Source: Pseudobdellovibrionaceae bacterium (GTDB taxonomy: Bacteria > Bdellovibrionota > Bdellovibrionia > Bdellovibrionales > Bdellovibrionaceae). Taken from it: 64,000 nucleotides of DNA. Below the pieces are notes generated by a model. It searched no databases and was not told where the DNA came from. It saw only the letters and a program-made list of their open reading frames with translations. Positions 1-64,000 of the stretch are shown piece by piece; the first letter of the stretch is position 1; the number at the start of each line of letters is the position of its first letter. The stretch lies in assembly GCA_947449255.1 (NCBI GenBank), contig CANFQX010000015.1, positions 1 to 64,000 of the forward strand. Direction: 5' to 3'. Position numbers and translations under genes: made by a program.

Positions 1-686
1 AAAATATTTCCCATCACCGCACTGGATAGCCAACTTTCAAGAGCTGGCTGCGTGATATTGGTCGAAGTCTGAATGAACTGATCTTTGCTTTTTCCATCCA
101 ATGTTTCAGAGTTCACAGCAAAGGCCATAGCTCGCATATTAAAATCAGCAACAACGGGTGTAGAATCAATAGTTAGGTTGATTCGGAATTTTCGAACCCC
201 ACCCCCACTGGCCGTAGCTGGGTTGAAGGCCGTCAAGCCCGCGTTCACAGTTCCATCTGAATTTAAACAAGTCAGTCCACTAACAAGACTAGAGTTGTCC
301 ATTACCTTCGCAAGCGTGAAGCCTGGATCTTTGCCTCCCACATTCCCGCTGCCGATCACTAGATTGACGTAGCCGTTAGTCAAATTCACACCGACGAACT
401 GCTCTTCCCTTAAAACACAACCATTCGAAGACAAAACCAGGGCATTGACTGTAACCCCCGTCCGACTTGGTGTTTCGCCAGAAGGCAATTTAATAACCCC
501 TTGAAAACTAATACCCTTGTGGACTTCTATAGCAAAAGCTGAAAAGTTAAAAAATGAAATGATAAAAAAAAGAGCAATTAAATTAAAGCCAATTTTTTTA
601 TTAATAAGAGAAGGCTCCAGTGATCTCTGAGAATCACCAGCTTGATTTTTTAAAAATTTAGTATTCGGATGAATATTAAAAACCAT
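1..686 (-). CDS. Exported fibre-like surface protein, N-terminal part (runs off window)
   Basis: Reading leftwards from the ATG at 684-686 the frame stays open for 228 codons to the window edge, so this is the 5' end of a longer gene. Residues about 31-54 form a signal peptide (two Lys, then a hydrophobic stretch ending in SAFA) after an unusually long polar N-region. The mature protein starts IEVHKGISFQG and continues with a KLPSG..P segment, then beta-rich sequence with many Gly, Ser and Asn, and ends near FNMRAMAFAVNSETLDG. This resembles the N-terminal module of the large tail-fibre-like adhesins of Bdellovibrio, from memory of that family. A GGAG motif lies about 10 bases before the start. 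The body and C-terminus are not visible, so the fibre assignment is an inference. Confidence 0.6.
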   Translation of the reverse strand, partial: MVFNIHPNTKFLKNQAGDSQRSLEPSLINKKIGFNLIALFFIISFFNFSAFAIEVHKGISFQGVIKLPSGETPSRTGVTVNALVLSSNGCVLREEQFVGVNLTNGYVNLVIGSGNVGGKDPGFTLAKVMDNSSLVSGLTCLNSDGTVNAGLTAFNPATASGGGVRKFRINLTIDSTPVVADFNMRAMAFAVNSETLDGKSKDQFIQTSTNITQPALESWLSSAVMGNI

Positions 687-708
687 AAATATCAACGCTC
701 CATAAAAT

Positions 709-762
709 TCATAATAATTTTAGTCAACGACTGTCAATTTATCGGTATATTTTAAAATATAC
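709..762 (-). promoter_or_regulatory. Promoter and 18-bp palindrome upstream of the fibre-like gene
   Basis: On the minus strand a perfect TTGACA (plus 732-737) is followed by a 17-base spacer and TTATGA (plus 709-714), a good sigma-70-type promoter 23 bases before the start codon. Just upstream of the -35 box lies the perfect palindrome GTATATTTTAAAATATAC (745-762). Its position fits an operator or activator site, but its AT-richness could also simply be an UP-type element. Confidence 0.5.
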
Positions 763-938
763 TTTAATAAAAAAATCTCATCTTGAGCCAACCCGATGAT
801 TGAATCGACAAAGAAGGTCAACAGATTCCTGATTATCTGATTTAAGTTTTCTTAAATTTCTGAGGAAAACCTAGACCTTGTCTCAAAGACAAATGAATGG
901 GATGATCAGCATTTACTGACCAGAACCCAGGAGTTCAA

Positions 939-3578
939 ATGACAGGATCATACCAAGATTGGGGTCTTTATTGGCGCCTTCCTCCCAAGGACCAAAACGG
1001 TGCCCCAGCCAGCGATGATGCTATTTTAGATCGCTTCCTGGATTTTGTAAGTTCTAAAAATCTAGAACTTTACCCAGCCCAAGAAGATGCCATTCTTCAT
1101 TTGTTTCAGGGAAAAAATATTATCCTGAACACCCCGACCGGCTCGGGAAAATCTTTAGTGGCCCTGGCTTTGCATTTTTACTCTTTGGCAAAGGGCCGAA
1201 GATCCATCTACACCTGTCCAATCAAGGCCCTCGTTAATGAAAAATTTCGCGATTTATGTCGGGATTTTGGCCCCGATCAGGTTGGCATGGTCACCGGAGA
1301 CGGCTCCGTCAATCCGAATGCTCCCATTCTTTGCTGTACGGCTGAAATTTTGGCGAACATGGCTCTTCGCCTGGGTGCAGAGGCCCCTGTCGATGACATC
1401 ATCATGGATGAATTTCATTACTATTCTGATAAGCAACGAGGCGTGGCTTGGCAAATTCCATTGCTCACTCTGTCTCGCGGACGATTTCTGTTGATGTCTG
1501 CAACTTTGGGTGATGTTGAATTTTTTGAAAAAGAATTGCAAAAAATCACCGGCAGAGAATCCCTGACCGTTTCTTCAACCGATCGCCCCGTGCCTCTCGA
1601 GTTCGAATATCGCGAAACACCTCTTCATGAAACGATCGCTGATCTGGTGACCAAGGGTCACAGTCCCATTTATCTGGTCAATTTTTCACAGCGTGAGGCC
1701 GCAGAGTCCGCCCAAAATATTTTAAGCCAAGATTTTGCAACCAAAGAAGAAAAAAAGAAAATCAGTGAAGCCCTCTCTGGATTTAAATTTCAAAGTCCCT
1801 ATGGCAAAGAACTGCAAAAATTTCTGAGACACGGTCTTGGCATCCACCACGCAGGATTGCTTCCGAAATACCGAGGCCTCGTTGAGCAGTTGGCGCAAAA
1901 AGGACTTTTAAAAGTCATCTGCGGAACGGACACTCTGGGCGTTGGAGTCAATGTCCCCATCCGCACCGTTTTATTTACAAAACTGTGCAAATACGACGGC
2001 AACAAAACAGCCATCTTGAGTGTTCGAGACTTTCATCAAATCTGTGGACGAGCTGGACGTCGCGGTTACGACACCAGAGGTTACGTTGCAGCCCAGGCCC
2101 CTGAACATGTGATTGAAAATTTGCGAATGAAACGAAAAGCAGCTGATGATCCAAAAAAATTGCGCAAAATCGTTTCAAAAACGCCTCCTCCTCATGGCTT
2201 TGTCATGTGGACTCAAGAAACTTTCCAAAAATTAATCACCTCAAAACCTGAATCCCTGACCTCGAGTTTTAACGTGAACCATGGCATGCTGCTCAACGTT
2301 CTGAGCCGTCCCGAGGATGGCTGCAATTCGATGCAAAAACTGATTCATGATTGCCATGAGCCGGCTTCGCGTAAAAAACTTTGGTTTAAAAAATCTTTTG
2401 AACTTTTTAGGTCTTTGTTAAATCGCAAAATAGTTGAGATCAAAAAACTGGGCTCCGCTTACAAAATCAGCATCAACGTGGATCTGCAAGAGGACTTTTC
2501 TTTAAACCAATCTCTTTCACTTTATTTATTAGACACGCTTTTGGTGCTAGACAAGACTCAAGAAGATTATGCTTTGGACTGCCTCACTCTGGTTGAGGCC
2601 ATCCTTGAAAGCCCTGACCTGATTCTAAGAAAGCAATTGGACCGCGTAAAAACTGAAAGAATGATGGAACTGAAAGCTCAAGGCATGGAGTACGACGAGC
2701 GCATCGAAGAACTCGATAAATGCGAGTACCCAAAACCCAATCGCGAATTCATTTATGAAACCTTCAATATTTTTTCAGAAGCTCACCCCTGGGTTGGTCA
2801 GGAAAACATTAGACCTAAATCCATTGCTCGCGAAATGTATGAAAACTTTTACGCCTTTGCCGATTACATCAGAGAATATGATTTACAAAGAGGTGAAGGA
2901 CTTTTGCTGCGCTACTTGTCTGAAGTTTATAAAGTGCTTGTGCAAACCGTTCCCGAAGCCCACAAGACCGAGGAAATCCGAGCGATGACAGTTTATTTTG
3001 GAACCATGCTCAGAGGCGTCGATTCAAGCTTGCTCGACGAATGGGAAAAAATGCGCGCAGGCCATGGCCTAGGCACCGAACTTCGCCAAGGCAAAGTCGT
3101 CAGCATCGAGGTCCCTTTAGAAAATCAGGAGCCCGATCTTGCACCCGACATCACCGCCGATCGCAGGGGATTTTTGCTCTTGATCCGCAACGAAGTGCAA
3201 CATTTTATTCGCGCTCTCAGCCAAAAAGATTACGAAGAAGCGCTCTCCCTGATTTCTGCACCATCACCTGAGCAAGCGACGGCAGACAGCGAACTGAAAA
3301 CTTGGACCGTGCCGGAGCTAGAGACCAGCTTGAGTGAATTCTACACAGATCACCGCCGAATCTGCAGTGACCTTAAGGCCTTTCATCCAAGTCATGGCGT
3401 TCTTATTGATAATAAAAATGAAAAAGGCCAAGCCCTGAACGCTCCATGGATTTTCGAGCAGCGTTTAGTTGATCCCGATGGATTCAATGATTGGCAAGCC
3501 GAGTTCTTGATTGATCGAGTTCAATCCAGAACGACTGGCCATCCAGTTGTTTCACTGATAGGGTTTCGGTCTTTGTAG
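939..3578 (+). CDS. Ski2-like DEAD/DEAH-box helicase (DUF3516-type)
   Basis: This 879-residue protein is an ATP-dependent superfamily 2 helicase, probably acting on RNA. Visible motifs in order are Walker A TPTGSGKS (65-72), [11 protein letters not shown] (motif Ia), DEFH (157-160, motif II), SATLG (motif III, 187-191), [10 protein letters not shown] (303-312), [12 protein letters not shown] (329-340) and [10 protein letters not shown] (motif VI, 367-376). The GVNVP and HHAG signatures are typical of the Ski2/Mtr4 branch. The long C-terminal part, with a Glu- and Lys-rich helical region around 590-720, fits the DUF3516 proteins of this branch. The start is supported by AGGAG five bases before the ATG. 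It stands alone, and its substrate is not evident from context. Confidence 0.85.
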
Positions 3579-3599
3579 GTTTGAATTCCTCAGTTCCAC

Positions 3600-3758
3600 A
3601 AACTGGCCTCTTAAATTGTTGATGGCGTTTTTTTCTTACAGCTGCCCTCGGTTTCAGATCGTCTGGCCATCCCGTGCAGCCTTCCTCAAGCGCATCGTGC
3701 GCTTGAGGGCAAAGTATGTACTCGGACTAGTCTGATCAACAATTTAAGGGGCCAGTTT
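3600..3758. repeat. Foldback element: 24-bp inverted repeats around a REP-like hairpin (copy A)
   Basis: The arms at 3600-3623 and 3735-3758 are inverted repeats of 24 bp with one mismatch, which would be a G-U pair in RNA. They enclose 111 bp. The interior (about 3629-3716) belongs to a three-copy intergenic family also present near 21620-21700 (opposite orientation) and 25078-25165. Its core hairpin is 3684-3708: an 11-bp perfect stem with a TCG loop. The element starts 22 bases after the helicase stop codon. The long arms are not found around the other two copies. It could be a MITE-like insertion, a REP element or a structured 3' end. Confidence 0.7.
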
Positions 3759-3762
3759 AAGT

Positions 3763-3800
3763 GTTCTAGAGTTCTAGAGTTCTAGAGTTCTAGAATTCTA
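3763..3800. repeat. Tandem 8-bp repeat (GTTCTAGA)
   Basis: Four perfect copies of GTTCTAGA at 3763-3770, 3771-3778, 3779-3786 and 3787-3794 are followed by a degenerate ATTCTA. Each unit contains the palindrome TCTAGA. The tract lies four bases beyond the foldback element and about 180 bases before the next gene. It could be a slippage-prone spacer or a clustered protein-binding site; nothing in the sequence decides. Confidence 0.85.
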
Positions 3801-3977
3801 CAATACTCGAATTCTTTTAGGCCCCCTATTCCAGGATTTTAGACAAGTCTGTCTTGAACACAAGAAAACCAGGACCTCTTTGAGGCTCAAATCCAATCAG
3901 TTGAACTTAATAAAGGCACAGTCTTTGCTATCGGTATCATTGGGCTTTCAACCAGTTCTCAAAGAAAGGATTAATTT

Positions 3978-4427
3978 ATGAATCAACAGTTAAAGAAATT
4001 AATTATTACGGGCGTATTGCTGTTTTCTGCAGAATCGTTTGCACGGGTGAGGGGATTTTGCATTAACAGTGTCCCGGGCACCCTCAATCAGAACTCTGAG
4101 TATTCTTATTATACCGAAGGCAATATGGCCCTCATGGGAGTCGGTGTTTGTAAATCCTTATCTGGAGTCAGAACGGGCCTAAAGGTCGTAAGTTTAGGAT
4201 TGAGTGCCGGGGGTCTGGTTGCGGCTTGCGGAGTTGTCACAGTTCCCTTTGCTGCAGGCATTGAAATTACGGCTGGCATTATGAATTTAATCACGGGCTC
4301 CATCGAAATTGCTTGTACGGATTCAAAGGATCAGACCACACCAGAACAGGTTCAAAATTATTTATGCTCACAGCTTAAAGCCCAAGGCTTAGCCTGTGAC
4401 CCCAATTTACAAATACAATTAAATTAA
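3978..4427 (+). CDS. Small exported protein of unknown function
   Basis: This 149-residue protein has a clear signal peptide: MNQQLKK, then a hydrophobic stretch to about residue 22 (ESFA). The mature part starts RVRGFCIN and has a Gly/Val/Ala-rich hydrophobic centre (about 50-105) that could form one or two membrane segments, then a polar tail. Six Cys (residues 27, 54, 82, 111, 130 and 138) may form disulfides. I do not recognise the family. AAGGA precedes the ATG. The next small gene begins 16 bases after its stop, so the two probably share a transcript. Confidence 0.6.
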   Translation: MNQQLKKLIITGVLLFSAESFARVRGFCINSVPGTLNQNSEYSYYTEGNMALMGVGVCKSLSGVRTGLKVVSLGLSAGGLVAACGVVTVPFAAGIEITAGIMNLITGSIEIACTDSKDQTTPEQVQNYLCSQLKAQGLACDPNLQIQLN

Positions 4428-4443
4428 ATTAAATTAGGAATTT

Positions 4444-4668
4444 ATGGAATCAAACAAATCCACTCAAAAACAAAACTATGCCCTTTTATTTTTACTCTTT
4501 ACCCTGGTAATTTGCGAAGGAATAAATCTTTATAAAGAATTAAAACAAGAAAGTTATGAACAAAAAGTTACGAGGGCGGTGATCGCTGCAATGGTAGAGA
4601 TCGCCAAAGAAAATCCCCAGACTTTTTGTCTTCAAAAAGCACAGAATAAGGAAGAAAAAGCTAAGTAA
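4444..4668 (+). CDS. Small single-span membrane protein
   Basis: This 74-residue protein has a polar start (MESNKSTQKQN), one membrane helix at about residues 12-30 (YALLFLLFTLVICEG) and a charged tail rich in Lys and Glu, ending EEKAK. TAGGA lies a few bases before the ATG and the gene is 16 bases behind the exported protein gene upstream. Family unknown. The close spacing suggests the two products work together, but this is only an inference. Confidence 0.5.
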   Translation: MESNKSTQKQNYALLFLLFTLVICEGINLYKELKQESYEQKVTRAVIAAMVEIAKENPQTFCLQKAQNKEEKAK

Positions 4669-4754
4669 CAAAGAATGAAATATAAGTTGTTTGGGATTTT
4701 GAGTGAGTTCCACCATCGACCGAGTAGAACCCTACCTTTGGAGTAGAACCGTAG

Positions 4755-4883
4755 AAAGTAAAAAACCCGCATTCCTGCAGGTTTGATATTTCTCTCAGAG
4801 GCTCATTTCCGGAGAAACTTCCTTTGGTCGCATCCAAAGAACTATACTTTTCTGTCGATTAAAAACAGTTGGTAGTGAGAGGC
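4755..4883. repeat. 129-bp direct repeat, left copy (att-like, truncated tRNA-Met 3' end)
   Basis: This stretch matches 6056-6184 at 128 of 129 positions (the difference is T4828 versus A6129). Its right end carries only the last 14 bases of the tRNA-Met gene in minus orientation (4870-4883), plus the tRNA's downstream hairpin (4763-4784), then diverges. The intact tRNA adjoins the right copy. The arrangement looks like the two attachment sites left when an element integrates at a tRNA 3' end. The repeats are offset by exactly 1301 bp. Confidence 0.8.
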
Positions 4884-5063
4884 ATTATTAAACCAGGCAC
4901 CCAAAATGAACCTATCGAAAAATCAGCGAAAAGTAAATAAAAAAATGTAATAAAAATCAGGTACTTAAGACATTCCGAATCATTTTATCGAGTGATGATA
5001 TGCAGGTAAATTAATTTAGAAAGGAAGTATTTTCTTGCAAAGTACGTCGATTTGGAGTACCAT

Positions 5064-5345
5064 GTGAATATGGATAAAGTGATCTTTGATAAAGTCCACA
5101 AAAGCTTAAAGAAATTACCACAGCATGTTGTAACTAAGCTTTTAGCCTGGGCTCAATCCGTCGAACTGAAAGGATTGAGAGAAATCCGAAGGCTTCCTGG
5201 CTATCATGATGAACCGTTAAAAGGTGATCGGCTCGGCCAAAGATCAATACGTTTAAATAAAGCCTACCGGGCGATTTATACAGAAGAGCACGACGGCAGT
5301 ATTAATTTAATAACGATTGAAGAGGTCAATAAGCATGAGTACTAA
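5064..5345 (+). CDS. RelE/HigB-family toxin of a type II toxin-antitoxin pair
   Basis: This product of about 93 residues has the RelE-superfamily pattern: an amphipathic N-terminal helix (FDKVHKSLKKLP), a Leu- and Arg-rich middle, the strand pair RSIRLNKAYRAIY and the C-terminal EEVNKHEY that ends HigB/RelE toxins. Members usually cut mRNA at the ribosome, which is family knowledge. GGAG at 5054-5057 sits six bases before the GTG at 5064, so I chose that start. The ATG at 5070 is the alternative, and the TTG at 5052 overlaps the ribosome binding site. The toxin gene comes first and overlaps the antitoxin gene by 11 bases, the usual higBA order. Confidence 0.8.
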   Translation: MNMDKVIFDKVHKSLKKLPQHVVTKLLAWAQSVELKGLREIRRLPGYHDEPLKGDRLGQRSIRLNKAYRAIYTEEHDGSINLITIEEVNKHEY

Positions 5346-5661
5346 AAAAATTGGAACTAAAGAAATTGAAAAAGAATTTGGTCCTTTAACTTTTGCAAGT
5401 TTACTGAAAGCGCATCGTTTGGGTGAGGAAATGACTCAAGTTGAGTTTGCTAAAATGCTAGGGTTGTCAAAGCAAAGCTTGAACGATTTAGAAAGCGGTC
5501 GCAAATCAGCAACCATTCGTCGTGCGATTGGTATTGCTAAAAAAATTGGTTTATTGCCAGAGTTGGTGGTTCAAGTTGTGCTGCAAGACCAGGTTAGCAA
5601 AGAAAATTTGAAGTTATCGGTATCAGTTAAGTCAAATGCGGTTTTGAAGAAGGCTTCGTAA
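5335..5661 (+). CDS. XRE-family HTH antitoxin (HigA-like)
   Basis: This 108-residue protein has a helix-turn-helix at about residues 33-65: MTQVEFAKMLGLSKQSLNDLE followed by SGRKSATI in the recognition region. This is the HTH_3/XRE fold of HigA-type antitoxins, which neutralise the toxin and repress their own promoter. The ATG at 5335 lies inside the toxin gene with GAGG upstream. A longer reading from TTG 5317 is possible but unsupported. With the toxin gene it lies between the two 129-bp repeats. Confidence 0.8.
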   Translation: MSTKKIGTKEIEKEFGPLTFASLLKAHRLGEEMTQVEFAKMLGLSKQSLNDLESGRKSATIRRAIGIAKKIGLLPELVVQVVLQDQVSKENLKLSVSVKSNAVLKKAS

Positions 5662-5673
5662 AATAGGCAACGA

Positions 5674-5980
5674 TGAAAAACATGAATCACTTAGGTCAAA
5701 AAATTATTTTGCGAGAATCGATCGATGCGGATATGTCGGTCAGTTCGCCGTAGCGCCCGAACATAAGAAGAGTGGCTATGGTTCAGTACTCATGAATTAT
5801 TGCGAGGATTTAGCTCAAGCTGAAAAATTTGACGGCATTCAGTTGGATACGGCCCAGCCGGCAACGCATTTAGTAAACTGGTATCTCAAACGAGGCTACG
5901 TTATTGTGGGTGAGACTCATTAGGAAGGTAAGACTTACGACTCGTTTATTTTTGAAAAAACTTTTCCTAAGTCTAAATAA
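5674..5980 (+). pseudogene. GNAT acetyltransferase remnant
   Basis: From 5738 the frame reads GQFAVAPEHKKSGYGSVLMN, a typical GNAT motif A with the acetyl-CoA loop (Q/R-x-x-G-Y/x-G), and continues to NWYLKRGYVIVGETH. It then hits TAG at 5921-5923, where relatives would be expected to carry Trp. It resumes in frame as EGKTYDSFIFEKTF to a TAA at 5978. The likely start (ATG 5674, MKNMNHLGQK) is in a different frame, so at least one frameshift or deletion separates the ends. A normal GNAT needs about 150 residues, so most of the N-terminal half is missing. It shares the repeat-flanked segment with the toxin-antitoxin pair. Confidence 0.75.
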
Positions 5981-6010
5981 AAAAAGAGCCTGGAATTTCT
6001 TCCAAGCTCT
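5980..6010 (-). terminator. Rho-independent-type hairpin
   Basis: An 11-bp stem (5985-5995 with 6000-6010, one G-U pair) has a 4-base loop. Read leftwards it is followed by a run of T (complement of the A-run at 5978-5985), so it should act mainly on leftward transcripts, behind the tRNA's own hairpin. It also caps the rightward acetyltransferase remnant. Confidence 0.6.
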
Positions 6011-6055
6011 CTCTAAAAATCGCTAAATTTTTATCTGACATAATTCATGGAACAA

Positions 6056-6170
6056 AAAGTAAAAAACCCGCATTCCTGCAGGTTTGATATTTCTCTCAGA
6101 GGCTCATTTCCGGAGAAACTTCCTTTGGACGCATCCAAAGAACTATACTTTTCTGTCGATTAAAAACAGT

Positions 6171-6184
<14 letters not shown>
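6056..6184. repeat. 129-bp direct repeat, right copy (includes tRNA-Met 3' end)
   Basis: This is the partner of 4755-4883 (128/129 identical). It spans the last 14 bases of tRNA-Met (6171-6184), 86 bases of downstream sequence and the tRNA terminator hairpin. It is the intact side of the att-like pair. Confidence 0.8.
6058..6085 (-). terminator. Terminator of tRNA-Met
   Basis: Read leftwards there is a 9-bp stem (6077-6085 with 6064-6072, one G-U pair) with a GGAA loop and a T-rich tail. It lies about 85 bases beyond the tRNA 3' end. The same hairpin is present in the left repeat copy at 4763-4784. Confidence 0.65.
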
Positions 6185-6247
<63 letters not shown>

Positions 6248-6286
6248 ATCCAGGCGCGAAAACTTTCGTCGTCGCGTAAGATGGGA

Positions 6287-6315
6287 TCTTTATTGATTTA
6301 CTGCAGTGAAGTCAA
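6287..6315 (-). promoter_or_regulatory. Promoter of tRNA-Met
   Basis: On the minus strand TTGACT (plus 6310-6315), a 17-base spacer and TAAAGA (plus 6287-6292) form a sigma-70-type promoter about 40 bases before the tRNA 5' end. Confidence 0.65.
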
Positions 6316-6560
6316 CCCTGCGCCACGCGTTGACGTCAAATTTCTAAAAAAACTTCCTCAAGCATGAAAAACAACGCCATTTAACCCAGACTCCCGCAAG
6401 CCCCCACCTCATGCCCACCTAAGTCGTGCCCTTTTTAAGCCTCTAAAAAGCCTTTGGGCCAGAATAACCGATGAAACATTAAGAATTGTCGCATCTGCGT
6501 CGAACTGATTAGCAATGCAGCACTTTTATTTGGGCTCTGCTTAAGATTTTTTAAATCACC
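6316..6560. other. Intergenic region before a lipoprotein gene
   Basis: No gene is supported here. It contains the upstream side of the tRNA-Met promoter and presumably the promoter for the rightward lipoprotein gene, but I see no convincing -35/-10 pair or strong hairpin. Confidence 0.4.
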
Positions 6561-8111
6561 ATGAAAAGAGATTATAGAATGAAGTTTCTGATGAAGCCCC
6601 TCGCGAAGACACCGATGACAACTCCCCTCTGGACGGCCTTGGCCGCAAGTCTTTTTATCGGCTGTAGCCCGCAAAAACAGGCTGAGCTTTATAATCACTC
6701 TAATGAAATTTCGAACTCGCTAAAAAGTACTTTGGGATTCTTAGATGGCCACCAAATTTTAGTGAAATCCATGGATGATCAGCCCATCGTTGGCGCGCAG
6801 GTCTTGATCGGTGAGGGCTTAAATACTCCTTTGAGTGGGAACTTTTTAACCACAGACTCTTTAGGTCAGGTGACGGCTCCGGCTGAATGGAATCAATCCT
6901 TGCCCATCACCGTGCAAGCTCCGGGATTTGTGCGCACAACATTTATAGCGCAGCTGCCTGATGATATTAAAATTGTTTTGCACCCCACGAAGTCCACACC
7001 GCTTCAATATGAGGTCAAGGGTCTTGCTCAAGATCTGCCCGTAAAAAATGGTGACGATCAATTTGATTTTGGAATTGTGATGCCGGCTCTTACAAAAATG
7101 GATTTATTGTCCTTTAATTTAGAGAGCATCATCAGTCCAAATTCTGATCGCATTACAGCTCTGGGCCAGAATATAAATATCCCTTCAAATATTTCTCTGC
7201 CAAAACAAAACGAATACTACAGCATCGTGAACATCACGCTGGATAAGCCCAATTTCAGGAACTATTTTCCTCAAAAGGGCATCCAAAGAATGGTTTCTCT
7301 GCGCGCGCGTCTTCCTTTTAAAAACACAGTGGATTCACTGCGCTCTGGCAAAAGCTTCATTGAATTGGTCAATCAATTTAAAATTGGCGGTGCCGGCATT
7401 CGCGACATCAATATTCAAAATCAAAATCACCAGCTCAACATTCCCACTTCTGAGCTTATTTTTAATGATCAAAAAAATATCACGGCCCCCGTCGTTCGAG
7501 GCAATGAAACTTTTCTTGCCGTTGGAATTGCCCATCAATCAGGTTATTTGATTCCCACGGATATTAAGACGATCCCCTCTGGAAAATCACAATCTATGGC
7601 ACTTTTGCCTAATTCAGATCAACGTTTTCTGGGCATCCTAAAATTGACTGATGATTTAAAAAATGGCAACGACCGCATGAGTGCAACATTCCTTCCATTC
7701 ACCATGCAAACAACTCCAAAATTATTGCAACTCGTGAACAGTCCCAACCTCATTGCAAGCCAAACTGGTAAGCACTTTGAACCTCACCAAGCGCTCCTTC
7801 CAACCGTCAGCACCGTTGATGGAATACATCCCATTGGGACCTATTCAGTGCTCTCTTCAGCGGTCGAAGTCCAGCAAGGCGCCACCAAGGTCAAAATAAT
7901 GGCACCACAGTGGGAGATCTATGCACCAAACTGGGTCGCTAAATTTGATTTTCCGCAATGGCCCATTGAATCTGACAATTCAAATGACGCTCAAAGTGAA
8001 CAGCACTTTGAAATCACCTTTATCGGCTCGACAGCAACTTCCCAAGTCAAGCTTGGACCTGATATGATCGAGGCTGCAACCCATGTTACACACAGTTCAA
8101 CTTCTTATTAG
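6561..8111 (+). CDS. Lipoprotein with a carboxypeptidase-regulatory-like domain
   Basis: This 516-residue protein has a type II signal sequence with lipobox LFIGC, making Cys35 the lipid-modified residue if ATG 6561 is used. The ATG at 6579 (MKFLMKP) is an equally good start; neither has a strong ribosome binding site. Residues about 60-130 (ILVKSMDDQPIVGAQVLIGE, then DSLGQVTAPAEW, PITVQAPGF) look like a CarboxypepD_reg-like beta-sandwich. The rest is beta-rich and unrecognised, with no catalytic motif seen. A second lipoprotein gene starts 16 bases after its stop, so they probably form an operon acting at the outer membrane or in the periplasm. Confidence 0.65.
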   Translation: MKRDYRMKFLMKPLAKTPMTTPLWTALAASLFIGCSPQKQAELYNHSNEISNSLKSTLGFLDGHQILVKSMDDQPIVGAQVLIGEGLNTPLSGNFLTTDSLGQVTAPAEWNQSLPITVQAPGFVRTTFIAQLPDDIKIVLHPTKSTPLQYEVKGLAQDLPVKNGDDQFDFGIVMPALTKMDLLSFNLESIISPNSDRITALGQNINIPSNISLPKQNEYYSIVNITLDKPNFRNYFPQKGIQRMVSLRARLPFKNTVDSLRSGKSFIELVNQFKIGGAGIRDINIQNQNHQLNIPTSELIFNDQKNITAPVVRGNETFLAVGIAHQSGYLIPTDIKTIPSGKSQSMALLPNSDQRFLGILKLTDDLKNGNDRMSATFLPFTMQTTPKLLQLVNSPNLIASQTGKHFEPHQALLPTVSTVDGIHPIGTYSVLSSAVEVQQGATKVKIMAPQWEIYAPNWVAKFDFPQWPIESDNSNDAQSEQHFEITFIGSTATSQVKLGPDMIEAATHVTHSSTSY

Positions 8112-8127
8112 ATTGAAAGTTTTAAAA

Positions 8128-8622
8128 ATGAAGACTGCACTGCTAATGATGCTCATAACACTGAATGGCCCCATGCTTTTGACTGGCTGCAGTCTGATCG
8201 ATATCAGACCACGGACAGATATAAACAGCTCCCCAGTCAGCAAGCAGAAAGTCTTTTTTGCCCATTATGATAATGTCTGGAGATCCGCTCATGCGTCTCT
8301 TAAATATCCGATCGCACAAGAAAATCAAGACACCGGCATCATAGAAACTGAATACATAAAGGGAGTCGATGGTTGGCTGCCGCCGACGACCACCAAGCCC
8401 CCTTCCAGTGGAGTTCGCTACAAATTATTACTCACTTTTGCGAAAGGAACCACTGAGGGAAGGGAATCCACAAGGGTGACTATAGAAAAAAAAATGGAGA
8501 TTCTTAAAAACTTTTTTTCTATGCCTGAACCGATCGAAAGTAATGGACTGGAAGAAAGTGTTCTATTTTATCGAATTGAACGCGAATTGATTATTATTGA
8601 TGCGCTTAAAAAGGCTCATTGA
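8128..8622 (+). CDS. Small lipoprotein, BamC-like region possible
   Basis: This 164-residue protein begins MKTALLMML and has the lipobox LLTGC at about residue 20, so it is a predicted lipoprotein. An upstream reading from 8083 would bury the signal peptide, so ATG 8128 is preferred. The sequence VWRSAHASLKYPIAQENQDTG followed by IIETEY resembles the start of BamC/NlpB-like periplasmic domains (one amphipathic helix, then a 'D-x-x-x-G-x-I' strand); this is a weak resemblance. It follows the larger lipoprotein gene by 16 bases. Confidence 0.55.
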   Translation: MKTALLMMLITLNGPMLLTGCSLIDIRPRTDINSSPVSKQKVFFAHYDNVWRSAHASLKYPIAQENQDTGIIETEYIKGVDGWLPPTTTKPPSSGVRYKLLLTFAKGTTEGRESTRVTIEKKMEILKNFFSMPEPIESNGLEESVLFYRIERELIIIDALKKAH

Positions 8623-8647
8623 GTCTTTTTAAAATAAAAAAAATGTA

Positions 8648-9391
8648 TCAGAGTACGCTGTTTTCCTTTTCAATATACTTTTTCCAAAGCCCTACCAACT
8701 CAGAAGGCTTGTTCTCACTTTTTCCCAATTTAACACCCGTCATTTTTTCCAAACCAGCAACGGCAGCAATGTGAATCCTCGGATCCTGATCTGACAGCAG
8801 ACGCCCAAAACTTTTAAGCTCGTTGAGCTGGGCCGATTCAGCCAACACTTCAACAATCTGATGACGGATCCACAAGCTCTGTGAACCCTTAAAATTATAC
8901 CGCTGTTCTAATTCTTTCCATAAGAGTTCTCGAACATCTTCGCTTTGATTTTTTTGCAAAACTTCGAGGGCTGCTGATCGAACAACCAAGGCTTTGTCTT
9001 TTATTAATTTTTTTGCTAGCAATTTAGCTTCGCGGGGATTGACCTCTGAAAGTGCGACCAGGGCTGCATTTCGCATAAACCAAACGGAATGATCTCCGGC
9101 CTTCTTTAAATCCCCGAGCGCTTTTTCGCCATTCAACTCCGCCGCGGCAATCAGTGCTCGCCAGCGCAAACCCATTCCCTGGTTTTCATTAAAGGCAATA
9201 TTGATAAATGATGTATAGTAGGTCTCACTTTTCCCTTGAATGACCGATCGTCGAATCTCTGTGGGAAGTTTTAAAAGTTCTAGGGCAGAATTGCTCGCAA
9301 CACCGGGAGATTCTTTTAAAATGGCAGCCTGGGATTTTAAACTCAGGTCAAAAATTAAACATGCTACCAACAAACCAAACTTTAAATTCAT
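8648..9391 (-). CDS. Exported HEAT-repeat protein
   Basis: This 247-residue protein has a signal peptide (MNLKFGLLVACLIFDLSLKS, QAA). About four HEAT/Armadillo-like repeats follow, with recognisable 30-residue units: ALGDLKKAGDHSVWFMRNAA, REAKLLAKKLIKDKALVVRS, and DPRIHIAAVAGLEKMTG. Such solenoids bind other proteins. Its start lies two bases behind the stop of the coiled-coil membrane protein gene, so the two are co-transcribed and possibly translationally coupled. Its partner is unknown, and the neighbour is the best candidate. Confidence 0.7.
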   Translation of the reverse strand: MNLKFGLLVACLIFDLSLKSQAAILKESPGVASNSALELLKLPTEIRRSVIQGKSETYYTSFINIAFNENQGMGLRWRALIAAAELNGEKALGDLKKAGDHSVWFMRNAALVALSEVNPREAKLLAKKLIKDKALVVRSAALEVLQKNQSEDVRELLWKELEQRYNFKGSQSLWIRHQIVEVLAESAQLNELKSFGRLLSDQDPRIHIAAVAGLEKMTGVKLGKSENKPSELVGLWKKYIEKENSVL

Positions 9392-9393
9392 AA

Positions 9394-10233
9394 TCAGCTC
9401 TTTTTTGCGAACTCTTCAAATTCATTCATTAAGCTTGAAGTTTCATCTGGAGTTCCACCAACTATTGTCGTTGCATCTCCCGCTTGCGCGGCAATCCCAG
9501 TGGACGTTTTTTGATTTTCTACAGCAGCAGCAAATTCGGCCATCAGATCATCATCAATCAATGAAGGTTCTTCGACTAGCAGTGGCTCCGGCTCTGGTTC
9601 CGCTGGTGCGCTGGCTACTGGTGCTGGTGCGGCGGCTGGTGATGCTGGCGCTGCTGCAACTGGACCTTTAGCTTTTAGGGCCTCTAACTCAGCTCTAAGA
9701 TTTTCGTTTTCGATTCGAAGTCGTTCATTTTCTTCTTTAAATCGGGCTAGGTCGGCAATGTCTTCACTGATGATGTCGTACTCACCCAGTCTTGTTTCTA
9801 AGTCCCGAATTTTATTTTCCATGGTGGTTTTTTCTTGGCCACTCATGCCTGAACCACCTGAACTCGATGCCGCTGAGACACTTGCTTTCGCTGCGGCTAA
9901 TTCGGCTTTCAGTTCTTCAATATTTCTGTCGCTCTCAGCCAAGCTCGCTACAATTTGATCCACCTCAGTGGAGTTATAAACTGAGCCCGGGATATTTGCA
10001 GAACTCTCTGAGCCACTGGACCTGCCAGCACCTTGAGACTGCAGAATTTTTTCAAGGGTTTGCTCTAATTTAACAGAGTCAATTCCACCCATCTCTGCAT
10101 CGCTAGAAAAGCCTTTGCCAAAAAAAGCCTGATATCCCAAATAAAGGGATAGTGCAATAATGGCAGCAACAAGCCCCTCAATGATAGACATGTTGTACTG
10201 ATTCCAAAATAAAAGAAAATGTTCTATAGTCAC
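9394..10233 (-). CDS. Membrane-anchored coiled-coil protein
   Basis: This 279-residue protein has one transmembrane helix at about residues 16-38 (IEGLVAAIIALSLYLGYQAFF) and then a long soluble part. Residues about 80-175 form a coiled coil (VASLAESDRNIEELKAELAA; RFKEENERLRIENENLRAEL). The following Ala/Pro-rich linker is roughly 35 residues, and an acidic tail ends NEFEEFAKKS. No enzyme motif is seen. It looks like a scaffold or structural protein with its tail facing away from the membrane. The HEAT-repeat gene follows by two bases. Start ATG 10233 has no strong ribosome binding site. Confidence 0.6.
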   Translation of the reverse strand: MTIEHFLLFWNQYNMSIIEGLVAAIIALSLYLGYQAFFGKGFSSDAEMGGIDSVKLEQTLEKILQSQGAGRSSGSESSANIPGSVYNSTEVDQIVASLAESDRNIEELKAELAAAKASVSAASSSGGSGMSGQEKTTMENKIRDLETRLGEYDIISEDIADLARFKEENERLRIENENLRAELEALKAKGPVAAAPASPAAAPAPVASAPAEPEPEPLLVEEPSLIDDDLMAEFAAAVENQKTSTGIAAQAGDATTIVGGTPDETSSLMNEFEEFAKKS

Positions 10234-10319
10234 GTAGAAAATTTTGACTCATTTATAAGGCAGTCGTCAACACTAGACCTATCTGAATATCCAGGCTATG
10301 TTTTGAAACGAGGTGAAAA

Positions 10320-11789
10320 ATGTCTCAAATTAACGATAATCCCAAAAATTCCTCCAATGAGCCAAGCGCCGATTCAGCAGTTGTCTTGAAATATGACCTT
10401 CTTATCAAGGGTGGCACCTGCCTCATTACAGATCACCAAAAACTAGACCCTTTGGGTTCAGTTTCAACATCTGATGTCATTCGCTTAGAGTCCGTTGATA
10501 TTGCCATCAAAAATGGTCTCATAATCAAAATTTCAAGTTCAATTTCTGAACCGGCGCATCGTACGATTGATGCTCGCGGACTGCATGTGCTGCCAGGGGT
10601 TATAGACAGCCAGGTTCATTTTCGAGAACCCGGCCTGACCCACAAGGAAGACCTTGAAACGGGCACCAAGGCGGCCATTTTGGGCGGAGTCACCAGTGTT
10701 TTTGAAATGCCCAACACCAACCCCGCCACAACAACAAAAGAACTCTTTGCAGATAAACTCCAACGAGCCCAAGGTCGGGCTCATGCCAATTATGCTTTTT
10801 TTATTGGTGCCAGCCACGACAATATTGCTGAAATCGCTGAGCTTGAAACCTTGCCCCATTGTTCGGGTGTAAAGATTTTTATGGGAAGCTCCACGGGCAG
10901 TCTCTTGGTTGAAGATGATGACAGTCTAGAAAAAATTCTCAGACAGGGTCATCGCCGAGTGATTGTCCATAGCGAAGACGAAATGAGGCTCAGAGAGCGC
11001 AAGCATATCGCCACTGAATCCGCAGATGTTCATGATCACCCCGTCTGGCGTGACGTTGAGTCAGCGGTACTTTCAACAAAAAGACTGCTTCATCTTTCAA
11101 AAAAGACCAACCGCAAGATTCATGTTCTGCATGTCTCTACGGGTGAGGAAATGGAAATTTTAAGAGCTGCAAAAAATGAATATCTGAACACTTCAAACAA
11201 GAACCATATCAGCGTCGAAGTGCTTCCTCAACATCTCACTTTGTATGCTCCGGATTGCTACGATAAATTGGGCAGCTATGCTCAACAAAACCCACCGATC
11301 CGAGAAAAGCGGCACCTTGATCGAATTTGGCAAGGTCTGCTTGATGGCACTGTGGATGTGATTGGTTCTGATCATGCCCCGCACTCTCGCGAAGAAAAAG
11401 ATCGCCCCTACCCATCCTCGCCCTCTGGCGTTCCGGGAGTGCAGACATTGGTCCCTCTCATGCTCAATCATATTCATGAGGGACGGCTCAGCTTAGAAAA
11501 ATTCGCTGAACTGGTCTGTTTGAATCCCTGCAAAATCTTTGGTGTTAAAAACAAAGGTCAACTGCGAGAAGGCTTCGATGCTGACATCACACTTGTTGAT
11601 TTAAAAAAGAAAAAGACCATCGATAATTCTTGGATTGCAAGTCGCTGTGGCTGGACCCCTTTTCATGGTATGCAAGTCACTGGTTGGGTGACTCATACAA
11701 TCGTCAATGGGCACCTTGTGATGGAAAATGATGAGATTCTGACAGCGCCAAAAGGCCGAGGAGTGAATTTTAAGGAAACTCATGAATAA
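10320..11789 (+). CDS. Dihydroorotase-type amidohydrolase with QxH metal motif
   Basis: This 489-residue protein belongs to the amidohydrolase superfamily, type I dihydroorotase branch (pyrimidine synthesis: carbamoyl-aspartate to dihydroorotate). The HxH signature is replaced by Q98-V-H100 in DSQVHFREPG. The remaining ligands look intact: Lys185 (GVKIFMGSS, carboxylated lysine), His217 (IVHSEDE), His271 (HVLHVSTGEE) and Asp351 (IGSDHAPH). I recall the QVHFREPGLTHK form from Bacteroidota dihydroorotases, so it may still be active. A loss-of-metal variant cannot be excluded from sequence. The YciB gene overlaps its end by 8 bases. GAGG precedes the ATG. Confidence 0.8.
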   Translation: MSQINDNPKNSSNEPSADSAVVLKYDLLIKGGTCLITDHQKLDPLGSVSTSDVIRLESVDIAIKNGLIIKISSSISEPAHRTIDARGLHVLPGVIDSQVHFREPGLTHKEDLETGTKAAILGGVTSVFEMPNTNPATTTKELFADKLQRAQGRAHANYAFFIGASHDNIAEIAELETLPHCSGVKIFMGSSTGSLLVEDDDSLEKILRQGHRRVIVHSEDEMRLRERKHIATESADVHDHPVWRDVESAVLSTKRLLHLSKKTNRKIHVLHVSTGEEMEILRAAKNEYLNTSNKNHISVEVLPQHLTLYAPDCYDKLGSYAQQNPPIREKRHLDRIWQGLLDGTVDVIGSDHAPHSREEKDRPYPSSPSGVPGVQTLVPLMLNHIHEGRLSLEKFAELVCLNPCKIFGVKNKGQLREGFDADITLVDLKKKKTIDNSWIASRCGWTPFHGMQVTGWVTHTIVNGHLVMENDEILTAPKGRGVNFKETHE

Positions 11790-12366
11790 CCAGGCTTCTC
11801 CAAAAGCACAGGCTATGAGTCTCTTTGTTGCTGGCTTATTGCCCGTGATCGCCTTCACGCTGATTGAAGAATATTATGGAACCATCGCGGGTTTGATTGC
11901 AGGTATGGTCTTTGGCTTTGGAGAGATTTGTTGGGAATTATTTAAATATAAAAAGGTGCAAAAAATAACCTGGATAGGAAATGGAATGCTCCTGGGTTTA
12001 GGAGCTGTTTCATTAATTTCTTCTGAAGGAATTTGGTTTAAATTACAGCCAGCTCTTATGGAAGGCATTTTTGCGATCCTGTGCTGGGGTTCTTTGCTTC
12101 TTGGGAAAAATCTGATCGTTTATTTAGCAGAACAACAAGGCCAAGATATTCCTGATTTTTTAAAAATAAGAATGAGGGGAATGACCTTTAGAATTGGATT
12201 GTTTTTTGCAATCCACGCAGCCTTAGCGGTATGGGCGGCTTACTCTTGGACAACGACAAATTGGGCCCTACTCAAGGGCATTGGACTGACTGTCAGCTTT
12301 ATACTTTATATCATCATTGAGGGCATCGGCATGCGCAGTGCCGTTAAAAAATCTTATCGTCCTTGA
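11782..12366 (+). CDS. yciB: YciB-family inner membrane protein
   Basis: This 194-residue protein has five or six membrane helices. The FGFGEICWELFKYKKVQKITW region and the GIGLTVSFILYIIIEG ending resemble the YciB/IspA septation-associated family, which in Enterobacteria is linked to cell-envelope synthesis. Its ATG lies within the last codons of the dihydroorotase gene (8-base overlap), so translation is probably coupled. Its 3' end overlaps the convergent enoyl-CoA hydratase gene by 13 bases. The family call is by overall pattern rather than a unique motif. Confidence 0.6.
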   Translation: MNNQASPKAQAMSLFVAGLLPVIAFTLIEEYYGTIAGLIAGMVFGFGEICWELFKYKKVQKITWIGNGMLLGLGAVSLISSEGIWFKLQPALMEGIFAILCWGSLLLGKNLIVYLAEQQGQDIPDFLKIRMRGMTFRIGLFFAIHAALAVWAAYSWTTTNWALLKGIGLTVSFILYIIIEGIGMRSAVKKSYRP

Positions 12367-13169
12367 AACTGAGCTATTTTCTTAGCCTTTACCGCGGACA
12401 AAGCCTCGAAATGATCTTCGGTCCTTTGGGCAATAGCCTGAAAGGCGGCCGAAATATCTAAGACTGTTGATAGATCATTCATGTAAGCTAGCTTCATGGC
12501 TTTTTTAGTCATCTGCACTGCGGCTGGTGCGTTGGCTGATATTTTTGCCGCCAATTTCTCGGTCTCTAAAAGTAATTCTGATTCACTGACTAAATAATTT
12601 AAAAGCCCCCAAGATTGGGCCTCTTCACCCGTCACAAATTCTGCAGTCAGAGACATTTGCATGGCTTTACTAAAACCAATAACTCTTTGCAAAAAGAAAC
12701 TTCCACCGTCACCGGGAACCAATCCGATGCGCACAAAGGATTCACCAAACTTAGAAGTTAAACAGCCAATTCGTAAATCACACATCATCGCCAAATCACA
12801 GCCCGCTCCAACAGCAGCTCCCTGAATCATTGCAATCAGTGGGGTTGATAAATCTTCGATGCATTTGGGGATTTGCTGAATGCCATGCATGTAGCGCATT
12901 CTTAATTCATTGGGCTCTCCAGCAAACATGCCGGTTCTGTTCTCCATGGCCTTGACATCACCACCAGAACAAAAATTCTTACCCTCTCCGCTCAGAATGA
13001 TCACTCTCACGTCGGGATCAAAGTCGGCGTATTTTAAGACCTTAATTAAGGACTCTGTCATCTCATAGGTGATGGCGTTGCTGGCCTCAGGATTGTTTAG
13101 ACTCACCCACAGTTGGTCGCTTCTTTTTTGAACTTTGATTTGCTGAAAACCTTGATCATAAAAATTCAT
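12354..13169 (-). CDS. Enoyl-CoA hydratase/isomerase family protein
   Basis: This 271-residue protein is a crotonase-fold enzyme, adding water to or isomerising an enoyl-CoA. Oxyanion-hole segments are visible: NFCSGGDVKAM and IQGAAVGAGCDLAMMCDLRI. The loop around residue 140-150 reads GESFVRIGLVPGDGG. The position equivalent to the second catalytic Glu is Gly/Asp here rather than Glu-Glu, so the exact reaction (hydratase, isomerase or other) is open. The gene begins two bases behind the PilZ protein gene, forming a two-gene operon. The C-terminal helices end KAKKIAQFQGR. Confidence 0.8.
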   Translation of the reverse strand: MNFYDQGFQQIKVQKRSDQLWVSLNNPEASNAITYEMTESLIKVLKYADFDPDVRVIILSGEGKNFCSGGDVKAMENRTGMFAGEPNELRMRYMHGIQQIPKCIEDLSTPLIAMIQGAAVGAGCDLAMMCDLRIGCLTSKFGESFVRIGLVPGDGGSFFLQRVIGFSKAMQMSLTAEFVTGEEAQSWGLLNYLVSESELLLETEKLAAKISANAPAAVQMTKKAMKLAYMNDLSTVLDISAAFQAIAQRTEDHFEALSAVKAKKIAQFQGR

Positions 13170-13171
13170 AG

Positions 13172-13978
13172 CTATCTCTGATTCCCATTCTTAGGAAAAA
13201 TTCCCTGAGGACTTTTCAAAATTTCTTTAACCCAATTTAAAAAGCTATCCTTAGGGCCAGGAGTGTAGGTTTTCATCGCAAATCCACTCAAGCGAAGCTT
13301 CGCACACAGCCTGCGAATCTGTTTTTTAGATTCTGCTGTGTGGATAAATTGCATGCCGTAGCCTTCTTTGTTATTCCGCGCATTTTTATAGACGACATTT
13401 GCCTCTAGGGAATAATCAAAGTTTTCAAAATCCCAGGTCAAAGTGACCTTTTCCCCTTCTTCCAACGCCATTTGTGAAGAGACAAAGACTCCATCCTCTG
13501 AAATATTAGTGATATGGCCCGCATTTACGACGCCGTTCACATCAATGACATGAGAAAAATGATACCTTAAAACAGACTCCCACCAACGCAGCTTGGGATC
13601 AAAATAAACAATTCGAACAGCTGGCACAAGAAAGTAGGCGACCGCGAGCAAATCCGCAATCAAGACAATCATCAAAACAGCTAATTTCAAAAGACTTAAG
13701 TCCGTATAAAATCCATAGAGGTTTGAAATAAAAATTAGACTGAGACAAGTGAGGTAAACCCAGTAACTCCATCGCTTGCAAATAAAAATAGCAATTCCCG
13801 CTATAATTGGTAAAACGGCGTAGGTCACAAGTAAAATATTAGGCATAAAGCTCAACCAATAACTCCAATGTTCGAACAGAGTATGTCCCAACAACTGTGC
13901 ATTAAGAATGAGATTGCCAACGGGAGCCAAGATATGAAGCAACGCCAGAATTATAATCGCCCATGGTTTTCTTTTCAT
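13172..13978 (-). CDS. Membrane protein with C-terminal PilZ domain
   Basis: This 268-residue protein has four membrane helices in residues 1-140. A cytoplasmic PilZ-like domain (about 150-240) follows, with strands HVIDVNGVVNAGHITNISED, GVFVSS and LEEGEKVTLTWDF, ending in YGMQFIHT. PilZ domains usually bind cyclic di-GMP through an RxxxR and a (D/N)xSxxG motif. Here NISEDGVF fits the second motif, while a clear RxxxR is not evident (YHFSHVIDV at that place), so binding may be lost. A diguanylate cyclase is encoded at 41.8 kb. Its start is taken at ATG 13978. Confidence 0.7.
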   Translation of the reverse strand: MKRKPWAIIILALLHILAPVGNLILNAQLLGHTLFEHWSYWLSFMPNILLVTYAVLPIIAGIAIFICKRWSYWVYLTCLSLIFISNLYGFYTDLSLLKLAVLMIVLIADLLAVAYFLVPAVRIVYFDPKLRWWESVLRYHFSHVIDVNGVVNAGHITNISEDGVFVSSQMALEEGEKVTLTWDFENFDYSLEANVVYKNARNNKEGYGMQFIHTAESKKQIRRLCAKLRLSGFAMKTYTPGPKDSFLNWVKEILKSPQGIFPKNGNQR

Positions 13979-14098
13979 CCATTAAAGATATTGTTGAAAT
14001 GACTTCGGAGACAACAAAAAAATGTGCACCTAAACCCTTGGCTGATTTATTTACTTTATTTGAAATATGAGATAGTTTTTTTGAATCTGAGGAGTGCT

Positions 14099-14866
14099 AT
14101 GACTTATCTACATGCTATTATTCTAGGAATTATCGAAGGCATCACCGAGTTTCTGCCAATCTCTTCCACTGGACATATGGTCATTGCAAGCTCCTGGATG
14201 GGCATCAGCGACACTGATTTTACCAAAGCCTTTGAAGTCATCATTCAGTTTGGCGCCATACTCTCTGTCCTTTTTCTTTACTGGCGACGATTCCTGCCCG
14301 AAATGAATTTTTATAAAAAACTCTTCGTGGCCTTTCTACCAACGGCCATCATCGGCTTTTTTGCAAAACATGCGGTCGATCAACTTTTAGAGAGTGTTCA
14401 AGTTGTTGCCTGGTCTTTGATCTTGGGTGGCATCGTCCTTATTTTATCAGACCGATTTTTTGCTCGCCTGACGGATTGGGGAAAAAAAACAAAAGACCTC
14501 ACTTATCCAGACTCGATGAAGTTAGGACTTTTTCAATCCATTGCGATGATTCCTGGAGTCTCTCGCTCTGGAGCGACCATCATGGGTGGCTTAATCTTAG
14601 GAATGCAAAAAAAAGAGGCTGCTGAATTTTCTTTCTTTCTGGCCGTTCCCACTATGGCCGCGGCGACACTCTATAAACTTACAAAAATATATAAGACAAT
14701 TCAGCCCGACCAAATCGATATTTTGGCCCTTGGCAGTCTGGTGGCCTTTTTAGTCTCTTTGCTCGCCATTAAATTTTTTATTGGCATTGTCTCTAAATAT
14801 GGATTCCGAGGATTTGGCTATTACCGCGTTGCACTAGGCCTGGTGATCTTGTTTTCTAAATCATAG
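14099..14866 (+). CDS. uppP: Undecaprenyl-diphosphatase UppP/BacA
   Basis: This 255-residue inner-membrane enzyme dephosphorylates undecaprenyl pyrophosphate so the lipid carrier can be reused for peptidoglycan and polysaccharide synthesis. The family signatures are present: GIIEGITEFLPISSTGHM (catalytic Glu13 and Glu17) and PGVSRSGATIMGG. It has about eight membrane helices and the normal length. GAGGAG sits before the ATG at 14099. A longer reading from 14024 lacks a ribosome binding site and adds a non-family stretch. The MscS gene follows 30 bases later. Confidence 0.9.
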   Translation: MTYLHAIILGIIEGITEFLPISSTGHMVIASSWMGISDTDFTKAFEVIIQFGAILSVLFLYWRRFLPEMNFYKKLFVAFLPTAIIGFFAKHAVDQLLESVQVVAWSLILGGIVLILSDRFFARLTDWGKKTKDLTYPDSMKLGLFQSIAMIPGVSRSGATIMGGLILGMQKKEAAEFSFFLAVPTMAAATLYKLTKIYKTIQPDQIDILALGSLVAFLVSLLAIKFFIGIVSKYGFRGFGYYRVALGLVILFSKS

Positions 14867-14896
14867 TCGAAATCATCTAAGAAAAAAGGATTCAAC

Positions 14897-16033
14897 ATGG
14901 AAAATTTTTTATTTTCTGAAAATATTATCTCTCTACCAATCCTAGAGCTCCTGCAAAAAAATTTTTTAGTCATGCCCAATTGGAAGTGGCTAGTCCTGAT
15001 TGCAGCCTTACTTTTGTCCCTCATTTTAAGACCTCTAGCCCAATTTATTTTAAAATTATTTAAGGCCCACAATCCCTGGCCAAAAAGGTTTCCCAAGAGC
15101 TTCACTGCCTTTTTATTTAAAGCAGAAATAGAACGCCCTCTGAGCTGGGCCCTGATAACTCTCCTGCTTTTCTTGCTCAGAGACCTCTTGGAATTTAAAG
15201 GGAAATTTGAGCTCTATTACGAGCATATACTTAAAGGTTTTCTAGCCTTTCATGTGATCCACTTTTGTTACCTTGCCGTAGACAGTCTCGGCTCTGTTTT
15301 TGGTGAATTTGTTTCAAGATCGCCAAACAAAATGGTCGATAGCCTTGTCCCTTTCACCACTAAGATATTAAAAGCCATTGTTGTCGTCCTGGGCGTTTTG
15401 ATAGTCCTTCAGAGCTTTGGGCTCAACGTAATGTCGCTTCTTGCAGGGCTTGGCTTGGGAGGCTTAGCTTTGGCTTTGGCTGCTCAAGACACAGCAGCTA
15501 ATTTATTTGGCTCCGTGACCATCCTTATTGATTCACCTTGCAAAATTGGCGACTGGGTCAAAGTTAAAGATATCGAAGGGACCGTTGAAGAGATCGGTTT
15601 TCGCTCAACCCGCATCAGAACTTTTTACAATTCGGTTATCACCATTCCTAACGCCACAATGGCCAAAGAAACGATCGACAATTTGGGGCTACGCCCCGCT
15701 CGCCGAACTCGCCAAATTTTAGGTTTAGTCTATGAAACTGATCCTTCAAAAATTATTGATTTTTGCAAACGCGTGCGAGAATCCATTTTGCTAAATGAAA
15801 AAGTTATTCCAGAAACAGTGCTTGTTAACTTCAACAACTTTAACACCTCAACTCTCGATATCCTTGTCAGTTTTCATTTGCATGTCTTTACCAATGCAGA
15901 AGAACTTGAAATGCAGCAAAATATTTTCTTGAGTTTTTTAAAAATTGCCAGCGACCTCCAGGTTGATTTTGCCTATCCAACTCAGACAGTTTATAACCGA
16001 GAACAAAATGAACTGAGCTCATCTTTTTTGTAA
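14897..16033 (+). CDS. MscS-family mechanosensitive channel
   Basis: This 378-residue protein has four or five membrane helices, then the MscS core. The pore helix and hinge read GLGLGGLALALAAQDTAANLF, followed by the beta-domain IDSPCKIGDWVKV, EGTVEEIGFRSTRI and VITIPNATMA. The channel opens under membrane tension to release solutes after osmotic downshock. Its C-terminal alpha/beta domain ends with an FAYPTQTVY motif, seen in larger MscS homologues. AAGGA precedes the start. It probably shares a transcript with uppP. Confidence 0.88.
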   Translation: MENFLFSENIISLPILELLQKNFLVMPNWKWLVLIAALLLSLILRPLAQFILKLFKAHNPWPKRFPKSFTAFLFKAEIERPLSWALITLLLFLLRDLLEFKGKFELYYEHILKGFLAFHVIHFCYLAVDSLGSVFGEFVSRSPNKMVDSLVPFTTKILKAIVVVLGVLIVLQSFGLNVMSLLAGLGLGGLALALAAQDTAANLFGSVTILIDSPCKIGDWVKVKDIEGTVEEIGFRSTRIRTFYNSVITIPNATMAKETIDNLGLRPARRTRQILGLVYETDPSKIIDFCKRVRESILLNEKVIPETVLVNFNNFNTSTLDILVSFHLHVFTNAEELEMQQNIFLSFLKIASDLQVDFAYPTQTVYNREQNELSSSFL

Positions 16034-16156
16034 ATTTTAAATAAAACTTTTTAGTACGTGAGAAAAACTAAAAAATAAATTTAACAGTCCAGTGTGGACC
16101 AATTTTTTTTGGAATTGGACTTTCGCAATTGTCGTTTCACACCGATAATTTAATTC

Positions 16157-17584
16157 ATGATAAAACACACAGCTGCAAATACTTCGCTCAATAAAGTTCA
16201 TAATTTTTATTCTGATTCAAAAAATAAAAATACCCGCTGCAGTGGTAGAAAAAAATTTGACAGATCAGAAAGTGAAACTTCCTCGGTTATTGAAAACCTC
16301 CTAGGAGCCTTCTCATTTTTAAGTCGACGCTTACTTTTGGCACTCATTTTATTTATGGTTTTTTTTGGAAATAAAATTTGTTGGGCCAGTAATAAATCAA
16401 ATAAAAAGCAAAAAATTTATTATAAAGTGATTTGCGAGGATCCAAAAGATTGCCACCCCTCCGTCGTCGGAATACTCAGTGACGAAGAAAATGTATGCAC
16501 CGGGATCCTTGTTAAGCCCAACCTAATTGCGACAAACCTGCATTGCCTCCCCGCCAACCTACGCCACGCTGGTGCTCAGTGCAAAAATCGCATTCGTTTT
16601 AGCTTTCCAGCGACGGCTGAGTTTGCAGAAGAGTTTGCTGACTGCAGTAGCATTATTTCAATTTCCAGCGCACTCAAAGACACGCCGTTAACTCCAGATT
16701 ATGCTTTTCTTCAACTGAGTCACAATTCGAAACGAAAGCCGACAAAGATCAATACAGATGGAGTTTCAGATAATGAATTGCTCACAATCTATAAGGTGGA
16801 TCCCTTTGATGAAATCGGTATGCTTCGAAAAATAACCTGCGGGGCGGCCCAAGGATCGATGCTAAATCCTTTGTTTAAATCAGCGCAAAGCTCTGTGATA
16901 AGTCTAATCCCTTGCAATATTGTCTCCGGAAATTCTGGATCGCCCCTGCTTTCAGCTACAGATGAGGTCAAGGGATTGGTGAACTCGACGGGACTGCCTG
17001 CGGACTTGCCTTCCTCATTGATCCGATTTCAAACCGCTTTCGCTTCGAATTTTTCATGCTTGAATCTTCCTGAAATTGGAATCCTCCACAAGAATATTCA
17101 ATGTCAGAACAGCTTAGACCGAGCTTCGATTCAAAATGCCTCGGGCACCTTGGTTCGTGAAGCGGTTCATCCGCTGATGCCAAACTTTGCTAAGAATGTT
17201 GGCGACCAATTCAGGAGCATTCAGCTGCAAACAAAGGATTTTGTAAAGTGGGAAACACATCAGCAAGACATTCCCTATTCTGGAGAGGAAAAATGCGCCA
17301 TTGCTAAAGTTGCCTTCAAACCGAAGTGCATAGACACTTCCCGGGAGCGACTCCAGGAAATGGATGAATTTCAAAGCATTAAATATTCACAGTGGGGAAT
17401 AGTTCTTCACCTGGACTCTGCAGGGCGGCCAAATCCTCATTTGGCCGCTGAAGAAATAGAAAAGACCCTAAGCTTTTCGAAACAGGAGCTGGATCAAAGT
17501 CGCCAGGGGAAAACTGTTTCGATTAGGATCAATCAAGATCAGTTTAACGTGCCTTTTTGTTCTGAGATGGCGACACAGCACTAG
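16157..17584 (+). CDS. Exported trypsin-like serine protease
   Basis: This 475-residue protein shows a chymotrypsin-fold triad: His129 (ATNLHCLP), Asp181 (PDYAFLQL) and Ser260 (VSGNSGSPLL). A hydrophobic export segment at about 57-77 ends in CWA. The N-region before it (56 residues) is unusually long and the ATG has no clear ribosome binding site, so the true start may be further downstream. Residues about 300-475 form a C-terminal extension with six Cys and no recognised domain. The substrate is unknown; in a predator an exported protease may act on prey or periplasmic proteins, which is inference. The 3' end overlaps the convergent coiled-coil gene by 41 bases. Confidence 0.75.
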   Translation: MIKHTAANTSLNKVHNFYSDSKNKNTRCSGRKKFDRSESETSSVIENLLGAFSFLSRRLLLALILFMVFFGNKICWASNKSNKKQKIYYKVICEDPKDCHPSVVGILSDEENVCTGILVKPNLIATNLHCLPANLRHAGAQCKNRIRFSFPATAEFAEEFADCSSIISISSALKDTPLTPDYAFLQLSHNSKRKPTKINTDGVSDNELLTIYKVDPFDEIGMLRKITCGAAQGSMLNPLFKSAQSSVISLIPCNIVSGNSGSPLLSATDEVKGLVNSTGLPADLPSSLIRFQTAFASNFSCLNLPEIGILHKNIQCQNSLDRASIQNASGTLVREAVHPLMPNFAKNVGDQFRSIQLQTKDFVKWETHQQDIPYSGEEKCAIAKVAFKPKCIDTSRERLQEMDEFQSIKYSQWGIVLHLDSAGRPNPHLAAEEIEKTLSFSKQELDQSRQGKTVSIRINQDQFNVPFCSEMATQH

Positions 17585-18767
17585 GTGCTGTCTTGCCTTC
17601 CTGACGAATTCTGGCGATCTCTAGTTTATGCTTTTCAGTCTCTGTTTGTGCTTTGACTGTTTCCATACGAATTTTGGCTTCTTCGGAGGCTGAGCTGCTC
17701 GTCTCTAGCTGCCCGGTTATTTTGTCTCTTTCAGCTTTAATTTTTTCAGATTCATTTTGCAATCTTGCCATTTCATTCAAGGCCCTTGTTTTCGCAGTTT
17801 CATAATCAGCGATTGTTTTTTTCGCTTTGGCAATTTCAAGGGATATTTGTGCTTGTTCTTTTCTAAACTGCCCTTGGTAATTGACTAGATCCTGTCTAGC
17901 CTTCAAGGTTGATTGCTTAACAAGCTCGAATTGAGCCCGGCCTTCCAGAGCTTTCTTTTTTTCTTCTTCAATCTGAGTCGTTAGTTTTTTAATGGACTCT
18001 TGAGAAGCCAGACGTTCTTTCTCCATTTGATCTACGAGAACATTGGCTTGATCCATTTGTGCTTGAAGCCTTGCGATCTCAGCCTCCGCTTTTGATTTAT
18101 TCGCTTCGGCGCGAGCAATTTCTTGCTTAGCTTTGGCATCTTTGGCACTCGCCTCGGCCAAGGCCTTTTGTGTCATCAATTTAGCTTTGCTTAAATTTTG
18201 CTCTGCTCTTTGAGTCGATAATTTTGCGGTGTCTGCTTCATGGTTAGACTTTTGACCAGCCTCAATAGCAACGGCTGCTTCAGCTTCACTCTCCTTGGTT
18301 TTCAGAGTGAGTTCTTCAACCTTTTTTTCAGCTATTTTTTTGCGATTGAGGGCCTCTTCGCGAGCCTGTTGAGCTTTAGCTATTTTATCTTGAGCGGCTT
18401 TAATTTTACCTTGATAAATAACTTGCTCTTTTTCAGCATTTTTTTGATCGCGATCAAAAGATCCCGCTTGTGCTTTCAGTTTTGCAGCTTCTTTTTCAGC
18501 TTCAATTTGGGATCTCTTAGCGTCTTTCTCTAGTGTCCTTGCTTGGGCAATACTGGCCTGAGAATCAGCCATGGATTTTTCACGGCGCTTGCGTTCATCT
18601 TCAGCGCGACGCTTAGCTTCAACAGCTTCTGCCTTAGCTCCTTCAGCATCAGCTGCAGCTTCTTCTGCTTCGATTTGTTTTGACTCGAATTGAGCGGAGG
18701 CTTTTAAAGAAATTAAATTCATGTTTGCTAAAATAACTAAAGCCAAAATCAAAGAGCGCGACGACAT
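17544..18767 (-). CDS. Exported long coiled-coil protein
   Basis: This 407-residue protein has a signal peptide (MSSRSLILALVILANMN to about residue 26, ASA) and then an almost continuous charged coiled coil to about residue 390. The heptads are dominated by Ala, Glu, Lys and Gln (for example KRRAEDERKRREKSM and EEKKKALEGRAQFEL). No globular domain is seen. The ATG at 18767 has a strong GAAGGGG upstream; a longer reading from 18836 is less likely because it would bury the signal peptide. It is probably a periplasmic or envelope-spanning fibrous protein. The end overlaps the protease gene on the opposite strand. Confidence 0.7.
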   Translation of the reverse strand: MSSRSLILALVILANMNLISLKASAQFESKQIEAEEAAADAEGAKAEAVEAKRRAEDERKRREKSMADSQASIAQARTLEKDAKRSQIEAEKEAAKLKAQAGSFDRDQKNAEKEQVIYQGKIKAAQDKIAKAQQAREEALNRKKIAEKKVEELTLKTKESEAEAAVAIEAGQKSNHEADTAKLSTQRAEQNLSKAKLMTQKALAEASAKDAKAKQEIARAEANKSKAEAEIARLQAQMDQANVLVDQMEKERLASQESIKKLTTQIEEEKKKALEGRAQFELVKQSTLKARQDLVNYQGQFRKEQAQISLEIAKAKKTIADYETAKTRALNEMARLQNESEKIKAERDKITGQLETSSSASEEAKIRMETVKAQTETEKHKLEIARIRQEGKTAPSAVSPSQNKKAR

Positions 18768-19141
18768 ATTCTTTTCCCCTTCTTCTAAAGTACTTCCACC
18801 TTTTTGCCTCTTCAAATCCATCGATGATGGGCTCATTAAGTGGTCGATCTCTATGATAGCTGCGTTTTATTAAAAAAAGAAGTCCACCAGGAGTATTTTA
18901 GAAGGATCCTGGCCTTAAATAAAAATTTAATTAGAAGTAGCTGCAAAGAAGCTAAAGATATCAACTTCGCCGAAACTCACATTCTACAGCTGTAAAACAA
19001 AAAACGTCAGCTGTCTCCTTTTGAGACAACCAAATCATCGACAGCACGAACTGAGCATCGTGGATCTGGCAAAAAAATTGCTTACCTTTTAATTTGAGTC
19101 CATCAATATATCTAAATGATAGCAATGAGCTGAGGAATTAA
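18768..19141. other. Divergent upstream region
   Basis: About 370 bases between two genes read outwards. It should hold both promoters. AT-rich boxes such as TATATCTAAATGATAG (19109-19124) are plausible -10 sequences for the rightward gene. A short inverted repeat (GTCTC/GAGAC around 19013-19027) is present. No open reading frame is supported. Confidence 0.35.
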
Positions 19142-21604
19142 ATGCGAAACTTTTACGACAGATTGAAGCCTAAAGGTCAAAAACATTACATTTTCTCATT
19201 TTTTGTTGGCAGTTTTGTTCTCTTCTCATCTTTACCCGGGCAAGCAGTTCACCTATTACACACAGCCTCGACTTTTGCTGAATATGCAGAAGATATTCGA
19301 GTTGGTATCGAAGTTGAGTTCACGGGACTTTCGCTCAATGAAACACTGAAGATTGTTCAAGATTTTGGTGGCGGCCAAGTGACCAAAAAAGATAAGAAAA
19401 TTAAAACTACTCTCAGGGAAATTAATGCCTCTGGTATGGTCTTCAATGAGGCCATCATCCCAGAGTGGGTTATCCAGACCACAAACATGGGAGAAATCAC
19501 CATCAAAGTGGATAACAACCAAGTCGACGACAACTCTACTTTAAATCCCCAGGACACCGTCTTGGAACTGGTCACATCCCCGATCAGAAAAGCCCAGGTT
19601 TTAAAACTTCAAGAGGTGATCAGTGCCTTGAAAAATCATGGAGCAAAAGGAACTGCTGATGGTGAAGCTGTCTCGATTCAATACAACACCGAAATCAATG
19701 CGGGAAATTTAGCGAGCTACAAATGGCAAAGCCTGATTGATTTGATGAGGGTTTATCTAAACCCACGACATCGTGAACAAATTGATGCCCACCTGGAAGT
19801 TCCGGATTTTCGCAAAGATTATATTAGCCTTTATTCAAAGGGATTTCAAGCTCGCCTCTTTGATCCCCAATATAAACCAACATCCAGAGAACTTTTCGAT
19901 GATTTCTTTTACCGGCAAAGTTTAGAGCTCCTAGGACACCGTGATGCCTGGGACATCGATATTAAAACTGCACAGCAAGTCTTATTGTCACAAAAAAATC
20001 CAGTTGTGCCCCTAGTAGTAAAGCAAAATAAGCTCAGAATTAGTTCTTTGCTGGCCATGGCTTTTCCAGAAGATCCAATAACAAAAATCTATATTTCATC
20101 GGGTTGGATTAACCCGATGCCCATCGTCGAATGGCGAGAGTTTAATAATGATTTTAATGTTGTTGATCATTACCGTGAAGTTATGGGCTTAATGTATATG
20201 GCTAAAAGGTACGGAAGTTTTGATCATGACACCCTAATGAGCCAGCTTTCTGGAATTGAGGCGTCGATGATTCGTGATTTGCGCAAGCAGTATTTTACAC
20301 CAATCAGCAAGAATTCAAAGCCCACTCTTTTTCGCTATTTCATTGGCAATCCTAAAACGGTGAACCGAGAAGAATACAAAGAACTCACTAAAGCCTATCA
20401 AAAAAATCCCGTTGGCTTCTTGCCATTTTACGAGCAAGGGCTTTTTCCTTTAAGTATCCCAGGCAATAGCGTTGTGATGCATAGAAATCAATTTCACAGA
20501 TTCAATATTTTAGGGAAATTTAATCCTGGTCTGATCAATGGATTCATCATGCAATCCCTAGAAAATAAATACGTCGAAATGCGTTTTTGGAATGATTATG
20601 CCAAGGTGGGAATTCCAAAGACTTCCCTGGTTAGTGATTTACAGTTAGAGTCCTTATCGGCTCAAGACCCGAAAGAGATTCTTTCACAGGTTAAGAACGC
20701 GGTCGCAACTTGCAACAAATCCTTCCCCAAGGGATGGGTCTTAAAGGGACTTTTTGATTTGGGAACAGAAAAAGATATTCTTTCAGATAAAACAGATCTG
20801 GCTTCAGTCGTCGACACCTACTTAAAAAGTGATTTTGAAACTTATAAAGCAAGTGTCTATGCAAAGTTCAAAGAGCTCAAAACAGCGCCCGAGTTCGCAT
20901 TGACCAGTCTTAAAGAGCATAAAGGATATAAGGGCTGGAAGGCCCTCCAACTTTTATCCAATACGAAAACTGTGATCATTCAAGAACGTTATAACATCAA
21001 CAAGGAATTCAGAGTTGAGATCGTCGCAGGTCATGTCTTAGGCGGAGAGACCACCGTGGATCGCTATGGGTACACTCAAAAACAAAATGGAAAATGGGAT
21101 GCGTCCTACCAACATCCAACGCGGGATCAAATTCTAAAGGCCGAAGCCTTTGCACAAAAGTTAATAGATTCTCTTCCCCCCGAACTGCGTGGAATGACCT
21201 TTGGTTTAGATGTCGCAATCACAAATGAAGGCCAGGCAGTAATGATTGAATCCAATCCTGGGGGCAATTCAAACTTTCTTTATGAAGAAGAGCCAGCTTC
21301 AGTGAAGGCCCTGTCTAAATTTTTGAGCAAAGTTCCCGTAATGCAAAAAAGCGGACAAATCAGCCGTGGCCTAAAGCCACAAGAACAAATGCAATTCATA
21401 AAGCAGAAATTCGCCAATTGGGGAATAGAGACATCAACTCTGTATCCCGGAATGAAATTTATGAACGACAGAATCGAAGACCAAGAATTCAAGAAATTAA
21501 ATGAACTAGAAACCTCTAACCTAAATAAAAAAACTTCATCCCAACAAGACCAAAAGAACGTGCAGCAACCAAAAGTCATGACCTGCGAAAAAGTTTTTAA
21601 TTAA
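19142..21604 (+). CDS. Exported amidoligase/ATP-grasp fusion protein
   Basis: This 820-residue protein begins with a signal-like sequence (basic residues to 15, hydrophobic 18-35, PGQA). Residues about 50-280 match the amidoligase family (glutamine-synthetase-like COOH-NH2 ligases): DIRVGIEVEFTGL with Glu57 and Glu59, then VLELVTSPI. Residues about 590-770 look like an ATP-grasp domain: VIIQERYNINKEFRVEIV, TFGLDVAI and VMIESNPGGNSNF, the last being the metal and ATP site. Both domains make amide bonds using ATP in known relatives. Fusion plus an export signal is odd, because the periplasm has no ATP. The next gene encodes an exported GATase-like protein. GAGG precedes the ATG. Confidence 0.7.
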   Translation: MRNFYDRLKPKGQKHYIFSFFVGSFVLFSSLPGQAVHLLHTASTFAEYAEDIRVGIEVEFTGLSLNETLKIVQDFGGGQVTKKDKKIKTTLREINASGMVFNEAIIPEWVIQTTNMGEITIKVDNNQVDDNSTLNPQDTVLELVTSPIRKAQVLKLQEVISALKNHGAKGTADGEAVSIQYNTEINAGNLASYKWQSLIDLMRVYLNPRHREQIDAHLEVPDFRKDYISLYSKGFQARLFDPQYKPTSRELFDDFFYRQSLELLGHRDAWDIDIKTAQQVLLSQKNPVVPLVVKQNKLRISSLLAMAFPEDPITKIYISSGWINPMPIVEWREFNNDFNVVDHYREVMGLMYMAKRYGSFDHDTLMSQLSGIEASMIRDLRKQYFTPISKNSKPTLFRYFIGNPKTVNREEYKELTKAYQKNPVGFLPFYEQGLFPLSIPGNSVVMHRNQFHRFNILGKFNPGLINGFIMQSLENKYVEMRFWNDYAKVGIPKTSLVSDLQLESLSAQDPKEILSQVKNAVATCNKSFPKGWVLKGLFDLGTEKDILSDKTDLASVVDTYLKSDFETYKASVYAKFKELKTAPEFALTSLKEHKGYKGWKALQLLSNTKTVIIQERYNINKEFRVEIVAGHVLGGETTVDRYGYTQKQNGKWDASYQHPTRDQILKAEAFAQKLIDSLPPELRGMTFGLDVAITNEGQAVMIESNPGGNSNFLYEEEPASVKALSKFLSKVPVMQKSGQISRGLKPQEQMQFIKQKFANWGIETSTLYPGMKFMNDRIEDQEFKKLNELETSNLNKKTSSQQDQKNVQQPKVMTCEKVFN

Positions 21605-21619
21605 CCCGAAAAGCCCAAA

Positions 21620-21700
21620 ATACTTTGGCCTGAAGGGCACGATGCCCTTCAGGAAGGCCGCCCAGGATGGCCAGATTATCGAAACACCCGAGAGCAGCTG
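21620..21700 (-). repeat. REP-like hairpin family, copy B
   Basis: In the minus direction this stretch aligns with the 3629-3716 and 25078-25165 elements (shared blocks CAGCTGCTCT, TGGCCATCCTGGGCGGCC, TTCCTGAAG). Its hairpin at 21629-21653 has an 11-bp perfect stem that differs from copy A at two base pairs and from copy C at one, each change compensated on the other side. It starts 16 bases after the stop of the amidoligase/ATP-grasp gene. Confidence 0.75.
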
Positions 21701-21853
21701 CAAAAACCCCTCCCCTCCCCTCAACTCTTTAACCAGGGAATCAGGTAATAATAAGCTTACGATTGAGAAACCCCACCAATTAATTCTTGAAACTTAAGGA
21801 ACTTATCCGTATAGATTTCCCATTCAGAATAAATCAATTTTTCCGGAGGACTT

Positions 21854-22681
21854 GTGCCCAAATTTGGTTTTTTTAAAATCCTAGCTGCGACTCTTTTTTT
21901 AGCTTTGCAAGCCCCATTAGCCTTTAATATAAATTCACAGCCATTCATAAGAAATTTACCAAGTGAACACAAAAAAATAACCGCAAAAAAAAATAAGGCC
22001 TTAATCTATAAAGGCGAAGGAAGCTGTATAGAAGACTGCTCAGAATCAGCAGCCATGATTGCAAAAATGGCTGGGCTAGAGCCAATTTATGTTTCTCCAA
22101 CCGAGAGCAATTTAGATTTATTTGCTGATGCCGCAGTTTGGATCCAACCCGGCGGTGAGTCTCTCGTCGTGGCCGCGCAGATGTCTGTAGATCTTAAAAA
22201 CGCCATTCGAAACTTCGTCCAACAAGGTGGCGGCTATGTTGGTTTTTGCGCAGGAGCCTTCTTTGCCGATCTGTGGATACATGGAACCGAGAGCAAAGGG
22301 CTAGGCATCATTCCCGCCTATGCTATCGATTACCAAAAAGCCCGCTCCAGCGCTGAAATGCTCGATATGATTTGGAACGGAAAAAAAAGGTCCGTTTATT
22401 GGGAAGAAGGGCCTTATCTAGAATTGTTTTTTAAAGGACAACTCTTCACGCCATTTGCTTACTACCCGACGGGAGAAATAGCTTCTATCTACGGAAATTA
22501 CTATCAAGGCAGGGTCTCAGTAACAGGCACCCACCCTGAGGCCCCTCAGTACTGGAGAGACGATATCAAGGCCTCTGATCCCGATGGACTAGATTATGAC
22601 CTAGCCATCGATATGGTGCGCTGGGCGGCTGGACTCAAGAAGACCTTCGCTCCTGAACTTTACTCCTCGGAGCTTAATTAA
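21854..22681 (+). CDS. Exported glutamine-amidotransferase-like (BPL_N-type) protein
   Basis: This 275-residue protein has a signal peptide (MPKFGFFKILAATLFLALQ to about residue 23, LAF). Its class I glutamine-amidotransferase-like Rossmann core has a nucleophile elbow GGGYVGFCAGAFFAD (Cys132) preceded by VWIQPGGES. It most resembles the N-terminal domain of eukaryotic biotin-protein ligases (BPL_N) and related proteins. Family members transfer or hydrolyse amide groups. HPEAPQYW near the end supplies a candidate catalytic His-x-Glu. It starts with GTG behind GGAGG. The exported amidoligase/ATP-grasp gene lies upstream, separated by 249 bases that contain repeat copy B. Confidence 0.7.
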   Translation: MPKFGFFKILAATLFLALQAPLAFNINSQPFIRNLPSEHKKITAKKNKALIYKGEGSCIEDCSESAAMIAKMAGLEPIYVSPTESNLDLFADAAVWIQPGGESLVVAAQMSVDLKNAIRNFVQQGGGYVGFCAGAFFADLWIHGTESKGLGIIPAYAIDYQKARSSAEMLDMIWNGKKRSVYWEEGPYLELFFKGQLFTPFAYYPTGEIASIYGNYYQGRVSVTGTHPEAPQYWRDDIKASDPDGLDYDLAIDMVRWAAGLKKTFAPELYSSELN

Positions 22682-22761
22682 AATATATTTTCAATGCACC
22701 AAAGACTTGGTTCTAAAGGCTGGACTCGACAGAGTCCCTGAGTCTTTCCTAATCTAATCCT

Positions 22762-23613
22762 ATGACACCTCTATCTGCGGCAGTTTCTTTAATTATTTCC
22801 AGGCCCACTGAACTGTGGAAAACCACTTTCCTGGTGGTTCTCTTTCATGCCGCTGTTTTATTAATTTCCCCAACCAAAGCTGCCGCCGTGCCCGCAGCTT
22901 TGCATGTTGCCCTCGACCCAGGGCATGGGGGTCTTGATAAAGGCGCCATCCATAGCAGCATCAAAGAATCTGAATTGGTCTTGCTGGTCGCGAATAAAGT
23001 TAAATCGCTTTTAGAAAAAAATGAGAATGTTCGCGTAACTATGACTCGCACCGAAGATCAAAGTGTGAGTTTATCTGATCGTGTAAAAATCGCCGAAGCC
23101 CGTCATGTGGATATTTTTGTCAGCCTTCACGCCAATGCAGCTAATGATCAACGCGCTAAGGGTGTCGAGTTTTTCTTTCAAAACAATTTACCCCCCGACG
23201 AAGAAAGTCTTTATTTAGCCAATTTGGAAAATCAATCCAACACAGCCTTGAATCAAGCTCAGGAAGTTGAAAAGCAAGAACTCTCTAAAAAAGGCGATAT
23301 TTCTGCGATCATCGAAGACTTGCATCACCAAAACAAAATGATGTCTAGCCTGCGTTTTTCACAAACACTCAACCAATTCTGGCAAAGTGACGACAAATCA
23401 AACCCCGCAACGATTAAACAAGCCCCATTTTACGTCATTTCAAAAACGACAATGCCTGCCGTTTTGATCGAGGTGGGTTTTCTGACTCATCCGAAAGAAG
23501 TTAAACAACTTGCCAAGCCTGAATATCAAGATCAAATTGCTGAAAAAATAAGCAAAGCAATTTTAACTTTCAAAGAAAAGATGGACAAGCCGGAACTCAG
23601 GACATTAAATTAG
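22762..23613 (+). CDS. N-acetylmuramoyl-L-alanine amidase (AmiC type)
   Basis: This 283-residue zinc enzyme cuts the bond between MurNAc and the peptide stem of peptidoglycan. Amidase_3 signatures are present: LDPGHGGLDKGA (zinc His), KESEL (zinc Glu), SLHANA (zinc His) and LIEVGFLTHP (catalytic Glu). A signal-like hydrophobic segment lies at about 22-38, ending AAA. The ATG has only a weak ribosome binding site. The rph gene follows 26 bases later, so this gene probably heads the amidase-rph-rdgB operon. It may serve cell division or, in a predator, prey wall processing. Confidence 0.88.
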   Translation: MTPLSAAVSLIISRPTELWKTTFLVVLFHAAVLLISPTKAAAVPAALHVALDPGHGGLDKGAIHSSIKESELVLLVANKVKSLLEKNENVRVTMTRTEDQSVSLSDRVKIAEARHVDIFVSLHANAANDQRAKGVEFFFQNNLPPDEESLYLANLENQSNTALNQAQEVEKQELSKKGDISAIIEDLHHQNKMMSSLRFSQTLNQFWQSDDKSNPATIKQAPFYVISKTTMPAVLIEVGFLTHPKEVKQLAKPEYQDQIAEKISKAILTFKEKMDKPELRTLN

Positions 23614-23639
23614 GCTCTTTTAAAAATTGAGGAGCAAGT

Positions 23640-24374
23640 ATGCGCACAGACGGCCGTCTTTTTGACCAACTTCGAGAAATTAAAATAACACCTCATGTAT
23701 CCGAATATGCGGAAGGCTCAGCCTTGATCGAATTTGGCAAAACCAAAGTTTTGTGTACGGCCTCTTATGAAAGCAAAGCTCCTCCATGGTTGGCAGGCAC
23801 AGGCGCTGGATGGATCACCGCAGAGTACGGTATGTTACCTCGCTCTACGCACACTCGCAATAAACGAGAAAAGTCCATGAACAGTGGGCGCACCCAAGAG
23901 ATTTCACGTTTGATCGGAAGGTCCTTGCGAGCGGCCGTTGATCTTAAGCAAATGGGTGAAAAACAAATTATTATTGATTGTGATGTTCTCAGTGCGGATG
24001 GCGGCACACGCACGGCCTCGGTGACCGGCGGGTTTGTTGCTCTAGCTCTGGCGCTTAAAAAGCTTCATGCCGTCAGTGAAATTAAAACTCTCCCTTTGAT
24101 CAACTATGTTTCAGCCATCAGCGTAGGTTTATCAGAAAATCAAATTTTCCTTGATCTGAATTATGAAGAAGACTCTTCCATTGGCACAGATATGAATTTT
24201 GTGATGACAGATCAAGGTGCCTTTGTCGAAGTTCAAGGCACGGCAGAGCATGCTCCTTTCACTCGCGAGCAAATGTTTAAAATGATGGATGTTGCCGAAA
24301 AAGGTTGCCGCGAACTTTTCATCCATCAAGCCGCTGTCATGGGCGAAGTTTATCGAATAGCAAATAAAAATTAA
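23640..24374 (+). CDS. rph: Ribonuclease PH
   Basis: This 244-residue enzyme trims the 3' ends of tRNA precursors using phosphate. Recognisable motifs include MRTDGR at the start, EFGKTKVLCTAS, GWITAEYGMLPRSTHTR and the RTQEISRLIGRSLRA block that binds phosphate and RNA. Length and order match the family. GAGGAG precedes the ATG. It lies between the amidase gene (26 bases) and rdgB (16 bases). Confidence 0.93.
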   Translation: MRTDGRLFDQLREIKITPHVSEYAEGSALIEFGKTKVLCTASYESKAPPWLAGTGAGWITAEYGMLPRSTHTRNKREKSMNSGRTQEISRLIGRSLRAAVDLKQMGEKQIIIDCDVLSADGGTRTASVTGGFVALALALKKLHAVSEIKTLPLINYVSAISVGLSENQIFLDLNYEEDSSIGTDMNFVMTDQGAFVEVQGTAEHAPFTREQMFKMMDVAEKGCRELFIHQAAVMGEVYRIANKN

Positions 24375-24390
24375 TCAAGGGGAAAACAGA

Positions 24391-24984
24391 ATGGAACTTT
24401 GGATCGCCACTGGCAATAAGGGCAAACTGTCAGAGTATAAATTGCTTTTAAAAGAAATTATTGATCTCAAAGTTTATTCCCAAGGAGATATCTCCTCTTT
24501 CTCTCCCCGTCCTGAAGATGGGAAAACATTTTTAGAGAATGCTCGAATCAAAGCCAAAACTCTACGCTCCATTAAAAATGACGTCTGGGTGTTGGGTGAG
24601 GATGCTGGCCTTGAAGTTGAAGGTCTTAATAATCTTCCGGGAATTCACTCCGCACGATATGCTGGCCCCAAAGCCTCTGACAGTGAAAATGTAGCAAAAC
24701 TTTTAAAAATGATGACCCTGCGTCCAATGCAAAACAGAAATGCCAAATTTGTATGCACAACGGTGGTTATCACTCCCCAGGGTGAAGAGTGGATTTTTAC
24801 TGGGGAAATGAAGGGTAAAATTGCTTCAAAACCTGCCGGACTTCATGGGTTTGGTTATGATCCACTGTTCATTCCTGAGGGGCAGACCCAAACTTTAGCT
24901 GAAATTGGCGATGGTTTTAAGACTCAGCATTCGCACAGGTCTCAGGCTTTGCGTGCTTTTCTTGAGAAGTGGCGGGGGATGTAG
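24391..24984 (+). CDS. rdgB: Non-canonical purine NTP pyrophosphatase (RdgB/HAM1)
   Basis: This 197-residue enzyme hydrolyses dITP, XTP and similar damaged nucleotides to monophosphates, keeping them out of DNA. Signature segments are WIATGNKGKLSEY, GEDAGLEVEGLN, NLPGIHSARYAG and GFGYDPLFIPEG, then TQTLAEI and HRSQALRAF. AAGGGG precedes the ATG. It follows rph by 16 bases; the rph-rdgB pairing is common in bacteria. Confidence 0.93.
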   Translation: MELWIATGNKGKLSEYKLLLKEIIDLKVYSQGDISSFSPRPEDGKTFLENARIKAKTLRSIKNDVWVLGEDAGLEVEGLNNLPGIHSARYAGPKASDSENVAKLLKMMTLRPMQNRNAKFVCTTVVITPQGEEWIFTGEMKGKIASKPAGLHGFGYDPLFIPEGQTQTLAEIGDGFKTQHSHRSQALRAFLEKWRGM

Positions 24985-25346
24985 GTTTTTTTGCTGATTG
25001 GGTATTGGTTTGGGTCTGGGTGTTCATTGTCAGACCAACTGCTAATGACTTTTGGCTTTAATTGTTTGTTGTTGTTTTCTTTTTTATTCAGCTGCTCTGG
25101 GTTTAACATCTTGTGGCCATCCTGAGCGGCCTTCCTGAAGCGCATCGTGCGCTTCAGGGCGAAGTTTGGTTTTTTTGGCACTTTTTTATTTGTTTTAAAA
25201 TAGGCTTTTACTTTCTTTTTTTGATTGAATTTTCATGTTTAATTTTGCTTTGGTTTTTTTTGCTTTTATTTTCAATTCTGAACTTTACTCTTGAGCTTTG
25301 CTTTGCTAACTTCCTGCAAACGCACTTTTAACTCAGGAGACTACGA
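24985..25346. other. Intergenic region between rdgB and prs
   Basis: A T-rich 362-base stretch containing repeat copy C at about 25078-25165. The part after it (25170-25320) is strongly T-rich on the plus strand and shows no credible coding frame. The prs promoter is presumably near its right end. Confidence 0.5.
25078..25165 (+). repeat. REP-like hairpin family, copy C
   Basis: Same orientation as copy A (3629-3716), with shared blocks CAGCTGC, TGGCCATCC, GCGGCCTTCCT and AAGCGCATCGTGCGCTT. The hairpin at 25134-25158 has an 11-bp perfect stem and TCG loop. It lies about 95 bases after rdgB. Confidence 0.75.
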
Positions 25347-26294
25347 GTGATGAAGGGCCTAAAAATATTTACTGCCAATGCCAATCCCGTTCTTGCAAAA
25401 AAGGTGGCTGAAGCCGCCGGAGTCGAACTCGGCTATTGTGAAGTCAGTAGCTTTGCTGACGGGGAAATTCAGGTTGAAATTCATGAAAGCGTTCGTGGAC
25501 AGCATGTTTTTGTTGTACAAAGCACATGCCCTCCAGTGAACCAAAACTATATGGAATTATTTGTGATGTTTGATGCCCTCAGGCGTGCCTCTGCGGCCTC
25601 CATCACAGCCGTCATTCCCTATTACGGCTATGCCCGTCAAGATCGTAAGGTCGCGCCAAGGGCGCCAATTTCCGCTAAATTGATGGCGGATTTGTTGACA
25701 ACGGCAGGTGCTCACCGCGTTGTTTGTGTGGACTTACATGCGGCACAAATTCAAGGCTTCTTTAACGTCCCGGTGGACCATCTCTTTGCAATTCCAACTT
25801 TAGCTAGAGCTTGGCGAGAAGCCCATGGCTTTGGTTCAGATTTTGTCGCAGTGAGTCCTGACGCTGGTGGAGTTGAACGAACTCGGGCCTTTGCAAAGCG
25901 CATTGAGTCTTCGATTGCCATTATTGACAAGCGACGCTCTGGACCGAATGAGGCCAAGGCACTTCATCTCATTGGCGATGTGACTGGAAAAATTGCAGTT
26001 ATTGTCGATGATATGATCGATACGGCGGGAACTCTTACACAAGCTGTTGACAGTCTTTATAAGAATGGTGCAAAAAGTGTCTTCGCTGTAGCAACGCACC
26101 CCGTACTTTCGGGTCCTGCAATCCATCGTCTGAAAGAAAGCCGGATCGAAAAGGTCTGGGTTACTGATACGATTCCTCTGTCAGAGGCGGCGATAAACTG
26201 CGGAAAAATTGAAGTTGTTTCAGTGGCTCCGGTCTTGGCTGAAGCTATCAAGCGCATCCACGGGAATGACTCTGTCAGCAGCTTATTTGATTAG
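25347..26294 (+). CDS. prs: Ribose-phosphate pyrophosphokinase
   Basis: This 315-residue enzyme makes PRPP from ribose-5-phosphate and ATP, for nucleotide, His and Trp synthesis. It has the expected length and motifs: YYGYARQDRK (ATP loop), VVCVDLHAAQIQGFF (metal His) and the PRPP-binding VDDMIDTAGTL. The frame opens with GTG-ATG; AGGAG lies 8-12 bases before these, so either codon (25347 or 25350) could start. It heads the block prs-rplY-pth-ychF, an order common in bacteria. Confidence 0.95.
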   Translation: MMKGLKIFTANANPVLAKKVAEAAGVELGYCEVSSFADGEIQVEIHESVRGQHVFVVQSTCPPVNQNYMELFVMFDALRRASAASITAVIPYYGYARQDRKVAPRAPISAKLMADLLTTAGAHRVVCVDLHAAQIQGFFNVPVDHLFAIPTLARAWREAHGFGSDFVAVSPDAGGVERTRAFAKRIESSIAIIDKRRSGPNEAKALHLIGDVTGKIAVIVDDMIDTAGTLTQAVDSLYKNGAKSVFAVATHPVLSGPAIHRLKESRIEKVWVTDTIPLSEAAINCGKIEVVSVAPVLAEAIKRIHGNDSVSSLFD

Positions 26295-26375
26295 TATTGA
26301 TTTTAAAGAAAAGCGCTCTGTTTAATTTAATAGAGCAATTATTAACAATCCTCTATCGGACTAGAAGGAAAAAAT

Positions 26376-27065
26376 ATGAAAACAAGAATTGATCTTAATG
26401 TTGAGCTTCGTCAAACAGGAAAAAGCACCAGCCGCGAACTTCGCACAAATCGCCAAGTTCCAGCTGTTATTTACGGAGCTATCAAGCCCGTTAATATAAG
26501 TGTTCTTGAAAAAGACATGGTTAAATACAATACACGCGCCTATGAAAATGCTCTTTTCAATATTAAAAGCACAGATAAAGGTTCAAACGGTATCGTTGTG
26601 CTTGTTAAATCCATAGACATTCACCCCCTTTCTCGCCGTCCTGTGCATGTTGATTTCTATGCTTTAGATCTTAAAAAACCAGTTCGCGTTTGGGTTGAAA
26701 TTCGCCTTGAAGGTAAGCCATTGGGTCTTGCTGAGGGCGGACTTTTGAATTTGATCAACCGTCAAGTTGAGGTTGAAGTTTTACCTACTGACATTCCTGA
26801 GTTCTTCGTTGCTGAAGTTTCTCATTTAGGTCTTGGTGAAGCTTTCCACGTTTCTGATTTAAAAGTGCCTGCATCAGCAAAAATTGTTTCTGGTGCTGAA
26901 TTAACTATCGCTGTTGTCAGCCTTCAAGAAGAAGAAGCTGCTGCTCCTGTAGCTGCGGTAGCTGCCGCTCCAGCGAAAGCTGCGGCTGGTGCTAAACCTG
27001 CAGCAGGTGCTAAACCAGCTGCAGGCGCAAAAGCTCCTGCGGCTAAACCAGCTGCGAAAAAATAA
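26376..27065 (+). CDS. rplY: 50S ribosomal protein L25 (CTC-type, with Ala-rich tail)
   Basis: This 229-residue ribosomal protein binds 5S rRNA through its N-terminal domain (RTGKSTSRELRTNRQVPAVIYG is the family start with small variation). The second beta domain (about 95-185) is the general-stress CTC extension. The last 35-40 residues are a low-complexity Ala/Pro/Lys/Gly tail with GAKPAA repeats, a feature of some delta-group L25 proteins. AAGGA precedes the ATG. A strong terminator follows at 27107. Confidence 0.93.
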   Translation: MKTRIDLNVELRQTGKSTSRELRTNRQVPAVIYGAIKPVNISVLEKDMVKYNTRAYENALFNIKSTDKGSNGIVVLVKSIDIHPLSRRPVHVDFYALDLKKPVRVWVEIRLEGKPLGLAEGGLLNLINRQVEVEVLPTDIPEFFVAEVSHLGLGEAFHVSDLKVPASAKIVSGAELTIAVVSLQEEEAAAPVAAVAAAPAKAAAGAKPAAGAKPAAGAKAPAAKPAAKK

Positions 27066-27106
27066 TATTTTTTCTGCCCAGCTTGTTTAACGTCAATGGA
27101 CTTACA

Positions 27107-27138
27107 AAGGCAGCTCAAATTGAGCTGCCTTTTTTTTG
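27107..27138 (+). terminator. Rho-independent terminator after rplY
   Basis: A perfect stem AGGCAGCTC/GAGCTGCCT (27108-27116 with 27122-27130, extendable inwards) is followed by eight T. It ends the prs/rplY transcript before pth. Confidence 0.88.
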
Positions 27139-27191
27139 CTTTTGATAGATCACTCTGTAAAACCCTAAAACAACACATTCAAGAGGCCCCT

Positions 27192-27755
27192 ATGTGGTTG
27201 ATCGTAGGCCTGGGCAATCCCGGGAATGAATACAAACTTACTCGGCACAATATTGGCTTTATGGCTGTAGATTTTTTTCTTCAAGGCTTGGGAAATCCAA
27301 CCTCTCAAAACAAATTTAAGGCTGAAATAACCCCTGCAACATGGCAAGGACATTCCCTCTTGTTCTGTAAACCCCAAACTTTTATGAATCTTTCCGGAGA
27401 AGCAGTGCAAGCTCTTATGGGATTTTACAAAATTCCGCTCGATCATCTCATTGTTATTCATGATGATATTGATCAACCCTTCAATCAGTTGAAAATCCAC
27501 AAAAACCGGGGCCATGGTGGACACAACGGCATCAAAAGCATTTCAAACCTCATGGGCTCGATGGACTACGCTCGCCTAAAATTGGGCGTGGGCCGTCCTG
27601 ACAATCCAAACTTTGCTGTTGCAGACTATGTTCTGGGCAAATTTAACAAAGAGGAAGTCTCACTTTTGCCCCAATTTTTAAATCGCAGCTGTGATGCCCT
27701 AGAAAGCTTGATCCTTGATGGAGTTCAAAAAGCTTCGACAAAATTCAATGGCTAG
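27192..27755 (+). CDS. pth: Peptidyl-tRNA hydrolase
   Basis: This 187-residue enzyme frees tRNA from prematurely released peptidyl-tRNA. Motifs are LIVGLGNPGNEYKLTRHNIG with the catalytic His20 region, KPQTFMNLSGEAVQ, VIHDDIDQPF and GGHNGIKSI. The ATG at 27192 is the family start (MWLIVGLGNPG); an upstream reading from 27096 would run through the rplY terminator and is not real. GAGG precedes this ATG. The ychF gene follows by 47 bases. Confidence 0.95.
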   Translation: MWLIVGLGNPGNEYKLTRHNIGFMAVDFFLQGLGNPTSQNKFKAEITPATWQGHSLLFCKPQTFMNLSGEAVQALMGFYKIPLDHLIVIHDDIDQPFNQLKIHKNRGHGGHNGIKSISNLMGSMDYARLKLGVGRPDNPNFAVADYVLGKFNKEEVSLLPQFLNRSCDALESLILDGVQKASTKFNG

Positions 27756-27802
27756 GTTAGACATTAACATATAAAGACATAATCATTTCCTAAGAGGTTA
27801 AT

Positions 27803-28903
27803 ATGGCACTTCAAGTTGGTATCGTGGGACTTCCCAATGTTGGTAAAAGCACCCTATTCAATGCGCTAACTTCTGCAAAAGCAGAGGCTGCAAATTATCC
27901 CTTCTGTACAATCGATCCCAATGTTGGCGTCGTGACAGTTCCAGATCCGCGCATGGAAAAAATCACAGGCTACATCAAACCCCAAAAAGTCATCCCAACC
28001 ACAATGGAATTTGTGGACATCGCAGGCATCGTCAAGGGAGCTTCTCAAGGCGAGGGTCTTGGAAATCAATTTCTTTCTCACATTCGTCAAACAGATGCCA
28101 TCGTGCATGTTGTTCGTTGTTTTGATGATCCAAATATTATTCACGTTGCGGGCTCTGTGGACCCCATTCGTGATATTGAAATCATCAACACCGAACTGCT
28201 TTTGGCCGATCTAGATTCTGCAGACAAACGCTTAAAACGCGTAGAGAAAATGGCTAAAAGCACCACTGATAAAAAAATCAAAATGGAATTTGAAGTTGCA
28301 CGCAAAGTGGTCGAAGCCCTTGGAAAAGGCCTTCCTGCTCGCTCGGTTGAATTGGATGAATTGGAAGTTCCCTATCTTAAAGATATGCATCTGTTGACAG
28401 CAAAACCCGTGCTCTACGCAATGAATGTCAATGACACAGATTTTGCAGCCGGCGGCAATGACTGGACTCGATTGGTTGAAAAACGTGCTGCAGAGGAAAA
28501 CAATAAAACTATTTTAATTTGCTCCGCTATGGAAGCAGAAATAGCTTTGCTTCCACCTGAAGACCGCGTTGAGTTTTTAGAAGCTCTGGGCGCTGAAGAA
28601 CCAGGCCTCAATCGTCTGATTCGTGAAGCTTATACTTTGTTGGGACTGCAAACATATTTCACTGCTGGCGAAAAAGAAGTTCGAGCTTGGACTATTCGAG
28701 CAAATACAAAAGCTCCACAAGCAGCTGGAGTGATCCATTCTGATTTTGAAAAAGGATTTATTCGCTCTGAAACTTATCACTGCGAAGATTTGTTCAATTA
28801 CAAATCAGAACAAGCCGTGAAGGATGCCGGCAAATACCGTGTTGAAGGCAAGGAATATGTTGTCAAAGATGGTGATATCTTGTTCTTTAGATTTAACGTC
28901 TAG
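27803..28903 (+). CDS. ychF: YchF/OLA1-family ATPase (redox-linked, ribosome-associated)
   Basis: This 366-residue protein belongs to the Obg-related P-loop family. G1 is GLPNVGKSTLFNAL, the Sw II region is VDIAGIVKGASQGEG, and NVND at the G4 position (instead of NKxD) fits its preference for ATP over GTP. A coiled-coil hairpin follows (about 135-190) and a C-terminal TGS-like domain ends DGDILFFRFNV. Length is normal. AGAGG precedes the ATG. It sits behind pth, a widely conserved pair. Confidence 0.95.
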   Translation: MALQVGIVGLPNVGKSTLFNALTSAKAEAANYPFCTIDPNVGVVTVPDPRMEKITGYIKPQKVIPTTMEFVDIAGIVKGASQGEGLGNQFLSHIRQTDAIVHVVRCFDDPNIIHVAGSVDPIRDIEIINTELLLADLDSADKRLKRVEKMAKSTTDKKIKMEFEVARKVVEALGKGLPARSVELDELEVPYLKDMHLLTAKPVLYAMNVNDTDFAAGGNDWTRLVEKRAAEENNKTILICSAMEAEIALLPPEDRVEFLEALGAEEPGLNRLIREAYTLLGLQTYFTAGEKEVRAWTIRANTKAPQAAGVIHSDFEKGFIRSETYHCEDLFNYKSEQAVKDAGKYRVEGKEYVVKDGDILFFRFNV

Positions 28904-28939
28904 TTTATAAATAGATATAAAAATTAAAGCCTGTTGAGT

Positions 28940-28978
28940 AAAACTGAGTTTAAGTTATGATGATTTAAACTCAGTTTT
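28940..28978. terminator. Hairpin after ychF
   Basis: A perfect 14-bp stem (28940-28953 with 28965-28978) and an 11-base loop lie 37 bases after the ychF stop. The right arm ends in TTTT and the left begins with AAAA, so it could terminate transcripts in either direction. Confidence 0.65.
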
Positions 28979-29009
28979 GATAAAGACTAAATTCTGATGG
29001 AGTCATTTT

Positions 29010-30482
29010 ATGGACGAATTATTGACCCTCTCAGCTTTGCAGCTTGCAGAGCGTATTTCTAAAAAAGAAACCTCGCCCACTGAGGTGCTTGAAGCGCATA
29101 TTTCAAGGATCGAACAGGTCAACTCGAAGCTCAATGCAATGGTTGAGAATGACTTCATTCGTGCTCGCAGAAAAGCAGCGGAACAAACTGAACAACTTGC
29201 TAAAAACAACTCTGACCTTCCCCCACTTTTTGGTGTTCCCTTCACAGTTAAAGAAATGTTTGCTTACAGCGGAATGAAGCGCACTGGGGGCAGCGTCCAT
29301 CATCAAAATGATGTCATGGACTGGGATGCTACGGTGGTTAGCCGATTGAAATCAGTCGGTGCAATTCCCATGGGCACCACCAATGTTCCTGAGTTGGGAT
29401 TTTGGTTTGAAACTTACAATAAAATATATGGCACGACCAACAACCCCTACAATATCGATCGAACTGCCGGTGGCAGCAGCGGTGGAGAAGGAGCTCTCAT
29501 TGGTGCGGGAGCTTCTCCGATGGGTCTTGGCAGCGACGTGGGAGGCAGCATTCGTATGCCTGCCACCTTCTGCGGTATTTTTGGTCACAAGCCCTCTCAA
29601 CACTTATTGCCCTTCACTGGACATTTCCCCTATTCCCAAGAAGACGTGAAAGATATCTTGGTTGGTGAAAAGTATCCCTACACGACTCTGGGCCCAATGA
29701 GCCGTCGTGCTCATGATTTATCCACAATGATGCAAATCATGATGGGACCTGATGGTTTTGATCAAACAACCTTACCTGGATTTAAACTGAATTCAAATTC
29801 TGAGCCCGTGGATTGGTCAAAGATAAAAATTGTCTTGTGCGCTGATCCCGTCTTTCACGGCACCAGAAAAACTGATCCCGAGCTTATCCAAGTTGTTCAT
29901 AATTGCGGGAAACTCTTCGAACAATTGGGTGCTCAAATTGTTGAACTTGAACCACGTTTTTTTGTTCGCTCGACTGAACTTTGGCTTGCGGCATTGAAAA
30001 AAACAAAAAACAGAAAATTTTATGATGTTTTAAAAGGACCACAAAATAACATCTCCTTTCCTAAAGAGCTGCTTAAAGTTCTCTTTGGAAAAAGTGATTA
30101 TATTTTTCCCAACATTATTTTTTCACTTTCTGAAATGCTAGGCAGCGAAAATCCAGACCTCCGCGAAGAACTGCACTCACTTCAAAAAATGAAACAGCAT
30201 CTGAGCACTCTTTTAGGCAACAATGGAATCTTATTGATGCCACCGCATCCCAGAGTCGCTCCTAAACATGGTGCTCCATTGTGTTCTCCATTTGATTTTA
30301 TTTACACCGGTATTTTTACGACTCTTGGAATGCCTGCGACTTCAGTCCCCATGGGACTCAATGGTGAGGGGCTGCCGCTGGGAATTCAGGTGATTGCAAA
30401 CCCGCTCAAGGATCACTTGACCTTGTCCTGTGCTGAATTCCTAGAACAAACTTTTGGAGGCTGGATTCCTCCATCCATTTAG
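29010..30482 (+). CDS. Amidase signature family hydrolase
   Basis: This 490-residue enzyme hydrolyses or transfers amide groups. The Ser-cisSer-Lys triad segments are visible: PFTVKEMFAY (Lys), TAGGSSGGEGALIGAG (cis-Ser) and GSDVGGSIRMPA (nucleophile Ser), then the FGHKPS block. Overall it looks nearer to fatty-acid-amide-hydrolase-like and indole-acetamide-type amidases than to GatA; I could not identify the substrate. GGAG precedes the ATG. It is preceded by the ychF hairpin and appears to be its own unit. Confidence 0.88.
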   Translation: MDELLTLSALQLAERISKKETSPTEVLEAHISRIEQVNSKLNAMVENDFIRARRKAAEQTEQLAKNNSDLPPLFGVPFTVKEMFAYSGMKRTGGSVHHQNDVMDWDATVVSRLKSVGAIPMGTTNVPELGFWFETYNKIYGTTNNPYNIDRTAGGSSGGEGALIGAGASPMGLGSDVGGSIRMPATFCGIFGHKPSQHLLPFTGHFPYSQEDVKDILVGEKYPYTTLGPMSRRAHDLSTMMQIMMGPDGFDQTTLPGFKLNSNSEPVDWSKIKIVLCADPVFHGTRKTDPELIQVVHNCGKLFEQLGAQIVELEPRFFVRSTELWLAALKKTKNRKFYDVLKGPQNNISFPKELLKVLFGKSDYIFPNIIFSLSEMLGSENPDLREELHSLQKMKQHLSTLLGNNGILLMPPHPRVAPKHGAPLCSPFDFIYTGIFTTLGMPATSVPMGLNGEGLPLGIQVIANPLKDHLTLSCAEFLEQTFGGWIPPSI

Positions 30483-30575
30483 TTTAGGTTCATTTCAATT
30501 TTTTAATGTCCCTATTCATTGTTGATTTATGACCCCACCTAAATTGAAATGCAAGAATGCGAAAAGATCAATTGA

Positions 30576-32897
30576 GTGGGGGACTCTTTGCTGCAAAAGA
30601 CCATTCTTTTTTTTAATAAAATTGCGACAAGAACAAAAAAAGAACTGACCACAGTTCCTCCGGTGTTCTTATTGTGCTTATGCCTTTTTATCACCGCAGC
30701 CAGTGCTTCGATCACACAGACACTTCTTGATCGAGAAGAAGCTGCTCTTTTTGAAAAAAAAGTGAAAAGCATTTCCTTATCCATCGAGACACGTCTTAAG
30801 ATTTACACCAACGCTCTCATTGCCACTCAAGCGCTATTTAAGGCCAACAAGTTTACGGATCGCAATGAGTTCGGCGCTTTTATTTCAGCTTTTAACCTTA
30901 GGACTCAGTATCCGGGAATGCACGGTATTGGATATACCCTTAAAGTGTCACAAAAAGATTTACCTGCACATGTCCGCCAAATTCAAGCTTCTGGATTGCC
31001 TGATTATCGACCGTGGCCAACAAGCAATGAGTCTGAATTGTATTCTATCATTTATATTGAGCCTCTAGACTGGCGAAATAAGCGAGCCCTCGGCTACAAT
31101 ATGCACTCTGATCCAATCCGTCGAAAAGCCATGGATCAGGCCCGTGACTCCGGCGAAGCCTCTACGACTGGGCTTGTGACATTGGTTCAAGAAACCAACG
31201 AAAAAACCCAGGCTGGTTTTTTAATTTACGTTCCTATTTACAAAAAAAACCTACCTATCTCAAGTTTTGAAGAACGGCGCAAGGCCCTTGAAGGCTTCGT
31301 ATTTAGTCCGTTTCGAGCTCAGGATCTTTTCGCTCAGATTCAAAAGGATCTCCTTAAAGATGACTCATCGATCATCATAAAGGTCTTTGACGGAAATTCT
31401 GACTTAGAAAAAGATTTGCTTTTTTCATCTCTAGAAGGAAAAGAAAAATCACCTGGTAAATACCTACATGAGCGCAGCCTTCCCCTCTTGATTGCTGATC
31501 ACCCCTGGACTTTAAAGATACAGGCTGCCCCCGAAAACCATTTAAATTGGTGGGAATTATCACCACTTTTTGTAGCCATCCTCGGAAGCATCATCAGTTT
31601 TTTGATCTTTTATATTCATCGATTTTCTAAAACTCTAAATATGAACCTTAAAGAAGATCTGAAACGCCAAAAAAACACCCAAGAGCGGGTTCGCGAAGCC
31701 CAGATACTCTCTGAACAAGCGAATCAAGCGAAGAGTCGTTTTTTGGCAGCAATCACCCACGAGATCAGAACACCATTGGGAATTATTTTAGGCTTTGCCG
31801 ATCTTGCTTTGGAGGCAAAGGGAATAAATGAGGAAGTTCGAGACTACCTTGTGGGTATTAAACGTAATGGCAATTCTTTATTAAACCTTATCGGTGATGT
31901 GCTAGATTTATCAAAAATCGAAGCCAACAAGATGGAAATGGACCTTCGACAAGTTCCTCTGCATGAAACCTTAGATGATGTTATCTCCTCGTTAAATCTA
32001 TTGACTCGAGAAAAGGGCCTCAATTTAAAATTAATTAAAGACGAACCGCTTCCCACTTTTATTTCAACAGATCCCCTGCGCTTTCGCCAAATCTTGATCA
32101 ATTTAATAGGTAATGCGATCAAATTCACGGAAAAAGGCGAAGTCTCTTTAAGGGTCCGAGGGCTTTCGAAGCCTGTTGTTGGATCACGGATTCACCTTGA
32201 ATTTTTAATTCAAGATTCTGGCATTGGCATTGTACCTGAATTTAAAAAAACTATCTTTCAACCCTTCAGTCAGGGCGAATCCTTAAAAAGCCAAACTCAT
32301 CGAGGCACAGGACTGGGGTTAGCCTTATCAAAACAACTGGCCATCGCCCTCGGAGGCGATGCTGAACTCGTCCACAGTGAAGTCGGCAAAGGAAGCACCT
32401 TTAGATTTTATATCAATGGAGGCTTATGCTCCAAAGCTCCGATTGAAAAGGAGCCAAAAAAAATAGATGCTTACAGAAATTCAACATCCCTGAGCAGCCA
32501 GACGCTGCCACCCCTTGAAGGAGTAAATATTCTTGTGGCCGAAGACTCCAGTGACAACCAGCTGCTGATCAAGCGATATTTGACCTCTGCTGGTGCAAAA
32601 ATTGATTTTGCTAATGATGGCCTAGAAGCTCTCTCAATGGCCAATAAAAAAGACTATAATGTGATCCTGATGGATATTCAAATGCCCAATTTAGATGGCT
32701 ATGAGGCCACCCAGCGTTTGCGTAAAGAGGGCTATAAGAAAAAGATCATAGCTCTCACTGCCAACGCGTTCAGAGAAGAGCGAGAAAGAATTCTGAGTGG
32801 CGGTTTTGATCAATACCTCACAAAACCGATTTCGAGGATAAATCTGATCAAAGAAATAAGTGCAATTTTGCTTAAAGAAAATGATTCGCAAGGTTAA
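30576..32897 (+). CDS. CHASE-domain hybrid sensor histidine kinase
   Basis: This 773-residue kinase has a membrane helix at about 25-45 and a periplasmic CHASE domain (about 75-290, GMHGIGYTLKVS, GYNMHSDPIRRKAMDQARD, GEASTTGLV). A second helix follows (325-347), then HisKA with AITHEIRTPLG (His395), HATPase (NLIGNAIKFTEKG, DSGIGI, GTGLGLALS) and a receiver (VAEDSSDN, DIQMPN with Asp700, LTANAF, LTKPI). CHASE domains sense small extracellular ligands. No response-regulator gene is adjacent, so it is an orphan. GTG 30576 is given; TTG 30588 has the better ribosome binding site (GGGGG five bases before). Confidence 0.9.
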   Translation: MGDSLLQKTILFFNKIATRTKKELTTVPPVFLLCLCLFITAASASITQTLLDREEAALFEKKVKSISLSIETRLKIYTNALIATQALFKANKFTDRNEFGAFISAFNLRTQYPGMHGIGYTLKVSQKDLPAHVRQIQASGLPDYRPWPTSNESELYSIIYIEPLDWRNKRALGYNMHSDPIRRKAMDQARDSGEASTTGLVTLVQETNEKTQAGFLIYVPIYKKNLPISSFEERRKALEGFVFSPFRAQDLFAQIQKDLLKDDSSIIIKVFDGNSDLEKDLLFSSLEGKEKSPGKYLHERSLPLLIADHPWTLKIQAAPENHLNWWELSPLFVAILGSIISFLIFYIHRFSKTLNMNLKEDLKRQKNTQERVREAQILSEQANQAKSRFLAAITHEIRTPLGIILGFADLALEAKGINEEVRDYLVGIKRNGNSLLNLIGDVLDLSKIEANKMEMDLRQVPLHETLDDVISSLNLLTREKGLNLKLIKDEPLPTFISTDPLRFRQILINLIGNAIKFTEKGEVSLRVRGLSKPVVGSRIHLEFLIQDSGIGIVPEFKKTIFQPFSQGESLKSQTHRGTGLGLALSKQLAIALGGDAELVHSEVGKGSTFRFYINGGLCSKAPIEKEPKKIDAYRNSTSLSSQTLPPLEGVNILVAEDSSDNQLLIKRYLTSAGAKIDFANDGLEALSMANKKDYNVILMDIQMPNLDGYEATQRLRKEGYKKKIIALTANAFREERERILSGGFDQYLTKPISRINLIKEISAILLKENDSQG

Positions 32898-32989
32898 ATG
32901 GGGCTGAGTGAGGTCTGATTTTTTGGTTTTTGCAGGTGATTTAAGCTTTTGAAAATGACTTTCTCTGTGAATTAAGTAGACTCCCACCC

Positions 32990-34054
32990 ATGATTAAAAT
33001 CACGACGACCCTAACAAAGACTCCTAAAGAGATGCCCCCAGCAAGCAAACTGGGATTTGGAAACTATTTTTCAGATCACATGTTTTTGGCAAAATTTGTT
33101 GAAGGCCAAGGTTGGTCTGATTCGCAAATTCTACCTTATGGCCCAATTCCTATGGATCCCGCTGCAGCTGTTTTTCATTATGGTCAGGCTTTGTTTGAAG
33201 GGATGAAAGCTTTTCGCCAAGAAAATGGCCAAGTCGTCTTTTTTAGGCCTGAATTCAATTACCACAGAATGAAAGAAGGCGCTGAGCGTATGTGCCTAGA
33301 GGCCCCTCCTCTGGATCTATTTATGTCAGGATTGCATGAGCTAGTTAAAGTGGATCAAAGGTGGATTCCTCAGGGACCAAACACCGCTTTATATGTTAGA
33401 CCCACTTTGATTGGGACCGAGGGTTTCTTAGGTGTTCGCCCTTCAAAGGAAACATTATTCATGATTATTCTCTCACCGGTGGGTTCCTATTACGGAGAAG
33501 GTAATAAGCCTATTAATATCTGGACTGAAGAAAACTACATCAGAGCAGCTCCTGGCGGATTGGGTGCAGTTAAAGCTGGCGCAAATTATGCTGCCAGCCT
33601 CAAGCCTGCTTGGGAAGCCAAGAAAAATGGCTATGCTCAAGTTTTGTGGTTGAATGTGGATCAGCAGGGCATTGAAGAAGCCGGAACGATGAATATTTTC
33701 TTTGTCTTTAAAAATGAAATTGTAACTCCCGCCTTGAATGGCAGCATTCTGGGTGGCGGCACTAGAGACGCTATTATTCAGCTTCTTAAATCAAAAAACT
33801 TACCGATTGTAGAGCGTCGAATCACCATGACCGAAGTGCTTAAAGGTGTTCAATCTAAAAATCTTTTAGAAGCTTTTGGAACTGGAACTGCTGCGGTCAT
33901 TTCGCCGATCGGTGGGCTTCATTACAGAAATCAAAATTTGGTTATCAATGAAGGCGAATGGGGCCAGCTCAGCACTGACCTCTACAAAGAAATCACATCT
34001 ATTCAGAGTGGAGCAATGCCGGATCAATTTAATTGGATCACGGCATTGAAATAA
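32990..34054 (+). CDS. ilvE: Branched-chain amino acid aminotransferase
   Basis: This 354-residue PLP enzyme exchanges amino groups between glutamate and the oxo-acids of Ile, Leu and Val. It belongs to fold IV: catalytic Lys195 in GAVKAGANY, with the family sequence PGGLGAVKAGANYAASL, plus FEGMKAFR near the start and QGIEEAGTMN. It resembles the long BCAT type. The ATG at 32990 has no strong ribosome binding site. It ends 70 bases before the convergent exported-protein gene. Confidence 0.92.
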   Translation: MIKITTTLTKTPKEMPPASKLGFGNYFSDHMFLAKFVEGQGWSDSQILPYGPIPMDPAAAVFHYGQALFEGMKAFRQENGQVVFFRPEFNYHRMKEGAERMCLEAPPLDLFMSGLHELVKVDQRWIPQGPNTALYVRPTLIGTEGFLGVRPSKETLFMIILSPVGSYYGEGNKPINIWTEENYIRAAPGGLGAVKAGANYAASLKPAWEAKKNGYAQVLWLNVDQQGIEEAGTMNIFFVFKNEIVTPALNGSILGGGTRDAIIQLLKSKNLPIVERRITMTEVLKGVQSKNLLEAFGTGTAAVISPIGGLHYRNQNLVINEGEWGQLSTDLYKEITSIQSGAMPDQFNWITALK

Positions 34055-34123
34055 GCACTTTAAAGAAAATTCCAGCGTAAGATTTTTTGGGAAAACCAAG
34101 CCCTAAGATTCAAAATTTTGATC

Positions 34124-35818
34124 CTATTTTTCTTGCGAAAAAACATCAAACTCATCAACACTGGGTGTGTCCACCGATGTCGTCAATGAAAGATTATAAA
34201 GGAATAAAGACATCGAATCCGTAACTTCATTCATGCCCTTCGAGACGATGGTTTGCCCAGTGTGATCGACATCAGCCACAGAAGCCACCGCGGATTGAGC
34301 CGTTCCAATTGTGGCATTCCGATTCAGCAGATAAGACGTGACTTCCTTGAGACAAGATTTATCAAAGTCATGCTCCTGGGTTGGCTGACTTCGACACACT
34401 TTGCAACCTTCCAAAACCTCTTGTCGTGTTCTTGGATGAACCGCAGAATGAATTGAATTTGATGTCAAATTATTTTTGGTTTTAAAAGAACTTTTCAATG
34501 TGCAGCGATCATAGATGCTTTTCAATCGCACGGCCGTGGCGACCTCACCCATTATATAGAGTGTGTCTCCCGCAAAATTTAAAAGCGGATACTTTTTAAG
34601 CCTAGAACTGGCCAGCCCAAAAACCAAAGAGGCCGTCACACTGCGTGCTGCCAGAAGTGAGGCCATGGCTCGGGCTGGGGGCAGCATTGAAACGACAGAT
34701 AAACCTTTATTAATCTTGGCATCAAATAAATGGGCTCCTTCTCCATAGCGCATTTTTAATGCACAAATAAAGGCCTTTTCTTCTTTAGAAATGTTTCGAT
34801 TTTCAAAACTTTCATTGCCCAAATCGCTGATATTAAAATCCTCTAGCAATTTTCTTTTTTGCACCAAGGTTGGTCGGTAAAAGCAATCGTCTCCTTGATT
34901 TTCTTTAGCTCCAGAGGGCTTTGGTGCATTCGCCCCCCCCGCAGGTCGACAAGATCGTGACCAATAATCTTGGTCCTCCTTAAATTGCTGCTTCTGCTGT
35001 TCACTTTTTTTACTAATGATATCTTGAATTGTTGCTATTTGCTTTTCTCGGTTCATTTTTCCAAATTCATTCAGAGTCTTATCGTCTTGGGCCAGTGCCG
35101 CAAAAGCTTCTTCAAACTGAAACCCCAATGCATTTTTCTTGTCTTGATAATTTACTAAAACAGTCAGTGCTGTCACGGGCTCAACTTCGGAGAAAAATGT
35201 CTCCCCATTTTTTGTGGAACCAGGGAAGAATTTTTCTAAGGCTTTCTTTTCGGCGTCTGAAAATTGCGGAACTGGCCCCTTGTCCTCATCAAAAGATCTG
35301 AACTTTTCTCTATAAATTTGAAATGCCGACAATCTATCCACAAAATCGGAAGCCAGCTGATCTCTTTTTTGGGTGCTGCTCGCAAAGCAATCTAAGGCCG
35401 ATTGACGACATCTCAGAATGTCCTTCTTAGTTCGCACTAGACTGTCAAAAAATATTTCTTCTGAAGTGCTCTGATAGGATGAGAAATCCAAACCAATTCC
35501 TTTTGGTAAACTTGAGAAATCATAACAGCGATCGCTGGCACGCTCTGATTTTTTTTGGATCACCGCGAAACCTGCTTGCCCCAAATCTGGATAGACCTTA
35601 CCGCAAATTTTACTTTCAAGGGGCTTCGCAAATTGCTCAACCCACTCGGTTTGTTTTTTATTTATTCCATCCAGTATTTTACGGCCAAGTGAAATATTTG
35701 GACCTTCCTCTGCAAAAGTGGGTGTCGGTACCATTACTAAAAAGGACAAAAAAGAAAAAATAGATAAAGTGAAAACAGTGTACGGCAATTTTTTACTTAC
35801 GTGCCTAGAAAATTGCAC
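34124..35818 (-). CDS. Large exported protein of unknown function
   Basis: This 564-residue protein has a signal peptide: MQFSRHVSKK, hydrophobic 11-34, cleavage near TPTFA. The mature part is polar and mainly alpha-helical, with scattered Cys (CGKVYPD, RCYDF, SCRPAGG, GDDCFYR, CKVCRS). A hydrophobic stretch at about 385-425 (SMLPPARAMASLLAARSV) could be a membrane helix. I see no catalytic motif and do not recognise the family. The Cys pattern suggests disulfides outside the cytoplasm. It is convergent with ilvE and separated from the rightward tRNA-Ala by about 260 bases. Confidence 0.6.
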   Translation of the reverse strand: MQFSRHVSKKLPYTVFTLSIFSFLSFLVMVPTPTFAEEGPNISLGRKILDGINKKQTEWVEQFAKPLESKICGKVYPDLGQAGFAVIQKKSERASDRCYDFSSLPKGIGLDFSSYQSTSEEIFFDSLVRTKKDILRCRQSALDCFASSTQKRDQLASDFVDRLSAFQIYREKFRSFDEDKGPVPQFSDAEKKALEKFFPGSTKNGETFFSEVEPVTALTVLVNYQDKKNALGFQFEEAFAALAQDDKTLNEFGKMNREKQIATIQDIISKKSEQQKQQFKEDQDYWSRSCRPAGGANAPKPSGAKENQGDDCFYRPTLVQKRKLLEDFNISDLGNESFENRNISKEEKAFICALKMRYGEGAHLFDAKINKGLSVVSMLPPARAMASLLAARSVTASLVFGLASSRLKKYPLLNFAGDTLYIMGEVATAVRLKSIYDRCTLKSSFKTKNNLTSNSIHSAVHPRTRQEVLEGCKVCRSQPTQEHDFDKSCLKEVTSYLLNRNATIGTAQSAVASVADVDHTGQTIVSKGMNEVTDSMSLFLYNLSLTTSVDTPSVDEFDVFSQEK

Positions 35819-36025
35819 CAGATTCCCCCTGAACAGATTGAGTTCAAACTTAGACTATTGTATTTCAAAGAAATCCAATTCGCAAAGCGTCACTGACGTC
35901 CTTTCCCACAGAAAGGACAAACCCAGTCAAAAGCCAAGCCAGTAAATTGAGCTTTTGGGCTTTTAGTATGGATATTTTGGCTTTCATTATCCCTAAATAT
36001 TTTTAAAAAATTCTTAGATTCCCTC

Positions 36026-36055
36026 TTGCCCGACAATCAACTGTCTGCTTAGAAT
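36026..36055 (+). promoter_or_regulatory. Promoter of tRNA-Ala
   Basis: TTGCCC (36026-36031) and TAGAAT (36050-36055) are separated by 18 bases and lie 25 bases before the tRNA 5' end, consistent with a sigma-70-type promoter. Confidence 0.6.
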
Positions 36056-36079
36056 ACGAGTTCAGCAATTCATGAGAGT

Positions 36080-36155
36080 GGGCCTGTAGCGCAGCTGGGA
36101 GCGCGCTTGCATGGCATGCAAGAGGTCGTCGGTTCGATCCCGATCAGGTCCACCA
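36080..36155 (+). tRNA. tRNA-Ala (GGC)
   Basis: A 76-base cloverleaf: acceptor GGGCCTG/CAGGTCC with one G-U pair, D-arm GCGC/GCGC, anticodon stem CTTGC/GCAAG around ATGGCAT (anticodon GGC), T-arm with GGTTCGATCCC, discriminator A, and encoded CCA at 36153-36155. It reads GCC/GCU alanine codons. Confidence 0.92.
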
Positions 36156-36291
36156 AAATTCAACGCTCGCTTCGACAGTTTACCTTAATATCTAGCGCCC
36201 AAGAGATGATCGACTAACGACCTATCTCAATGAAATGAACTTGTGACATCAGTGAGGCGAGGCGAATCAATCAGCGACTTCCGCCCCCACC

Positions 36292-38127
36292 CTAAGTCAT
36301 TAAAACCTGAAACCCGCGCTCGATTAAACTCTTGGTCTCTGAGTTCAAACTGACTTTTGAATCTTGAAGTGCAATCAGGCGACTGTAGCTTTTCTGAGAA
36401 ACATCTTTAAAATTGTTTTTCTCAGCAAGCTCATAAATTTCCATCGTCAAAAGCCAATCTGTTGGATATTGCTTTTCAACTTTGGATTGAATTTCTGTTA
36501 AGGAAGCTTCCCCAGCTGATTTCTCTTCGCGCATTTTTCGAACTTGTGAATACAATTCACAGAGATCTTTATTTTTTTCGGTCAAATTGGTCTTGGCCTT
36601 TCCGGCCGGAGTCCTAACCCCGACTTCTGCAAAGTAGGTGCTGCGATCTGGAGCTCCGCCAAAAACAGACACCACTTGATCGCCGCAAGCCATATCATAA
36701 ATTCCCCAGGAAGGATCAAATAATACTTTGTCCTTCGAGCTGACTTTACAATCCTTGAAACTCAACACTATTTTTTTATTATCAATACTGATTTCGCTCG
36801 TCAAAACACCTTCGACAACAACGCCCGACTGGAATTGAATTTTCCCCTTATTTTGCCCTTTGAAACCTAAGGATTCCAAATCTAAAAGACTTAAATCAGC
36901 CGCTGACTTATTTAAATCCTTAATCAATCCCACAGGGGTGCCATATCCGGTCTGATGATATTTTGGTCCTTGCTCATGCAATTGCTTTTTTTGATAAGCC
37001 AGCTGACAGGGACCCTCAAATTGCAAATAATAAATACCATCCGTAGAATTGTTGTGAATTTCTTTTAAGATGCCACCTATTTGCACACCGCTATCTAACT
37101 GTGTGGCTGTCACCGTCCTAGCAATCTTTGCCTTTGCAAGGCCGTTTAATCCACCAATTTTATAGGCCATTGTTCTGCTAAATTCATGAACAACAGCATG
37201 CAGAGTTGCAAAATCAGGAGATTGAAATAAAAGGGGCTGGGGCTTGGTGATATCAAAGTTGACCAAAGTGCAATCTAATGAAAAGGGAATTTTTGTAACA
37301 TGTGGGTTTAGGCATTCAAAACTCTCTCCCGCAGAAGAAAGCAAGCCTGCTCCGTAAATCAAGGGACTGTCTGAGGGGCCCACAAGACCATACTCAGTAC
37401 TCCACCAGGCCATTCTTGTCAGCATGGTGGCTTCGCTGGTGTAAGTGACCGTTGCTAAAGTTTGATCTAAGCGAGATTGCGCTGCCAAAATTTGTTCTGC
37501 AGTTGCGGAAGGGTCTTCTTTAGTGATGGAGAGGTGAAGGATTGCATCATAAACGTCTAAATCCTCCTTACTAAAAATGGCATTTTCTGAAATTTCGCCA
37601 TAGGTACGAAGATATTCAGCATAGTCAGAATCCACGATCATGGGCGCATGCCCTGCCGCTTCGTGAACGATGTCTGGAGCTGGTGTGTAGGCAATGTGTT
37701 CCACTGAGCGCATATCACACGCAATCGGCAATACACCATTGGCTTGAACTTCAAGAAAAACAGCCGGCGGAATAAAACCACTGACAGGAATTGCGCGCCA
37801 TCCAAATTTTTGCAGACAAAGATCCATGTCTTCAATTTTTGGAATTCGTTCAATGGAAATCCCAAGGTTCTTCAAGCCATCCAAATATTTTGGGTGACCA
37901 TGCAAGGTGAAAAAAGCTTTATTCACACGCATGATATATCGCCAAGAAGCATGATCAATGGGAGTGTATAAATCGTAGTCTTGCTCGACTATATATTGCT
38001 TCACTTCATCGCCAAATTTGTTCAAATCAAATGGTTTATTTTTCATTGGCGAAACGATAGCCAAGATCAAGAACCCTGTCAATCGGTGCAATTTCGCTAA
38101 TTTTTTAGGCAGATTTTTATGGAGCAC
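36292..38127 (-). CDS. Biopterin-dependent aromatic amino acid hydroxylase (long form)
   Basis: This 611-residue protein is related to phenylalanine-4-hydroxylase, which oxidises Phe to Tyr using O2, tetrahydropterin and ferrous iron. The iron ligands are seen as His155 and His160 in DIVHEAAGHAP and a candidate Glu245 in STEYGLVG. The catalytic core spans about 85-335. The remaining 275 residues have no recognised enzyme motif; similar 580-residue hydroxylases exist in Bacteroidota and Bdellovibrio. GTG 38127 with GAGAGG upstream is used; ATG 38046 (MKNKPFDLN) is a good alternative, giving 584 residues. It may convert prey-derived Phe to Tyr. Confidence 0.85.
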   Translation of the reverse strand: MLHKNLPKKLAKLHRLTGFLILAIVSPMKNKPFDLNKFGDEVKQYIVEQDYDLYTPIDHASWRYIMRVNKAFFTLHGHPKYLDGLKNLGISIERIPKIEDMDLCLQKFGWRAIPVSGFIPPAVFLEVQANGVLPIACDMRSVEHIAYTPAPDIVHEAAGHAPMIVDSDYAEYLRTYGEISENAIFSKEDLDVYDAILHLSITKEDPSATAEQILAAQSRLDQTLATVTYTSEATMLTRMAWWSTEYGLVGPSDSPLIYGAGLLSSAGESFECLNPHVTKIPFSLDCTLVNFDITKPQPLLFQSPDFATLHAVVHEFSRTMAYKIGGLNGLAKAKIARTVTATQLDSGVQIGGILKEIHNNSTDGIYYLQFEGPCQLAYQKKQLHEQGPKYHQTGYGTPVGLIKDLNKSAADLSLLDLESLGFKGQNKGKIQFQSGVVVEGVLTSEISIDNKKIVLSFKDCKVSSKDKVLFDPSWGIYDMACGDQVVSVFGGAPDRSTYFAEVGVRTPAGKAKTNLTEKNKDLCELYSQVRKMREEKSAGEASLTEIQSKVEKQYPTDWLLTMEIYELAEKNNFKDVSQKSYSRLIALQDSKVSLNSETKSLIERGFQVLMT

Positions 38128-38322
38128 GAAGAGCCCTCTCGCCTCTCGAGAGATAAAAAACCCTCAGAAAATCTCATTTTGAGGCGTTCTCCTTTTTTAC
38201 AGGAGAGTGACAAAATTTGAGATTTGCACTTTCGCCAAGAAGATAGGCCCTGTGAATCTGCGACTTTACCTAAGACCCTCAACCGGCACAAGCCTTGCTG
38301 GATCTTTTATAAGGGAGAAAAA

Positions 38323-39933
38323 ATGCAAATCTCTATTTATATAAAAAAAACCTGGCTTCACCTGTTATTGATAGGGGCATTAATAATTCCTGCCCTCGAT
38401 GTCCATGCTGGGCTATGGAACCCCTTCGCGAAAAAAGCTCCCGATACTCCAATCACTCAACAGGGTGCCTTAAGTCACGTCGAAAATATCTTCATTAAAA
38501 AAGTTCTTGCAGATATTAATTCAAAGACAACGACTTATTCTAGCTACTCCTTGGCAAAACGTAAGGTGTCTGGAGCTGACGCTGAAAAGCACAGCCTTGT
38601 TCTAACCCCCACACACACAGAAATCATTCCTGAATATTCTGAAGAAGGATTAAAATTTAAACTGATCTATGATGAAATCGCTCTAAAAAACCCTAAATAT
38701 ATTGTCAAAGAATTGGCCCTCATCAATGCGATATGCACAAGTCACGGCGTAGATACCTCATTCACCTCTGATTTTTATGGAGCATTAGACTATAAAACTA
38801 AAAAGTCCATTGAATCACCCCATTCTGTTGCAGAATTAATAGCCAATGCAAATGCAGGCAGCCCTACAGCAAGAGCTCGATGGGTCGAACTGCAGGCACG
38901 AATATTAAAAAATTTAAGTCTAAGTCCACCCATGACTCAAAACCTGCAATTGCCAGAAAATACAATTGCAGAAATCAGCCAAGAGCTTGAATCTGAGCTT
39001 TTCGATCTTGAAGCCAAGGCCCTTCAATTTTCGCGCAAACAAAAAAAAATGCTCACTCAGTGGAAAACAGAATCAGGTCAATTGGATCAACTGGAAGCCC
39101 TACCAGAAAAATTAAATGACTTGATACTAAATAATGATCGCCAAGGCGTCAGACAAATGCTTGAGGCTTACCTTCCCTGGGCCGTCATGGAACCAGCTGA
39201 AATCAATGCATGGAAAATATGGCTTGAAGCCATCGAACATCCCAATCGTGAAAAGACCACGGTCGCCTTTCGGGGAGTGAAATACGACAACGATAAAATT
39301 CAGCGCCGAAAAACCAATGATGGCCGCGAGATTTTTGGTTTCATGTCGACCATTTTAACAAAAAACCAAGGCAGCTATACTCGTCGTCTGCGTTCTTTAA
39401 CGACCAATCGTGAGAAAAATGGAGATCATAGCTTCAACAATGAAAACTCTAATATTTTGTCCGTCAAAATGGCTGATCAGATGGAGGCCCACGCGGTATC
39501 TCCAGAGGGGTCGAATTTTCTTTCATTCACCTTTGATCCAGAGGTCGCCAGGTCCTTTATGGGTTTAAATCGCAATTCACTTCCCTTTGGAGGATTACTA
39601 GCAGTCAAGATTGATTCGCGACGTATGATTCCAAATATCGCCTCTATGTATAACCATGAAGTTGAAATTTTAGCACCGCTGATCGTCTTTCCGGATGAAG
39701 TCATAGCCTACAAAGAAGGTTCATTCACGGAAGACTACACTTTCAGACAATATGTTTCCGAAGTTTCAAGTCAAAGTGGAATTGATTTTATTCCGTGGTT
39801 AAAGTCACATGGAAGTTCAGGAATCCAAGATAAAGAAATGATAAATCGCTACAGAATTCAAGGTTATGATTTTATGAAGTCCATCATCGCAACGGATAAA
39901 AACAAAAGAACTTGCTCAAGAGTATTTAATTAA
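38323..39933 (+). CDS. Exported protein with predicted ADP-ribosyltransferase domain
   Basis: This 536-residue protein has a signal peptide (MQISIYIKKTWLHLLLIGAL to about 29, VHA). Residues about 310-470 carry the three parts of R-S-E-class mono-ADP-ribosyltransferases in order: Arg317 in VAFRGVKYD, S401-F-T403 in FLSFTFDPEVARSFM (the S-T-S motif with F in the middle) and E446-V-E448 in YNHEVEIL. The usual role is transfer of ADP-ribose from NAD to a target protein. The middle residue of S-T-S is non-standard. Residues 30-300 are helical and unknown. GGGAG precedes ATG 38323. Downstream, on the other strand, is a papain-like protease. Confidence 0.65.
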   Translation: MQISIYIKKTWLHLLLIGALIIPALDVHAGLWNPFAKKAPDTPITQQGALSHVENIFIKKVLADINSKTTTYSSYSLAKRKVSGADAEKHSLVLTPTHTEIIPEYSEEGLKFKLIYDEIALKNPKYIVKELALINAICTSHGVDTSFTSDFYGALDYKTKKSIESPHSVAELIANANAGSPTARARWVELQARILKNLSLSPPMTQNLQLPENTIAEISQELESELFDLEAKALQFSRKQKKMLTQWKTESGQLDQLEALPEKLNDLILNNDRQGVRQMLEAYLPWAVMEPAEINAWKIWLEAIEHPNREKTTVAFRGVKYDNDKIQRRKTNDGREIFGFMSTILTKNQGSYTRRLRSLTTNREKNGDHSFNNENSNILSVKMADQMEAHAVSPEGSNFLSFTFDPEVARSFMGLNRNSLPFGGLLAVKIDSRRMIPNIASMYNHEVEILAPLIVFPDEVIAYKEGSFTEDYTFRQYVSEVSSQSGIDFIPWLKSHGSSGIQDKEMINRYRIQGYDFMKSIIATDKNKRTCSRVFN

Positions 39934-39944
39934 TTAAAAAATAG

Positions 39945-39969
39945 CCCAGGAAAATATATTCTTCCTGGG
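39945..39969 (-). terminator. Terminator of the papain-like protease gene
   Basis: An 8-bp stem CCCAGGAA/TTCCTGGG (39945-39952 with 39962-39969) lies between two convergent genes. In the leftward direction it is followed by a run of T, so it ends the leftward protease transcript; it may also slow the rightward one. Confidence 0.7.
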
Positions 39970-39984
39970 TCCATTCATGAGGCA

Positions 39985-41499
39985 CTAATTTTTAAGATTG
40001 ACGTCCAAATGGGAACTTTCGATCACAGCATCTATTTTATTTGTCTTTACATGACCCACAAACCAGATTTCATATTTTCCATCAGGCACAAGATTGGTTC
40101 TCCAGCCCAGAGTCAACCGCGAAGGAACCACAGAAACATCTTTTATTTTCTCTTGACCATCAGGACCCCTGCGGTGGAATTCCAATGAGCTCATAGGGAC
40201 TGAATTCGTCGTGGCATTGATTTCGATTTCAATACGCCCTTTAAGATTGTCTTTTAAATTGGTGCCCTTATGGCCTTGATAAGTAAGGTTCATTTGAGGA
40301 GCTTTATTAGCGACATAGAAGTAATGCTTAATCGATGAACCGATTTTTTCACCCAATTTATTGAGGGCGATCACTTGCATTTCATAGCGACCGTCAGGCA
40401 AAGCACTGATATCAAAATCCTGAGCGCAATCTTTGGCGACGCAGGCCACATGATCTAAAACTTGATTGTTTCGATCATAAATCACTGCTGCTAAGGAATC
40501 TGTGGCAGAATAAGTTGCAAAGGCTTTTAAAGGTGCCACATCGGAATAGTAGGATGAGTTGTCAGGCGTCTGAATTGAAACTCCCCCTTCCAAAGCTGGA
40601 ACATGGTACAACCAAGTGGAATTTCCAACCCCTGAGTCATCGCTATATGCTACATACCCAAAGCCATTTTCACCCCAGTCCTGTCCCCAACTGTTGCGTA
40701 TAATGAAAGCTTTTTTTGCATCATCATATCCAACAATAGAAATGGCATGTCCACCAAGAATAGGTCCACTGGCATGTTTATAGACTCCGCCAGAGTAAGC
40801 CACAAAGTCTTTGTAAACCTTAAGAGAGGTTACAACAGGGCCCTGCTGCAAAGCTTTTTTAACGGCATTGATATTCTTAAATCCCCAAGTTGGCCTTTGA
40901 TAACTTGAAATTTTAATAGCCCGCTTGCTTGCATCAGGACAAGATTCTTGGCAGGAAATATTTTCACCCGTCGAGCCCGATCTGTATTGCATACAAGACT
41001 CGTCCGGTGCGCCAAATTTCTGCAAAAACCCAGCTGCACTTTCGGGCTGCCATCCAATTTCACAAACTCCACCACCGCAAGAAAAAAGATATTGTGGAGA
41101 GAGCTTAATATTAAAACTTGGAAACAGAGATGATATTTTATATTGAGTCTCTAACACCCCAATTGCAGCAAAAGCCACACAGCTTCCGCAATTGGCTTGA
41201 TCTTTCATTGGTGAAACCCAATTTTGACCCTCTTTGTTTCTCCAATCCAGTTGAGAAGGCAAAGCCTCTTGCACTTCTAAAGTTTCATTGGTTTCAAACT
41301 CCACATCCTGTGGGCCATCTAAACGCAGGCCCATATAGCGATGCAGATCACCATCAGACATCACCGTTAGATGATTTTTCTTGACCTGCCAATCTCCACC
41401 AGAATTTTGAATTTTTTGATTTAAATTATTTATATCTAAGAGCTGAGCTTGCGCACCTTGAACTAGCAAGAATGATGCGAATAGAATAAGTGATTTCAT
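39985..41499 (-). CDS. Exported papain-family (C1) cysteine protease
   Basis: This 504-residue protein has a signal peptide (MKSLILFASFLLVQG, AQAQ) and a short propeptide, then a C1 peptidase core. The core shows Gln101 (KDQANCGSC, oxyanion), Cys107 (nucleophile, with Val instead of the usual Trp next), then GGHAISIVGYD (His) and IRNSWGQDWGENG (Asn). Residues about 320-500 form two beta-rich domains, the second with an EFHRRGPDGQEKIKD region, which may target it to a surface. It is probably an extracellular protease with a maturing pro-region. A terminator lies beyond its 3' end. Confidence 0.88.
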   Translation of the reverse strand: MKSLILFASFLLVQGAQAQLLDINNLNQKIQNSGGDWQVKKNHLTVMSDGDLHRYMGLRLDGPQDVEFETNETLEVQEALPSQLDWRNKEGQNWVSPMKDQANCGSCVAFAAIGVLETQYKISSLFPSFNIKLSPQYLFSCGGGVCEIGWQPESAAGFLQKFGAPDESCMQYRSGSTGENISCQESCPDASKRAIKISSYQRPTWGFKNINAVKKALQQGPVVTSLKVYKDFVAYSGGVYKHASGPILGGHAISIVGYDDAKKAFIIRNSWGQDWGENGFGYVAYSDDSGVGNSTWLYHVPALEGGVSIQTPDNSSYYSDVAPLKAFATYSATDSLAAVIYDRNNQVLDHVACVAKDCAQDFDISALPDGRYEMQVIALNKLGEKIGSSIKHYFYVANKAPQMNLTYQGHKGTNLKDNLKGRIEIEINATTNSVPMSSLEFHRRGPDGQEKIKDVSVVPSRLTLGWRTNLVPDGKYEIWFVGHVKTNKIDAVIESSHLDVNLKN

Positions 41500-41829
41500 A
41501 ACCCCTCCAATGTGAGAAATCCTATCAATGAATGATTGAATACTGAAGAAAATTAAATATTTACATATTCTGCTATCGCGGTTGCATCATGAATCTAGAC
41601 TAAAGGCAGGGGCTTGAAATGGGCTTTATGTCTGTGAATAGCTCCTTCAAGGAAGTAAGAAAAAAGCCCCCCAGTAGTCTCAAAATAAAACGACTAACAA
41701 AACTTCACCCGCCTGGAAATAGAATGACTCACATTTTTCTTAATATGAGATTTTTGATTCAAAAAGTGCACTTCAGAAATTTGTTAGAAGACCCGATGAA
41801 ATACATGATGAAAAAAGGTGGAATAAATC
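41500..41829. other. Divergent upstream region
   Basis: This region separates the leftward protease from the rightward diguanylate cyclase and should contain both promoters. A 73-codon frame at 41619-41840 has no ribosome binding site and no family resemblance, so I do not call it. No strong hairpin or palindrome stands out. Confidence 0.35.
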
Positions 41830-43248
41830 GTGAAATATGAAATGCAACCCGATATATTTGATCACTTTCAAGATGCGGTCTGCATCCTCAATGAAGATTT
41901 ATTTCCGGTTTATTTTAACCTGAGTTTTGCAGCTTTAATTCAGGAAAACTCAACTCGACTCATCTATAAAAAGAAAATTTATAATTTACTTACTTTCGAA
42001 GACTTTGAATGGGAGAACATCTACCAGAGCTCCCTGTTGCCTATGGAGTCACAACCTCGTGAAATCCAATTTAAAATTAAGAATCGGACAGGAGTTTTAA
42101 AATTAGCATGGAAAAGCACTCGCCTCGAAGAAGGCAAATTTCAGATCGTGCTCAATTTGAGGGATGTGACATCGGAATCTGAGCTATCTAAAAAATTCAA
42201 TGAACAAATTCTACAGAAAAATGAAACTATTAAATCTTTAGATGAGCATATCTTTCAAATTTCACTGATAAAAAATGTTCACGAAAAAGCCTCGAGCGAT
42301 GACGACCCCCTTGTGATGTTAAGAACCTTATTCAACAATTTCGTTCAGATTTTAAAACTTGAATACGTGATGTACATCAGAAAGAACGACCTGACACTAG
42401 CGCCACAATTGAAAGTGTGCTCTTCACCAACTCGCGTTGATGATCGAATCATTCAAAATCACATTGAGTCTTTTAGTTCTGAACTGATGTCATCGGGTCT
42501 ATCCAATTCTAAAGTCAATGACATCCATTGGATCAGCTTGAATTTTAAAGACGATTCAGATCAGATGCGCTATTTTGTCTTCGGAAAACTTGAAAAATTT
42601 TCGTCAAAAGAAGAAAAAATAGTCGAAGCTCTTTGTGAGGCCCTCAATAAGTCTTTAGACAACAGAGAGCTCTTCAAAAAAGCAATCACCGATGACATGA
42701 CCGATCTCTATAATCATAGATATTTCAAATTGCGTTTAGAAAAAGAAATGCATGAGCACGAGACCTCCAGAAAAAAAATGGGACTCTTCATGCTAGATAT
42801 TGATTTTTTTAAAAGAGTTAACGACACTTACGGGCATCTCGCTGGGGATATCGTTTTAAATGCCTTTGCCAATTGCTTAAAAAACTTCTGTCGAACCACT
42901 GATATCTCTGCCCGATATGGAGGCGAAGAGTTCGCCCTCATTCTTCAGGACATAGATGAATCCAATGCCTTCAGCATTGGAGATCGATTGCGACAGACAA
43001 TTGAAAAGCTCAATATCTCCTTACCGGGAGTCGAGAAGAAATTAAATATCACTATCAGCATTGGTGTCAGCCTTTATCCCACGCACGCACAAAGTCCAAT
43101 GGATCTTATAGCGGCTGCTGATAAATGCCTCTATCAAGCAAAAAAGATGGGTCGCAATAAATGCATTGTCATGAACGATGCGATCAGTAAAATTATCACC
43201 GACAAAAACCCTCCGCCTAAGGGAAATTCGAAAAGAAAAGCGGCGTGA
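41830..43248 (+). CDS. Diguanylate cyclase (PAS-like/GAF-like sensor, GGDEF output)
   Basis: This 472-residue protein makes cyclic di-GMP from two GTP. The GGDEF domain (about 280-455) has YGGEEF (364-368, active site) with DIDFFKRVNDTYGH upstream. An intact inhibitory RxxD is present at 355-358 (RTTD), five residues before the signature, so product inhibition is likely. Residues 1-110 look PAS-like (FQDAVCILNEDLFPVYFN) and about 135-270 GAF-like. No membrane helix is seen. It starts with GTG behind AGGTGG. It is convergent with a transporter gene 15 bases away. A PilZ protein is encoded at 13.2 kb. Confidence 0.92.
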   Translation: MKYEMQPDIFDHFQDAVCILNEDLFPVYFNLSFAALIQENSTRLIYKKKIYNLLTFEDFEWENIYQSSLLPMESQPREIQFKIKNRTGVLKLAWKSTRLEEGKFQIVLNLRDVTSESELSKKFNEQILQKNETIKSLDEHIFQISLIKNVHEKASSDDDPLVMLRTLFNNFVQILKLEYVMYIRKNDLTLAPQLKVCSSPTRVDDRIIQNHIESFSSELMSSGLSNSKVNDIHWISLNFKDDSDQMRYFVFGKLEKFSSKEEKIVEALCEALNKSLDNRELFKKAITDDMTDLYNHRYFKLRLEKEMHEHETSRKKMGLFMLDIDFFKRVNDTYGHLAGDIVLNAFANCLKNFCRTTDISARYGGEEFALILQDIDESNAFSIGDRLRQTIEKLNISLPGVEKKLNITISIGVSLYPTHAQSPMDLIAAADKCLYQAKKMGRNKCIVMNDAISKIITDKNPPPKGNSKRKAA

Positions 43249-43263
43249 ATTTTGTTGTCTAAA

Positions 43264-45120
43264 TCAATACAACCGATAACGCACACTCGTTACAATGATC
43301 TCAGGCTTAAGCCAGAGATATGCTCTAAGCATTAATGCGGTCTGATTGTGCAAGAATCGATGATACCAATGTTTTGTCACAAATTCCGGAATAATAACAG
43401 TCACAACTTGACCATTTTTTTCATGCTTCACTTGATCTATATAATTTAATACTGGCTCCATAATTGAACGGTACGGCGATTTTAAAACAATCAGCGGCAC
43501 CTGTGGCACAGCCTTTTCCCATTGGTCTTTAAGTCTTTGTGTCGCTTCTGGGGACATTTCAACATAGCAGGCTCGTACATCCTTTGAAATTGAACGCGCA
43601 TATTGCAAAGACAAAAGAACACCAGGATGCAAGTTAGACACGGGAACAAGGGCCGCATGGTTTGATGGCAACATACTTGCTGTTTGATCTCCAGAAACTT
43701 TTCCGAGGCGACGTGCTACAAACAAGTAGTGATTTTTTATTTGCAAGAAAAACCAGACAAAAGCTGGAATCAAAATCAGCACAAGCCATGCACCACTTAA
43801 AAATTTGGTCATTGCAATGACAAGCAGAATAACAAAGGTGGTCAAGGCACCAATGCTATTAAAAATTAAAGCTCGCATCCAACCTGCTTCACGCAGTCTT
43901 AAGTGATGTCGAATCATTCCAAGTTGAGATAATGTAAATGAAAGAAAAACTCCCACGGCATACAATGGAATCAAATGATGAGTAACGCCGCCAAAGGCCA
44001 TCAGCAAGAAAAGAGCCGCCAAACTCAACCCCATAATCCCGTTTGAAAAGACCAAGCGATCCCCTAGACTACCAAGTTGTCGCGGCAAGTATCCATCGCA
44101 GGCGAGCAAACTGGCCAATCTTGGAAAGTCAGCATAACTGGTATTCGCGGCGAGAAACAAAATAAGGGCGGTCGAAATCTGCACAACATAATACAAAAAA
44201 TTGTCGCCAAAAACTTGACCTGAAAGCAATGAAATCACAGTTTTGCCATCGTGAGGTACAATCCCCATCATATGTGCTAAAAATGTAATTCCAATAAACA
44301 TCACACCCAACAAGCCTGCCATCCAAACCATTGTGATTTTAGCATTTTTTTGAGCTGGCTTTTTGAAAATTGGAATCCCATTTGAGATGGCTTCAATCCC
44401 AGTGAGTGCCGAACAACCCGACGAAAAGGCCCGCAAAAGCAGGAAAATAGGAATCTCTGGATATATTTCATGAACTAAAGGCGCCTGCACCGCAACCTTA
44501 CCCAGCGCCATCTTAACGGCACCAGTTACTATCAGAACTAAAATCGACACGATAAAGAAATAGGTTGGCAATGCAAATACACTTGCCGACTCCTTGATAC
44601 CACGCAAATTCATCAGCATGACAAAAAGGATAACGAGTGCACCGATCAGCACCTTGTGTTCCTCGTAGCCAGGAAATGCTGAGGTAAAGTTTTCAACTCC
44701 GGCAGCCACAGAAACCGCAACCGTCAGAGTATAATCTATTAATAGCGAAGCAGCTGCGACTAAGCCCGCTTTTTTACCTAAATTTTCTTTTGCGACGGTG
44801 TAAGCACCACCACCGTTAGGATATGCATCAATTGTTTGACGATAGGACAAAGTGATAATCACTAAAAGTGCCGCAACAGCCATGGCGATCGGTAAAGACC
44901 AAGCCACTGCACCTGCAGCAAATAAAGATAATGGAATTAAAATTTCTTCTGTTGCATAAGCGACTGATGAAAGAGCATCCTAGGACAATACAGCCAGTGC
45001 TTTCCACTTTGGAATGAGTTCATGTGAAAGATGTTCCGTTGCTAATGGCATTCCAACAAAAGTTCGCTTCAGTCGACGAAAAAGACCCACTTGATGCTCC
45101 AAATTAATTCTATGATACAT
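43264..45120 (-). pseudogene. KimA-like APC-superfamily K+ transporter, interrupted by in-frame amber
   Basis: From ATG 45120 the frame reads MYHRINLEHQ and on to KWKALAVLS, then TAG at 44980-44982 (codon 47). It continues without a frame change as DALSSVAYATEEILIPLS, the first membrane helix of this family, and ends at 43264 (618 amino acids plus the amber, and stop). Relatives such as Bacillus KimA (YdaO) have Ser at the amber site, one base away from TCG. The protein has about 12 helices and a C-terminal soluble domain. A truncated version from GTG 44907 would lose helix 1. KimA imports potassium. Readthrough, sequencing error or true loss cannot be separated here. Confidence 0.75.
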
Positions 45121-45343
45121 CACAACTACGCCTGAGGTATTTTCATTGCAACAAAATTTTTAATTGTTTGGGTGCAAATTGTCATTCAGCGGATAGATCT
45201 TCAAAAATGCCTACACAATAAGCATCAACTTCATTCAAACCCCCAACCAGGGTCTATTTCACAAAAATTAGCGCTTTTTTGACCAACAGTAATTTGCCGA
45301 AATTCACAAAGGATGGTAACTAAGCTTAAAAAGTGAGACCCCA

Positions 45344-47857
45344 ATGGAAACAATCGTAATTCCTTCTGAGTCCTCGTCATTCCCACTGATTTCCCTAACA
45401 AATGAAATTCCTTCATCCTCCCCCATTTTTCGAGATATGGCGAAAGCCACAGAGTCTGAGCTTCACTTGATGGGTGGGAAAGCCGCAACACTCGCTGTTT
45501 TGTTAAAAAAGGGCTTTCCTGTGCCTCCTGGTGGTGTTGTTTTTCACGAACCGAAAACTTCAGAATCCTACAAAGAAATTATAAATTGGTGGAAAAAACA
45601 AGGCTCCTATCCGGTCGCTGCAAGGTCTTCAGCTTCTGGAGAAGACAGCCCCGATTTCAGCTACGCCGGGCAATTTGTCACCCTTTTACATCTTGCCAAT
45701 GCCAGCGATCTCAGTTCCGGCATTGCCACTTGCTTCCAAGCCGTTCACCGCACCGCAAGCCAAGCTTACGCAGCTCACTTTGATCGCGCTGAAATTCCTA
45801 TGCACGTGTTGATTCAACGAATGATCGACTCTCAGTTCTCTGGCGTCTTTTTTTCTATCGACCCACGCCAAGAAGATTCTTCCTGGCTGATTGAAGTCGT
45901 TGAAGGGCAAGGCGAGCAATTGGTCTCGGGTCAAGTCACTCCATTTCGCTTCACCTCTGAACACGAGGACATTTTTCCTGCTCCAAAAAACTGGAAAAAG
46001 GATTATTTAAAGCAAATCATCTCTTGGGGAAATGAAGTTCAAAACACTTTGGGTTATAAAGTGGATATGGAGTGGGCCATTGATCAAGAGGGTCAATTTT
46101 GGATTCTTCAATCTCGTCCCATCACCGCCCATGCAGCACCCTCAAATAAACGAAAAATTTTAGATCAAGAATGGCAACGCATTCTCACAAACTATCCAAC
46201 CGACAGCCTTTGGGATGGCCATACTTTTGCAGAATGGACTGGTGTTCCCACAGAAGTCACCTTTGATCTTTGGCAAAAAACTTTTCAAAAAGGGCAGGCC
46301 TTCGATTTAGCCTTGCGATCCATTGGCTATGAAGGAATAGAATCTCTAGAGCCAGAAGCAAGCCTTCTTGAGCGTGTCTATGGAAGAGCCTATTTAAATT
46401 TAAAAACAATGGAGCCCGTCTATTTTGGCAGATCCCCTTACCGGCTCAATCCCTTTCCAAGACCTCATTTGGAATTTGATTGGTCAAAATTATCTCTGGA
46501 AATGTTTTTAAAAGCACCGGCTGGCCTAGGTAAAATGGCCCAAGTTGCATGGAACATTCAAACAAGACGCCACGAATTGGCAAAAAAAGCTCTGGCCCTT
46601 GTGAAGACAATCCCACCAGCAGCAAATGTGGATGTTCAACAGCCAAGTCCATTCGATGCCTTTGCCTTGTTTAGTGAATGCCAAAATTTAAGTTTTGAGC
46701 AGCAGCAAAATAAATTGAAAGTTCTCAGCACTATTTTTGCTAAAGACTCCCTGCAAGCAACCTTCTTGATTACACTTTTAATCGAATCGACGACTCAAGG
46801 ACTCATGGCCCTCATTGAAAAAGATCTGGGCGAAGCCAGGGCGGCTGAGTCCCTTCATATTCTGACAGGACTGGGAATGCAAAGTCTTGCAAGCAAAATG
46901 CATTTCGAATTTTCACAGATAGAAAACTCTCTTGAAAAGTGGCAGAATTATTTAAATCACTACGGTCATCGTGGCGTTGGTGAGTTGGAACTTTCCCATC
47001 CGCGCTGGGTTGAAACCAATCCACCTCAAACTAAAAAAATATTTAAATCCAAATTAAATGCTAATTTAAATGCTGGACTAAATTTTGGCATTGATGTGCA
47101 AAAGGAAGTTGATGAAAATCAAAGTGATTTGAACCTTACTGAGCAATTCGAAAAAAATTCTAGCTTAACCAGCCTGCTTACGGAGCTTTCAAGCTTACGC
47201 CGTCCAGTTTTCAAGCAAGAATGGGCTGAATTGCAAAAGTTGATGGAAGTTCGCGAAGAAATTAAAATGGAACTGATGAAGCCCTATGCCCAAATTCGCT
47301 GGTTGCTTTTAGGAATTGGAGAAAAAACTCAGCTTGGTTCTGATATTTTCTGGCTGCGTCTTAACGAAATATTTGAATTGAGTGATCGTCAGCCTGCAGA
47401 TTCCTTACTGCAGTTGATCCAAGAAAGAAAACAAAAAGCCCACCATTTAAAATCAATTGACCTTCCCATGTTTTTTTCTCTTAATGAATTAAAAGAAGTT
47501 CTTGAGGATCCCATGGATGCTTCTAAGAATGCAGTTCTGCGGGGAGTCTGTCTTTCTCCTGGCATTGCGAGTGGTGTTGTTCACATCGTGAACAACCCTG
47601 AGGATGAGGATTTGGATTCTTGGCCCGAAAACTATATCCTTGTCGCTGAGGCCACAGATCCAGGCTGGACACCCCTTTTTGAAAGAGCTAAAGCTGTTAT
47701 CGTTGCACGCGGTGGAGTTCTTTCCCATTGCGCTATTGTAGCTCGAGAAATGGAATTGCCTGCTGTAGGTGAAATTCGTGGAGCAAGTCATTTATTGAAG
47801 GAGGGTGAACATGTTTGGGTTGATGGAAATCACGGCACAATTAGACGAGCCAACTAA
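45344..47857 (+). CDS. Rifampin-phosphotransferase-like PEP-synthase-family dikinase
   Basis: This 837-residue protein has an N-terminal ATP-grasp domain (about 35-320; MGGKAATLAVLLKKG, ARSSASGEDSPDFSYAGQF, VLIQRM). A unique middle domain follows (about 330-740), then a C-terminal phospho-His domain with GGVLSHCAIVARE (His795). There is no PEP-binding barrel, so it cannot be a PEP synthase. The order and length match rifampin phosphotransferase and relatives, which transfer the beta-phosphate of ATP to small molecules. Its substrate cannot be read from sequence. GTGAGACC before ATG 45344 is weak; ATG 45437 (MAKATESEL) is an alternative. The PQQ-protein gene overlaps by 47 bases. Confidence 0.75.
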   Translation: METIVIPSESSSFPLISLTNEIPSSSPIFRDMAKATESELHLMGGKAATLAVLLKKGFPVPPGGVVFHEPKTSESYKEIINWWKKQGSYPVAARSSASGEDSPDFSYAGQFVTLLHLANASDLSSGIATCFQAVHRTASQAYAAHFDRAEIPMHVLIQRMIDSQFSGVFFSIDPRQEDSSWLIEVVEGQGEQLVSGQVTPFRFTSEHEDIFPAPKNWKKDYLKQIISWGNEVQNTLGYKVDMEWAIDQEGQFWILQSRPITAHAAPSNKRKILDQEWQRILTNYPTDSLWDGHTFAEWTGVPTEVTFDLWQKTFQKGQAFDLALRSIGYEGIESLEPEASLLERVYGRAYLNLKTMEPVYFGRSPYRLNPFPRPHLEFDWSKLSLEMFLKAPAGLGKMAQVAWNIQTRRHELAKKALALVKTIPPAANVDVQQPSPFDAFALFSECQNLSFEQQQNKLKVLSTIFAKDSLQATFLITLLIESTTQGLMALIEKDLGEARAAESLHILTGLGMQSLASKMHFEFSQIENSLEKWQNYLNHYGHRGVGELELSHPRWVETNPPQTKKIFKSKLNANLNAGLNFGIDVQKEVDENQSDLNLTEQFEKNSSLTSLLTELSSLRRPVFKQEWAELQKLMEVREEIKMELMKPYAQIRWLLLGIGEKTQLGSDIFWLRLNEIFELSDRQPADSLLQLIQERKQKAHHLKSIDLPMFFSLNELKEVLEDPMDASKNAVLRGVCLSPGIASGVVHIVNNPEDEDLDSWPENYILVAEATDPGWTPLFERAKAVIVARGGVLSHCAIVAREMELPAVGEIRGASHLLKEGEHVWVDGNHGTIRRAN

Positions 47858-49295
47858 ATTAGCAATTATACCCACGGTGGTTCTTCCCTTTACAATTTTG
47901 GGAATGATCTTGACGAGCCTTGCAACATGGATCGCTGCTTTTTTCGGTGTAAAGCTAAAAGCTGAAGGCCCAAAGCGACTTTTTGAAGTTCTGATGAAAC
48001 CAAAAATATTAATTTTTTCGGTACTTGCAAATTTTCTTTGTTATGGAGCTTATAAAGGAGGACTGCAAATCTATCATGGCCCCTATCCTCTGTGGTGGGT
48101 GAATTACCAGAATTCAACTCCTCAGCCTTCTGAACCAGATATCACCTTTGAAAATTCAATTCAGAAAATCACTTCATCAGAAGCTCCGCTGGCGTCTCCA
48201 TCGATAGCAAAGCTCAGTGGTCAATCTATTCGCTCGATCAATGTCGTGTGGGAGAGTCAGCTCCAGGGTCTAATCTTTGGCACGCCAATCATCAGCGGCA
48301 ACTCTCTGTTTACTGGTGAATATGGTGGTCGCTTGCTGGAGCTTGATCTTGACAGTGGCAAAGTCTTGCGCAGATTTCAGATCGGCAAGCCCGTGATGGC
48401 CTCTCCGGTTATTTGGAATAATAAAATATACGTCGGTGAGGGTGAACATTTAACTCACCATGCTCGACTTTATTCCTTCGACCTTAAGACCGGAACTTTT
48501 CTAAAGGCTTTCGGGACTGAGGGGCATATTGAGCGCTCAGCTGTTCTTGCTGAAATTGGCACCGGCACGACGGCTAAAACTCTATTGATTTCTCCGGCGG
48601 GCAGAGACGGACTTTATGCTGTTGATCCAGAGACGATGCAAAAAGTTTGGCAGGCCCCGATCGGTCATGTGGACACCTATCCCGCCGTGGATTCCGAGCA
48701 CGTTTATGTCGGTACCGGCTTAGAGCAAGGCTTTGCGGAAACACCGACAAAAGTTTTTGCCTTGGACATTTTCACTGGAAACAAAATTTGGGAAAAAACT
48801 TTGCCCACATCAGTTTGGGGAGTTCCAATAATTTGGAATGATGTCGTCTGTTTTGGAGTGGGCGACGTATATAATAATACTCACTACGGACAGTTGACCT
48901 GTTATGATAAGAAAACCGGCAAAGAATACTTTGCCTACAACACCACTGGGGCCCTCATCAGCCAAGCCACTACAAGGGGTGACCATCTGATCATTGCTGA
49001 TTTTTATGGCACAATTTACCAGTTCAACCTAAAGACCAAATCCTTGGATTGGACAATCAGCGTACCAACCAAGAAATATAACTATGCTTCTGTGGTCATT
49101 GACGCTCAAGATCGAGTTATTTTGCCAGGCCTAGAAGGTCTTTATATTTATTCCCGAATGGACCAGCAGCTTTTATTTGCCTGGAAACCAAAGGATCCAT
49201 GGCTTGGAACCTACACAAACGTTGTTTTTTACAAGGACCTTTGGGTGATTGCTGACGTCAAGGGCATGGTCAGGGCTTTGAAGCCGCTTGAGTAA
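47811..49295 (+). CDS. Membrane-anchored PQQ-propeller-like protein
   Basis: This 494-residue protein has two membrane helices (about 17-41 and 62-82) and then an outer beta-propeller of PQQ/YVTN-like repeats: GTPIISGNSLFTGEYGGRLL, ASPVIWNNKIYVGEGE, AVDSEHVYVGTGLEQG. Each blade has the pattern of W/I, 'G', aliphatic strand and 'Y-x-x-D' turns. No cofactor-binding signature is clear. ATG 47811 has a perfect AAGGAGGG six bases upstream inside the dikinase gene, and the gene overlaps its 3' end by 47 bases, so translation is likely coupled. Function unknown; the coupling suggests it works with the dikinase. Confidence 0.75.
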   Translation: MFGLMEITAQLDEPTKLAIIPTVVLPFTILGMILTSLATWIAAFFGVKLKAEGPKRLFEVLMKPKILIFSVLANFLCYGAYKGGLQIYHGPYPLWWVNYQNSTPQPSEPDITFENSIQKITSSEAPLASPSIAKLSGQSIRSINVVWESQLQGLIFGTPIISGNSLFTGEYGGRLLELDLDSGKVLRRFQIGKPVMASPVIWNNKIYVGEGEHLTHHARLYSFDLKTGTFLKAFGTEGHIERSAVLAEIGTGTTAKTLLISPAGRDGLYAVDPETMQKVWQAPIGHVDTYPAVDSEHVYVGTGLEQGFAETPTKVFALDIFTGNKIWEKTLPTSVWGVPIIWNDVVCFGVGDVYNNTHYGQLTCYDKKTGKEYFAYNTTGALISQATTRGDHLIIADFYGTIYQFNLKTKSLDWTISVPTKKYNYASVVIDAQDRVILPGLEGLYIYSRMDQQLLFAWKPKDPWLGTYTNVVFYKDLWVIADVKGMVRALKPLE

Positions 49296-49337
49296 TTTTA
49301 CTTTTTTAATTATGTTAAAAAAACATAAGGTGACAAT

Positions 49338-51362
49338 ATGAATTCAAATACAAATTTAAGTCAGATCCTTCTTCGCAATACAGCTCGCGCTTGGGGCATT
49401 CAGCCTTCTTATTTAGTCAACAATACGGTTCCAGTTTGGGCCAAAGAAAAATCAGTTCTGCGTGTCTTAAGCGATCTGACTCAAACAGAAATTCAATCCG
49501 ATGCTGATCTTAAAAATCTTTTGATGAAAAGGCGTCAAAAATACATTCATGATGGAATCGAAAAATCTTTGGTTCTTTGGAATGGAAAGATAAAGCCCTT
49601 CTATCTTTATTTTGCTGGCGATAAAACAACCTTTGCTGCTTCTGATTTTACAGCCACAGTTCATTTTGAAAACAAATCGACTCAAATTTTAAATCTAGAA
49701 ATTCTATCTATTCAACCTCGCCCTGGTTTTGTGCGCTTGAAGGTTCAATGGAACGAATCCCTGCCCTTGGGCTATCACCAGTTGGTGATTCAAAAGGGCG
49801 ACATAATATTGCAAAGTCTTTTGATCTGTCCTCCAGAAAAATTAGAAACCGCCAAAGAGCTCAACCACTCCTGGGGCCCCTTTGTTCCCCTTTATGCCCT
49901 TCGCACGGGAAAAGAATGGGGTATTGGATCTCTGAGAGAGCTTAAGCTCGCTCTTAATAAGTGTGGAGAGTATGGAGCTCAGTGGTTGGGTACACTCCCC
50001 TTGCTGGCCGTCAATTTAGATCCTACGGATTGTGATCCAAGCCCTTATTCCGCGCTGACTCGTCTCTTTTGGAATGAAGTTTTTCTCGACGTTGAATCTT
50101 TAGTTGAGAAATACAACCTTCAATCGGCAAGAGACCTCATTGCCACGCCTGAGTTTCAACAAGAACTCGATGAAGTTCGTAAGACAACTCACGTTGATTA
50201 CCATCGGGTTTATCAATTAAAGAAAAAGGTCTTAAAAATTCTTTCAGACGATTTCTTTAAAAATAAAAAAAATGAGTCCCAAGCCTACAAAAATTTTGAA
50301 CAAGATAACGCACAAATCAATAACTATGCAGCCTTCCGTTCAAAAGAATTGAGTGAACAAAATTTTCATAAATTTGTGCAGTTTGAAATGAATGAAGGTT
50401 TAAGAGAACTTTCAGAAACACTTCCTCAAGGCCTTTACCTTGATTTTCCAGTGGGAGTGAATGACGCTGGTTTTGATTTTCAAGCCTTCAACTCAGTTTT
50501 CTTTAAAGAGGTCTCAGTGGGAGCGCCCCCTGAAGAAGTTTTCCAACAAGGCCAAGACTGGGGTTTTCCAGCCTTCAATCCCTTCACTCACAGAGATGAA
50601 GGCTATCAGTACCTGCGCCAAAGTTTACACAATCACTTAAAGTACTGCAAAATTTTGCGCATGGATCATGTTATGGGCCTCTTTCGGGTTTTTTCGATTC
50701 CAAAAAAATGGACAGCCCACGACGGGATCTATATGCGCTTCCCGCAAGAAGATCTCTTCGCCATTTCAATGCTTGAGGCCTTTAGAGCCAACGCAGATAT
50801 TGTTGGTGAAAACTTGGGAACAGTTCCAGCTGCTGTGGATGAGCTTTTAAACAAGCGAAACATCAACGGAATGTGGGTTTTGCAACTTGAGGCTTGGAGA
50901 AAACCCACGGAAGTGTTCAGTGCAGCTGCTGCTGCCGAATCGGCAATAAAAAATGTCATGATCAGTTTCAACAATCATGATCTTCCTATGTGGGGAAGCT
51001 TCATGAAGGGAACAGATTTAGATCTGGTTTGTTCATTAAATATTTTACGTGATGATTCTCGCATAAAATTTCAGGCCGAAAGAAAAAAACAAATCGAGGA
51101 ATGGACTCAGTTTGCTGCCCCTGAAAACATCACAGTCAAATTGCATGAAAAGATGGCGCAATCTTCAGGAAAATACTTTGTTGTCACTCTCGAAGATTTG
51201 TGGGGCGAGGAAGCGCCTCAAAATATTCCTGGGACTTGGAAAGAATATCCGAATTGGCGCCGCAAGTTTTCTAAAAAGATTTCCGAATGGACTGAAGTGC
51301 CTCAGGCCAAATCCATATTTGAAATTATGAAAAAATATCGTTCAGCAAACTCTAAAAAATAA
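49338..51362 (+). CDS. malQ: 4-alpha-glucanotransferase
   Basis: This 674-residue GH77 enzyme moves maltooligosaccharide units between alpha-glucans in the cytoplasm. Residues about 185-650 form the catalytic barrel: WGIGSLRELK at the start, DPSPYSAL, Asp443 in LRMDHVMGLF (nucleophile), Glu491 in DIVGENLGTV (acid/base) and SFNNHDLPMWGS. The first 180 residues form an N-terminal beta domain as in longer MalQ proteins. AAGGTGA precedes the ATG. It is 42 bases behind the PQQ protein and works with the maltodextrin cluster at 56-64 kb. Confidence 0.9.
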   Translation: MNSNTNLSQILLRNTARAWGIQPSYLVNNTVPVWAKEKSVLRVLSDLTQTEIQSDADLKNLLMKRRQKYIHDGIEKSLVLWNGKIKPFYLYFAGDKTTFAASDFTATVHFENKSTQILNLEILSIQPRPGFVRLKVQWNESLPLGYHQLVIQKGDIILQSLLICPPEKLETAKELNHSWGPFVPLYALRTGKEWGIGSLRELKLALNKCGEYGAQWLGTLPLLAVNLDPTDCDPSPYSALTRLFWNEVFLDVESLVEKYNLQSARDLIATPEFQQELDEVRKTTHVDYHRVYQLKKKVLKILSDDFFKNKKNESQAYKNFEQDNAQINNYAAFRSKELSEQNFHKFVQFEMNEGLRELSETLPQGLYLDFPVGVNDAGFDFQAFNSVFFKEVSVGAPPEEVFQQGQDWGFPAFNPFTHRDEGYQYLRQSLHNHLKYCKILRMDHVMGLFRVFSIPKKWTAHDGIYMRFPQEDLFAISMLEAFRANADIVGENLGTVPAAVDELLNKRNINGMWVLQLEAWRKPTEVFSAAAAAESAIKNVMISFNNHDLPMWGSFMKGTDLDLVCSLNILRDDSRIKFQAERKKQIEEWTQFAAPENITVKLHEKMAQSSGKYFVVTLEDLWGEEAPQNIPGTWKEYPNWRRKFSKKISEWTEVPQAKSIFEIMKKYRSANSKK

Positions 51363-51838
51363 TCATCTTCCAAAGTCGTGCCGGCAATGCGGCACGACTG
51401 AAAAAATTGTTCTGTTAACTAGCCAGAACTGAACTAAAAAATCTATATTGAATCCGTAGAAATTTTGGCCTGCAAATGGCTCATTTCACAGTTCCAACCC
51501 ACCATTCTCGCACTCAGTTTATTTCTAATAATCTATATTTGAAGACAATTGGACACTCCTAAAGAGACAAGGTTCAAAAGAGAAGTAATATCGCGGTCCC
51601 GATTTTTTTTAAAAAATTAACAAGATCGAGCCTATCAATAATCAAGGTTAAGCCATTGAAGGCTATTAATTTCTCTACTCAATTTCCTAAGTTTAATAAA
51701 AAAATCCCCAAAGCGAGATTTAGAAATTCACTTTAAGACTCAATGGCTAATATATAGGATTTGAAGGAATATAGGTTTGGCATCCTCATTGCAAAAAGCA
51801 AGTTATCATCAATCATGATGACTTACTCGGAGGTCCAA
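51363..51838. other. Intergenic region after malQ
   Basis: It contains a 9-bp stem hairpin (51375-51383 with 51390-51398) 12 bases after the malQ stop, without a T tract, that may still serve as a terminator. The rest is AT-rich and has no credible coding frame until 51839. Confidence 0.5.
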
Positions 51839-51988
51839 ATGACTACAAAAATGGAAATTATTCAGTTACTCATCGCAGAAACAAATGGAAGATTTAATGG
51901 AGTTCGGCGAGAACTTCAAACATCCGAAATCCCTCCTGAAATTCAAGAGCTCATGAAGCAAAAGGGAAAACTCAAAAAATCGAATTAG
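51839..51988 (+). CDS. Tiny cytosolic protein of unknown function
   Basis: This 49-residue protein starts at ATG 51839 behind a strong GGAGGT (spacing 5-6), which decides this over the longer frame from 51761. The sequence is polar and mainly helical: MTTKMEIIQLLIAETNGRFN, then SEIPPEIQELMKQKGKLK, with a Lys-rich end. There is no signal peptide and no Gly-Gly leader or Cys. It is followed by a strong terminator, so it is a single-gene transcript. It lies about 170 bases before a degenerate ABC-exporter gene. Family unknown. Confidence 0.6.
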   Translation: MTTKMEIIQLLIAETNGRFNGVRRELQTSEIPPEIQELMKQKGKLKKSN

Positions 51989-51996
51989 TTTATTAC

Positions 51997-52025
51997 AAGG
52001 TGGTCCTTTGGCCACCTTTTTTTTT
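51997..52025 (+). terminator. Rho-independent terminator after the tiny gene
   Basis: A 7-bp stem (AAGGTGG/CCACCTT, extended by inner pairs) is followed by a run of nine or more T. It ends just behind the 49-residue gene. Confidence 0.85.
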
Positions 52026-52162
52026 AAGTCAGCCTTTTAATGAGTTTTTAGAGGAAGTTACTGGTCAAAGTCTGATGACAATCATTGGCATAGTGTTAAC
52101 AAAGTTCATGACTGGACTCGCTACTGTGTTGTTAGCGAATGGATTGTAGAAAAGGAGTTCTT

Positions 52163-53518
52163 ATGAAATCACAAGCGTACCCCTACGTTAATAAAATTCA
52201 ACTTTCAAAAACTTTGACTTTAAGTTTTATCCAACAATTTGCGGTAGCCCTCAGTACTTTTTGTTTGGCGAAGGCAGGTTACAATTATAAAGACCCATCC
52301 AAACTGATTGCCTGGTGCATGGGAAGTTTTTTGTTTCATATTTTGGCCCCGGCCATTCAGATTATTATAAAAAGATGGGAATATAATCTTTTTTTTGAAA
52401 CATACAAAAGTTTCATTCAAAAAAACCTTTTAGAAAAATATGGTAGTCCCTGTTTTTGGAGGCAAAAAGACTTGAAGGATTCCTTTACAGCTTCTATTGG
52501 AGTGGATGCTGAAGGTTATCTTGGAGCCATCTTATTTGTCGGTCTCGATGTTTTTTCCTATTTTATTTCTCTAGTCCTCGGAGTCATAGTTCTTGGCAGT
52601 ACAATTGATACCAAATTTATTCCGGCATTTTTATTGTCATGTATTTTATCCTATTTTCTATATGTAAAAATGAATAAGCCTATAAAAACACGTTTTGAAG
52701 CGGAACAGGTCGCCCGAACTGCATTTAATAGTCACGTCATGGGTGCCTGGGATAATGTCTTTTTGAAAAAAGAATCTATAAAGCTTCGCTATGAGAAGTC
52801 CTTATTTGATAAATATGAACAAGCTAAAGAACACACAAAAAATGCTGCATCCAGCGCTGAATGTCTGGTATTCGCTCTTGGATTTGTTGCTGCTATTCCT
52901 GTGCTGTTGCTTGTCTTATTTATTGGTTTTCAAAATACATCAACGCAACAGACGTCAGCTTTATTGGCATTGCTTGCAACAGTTCCAAGACAGCTTAACA
53001 TGTTAACAACCTTTCGTGGTATTTTTCAAAATATGGCAGCCCTCATTGGCTACGAAACTAAGATGAAGGTCATCCATCAAAATGTGAATATTGAAAACTT
53101 AATTTACCATGATCAAATCAAACTTGATAAAATAAAGATTCAACAGTGTCACTACTCAGACTTGTTGGAGCTTGAAAATAAAATTAAAGCTTTTCGCCCA
53201 GGCCGATATGAGATTCGCGGGGAAAATGGCAGCGGAAAATCAACCCTTCTTTTGCATTTGAACTTTTCACTTGAGAATTCCTTTTATCTTCCCTCTCTAC
53301 CGAGTCTTGCGATCAGCGACATTGATATGATCGAATCTTCTGGAGAAAATTTATTGAGGCATATCGATTACTTGCGCTTGGGCTCTGACCAGATATTGCT
53401 GCTTGATGAATGGGACGCGAATCTGGACGAATTGAATATTCACAGAACCGAAGTGCTTTTAAATGAGCTGGCGAAGGACAAAATAATCATTGAGGTTCGA
53501 CATCGTAAGGCGGAGTAA
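52163..53518 (+). CDS. ABC-exporter-like protein with degenerate ATPase domain
   Basis: This 451-residue protein has an N-terminal membrane domain with about six helices (for example ILFVGLDVFSYFISLVLGV and FALGFVAAIPVLLLVLFIG) and a short C-terminal ATPase domain. The ATPase domain has Walker A GENGSGKSTLLL and Walker B QILLLDEWDANLD. The signature motif reads ESSGENLLR instead of LSGGQ, the Q-loop region is weak, and the domain is only about 130 residues. It may export a small substrate as a homodimer, or only couple weakly to ATP. ATG 52163 follows AAGGAG by six bases; an upstream reading from 52139 is unlikely. Confidence 0.75.
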   Translation: MKSQAYPYVNKIQLSKTLTLSFIQQFAVALSTFCLAKAGYNYKDPSKLIAWCMGSFLFHILAPAIQIIIKRWEYNLFFETYKSFIQKNLLEKYGSPCFWRQKDLKDSFTASIGVDAEGYLGAILFVGLDVFSYFISLVLGVIVLGSTIDTKFIPAFLLSCILSYFLYVKMNKPIKTRFEAEQVARTAFNSHVMGAWDNVFLKKESIKLRYEKSLFDKYEQAKEHTKNAASSAECLVFALGFVAAIPVLLLVLFIGFQNTSTQQTSALLALLATVPRQLNMLTTFRGIFQNMAALIGYETKMKVIHQNVNIENLIYHDQIKLDKIKIQQCHYSDLLELENKIKAFRPGRYEIRGENGSGKSTLLLHLNFSLENSFYLPSLPSLAISDIDMIESSGENLLRHIDYLRLGSDQILLLDEWDANLDELNIHRTEVLLNELAKDKIIIEVRHRKAE

Positions 53519-54081
53519 AATTACAATCTGGCTAGGCGATAAAATCATGTTATTTCAAATCATAAATAGAAAAAAATGAATCAAAAAAAGATGCTCCGTT
53601 TTATTTTCATGTCATTCTAAAATTCCCGAGCCTAGGCTTGATCTTCCTAGGCTCCTTCTCATTTCAAATATTATCTTAAATAAAGTGACCCTAATCCTTT
53701 AAGCAAATGACATTATTTTGAGGTTTACCCCAGCAAGTTTTTTGGCTGTCAAATATTATACTAGGACTTAACTCTTCAGAATCTGTAGCATTCTCAGGAT
53801 TTCCCAAGCTCCTTAAAACCCTCGGACTTGAATATTCGCTGGAATAATTTTGATGTTTATATTTCTCAGAAAAAATTCCAATTGAGGTTTCAGCCATATA
53901 CATTTCATTTAAACACCTCATCACAAAATTTATTTTTCAAACAATCAACTTGAGCTTGATCTAAGTGATAGACCGATCTGAGAGATAGAACATTCAAAGT
54001 AGATTCAGGGAGTTGATTCCCTGAAGACTCTGATAATTTCTTTAATCTCAACTCCGTCCATCCTTCAATATTGCAAACCCT
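53519..54081. other. Intergenic region after the ABC gene
   Basis: About 560 bases. A perfect 9-bp hairpin GAGCCTAGG/CCTAGGCTC (53628-53636 with 53646-53654) lies 110 bases after the ABC gene and may end its transcript. A 77-codon leftward frame (53691-53924) has no ribosome binding site and no family resemblance, so it is not called as a gene. Confidence 0.5.
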
Positions 54082-54204
54082 CTAGTCGGCAGAGAAGTTA
54101 CACTGCTTGATTTGAATCTCTGAATACGGAACTGACTCTTTCTCTTCGATCGCAGGGTCTTTTGTTTGGCAGGACACCAAAAAAATCACAGCATAAAAAA
54201 ACAA
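54082..54204 (-). CDS. Possible very small lipoprotein
   Basis: From TTG 54204 the frame encodes 40 residues: MFFYAVIFLVSCQTKDPAIE, then a polar stretch with Tyr, Gln and one Cys, ending NFSAD at TAG 54082. The lipobox LVSC (Cys12) after a hydrophobic segment is typical of a tiny lipoprotein. The start is uncertain: an ATG at 54215 is in another frame, the TTG has no clear ribosome binding site, and the gene starts 12 bases after the previous stop. It could also be a degenerate piece of a longer gene. Confidence 0.3.
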   Translation of the reverse strand: MFFYAVIFLVSCQTKDPAIEEKESVPYSEIQIKQCNFSAD

Positions 54205-54216
54205 ATGGTTTTCATA

Positions 54217-55110
54217 TCAATAGACACTTACACCACAGGTCGTTACAGGTTGTGCTCCCTCTTTTAATTCAAGACTTATTTCACACTCAAAGGGGATATC
54301 TAAAATTGTATCATCATTAAACACTTCTCTTGTTTCTTTGATTTCGTGAACAACATCAGTTTTGGTCCTATAAGCTGCAAATCCAACTTTTGAAAAATAT
54401 TTGCCGATAATTCTGTCGACCAGAATTGAATTTCGGTCTGACTCAGAATAACCCACAGATTCTATCAATAATTCTTTGACTATACTTCGTACTGCCGAAT
54501 CTAAATTCCATGCTCTAATCTTTTTTCCATCCAAGGCCATCAGCTTGTCTCTCAACTTTTGTGCTTGATTTACTGCCAGATAGTAATTTGTATTCGAAGC
54601 AGCCAACTCAACTTTCATTTTGTATTGACCAAGTCCCTCGGCTTTAAATATCTTTTCAATTTCAGCAGCACGATCCCTTGTTACAAAAAAACTTGTATTC
54701 ACATAGGGTGCAGAATCGCCATTCACCGCCAGACTTTTCAAGAAGGAGGTTTTTTTGAAATCCAATTCAGATATTCCCACCACTGTTTCATCTATGTTTC
54801 TAAGGACAGAAGAGTCAAAGGTGCCTAAGACTATAAACTTTCCTTGGGCATCAAGGGCCTGAGTTTCTTGATCGTTTATGGTATTGTAAATACGAAGCGA
54901 GCAAAGGTTTTTCGAACCATTGGGCAAACATTCTAATTCTGAATGAAAACCTACAGGCAGGACATATCCATAGCCGGCAACGCTTTTAAAAAAAGTCAGC
55001 CGTCCGATCTTTAATAAATTGTCCATACTCAATGTTGGACTGGCATTGACTATTGTCGCAAAAAGATTGGTTAATAGAAAAAATATGTGAGTCTTCATTT
55101 TTAGTTTCAT
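54217..55110 (-). CDS. Exported protein of unknown function
   Basis: This 297-residue protein has a signal peptide: MKLKMKTHIFFLLTNLFATI, cleavage near NASP at about 27. Cys pairs ECLPNGSKNLC and FECEI..TTCG may form disulfides. The middle has an alpha/beta look with DRAAEIEKIFKAEGL and KLRDKLMALDGKKI. I do not recognise the family. ATG 55110 with AGGGG eight bases before fits best; the longer reading from 55380 adds about 90 charged residues before the signal peptide and is unlikely. The 92-residue exported gene lies upstream, so they may form one operon. Confidence 0.6.
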   Translation of the reverse strand: MKLKMKTHIFFLLTNLFATIVNASPTLSMDNLLKIGRLTFFKSVAGYGYVLPVGFHSELECLPNGSKNLCSLRIYNTINDQETQALDAQGKFIVLGTFDSSVLRNIDETVVGISELDFKKTSFLKSLAVNGDSAPYVNTSFFVTRDRAAEIEKIFKAEGLGQYKMKVELAASNTNYYLAVNQAQKLRDKLMALDGKKIRAWNLDSAVRSIVKELLIESVGYSESDRNSILVDRIIGKYFSKVGFAAYRTKTDVVHEIKETREVFNDDTILDIPFECEISLELKEGAQPVTTCGVSVY

Positions 55111-55392
55111 TTTTATCCCCTGCCTAATTCCCATTCTGACGGTTATAGTTGATTCACTTTCTTTCACTTTTTGCGAATCCAGATCCATTTCAAAGTGATT
55201 GTATTCTTCTTGTCTCCTGCAATCAGTCCTCAGGGACCACGGTTTTCCTTGTCCCACCATCTTCTCGTCATGAATTTGCAAGGTGGGTTTAAAAATCATG
55301 GCAATGGCTTTATTAAGTGAATTGGAGTTATAAAATATTGGTTTGAGGTTAGATCTCGGAACATCCAAATTTTTAGCCAACTTTAATAAAAT

Positions 55393-55671
55393 TTACTCGT
55401 CGACAGAAGCCTGCACCCTATACATGAACATCAGTTGATTGATATCCCGAAAAATCTCTGACAGGGGCTCGCCGTCAGCACCGATGACTGGCTCTACCAT
55501 GGTCGGCACATACCAAAACAACCCACCAACTTTGTCATCCTGAAAGACCTGCAATTTGACTGTTCCCGAAGGCACTGCCACATCAATGAGTGGCAGTGCC
55601 TTTGCCGCCTCTGAAATTGCGCAAGAGACTATAAATAACATGAAATTATTTATCGCTTTATGGATCCTCAT
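55393..55671 (-). CDS. Small exported protein of unknown function
   Basis: This 92-residue protein has a hydrophobic start, MRIHKAINNFMLFIVSCAIS, that could be a type I signal (cleavage after EAA) or, with IVSC, a lipobox. The mature part reads LPLIDVAVPSGTVKLQVFQD, then WYVPTMVEP, beta-rich. AAAGGGAAA precedes ATG 55671; an upstream reading to 55842 adds a non-signal stretch. It lies before the 297-residue exported protein gene on the same strand. Family unknown. Confidence 0.55.
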   Translation of the reverse strand: MRIHKAINNFMLFIVSCAISEAAKALPLIDVAVPSGTVKLQVFQDDKVGGLFWYVPTMVEPVIGADGEPLSEIFRDINQLMFMYRVQASVDE

Positions 55672-56323
55672 AATTTCCCTTTCATTAGGAAGATTTATCT
55701 TTGAAGCCAAAACATAAAATGTTCTGCACAAATCCAACAAAGCAAGACTTGGGCCCTTGCCATTATTAGAACTGGTAGAATTGAGGATTTTAAATTTGAA
55801 TGTCCGTAGAAAATGTCCGAAAACCGTTCGGACAAAAGACATCTTAAGACAAAACTTACTGAGGGCTTAAGAAAAAAGTATACCTGGATTAAGAAAAGTG
55901 GCTTTCACGCAAAAATGTATTCCCTCGTAATTTCAAAGCATTGAGTGCTCGTTTGAAATCCTACCGTCCTCACCACTACTTTGCCCATATTGGGACTTAA
56001 ACATTAGTGGGGACATATGGTGGTGTGCTCGTCTCGCCATTTGTGGCGTTCAGCTTTGAGACTTCTGGACTTCGCCTTACCCAAAGTAACCTTAACAAAA
56101 CAAAGAGCAATTCTCATGGAGAAAATCGTATCCTTGATTTCTTGCACCCAGCTCCTGCCCTCACTCTATTGTTGGTCCACGCCCCTGATTCCAGAATTTT
56201 ATTTGAATTCAAGATATACTCATCCACGCGAGATTTAAAATATTCTCGTGTGAATAACCAAAATTTTTTGAAGACCTATTTAGCCTCTAACGCAGTGAGT
56301 GGCAAAAAGGTACGGCGTACCTT
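55672..56323. other. Intergenic region of about 650 bases
   Basis: No gene is supported. It holds the upstream side of the small exported protein on the left. A 106-codon rightward frame (56007-56327) and a 73-codon frame (56017-56238) lack ribosome binding sites and look random. The right end holds the terminator of the LamB gene. Confidence 0.45.
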
Positions 56324-56326
56324 TTA
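56304..56326 (-). terminator. Terminator of the LamB-type porin gene
   Basis: A perfect 9-bp stem AAAAGGTAC/GTACCTTTT (56305-56313 with 56317-56325) and 3-base loop overlap the porin stop codon. In the leftward direction it is followed by a T run. Confidence 0.75.
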
Positions 56327-57613
56327 AAACCAAGCTTCGAATTGATAGCCTAGGGAGGTGCCTTCAGTTTTGTTTGCGAAGGTTGGCGCGTCTTGCGCGA
56401 TATAGCTTTGATTCCCTGAATTCCATAAGGAGTGAGTCACAAACACCCGCATCACTGGACGCCCCCAAATGCTTTTGCTGAGGGACAACTGGGAGGCCAC
56501 TGTCAATCGGCTGAGCTCACGATCACCGACCATAACTCCAGCATTCTCTTCGCTATCATCTTTAAAGTGAGAGTAACCAGCTTCAAAGACCCACTGAAAA
56601 CGGTCCGACACAAAATAAATAGGCCGCACACCCAGAGCTTGCCACTGGTGATTACTACCCGTTCCACTTTTATTGCCGTTGTCACCAAACTCTCCGGCGA
56701 GGCCCAGCATGAAGGCCCAACGATCGCTCACATCGTGAGTCCAGTCTTCGACCCAGCGAAGATTCCAGGCTCTATTTTGACTGTTCTCAGAGGCTGGAAC
56801 AGCGCTGTTTGCATAAATATTAAAGTCCTTCATTGTGCCCTTGCCATAAAACAGTGAAAAATTATTTTTTCCCTCGTAGACAGGGCCTTCAACTCGAACC
56901 GCTAAAGAATATCCATCTGTAGATTGGTACTGATTGGCTCCCTCGCTGCTTGCAGGGGCCCAAGCGTAAACAGCCCAGGCGTTCAATTTTTGTTCTGCAA
57001 AAAAAGGTTGCGATTGGTAACGCAAATCGAGCGCTTGTAAAACGGGCCGCCCCACAGAAGTTTTCGTGAGGGTTTCGTTGGCTTGAATTAAATGTGCGAT
57101 AGAAAAGTGTCCCTGGCCCAGTGGGATTTTTTCAATGCCTGCACCCACGCCACTCATGTCCGCATAATAGTACCAATCAAAAATATTTAAATCGACATCA
57201 CGATAAAAGCGCTTACCAATCCAAAATTGACCTTCGATTTCGGAAAATCCGCCGGCTTTAACAAAAGCTTCCAATTGGTTGATGTCACGATTTGCTGCAG
57301 CTTCCCACTGTCTGGCGCCTGCAGCCCCATTCTGAAGGCGCACCTGAGTCATGAAATAAACTGGATCTAGCTTTTCAGCTTTCTTATTATGAAAGGTTAT
57401 TGCTAGCTCCGAATAGAAACTGCATTCATTACCTAAGCGCATGAAATTACTAGGAATTCCATGACTATTGAAACACTCCTGCTTGCCACCCTGAAGATTT
57501 AATCCGGTGCCTCCACGCAAATAGCCCGAAAAATCAGCATCTATTGCTAGAGCTTCTCCACTCCAGATTATAAATAAGATTTTAGTTAGCAGCGACAAGC
57601 TTAATCTTTTCAT
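56324..57613 (-). CDS. lamB: LamB-type maltoporin
   Basis: This 429-residue outer-membrane protein has a signal peptide (MKRLSLSLLTKILFIIW to about 23) and a mature start DADFSGYLRGGTGLNLQGG with QECFN, very like LamB (FHGYARSG... with QQCF and LGNEC). The pattern continues with RLGNECSFYSELAI and alternate aromatic beta strands, ending YQFEAWF with C-terminal Phe. It is a trimeric sugar porin for maltodextrins. ATG 57613 follows AAGGGG; the reading from 57676 is not supported. It is divergent from the pullulanase gene with 94 bases between. Confidence 0.9.
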   Translation of the reverse strand: MKRLSLSLLTKILFIIWSGEALAIDADFSGYLRGGTGLNLQGGKQECFNSHGIPSNFMRLGNECSFYSELAITFHNKKAEKLDPVYFMTQVRLQNGAAGARQWEAAANRDINQLEAFVKAGGFSEIEGQFWIGKRFYRDVDLNIFDWYYYADMSGVGAGIEKIPLGQGHFSIAHLIQANETLTKTSVGRPVLQALDLRYQSQPFFAEQKLNAWAVYAWAPASSEGANQYQSTDGYSLAVRVEGPVYEGKNNFSLFYGKGTMKDFNIYANSAVPASENSQNRAWNLRWVEDWTHDVSDRWAFMLGLAGEFGDNGNKSGTGSNHQWQALGVRPIYFVSDRFQWVFEAGYSHFKDDSEENAGVMVGDRELSRLTVASQLSLSKSIWGRPVMRVFVTHSLWNSGNQSYIAQDAPTFANKTEGTSLGYQFEAWF

Positions 57614-57706
57614 TTTAGCCCCTTGAAAAAGAGAATGGATACCCATAAAGTCTGCGCCTGGCCACAGATTACGCAACCAGACTGATATTTCCCTGAGGGG
57701 GGATTT

Positions 57707-60451
57707 TTGAAGAGAACTCTTTGGACAATATTAAATTTATTTTTATGTTCAATTCTAATCCATGGTTTTTTAGCCCTTGGAAACACTGCTTTTGCATCGA
57801 CCTTACAAAGTTCTCCAATTCAATTTCCAATTGATGCCAAATCATTTTCTCAATCCTTTCAGTTTATCAATTCAATGGGTGTTGCGCGGGCGCAATGGCT
57901 GGACTCTTCAACCATTTTACTGCGACTTCCCCCTGGACTGTATGTCAGCTCAAACAGCACACAGTTTCATTTAGTAGACACCACACTCTCTCTGCGAGAG
58001 GGATCATCTACCGATCTTCCGTTGATATCTGTTCAAGGCAGCTATGCTCTCCTGAGCACTTCACAAATAAATCTTGGTGACTTGGATAGACTGATCACAC
58101 TGCCCTTGAAGATTGTTGTAACAAACAACACGAAGCAAATTCTAGACTCTACGGCAATTCAATATGCGGGAATTCTGGACGAACGATTCTATTATAATGG
58201 AGACGACTTAGGTGCACAATGTTCCTATTCAAGTTGTCTCTTAAAGATCTGGGCCCCCACTGCAAAAAATGTGCGAGTTGTTTTTGATCACCAGGAGCCA
58301 CTTCAAGCACAACGCGGATCTTCAGGTGTGTGGAGTCTGACTCTGCCCTATGAATATAAAAACTCATTCTATCAATATGAAATTCAAGTTTACCAGCCCA
58401 TCACGGATCGCATTGAAACCTCTTTGGTGACTGACCCCTACAGCAAAAGCCTTTCTTTAAATGGAACAAGAAGCCAGCTCGTCGATTTAAATTCACCTGA
58501 GACTATGCCTTCGGGTTGGACTTATTTACCAAAGCCCGTTTTGCGATCCCTGAATGATGCCATTATTTATGAACTGCATATTCGTGATTTTAGCTCTCAA
58601 GATGGATCTGTGACGCCGGAATTGCGGGGAACTTACTTGGCTTTCACTGAGCCCAAGTCTTCCGGTGTTCGACACTTGCGAGCCTTGGCTGATGCCGGCC
58701 TCACCCATTTGCATTTAATGCCCTTCAATGATTTTGGGAGTGTTAATGAAGATAAAAAAACCTGGGAAAATTATTCTGGGCTGAGCTCGAACTTGCAAGA
58801 GCCCCAAAGTGTCATTGGCGGAATCAAAGACACCGACCCCTTCAACTGGGGTTACGATCCTGTTCATTATTTTGCTCCTGAGGGAAGTTATGCTGTGAAT
58901 GGTGAGGGAGTCTCTCGCCTTCGCGAAGTGCGCTCCATGGTTCAGAGCATTAATGGAATGGGTCTTCGAGTTGTTCAAGATGTTGTTTTTAACCACACCT
59001 TTGCTGGAGGTCTTGAACCCTACTCTATTTTTGATAAAATAGTTCCGCTCTATTATTATCGCCTCGATGACCAAGGCAATGCCATGACTTCATCCTGCTG
59101 CAGAGACACGGCCAGTGAGCATCGCATGATGGAAAAATTGATGATCGATAGCGTGGTTTCGTGGGCAAAAAATTATAAACTAGATGGCTTTCGCTTTGAT
59201 CTTATTTCTTTTCACTCCAAATCAACAATGATTCGCCTCAAGGACACTTTAAGATCTTTGGATATTCATCGTGATGGAGTGGATGGTTCAAAAATCTTAA
59301 TCTATGGAGAGGGCTGGAGCTTTGGGTCTTTGTTTGATCGCAATCCACAAGAATCAATGACCTTAGAAAATTCAGCTGGCTCTGAAATTGGACTTTTTAA
59401 TGATCGCTTGCGTGATGCTATCCGCGGCGGCACGACCAATTCATCTGAAAAATCAGATCAAGGATTTGCAACGGGTCTTTATTTTGACTTTAATCAAGAG
59501 CCTGCCAATCGCAACACCCCCACCGATCTTAATGCACAAAAAGATAAAATTTTACATTTCGGCGACGTCATAAAGGTTGGCCTTGCTGGAAATCTGAAAG
59601 ACTTTAAATTCAAAGAGCACCTGGGATCGACCTTGCGAGGTGGTGACTTAAAATTCCGTGGAACTGTTGTTGGCTGTGCTGAACAGGCCATTGAAACCAT
59701 CAATTATGTTTCAATTCACGATGGCTATACACTCTGGGATTCAATTGCAGCGAAGGCACCTTTCTATACCCAAGGACGAAATCCTATGACCGCCAGTGCC
59801 GACGATCGCCAGCGCATGCAGCAGCTGGCGATGGCAATACCAATGTTGGGCCAGGGCCTTCCTATTTTCGAGGCTGGCACAGAAGTTTTACGCTCTAAAA
59901 ATGGCGATCAAGACAGTTACAATTCTGGAGATTTCTTTAATCGCATCGATTGGACCGGCACGACAAACAATTGGGGTCGCGGACTTCCACCCGCTTGGAA
60001 AAACCTTGATGATTGGAACTTCTGGCGACCACGCTTGGTGGATTCGTCGCTTCAAATCACACAAGATCAAATTGTCAGGACAAACACTTATTTTAAAGCC
60101 CTCTTAAGGGTTCGACAAAGCTCGGATCTATTTAAGCTCAATACTCTAGAAAAAATATCTCATCACTTAAGCTTCATCGACAATGAGGATCAAGCCGAGC
60201 CCGGCCTTATTGTGATGAAACTGGAAAACGCCAAAGAAAAACTTTTGATTATGATCAATGCTTCACGTGAAGCACGCCTTTTTAGGAATAAAAACCTCCA
60301 GGATTCCTGGATTCTTCATCCCTACTTTGATGCGCAAGTCGATTCGAGATTGAGCGAGGTGGTTTTAAATCCAACTCAAAACTCCGCCCAAATCCCAGGT
60401 CGCACAACCGTTGTTTTAACATTACAGTCAACTGAGAGATCGCAACAATGA
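57707..60451 (+). CDS. pulA: Exported type I pullulanase
   Basis: This 914-residue GH13 enzyme cuts alpha-1,6 bonds in branched glucans. It has a signal peptide (MKRTLWTILNLFLCSILI to about 31), a beta domain (about 35-155) and a CBM48-like module (about 160-270, APTAKNVRVVF). The barrel has Asp498 in GFRFDLIS (nucleophile), Glu535 in YGEGWS (acid/base) and Asp672 in SIHDGYT. It ends with a beta domain. It acts outside the cytoplasm. The start is TTG 57707 behind a G-rich site (GAGGGGGG). It overlaps malEF by four bases. Confidence 0.92.
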   Translation: MKRTLWTILNLFLCSILIHGFLALGNTAFASTLQSSPIQFPIDAKSFSQSFQFINSMGVARAQWLDSSTILLRLPPGLYVSSNSTQFHLVDTTLSLREGSSTDLPLISVQGSYALLSTSQINLGDLDRLITLPLKIVVTNNTKQILDSTAIQYAGILDERFYYNGDDLGAQCSYSSCLLKIWAPTAKNVRVVFDHQEPLQAQRGSSGVWSLTLPYEYKNSFYQYEIQVYQPITDRIETSLVTDPYSKSLSLNGTRSQLVDLNSPETMPSGWTYLPKPVLRSLNDAIIYELHIRDFSSQDGSVTPELRGTYLAFTEPKSSGVRHLRALADAGLTHLHLMPFNDFGSVNEDKKTWENYSGLSSNLQEPQSVIGGIKDTDPFNWGYDPVHYFAPEGSYAVNGEGVSRLREVRSMVQSINGMGLRVVQDVVFNHTFAGGLEPYSIFDKIVPLYYYRLDDQGNAMTSSCCRDTASEHRMMEKLMIDSVVSWAKNYKLDGFRFDLISFHSKSTMIRLKDTLRSLDIHRDGVDGSKILIYGEGWSFGSLFDRNPQESMTLENSAGSEIGLFNDRLRDAIRGGTTNSSEKSDQGFATGLYFDFNQEPANRNTPTDLNAQKDKILHFGDVIKVGLAGNLKDFKFKEHLGSTLRGGDLKFRGTVVGCAEQAIETINYVSIHDGYTLWDSIAAKAPFYTQGRNPMTASADDRQRMQQLAMAIPMLGQGLPIFEAGTEVLRSKNGDQDSYNSGDFFNRIDWTGTTNNWGRGLPPAWKNLDDWNFWRPRLVDSSLQITQDQIVRTNTYFKALLRVRQSSDLFKLNTLEKISHHLSFIDNEDQAEPGLIVMKLENAKEKLLIMINASREARLFRNKNLQDSWILHPYFDAQVDSRLSEVVLNPTQNSAQIPGRTTVVLTLQSTERSQQ

Positions 60452-62715
60452 AGTTTCAACTTTTGAGTTATTTTAAAGTTTTTTTTGTTCTTTATATTAG
60501 TTCTTTTGCTTTTTCAGCCAACTCATCAGGAGTCTTAGAGCCCTCTGCAAATTTAAAAACAAACAAGCCACCTCAACTTCGAATTCAACTTTGGCATCAA
60601 ATGATTTATGGTCACCGCCAAGTTTTATCTGAAGCACTACGTCAGTATGAAAAAGAAAACCCAGGACTTGTTATTCAGGAAACCTATCGTGAAACGGAAG
60701 AGTTGCGCTCGGGCTTCCAAGCCGCTGCGATGGGTGGAAGTGGACCAGAGTTAGTGTATGGTCCCAGTGACCAAATTGGCCCCTTTGCGGCGATGAATAT
60801 CATTCGCCCACTGGATGATATTTTCACAAGCGACCTGTTTTCAAAATTTGATCCGCTGGCCACACCCATCTATCAAGGACATCACTATATGCTCGGTGGT
60901 GTTGTTGGAAATCACTTGATGCTTATTTACAATAAAAAAATATTAGACCGACCACCACAAAATTCTGATGAATTGATTGAAATTGGCAAGAATTTTACCA
61001 TCGATGAAGACGGTGATGGGAAAATTGATCGCTATGGCTTAGTTTTTAATTATACAGAGCCCTTCTTTTTTGCGCCTTTTATTTCTGCTTACGGTGACTC
61101 CTTGATGACAGCAGATGGAAAACCTAATCTGAACACTCTGGGTTTGAAAAAAACTTTTCAATTTATCTTGGACCTTCGTGATAAATATAAAATCATTCCT
61201 AAAGAATGTGATTATGAAACAGCGAATGCTTTATTCAAACAAGGCAAAGCCGCCATGCTCATCAATGGTGATTGGTCCTGGGGCGATTACAAAGATGCTA
61301 AAATTGATTTTGGCATAGCACGAATCCCCTTGATTTCTGAAACCAAGAAGTGGCCAAGCCCCCTGGTCGGCACGGCTGGGTATTCTTTAAATATTAATAT
61401 GCGCAGCCCCGAGCATCTTCGGGCCGCAGTCAATGTGATGAAATATTTGACCTCTGAAAAAATTCAACTGCTCTTCACTGAAAAAGTGGGAGTTCTTCCT
61501 TCATTGCTCGCTTTGCGCTCGAATCCTTTGATTAAAGAAAATTCCCTTTTGCAAATTTCAGTCAATATCATGGAGGTGGGCTCTCCAATGCCTGTCATTC
61601 CTGAAGCTCGGGCCGTTTGGGACAGTTTGCGCATCCAATATCAAAAACTTTTAGCAGGATCAGTGACTCCTGAAGAAGCAGCTCGCGATGCCCAAAAAAT
61701 GAGTGAGTCACAGATTCACGATATGAATGAAATCTTGCAGCCTGATTTTTCAGCGCTGATACTCAAGCTTTTTATTATGATCGGTGGCCTCTGGCTTTGT
61801 TGGGCATCACGCGGTTCCATCGTCAGCTTTATTAAAGGTTTTCATGGCCCGCAAAGGTTTGTCTATTTCATGATGCTTCCAGCTTTCATTGGAATCTTTG
61901 CCGTGATCATCTACCCCTTCTTTTACAATATCGCGATCTCATTTTCGAACTTCAGCTTGCGGACCTTTCAAGACTGGTCGATCATCGGTGTGCGAAACTA
62001 TATTGATGCCCTTACTGATGCGCGAATTTATGCTTTATTTGGAAAAACAATCATTTGGACTGTGGTCAATGTCTTCTTCCATGTGACCATTGGTGTTTTC
62101 CTAGCGGTCATTATCAATCAGACCATGCCTGTCAAAGGATTTTGGCGGACCCTTTTTATTATTCCATGGGCTGTTCCTCAATACATCACGGCCCTCACTT
62201 GGCGGGGAATGTTCAATCAAGAATATGGCCCCATCAATATCTTTTTACAGAAATATCTCCATTTGTCTCCGGTGCAGTGGCTCAGCCAACCTTTCACGGC
62301 ATTTGCTGCGTGCATCTTAACGAATGTCTGGTTGGGTTTTCCGTTTATGATGATTGTTGCTCTTGGTGGTTTGCAATCCATTCCCCATTCGCTCTATGAA
62401 GCGGCCTTCTTGGATAGAGCCAATGCCTGGCAGCGGTTTAAACATATCACACTTCCGCTGCTCATGCCCGTTATGGTGCCTGCTGCTTTGCTGGGTTGTA
62501 TTTGGACTTTTAATAATTTGAATATCGTCTGGTTGGTCAGTAATGCCGGAGAACCCGGTGATCAAACACATATTTTGGTCAGCTATGTTTATAAAGCTGC
62601 GTTTAATCTCTATCGATATGGATATGCTGCTGCCGTTTCAGTTTTAATTTTCTTAATTCTGGTTCTTTGGAGCTTGGGATCCCTTCTCAGTCAGTATAAG
62701 AAGGAGACAAAATAA
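60448..62715 (+). CDS. MalE-MalF fusion: maltodextrin-binding protein joined to permease
   Basis: This 755-residue protein joins two ABC-importer parts. Residues 1-430 are a MalE-like sugar-binding protein: signal segment to about 24, IQLWHQMIYGHRQ, LIYNKKI, LINGDWSWGDYKD. Residues about 440-755 have about seven helices and are MalF-like (ISFSNFS, RTLFIIPWAVP, EAAFLDRANAWQRFKHITLP at 651-670). The linker crosses the membrane near 440-465. In the EAA loop the usual Gly after Asp is Arg657, which is unusual for this coupling helix. ATGA overlap (4 bases) with pulA and one-base overlap with malG show one operon. Confidence 0.85.
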   Translation: MKFQLLSYFKVFFVLYISSFAFSANSSGVLEPSANLKTNKPPQLRIQLWHQMIYGHRQVLSEALRQYEKENPGLVIQETYRETEELRSGFQAAAMGGSGPELVYGPSDQIGPFAAMNIIRPLDDIFTSDLFSKFDPLATPIYQGHHYMLGGVVGNHLMLIYNKKILDRPPQNSDELIEIGKNFTIDEDGDGKIDRYGLVFNYTEPFFFAPFISAYGDSLMTADGKPNLNTLGLKKTFQFILDLRDKYKIIPKECDYETANALFKQGKAAMLINGDWSWGDYKDAKIDFGIARIPLISETKKWPSPLVGTAGYSLNINMRSPEHLRAAVNVMKYLTSEKIQLLFTEKVGVLPSLLALRSNPLIKENSLLQISVNIMEVGSPMPVIPEARAVWDSLRIQYQKLLAGSVTPEEAARDAQKMSESQIHDMNEILQPDFSALILKLFIMIGGLWLCWASRGSIVSFIKGFHGPQRFVYFMMLPAFIGIFAVIIYPFFYNIAISFSNFSLRTFQDWSIIGVRNYIDALTDARIYALFGKTIIWTVVNVFFHVTIGVFLAVIINQTMPVKGFWRTLFIIPWAVPQYITALTWRGMFNQEYGPINIFLQKYLHLSPVQWLSQPFTAFAACILTNVWLGFPFMMIVALGGLQSIPHSLYEAAFLDRANAWQRFKHITLPLLMPVMVPAALLGCIWTFNNLNIVWLVSNAGEPGDQTHILVSYVYKAAFNLYRYGYAAAVSVLIFLILVLWSLGSLLSQYKKETK

Positions 62716-63533
62716 TGATTAAAAAAATTCTTGCTTGGTTGAGCATTCTTCTTTTCGCAGTTTTTTCTATTTACCCTATGTTGTACGTTCTTTCAGTTTC
62801 ACTGCGTGGAGACAATGCCTTCCAGTCGCATTCCTTAGAGATTTTTACCGCCAACTCGACTGTAAAAAACTTTTATACTTTACTTTGGGAAACAGATTTT
62901 TTGATCTGGATGAGAAATTCATTATTTATTTCGACGGTGACGACGCTGCTTGGTGTTTCTTTCGCCTCCACGAGTGCTTATGCCCTCTCACGATATCGAT
63001 TCCGCGGACGCAATATGATGCTTTTTTCATTATTGGCAACTCAGATGTTTCCTTCAACCATGCTGATCTTACCCTTTTACATCATCCTATCTAAACTGCA
63101 TTTAATTGATAATTTTTGGGGCTTATTTATCATTTATTCCTCCACCGCTTTGCCTTTTTGTGTTTGGCAAATGAAGTCTTATTATGACACTGTTCCTAAA
63201 GAGCTTGAGGAAGCGGCACTCTTGGACGGTTGCTCTCAGTGGATGACTTTTTATAAAATCATTTTGCCTATTTCATCACCAGCCCTAGTGATAACCGCAT
63301 TGTTCAGTTTTATGAGCAGTTGGAGTGAATATGTTATTGCAGCTGTTGTCTTGCAAGATCCTCAACTGTATACTTTGCCGCTAGGACTTCGCTCATTCCA
63401 GGCAAGTCTTGCAACGCAGTGGGGACTGTATGCCGCGGGCGCATTGATTGTCTGTGTTCCTGTTTTAATTTTATTTATCAGTATTTCACGTTATCTGGTT
63501 TCAGGTCTAACGATGGGAAGCGTGAAGGGTTAA
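62715..63533 (+). CDS. malG: Maltodextrin ABC-transporter permease MalG
   Basis: This 272-residue permease has six helices. The EAA loop is standard: EEAALLDGCSQWMTFYKIIL with Gly172 and then LP, contacting the ATPase. It starts FKKIL-like (MIKKILAWLSILLFAVFSIY) and ends SRYLVSGLTMGSVKG, typical of MalG. The ATG overlaps the malEF stop by one base (TAATG). The MalK-type ATPase starts one base after its stop. Confidence 0.93.
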   Translation: MIKKILAWLSILLFAVFSIYPMLYVLSVSLRGDNAFQSHSLEIFTANSTVKNFYTLLWETDFLIWMRNSLFISTVTTLLGVSFASTSAYALSRYRFRGRNMMLFSLLATQMFPSTMLILPFYIILSKLHLIDNFWGLFIIYSSTALPFCVWQMKSYYDTVPKELEEAALLDGCSQWMTFYKIILPISSPALVITALFSFMSSWSEYVIAAVVLQDPQLYTLPLGLRSFQASLATQWGLYAAGALIVCVPVLILFISISRYLVSGLTMGSVKG

Positions 63534-63534
63534 T

Positions 63535-64000
63535 ATGGCAAAAATAGAATTTTCAAAAATTTCAAAAAGCTATGGGACTGCGCAGATTTTAAAAGGAATA
63601 GATCTGCAAATTTCCTCGGGTGAATTTTTAGTTTTAGTAGGCCCGTCAGGTTGTGGAAAATCAACACTCCTTAGAACCTTAGCTGGCCTTGAAAAATTAG
63701 ACTCTGGCGAAATAAAAGTTGATGATCGCAACATCCACAATGTAGAGCCCCAAAACAGAGACATCGCCATGGTCTTTCAAAACTATGCCCTTTATCCCCA
63801 TATGGACGTTTCTGAAAACATGAGCTTTGCAATGAAACTGCAAAAACGTCCAGCCAAAGAGATCAAAGAGCATGTCACTCAAATCGCTCGACTTCTCCAA
63901 ATCGAACACCTTTTAAATCGAAAACCTAAAGATCTATCTGGCGGCCAATGTCAACGCGTAGCCCTAGGAAGAGCTTTAGCCAGAAAGACCTCGATTGTTC
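63535..64000 (+). CDS. MalK/UgpC-type ABC ATPase, N-terminal part (runs off window)
   Basis: From ATG 63535 the frame is open for 155 codons to the window edge. Walker A is VGPSGCGKSTLLRTLAGL, the Q-loop is VFQNYALYPHM and the signature is LSGGQCQRVALGRALARKT. This is the sugar-importer ATPase type; the C-terminal regulatory domain is outside the window. It starts one base after the malG stop, so it powers the MalEF/MalG importer. Confidence 0.93.
   Translation, partial: MAKIEFSKISKSYGTAQILKGIDLQISSGEFLVLVGPSGCGKSTLLRTLAGLEKLDSGEIKVDDRNIHNVEPQNRDIAMVFQNYALYPHMDVSENMSFAMKLQKRPAKEIKEHVTQIARLLQIEHLLNRKPKDLSGGQCQRVALGRALARKTSIV

Follow-up and report, generated by a model that had tools for sequence, protein, structure and literature searches.

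The window, i.e., the whole stretch of 64,000 nucleotides analyzed here, carries two neighboring genes that may constitute an accessory cassette exporting a full set of enzymes for making and processing amide bonds, perhaps with the prey compartment as the site of action; the chances of this reading are judged to be about even. The first gene encodes a fusion of a glutamine synthetase–fold amidoligase with an ATP-grasp ligase of the R2K clade, and the second a class I glutamine amidotransferase (GATase)-like protein of the BPL_N type.

ATP-dependent ligases are generally taken to be cytoplasmic, and to our knowledge no free ATP is to be expected in the periplasm; cells normally keep their ATP in the cytoplasm. 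The kinds of domain are already known, and what appears to be new is the exported combination: no ATP-dependent module of amidoligase, ATP-grasp, and GATase was found described as exported in the literature. A conserved, apparently catalytically intact exported module would imply either that these bacteria have ATP available extracellularly or that the site of action lies within another cell. Either outcome would bear on how Bdellovibrio-type predators, many of whose exported proteins still have no assigned function, exploit and remodel their prey. The features are compiled in Table 1.

Table 1. Coordinates of the cassette, its flanking genes, and tag-bearing proteins
Feature	Position	Strand	Basis or remark
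Coiled-coil gene flanking the slot	17544-18836	-	
Accessory slot between coiled-coil and amidase genes, holding only the two-gene cassette	18837..22761	.	24-genome comparison
Amidoligase/R2K ATP-grasp fusion gene, putatively exported	19142..21604	+	ATG start, 820 aa
Putative signal peptide of fusion, aa 1-35, cleavage possibly after GQA	19142..19246	+	Hydropathy, feature kept in relatives
Glutamine synthetase–fold amidoligase domain of fusion	19292..20311 (Pfam match 19292-19909)	+	Pfam, fold, invariant residues
R2K-clade ATP-grasp ligase domain of fusion (aa 392-739)	20315..21358	+	Pfam, fold, invariant residues
C-terminal CEKVFN tail of fusion	21584..21601	+	Similar tails on other exported proteins of the group
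Intergenic REP-like palindromic repeat (copy B)	21617..21706	.	Repeat comparison
Class I GATase-like protein (BPL_N), putatively exported	21854..22681	+	GTG start, 275 aa
Putative signal peptide of GATase, aa 1-23	21854..21922	+	Hydropathy
GATase triad	C132 = 22247-22249, H227 = 22532-22534, E229 = 22538-22540	+	
Wall amidase gene flanking the slot	22762-23613	+	
Tag-bearing exported proteins	Window 21584-21601; end of 38224-39933; L040:1730-4351; L041:2417-5296; L175:2906-5041; L031		

Domains and active sites of the two proteins

A preliminary description of this DNA had proposed a single polypeptide with an amidoligase domain, an ATP-grasp domain, and an export signal. Its coordinates proved exact, and profile matches, fold matches, and a signal-like N terminus agree with it; Pfam searches returned all three domains predicted for the pair (Amidoligase_2, ATP-grasp, and BPL_N). 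Residues 51–256 of the fusion match Amidoligase_2 with E=4e-16 (60 bits vs. a cut-off of 22; 62.8 bits in a search of the own genome). Residues 572–719 match the R2K_2 and R2K_3 ATP-grasp families with E about 3e-6, barely over both cut-offs (27.8 vs. 26.2 and 28.0 vs. 26.3, respectively). Folds were assigned by comparing AlphaFold models with solved structures, the amidoligase part being modeled mostly at a pLDDT of 80–90. Herein, residues 27–359 are predicted to adopt the glutamine synthetase fold (4bax, Z 11.3, rmsd 3.7, 194 aligned) and residues 392–739 that of an ATP-grasp carboxylate-amine ligase (DdlA 3i12, Z 12.8, rmsd 4.5, 263 aligned). A sequence search of the PDB with the fusion profile gave no match.

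The amidoligase residues E57, E59, E142, N182, E184, and R332 are shared without exception by the exported and the cytoplasmic members (13 sequences). In the ATP-grasp half, residues were assigned by motif with the R2K definitions of PMC4431377: K535, E622/R624 (ExR), D690, and E703/N705 (ExN) are invariant, distant exported ATP-grasp proteins included, and a second lysine in the RAGNYA region, K550, is present in 8/9 sequences. The fusion probably bears two independent ATP-dependent ligase active sites, one of an amidoligase of the glutamine synthetase type and one of an R2K ATP-grasp peptide ligase. The strand-2 lysine, the second lysine, ExR, and ExN are common to the fusion and the R2K-clade ligases, i.e., CDC123 and its relatives, for which a ligation of the peptide type and a part in conflict have been proposed, with T6SS-linked versions and Legionella effectors among them (PMC4431377). 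Unlike these, the ATP-grasp half is fused to an amidoligase, follows a Sec-type signal, and has ExN where R2K.3 has ExGD.

The neighboring gene had been described as an exported class I GATase/BPL_N-like protein with Cys132 in place, which holds: it matches BPL_N with E=1.2e-12, and its triad C132/H227/E229 is intact and invariant in relatives. The best PDB matches of its AlphaFold model are PdxT-type class I glutaminases (TM 0.71 by target). A second exported BPL_N GATase of the same genome (L040:6221-7003; C1, about 72 kb) has no ligase neighbors and lies close to the window copy in the tree.

Both genes are preceded by a Shine-Dalgarno–like sequence. The repeat noted earlier between them as copy B is real, a REP-like palindrome of ~90 nt that recurs at 14 other places with 75–89% identity in about 0.87 Mb examined. 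Copies also lie in the window at 25083-25165 and 3633-3717, with a dozen others in sampled contigs of the genome.

Export-type N termini and kinship to cytoplasmic amidoligases

The N termini of the fusion and the GATase combine a basic n-region with an 11-residue hydropathy of 2.35 and 2.15, respectively, compared with 0.8–1.2 for the neighboring cytosolic RNase PH, RdgB, and Prs. This hydrophobicity is kept in relatives although the letters are not conserved there. Nearly all complete fusions, stand-alone amidoligases, and GATases in Bdellovibrionota have a signal-like start, in some followed by a lipobox-like cysteine. Hydropathy and conservation together suggest that both proteins are exported, and "exported" is used throughout in this predicted sense. 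An alternative start that removes the signal of the fusion was rejected: the only ATG, GTG, or TTG after the start and before residue 80 is the TTG at residue 8, which leaves no ordinary alternative start that would bypass the h-region.

Amidoligase_2 is present in 56/291 Bdellovibrionota genomes. The canonical members (n=8, E below 1e-44) are short, begin at or near the domain, and lack a signal peptide in every case (0/8); in all seven loci checked, they are followed by a cytoplasmic Peptidase_C26 GATase. By contrast, the clade of the window protein has export-type N termini in 11/11 members, with a support of 97/94 for the exported clade. The contrast drawn earlier with cytoplasmic amidoligase systems is therefore borne out by the relatives and by a signal-less cytoplasmic group within the phylum, and the window pair and its clade appear, judged by signal-type N termini, to depart from the cytoplasmic location of known amidoligase/GATase systems. 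Another, more distant group of signal-bearing amidoligases is present in the phylum. A second Amidoligase_2 protein of the own genome is exported and highly divergent (959 aa, L041:2417-5296; C1, about 226 kb), and comparable long forms (900–1100 aa), all with weak scores, are found throughout the phylum.

The cytoplasmic Amidoligase_2 (PF12224)/Peptidase_C26 pair resembles the window pair in that a glutamine synthetase–fold amidoligase with the same invariant residues adjoins a class I GATase-like amidohydrolase. It differs in lacking an ATP-grasp domain and in its C26-type GATase, whereas in the window the amidoligase is exported, fused to an ATP-grasp, and accompanied by a BPL_N GATase. Because the canonical amidoligases are so regularly accompanied by Peptidase_C26 (7/7), the association of an amidoligase with a class I GATase appears to be a repeated partnership; since they are also signal-less, the exported system may be regarded as a relocated and remodeled counterpart of this known ligase/amidohydrolase couple.

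Two further systems are comparable in part. Genes for an amidoligase, a GATase, and an ATP-grasp protein also lie close together in the LUZ24-like phage UFV-P2, but, in the available part of that source (PMC3890496), phage sets of this kind consist of separate genes with a class II (Gn_AT_II) GATase and show no sign of export. RloA/RloB/RloC of Pseudomonas likewise bring together an ATP-grasp protein and exported amide-cleaving enzymes; unlike in the window system, the ATP-grasp protein is cytoplasmic and export is limited to the proteases (PMC12239564). A phage origin of the fusion was rejected: it has no match in 50,697 phage records and none in PHROGs, where the GATase gave a single weak match, and one weak plasmid match covers the amidoligase half only.

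Recurrence of the pair and its site in the genus

A search for the same pair in other Bdellovibrionota recovered it. Among 11 distinct loci with readable flanks that contain the ATP-grasp half of the fusion, scattered over the phylum, eight have an exported GATase as the next gene, on the same strand in six (window, L024, L025, L027, L036, and L097) and convergent in two (L032 and L049); L026, L028, and L029 have the ATP-grasp half without a neighboring GATase. Same-strand gaps in the relatives are 31–71 nt or the genes overlap, compared with 249 nt, including the REP-like repeat, in the window. The preliminary description doubted a shared transcript because of the repeat; against this doubt stand the close spacing in several relatives and the apparent joint insertion in the window, where cotranscription is at most a possibility. 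Two observations named in advance as counting against the proposal, missing profile matches or relatives devoid of both signals and GATase neighbor, were looked for; the profiles matched, and the relatives keep signals and mostly the GATase.

Pairing by chance is not a satisfactory explanation because adjacency is found in 8/11 loci while the exported GATase family occurs in only 63/291 genomes; at a generous 1% adjacency per locus, the chance of 7/10 adjacent is ~1e-12. The linked GATases cluster in the tree, with three label changes compared with a shuffled mean of 6.5 (0/500 shuffles so low), and the hypothesis that they form one clade is not rejected (p-AU 0.275), a value with which a single and a repeated origin of the pairing are both compatible.

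The exported ligase set is modular, as judged from gene content. In L031, the exported amidoligase is a protein of its own, alongside a second exported ATP-grasp family; L028 combines the fusion with this second ATP-grasp, and L026 joins both ATP-grasps and the amidoligase in a single lipoprotein-like chain. In L082, the place between an exported GATase and an exported amidoligase is taken by an exported protein resembling IucA/IucC, with a score below the cut-off. Within the second ATP-grasp family, a signal is missing from some members (L167 and L169). In a further locus (L092:6533-8510, G076), an exported Peptidase_S58 and a carbon-nitrogen hydrolase adjoin an exported GATase.

Within the genus, the 3.9-kb cassette is exceptional: the fusion is found in 1/24 genomes and a stand-alone amidoligase in one more. 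A relative in split form is present in G157, which belongs to the genus. The wall amidase gene is present in 24/24 and the coiled-coil gene in 23/24 genomes, usually 0.3–1.2 kb apart. The pair therefore behaves like a single insertion at a site of changing content, and the amidase is a bystander. A functional tie to the wall amidase at 22762, raised in the preliminary description, was accordingly rejected: the amidase is universal in the genus, the coiled-coil gene lies close by it without the cassette, and no amidase counterpart was found at the first 19 related loci scanned. The missing GATase at 3/11 loci and the single occurrence in the genus argue against a core predation function of the cassette. 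In a few other genomes (L254-L258), the slot has other cargo, either a chemotaxis receptor or large signal-bearing proteins with a SYQGRILK-type start. As a lead only, the latter resemble mosaic adhesive trimer fibers, proteins in which the signal peptide is followed by a conserved domain common to them all (PMC10769870).

Proposed function, alternatives, and a terminal tag

In the proposed mechanism, the two ligase sites of the fusion would spend ATP and probably make successive amide bonds on a peptide, a protein, or a wall fragment. The GATase, acting jointly with the fusion, could supply the ligase with ammonia taken from glutamine or from a side-chain amide, or it could cut the amide bond again, as presumed for Peptidase_C26 beside the cytoplasmic amidoligases. 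The most speculative step is the placement of this activity in the prey compartment, on the assumption that glutamine and ATP leak or are reached there during predation; it is proposed because the predator's own periplasm would leave the enzymes without ATP. The relatives belong to Bdellovibrio, Bdellovibrionales, and Bacteriovoracaceae, and for a bacterium of this group prey would be the most plausible ATP source. A Tlc ATP/ADP transporter gave no match in the genome, nor in the control genomes. A literature search joining Bdellovibrio with intact nucleotides or nucleoside triphosphates found nothing, and access of Bdellovibrio to the cytoplasmic contents of prey is an open question according to a review (PMC10225642). 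A broader version, tentative and less probable than the cassette reading, is that predators deploy exported ATP-consuming ligases as effectors that build bonds inside prey with prey ATP and glutamine, drawing on a modular kit of amidoligase, two ATP-grasp families, IucA/IucC-like protein, and GATase, some members of which would bear a terminal CxxVF-type tag, maybe for sorting.

Rather unlikely, although the strongest of the alternatives, is that the exported enzymes act on the envelope of the producing cell itself or on peptides outside it, with ATP from lysed neighbors or another extracytoplasmic phosphate donor. Some distant relatives (G078, G059, G270, and G176) are lipoprotein-like, which fits envelope anchoring, and the group exports further amide enzymes such as the Peptidase_S58 and CN_hydrolase of L092; however, no energy source is known for a standing ATP-dependent process in the own periplasm, and the patchy, cassette-like distribution better suits an interaction with other organisms.

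Slightly less likely still, the module might handle prey-derived glutamine, ammonia, or peptides in the prey remnant for nitrogen assimilation or detoxification, with no target being modified. The glutamine synthetase fold, the glutaminase-type GATase, and the use of prey material as food are consistent with such a salvage role, as is the uptake of intact nucleotides by Bdellovibrio, which appears as a reference (Ruby 1985) in PMC7529429. Against it, a fusion of two ligase domains indicates product building, and taking the material up for processing by cytoplasmic enzymes would be the simpler route.

It is improbable that the ligase halves are exported as noncatalytic binding modules, the GATase alone being active as an amidase or a peptidase. 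The ATP paradox would then vanish, the R2K scores are modest, and many positions of the canonical amidoligases are changed in the exported members; yet the K, ExR, and ExN residues of the ATP-grasp and the E/N/R residues of the amidoligase stay invariant down to about 20–30% identity, which would be unexpected without catalysis. Very improbable is an ordinary cytoplasmic amidoligase system with nonfunctional N-terminal signals: the signals are called from hydropathy and conservation, and L167 and L169 are signal-less, but all complete fusion relatives and nearly all GATases keep a hydrophobic N terminus despite its unconserved sequence, and in the canonical relatives from the cytoplasm the protein begins with the domain or close to it.

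The C terminus of the fusion is CEKVFN; tails of the Cxx[VIL]F type, or copies early in the mature N terminus, recur in exported proteins of the group. In a sample of relatives and roughly a quarter of the genome, biased because several matches come from the families studied here, 362 signal-bearing proteins contained the motif seven times near the presumed cleavage site (at a distance of up to about 20 aa) and five times at the C terminus, compared with 0–2 times per similar-sized segment elsewhere; among cytoplasmic-type proteins, it was C-terminal in 2/452. The tag, which is strongly biased in position and sits on exported proteins that are otherwise unrelated, is possibly a sorting or processing signal. 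An exported 569-aa protein encoded in the window (38224-39933, plus strand) ends in CSRVFN; it gave no Pfam or PDB match, and its FRG/SFTFD/EVE motifs recall ADP-ribosyltransferases as a lead only. A separate 0.4-Mb sample of another genome (G157) contributed one more case, an unrelated exported protein of 711 aa.
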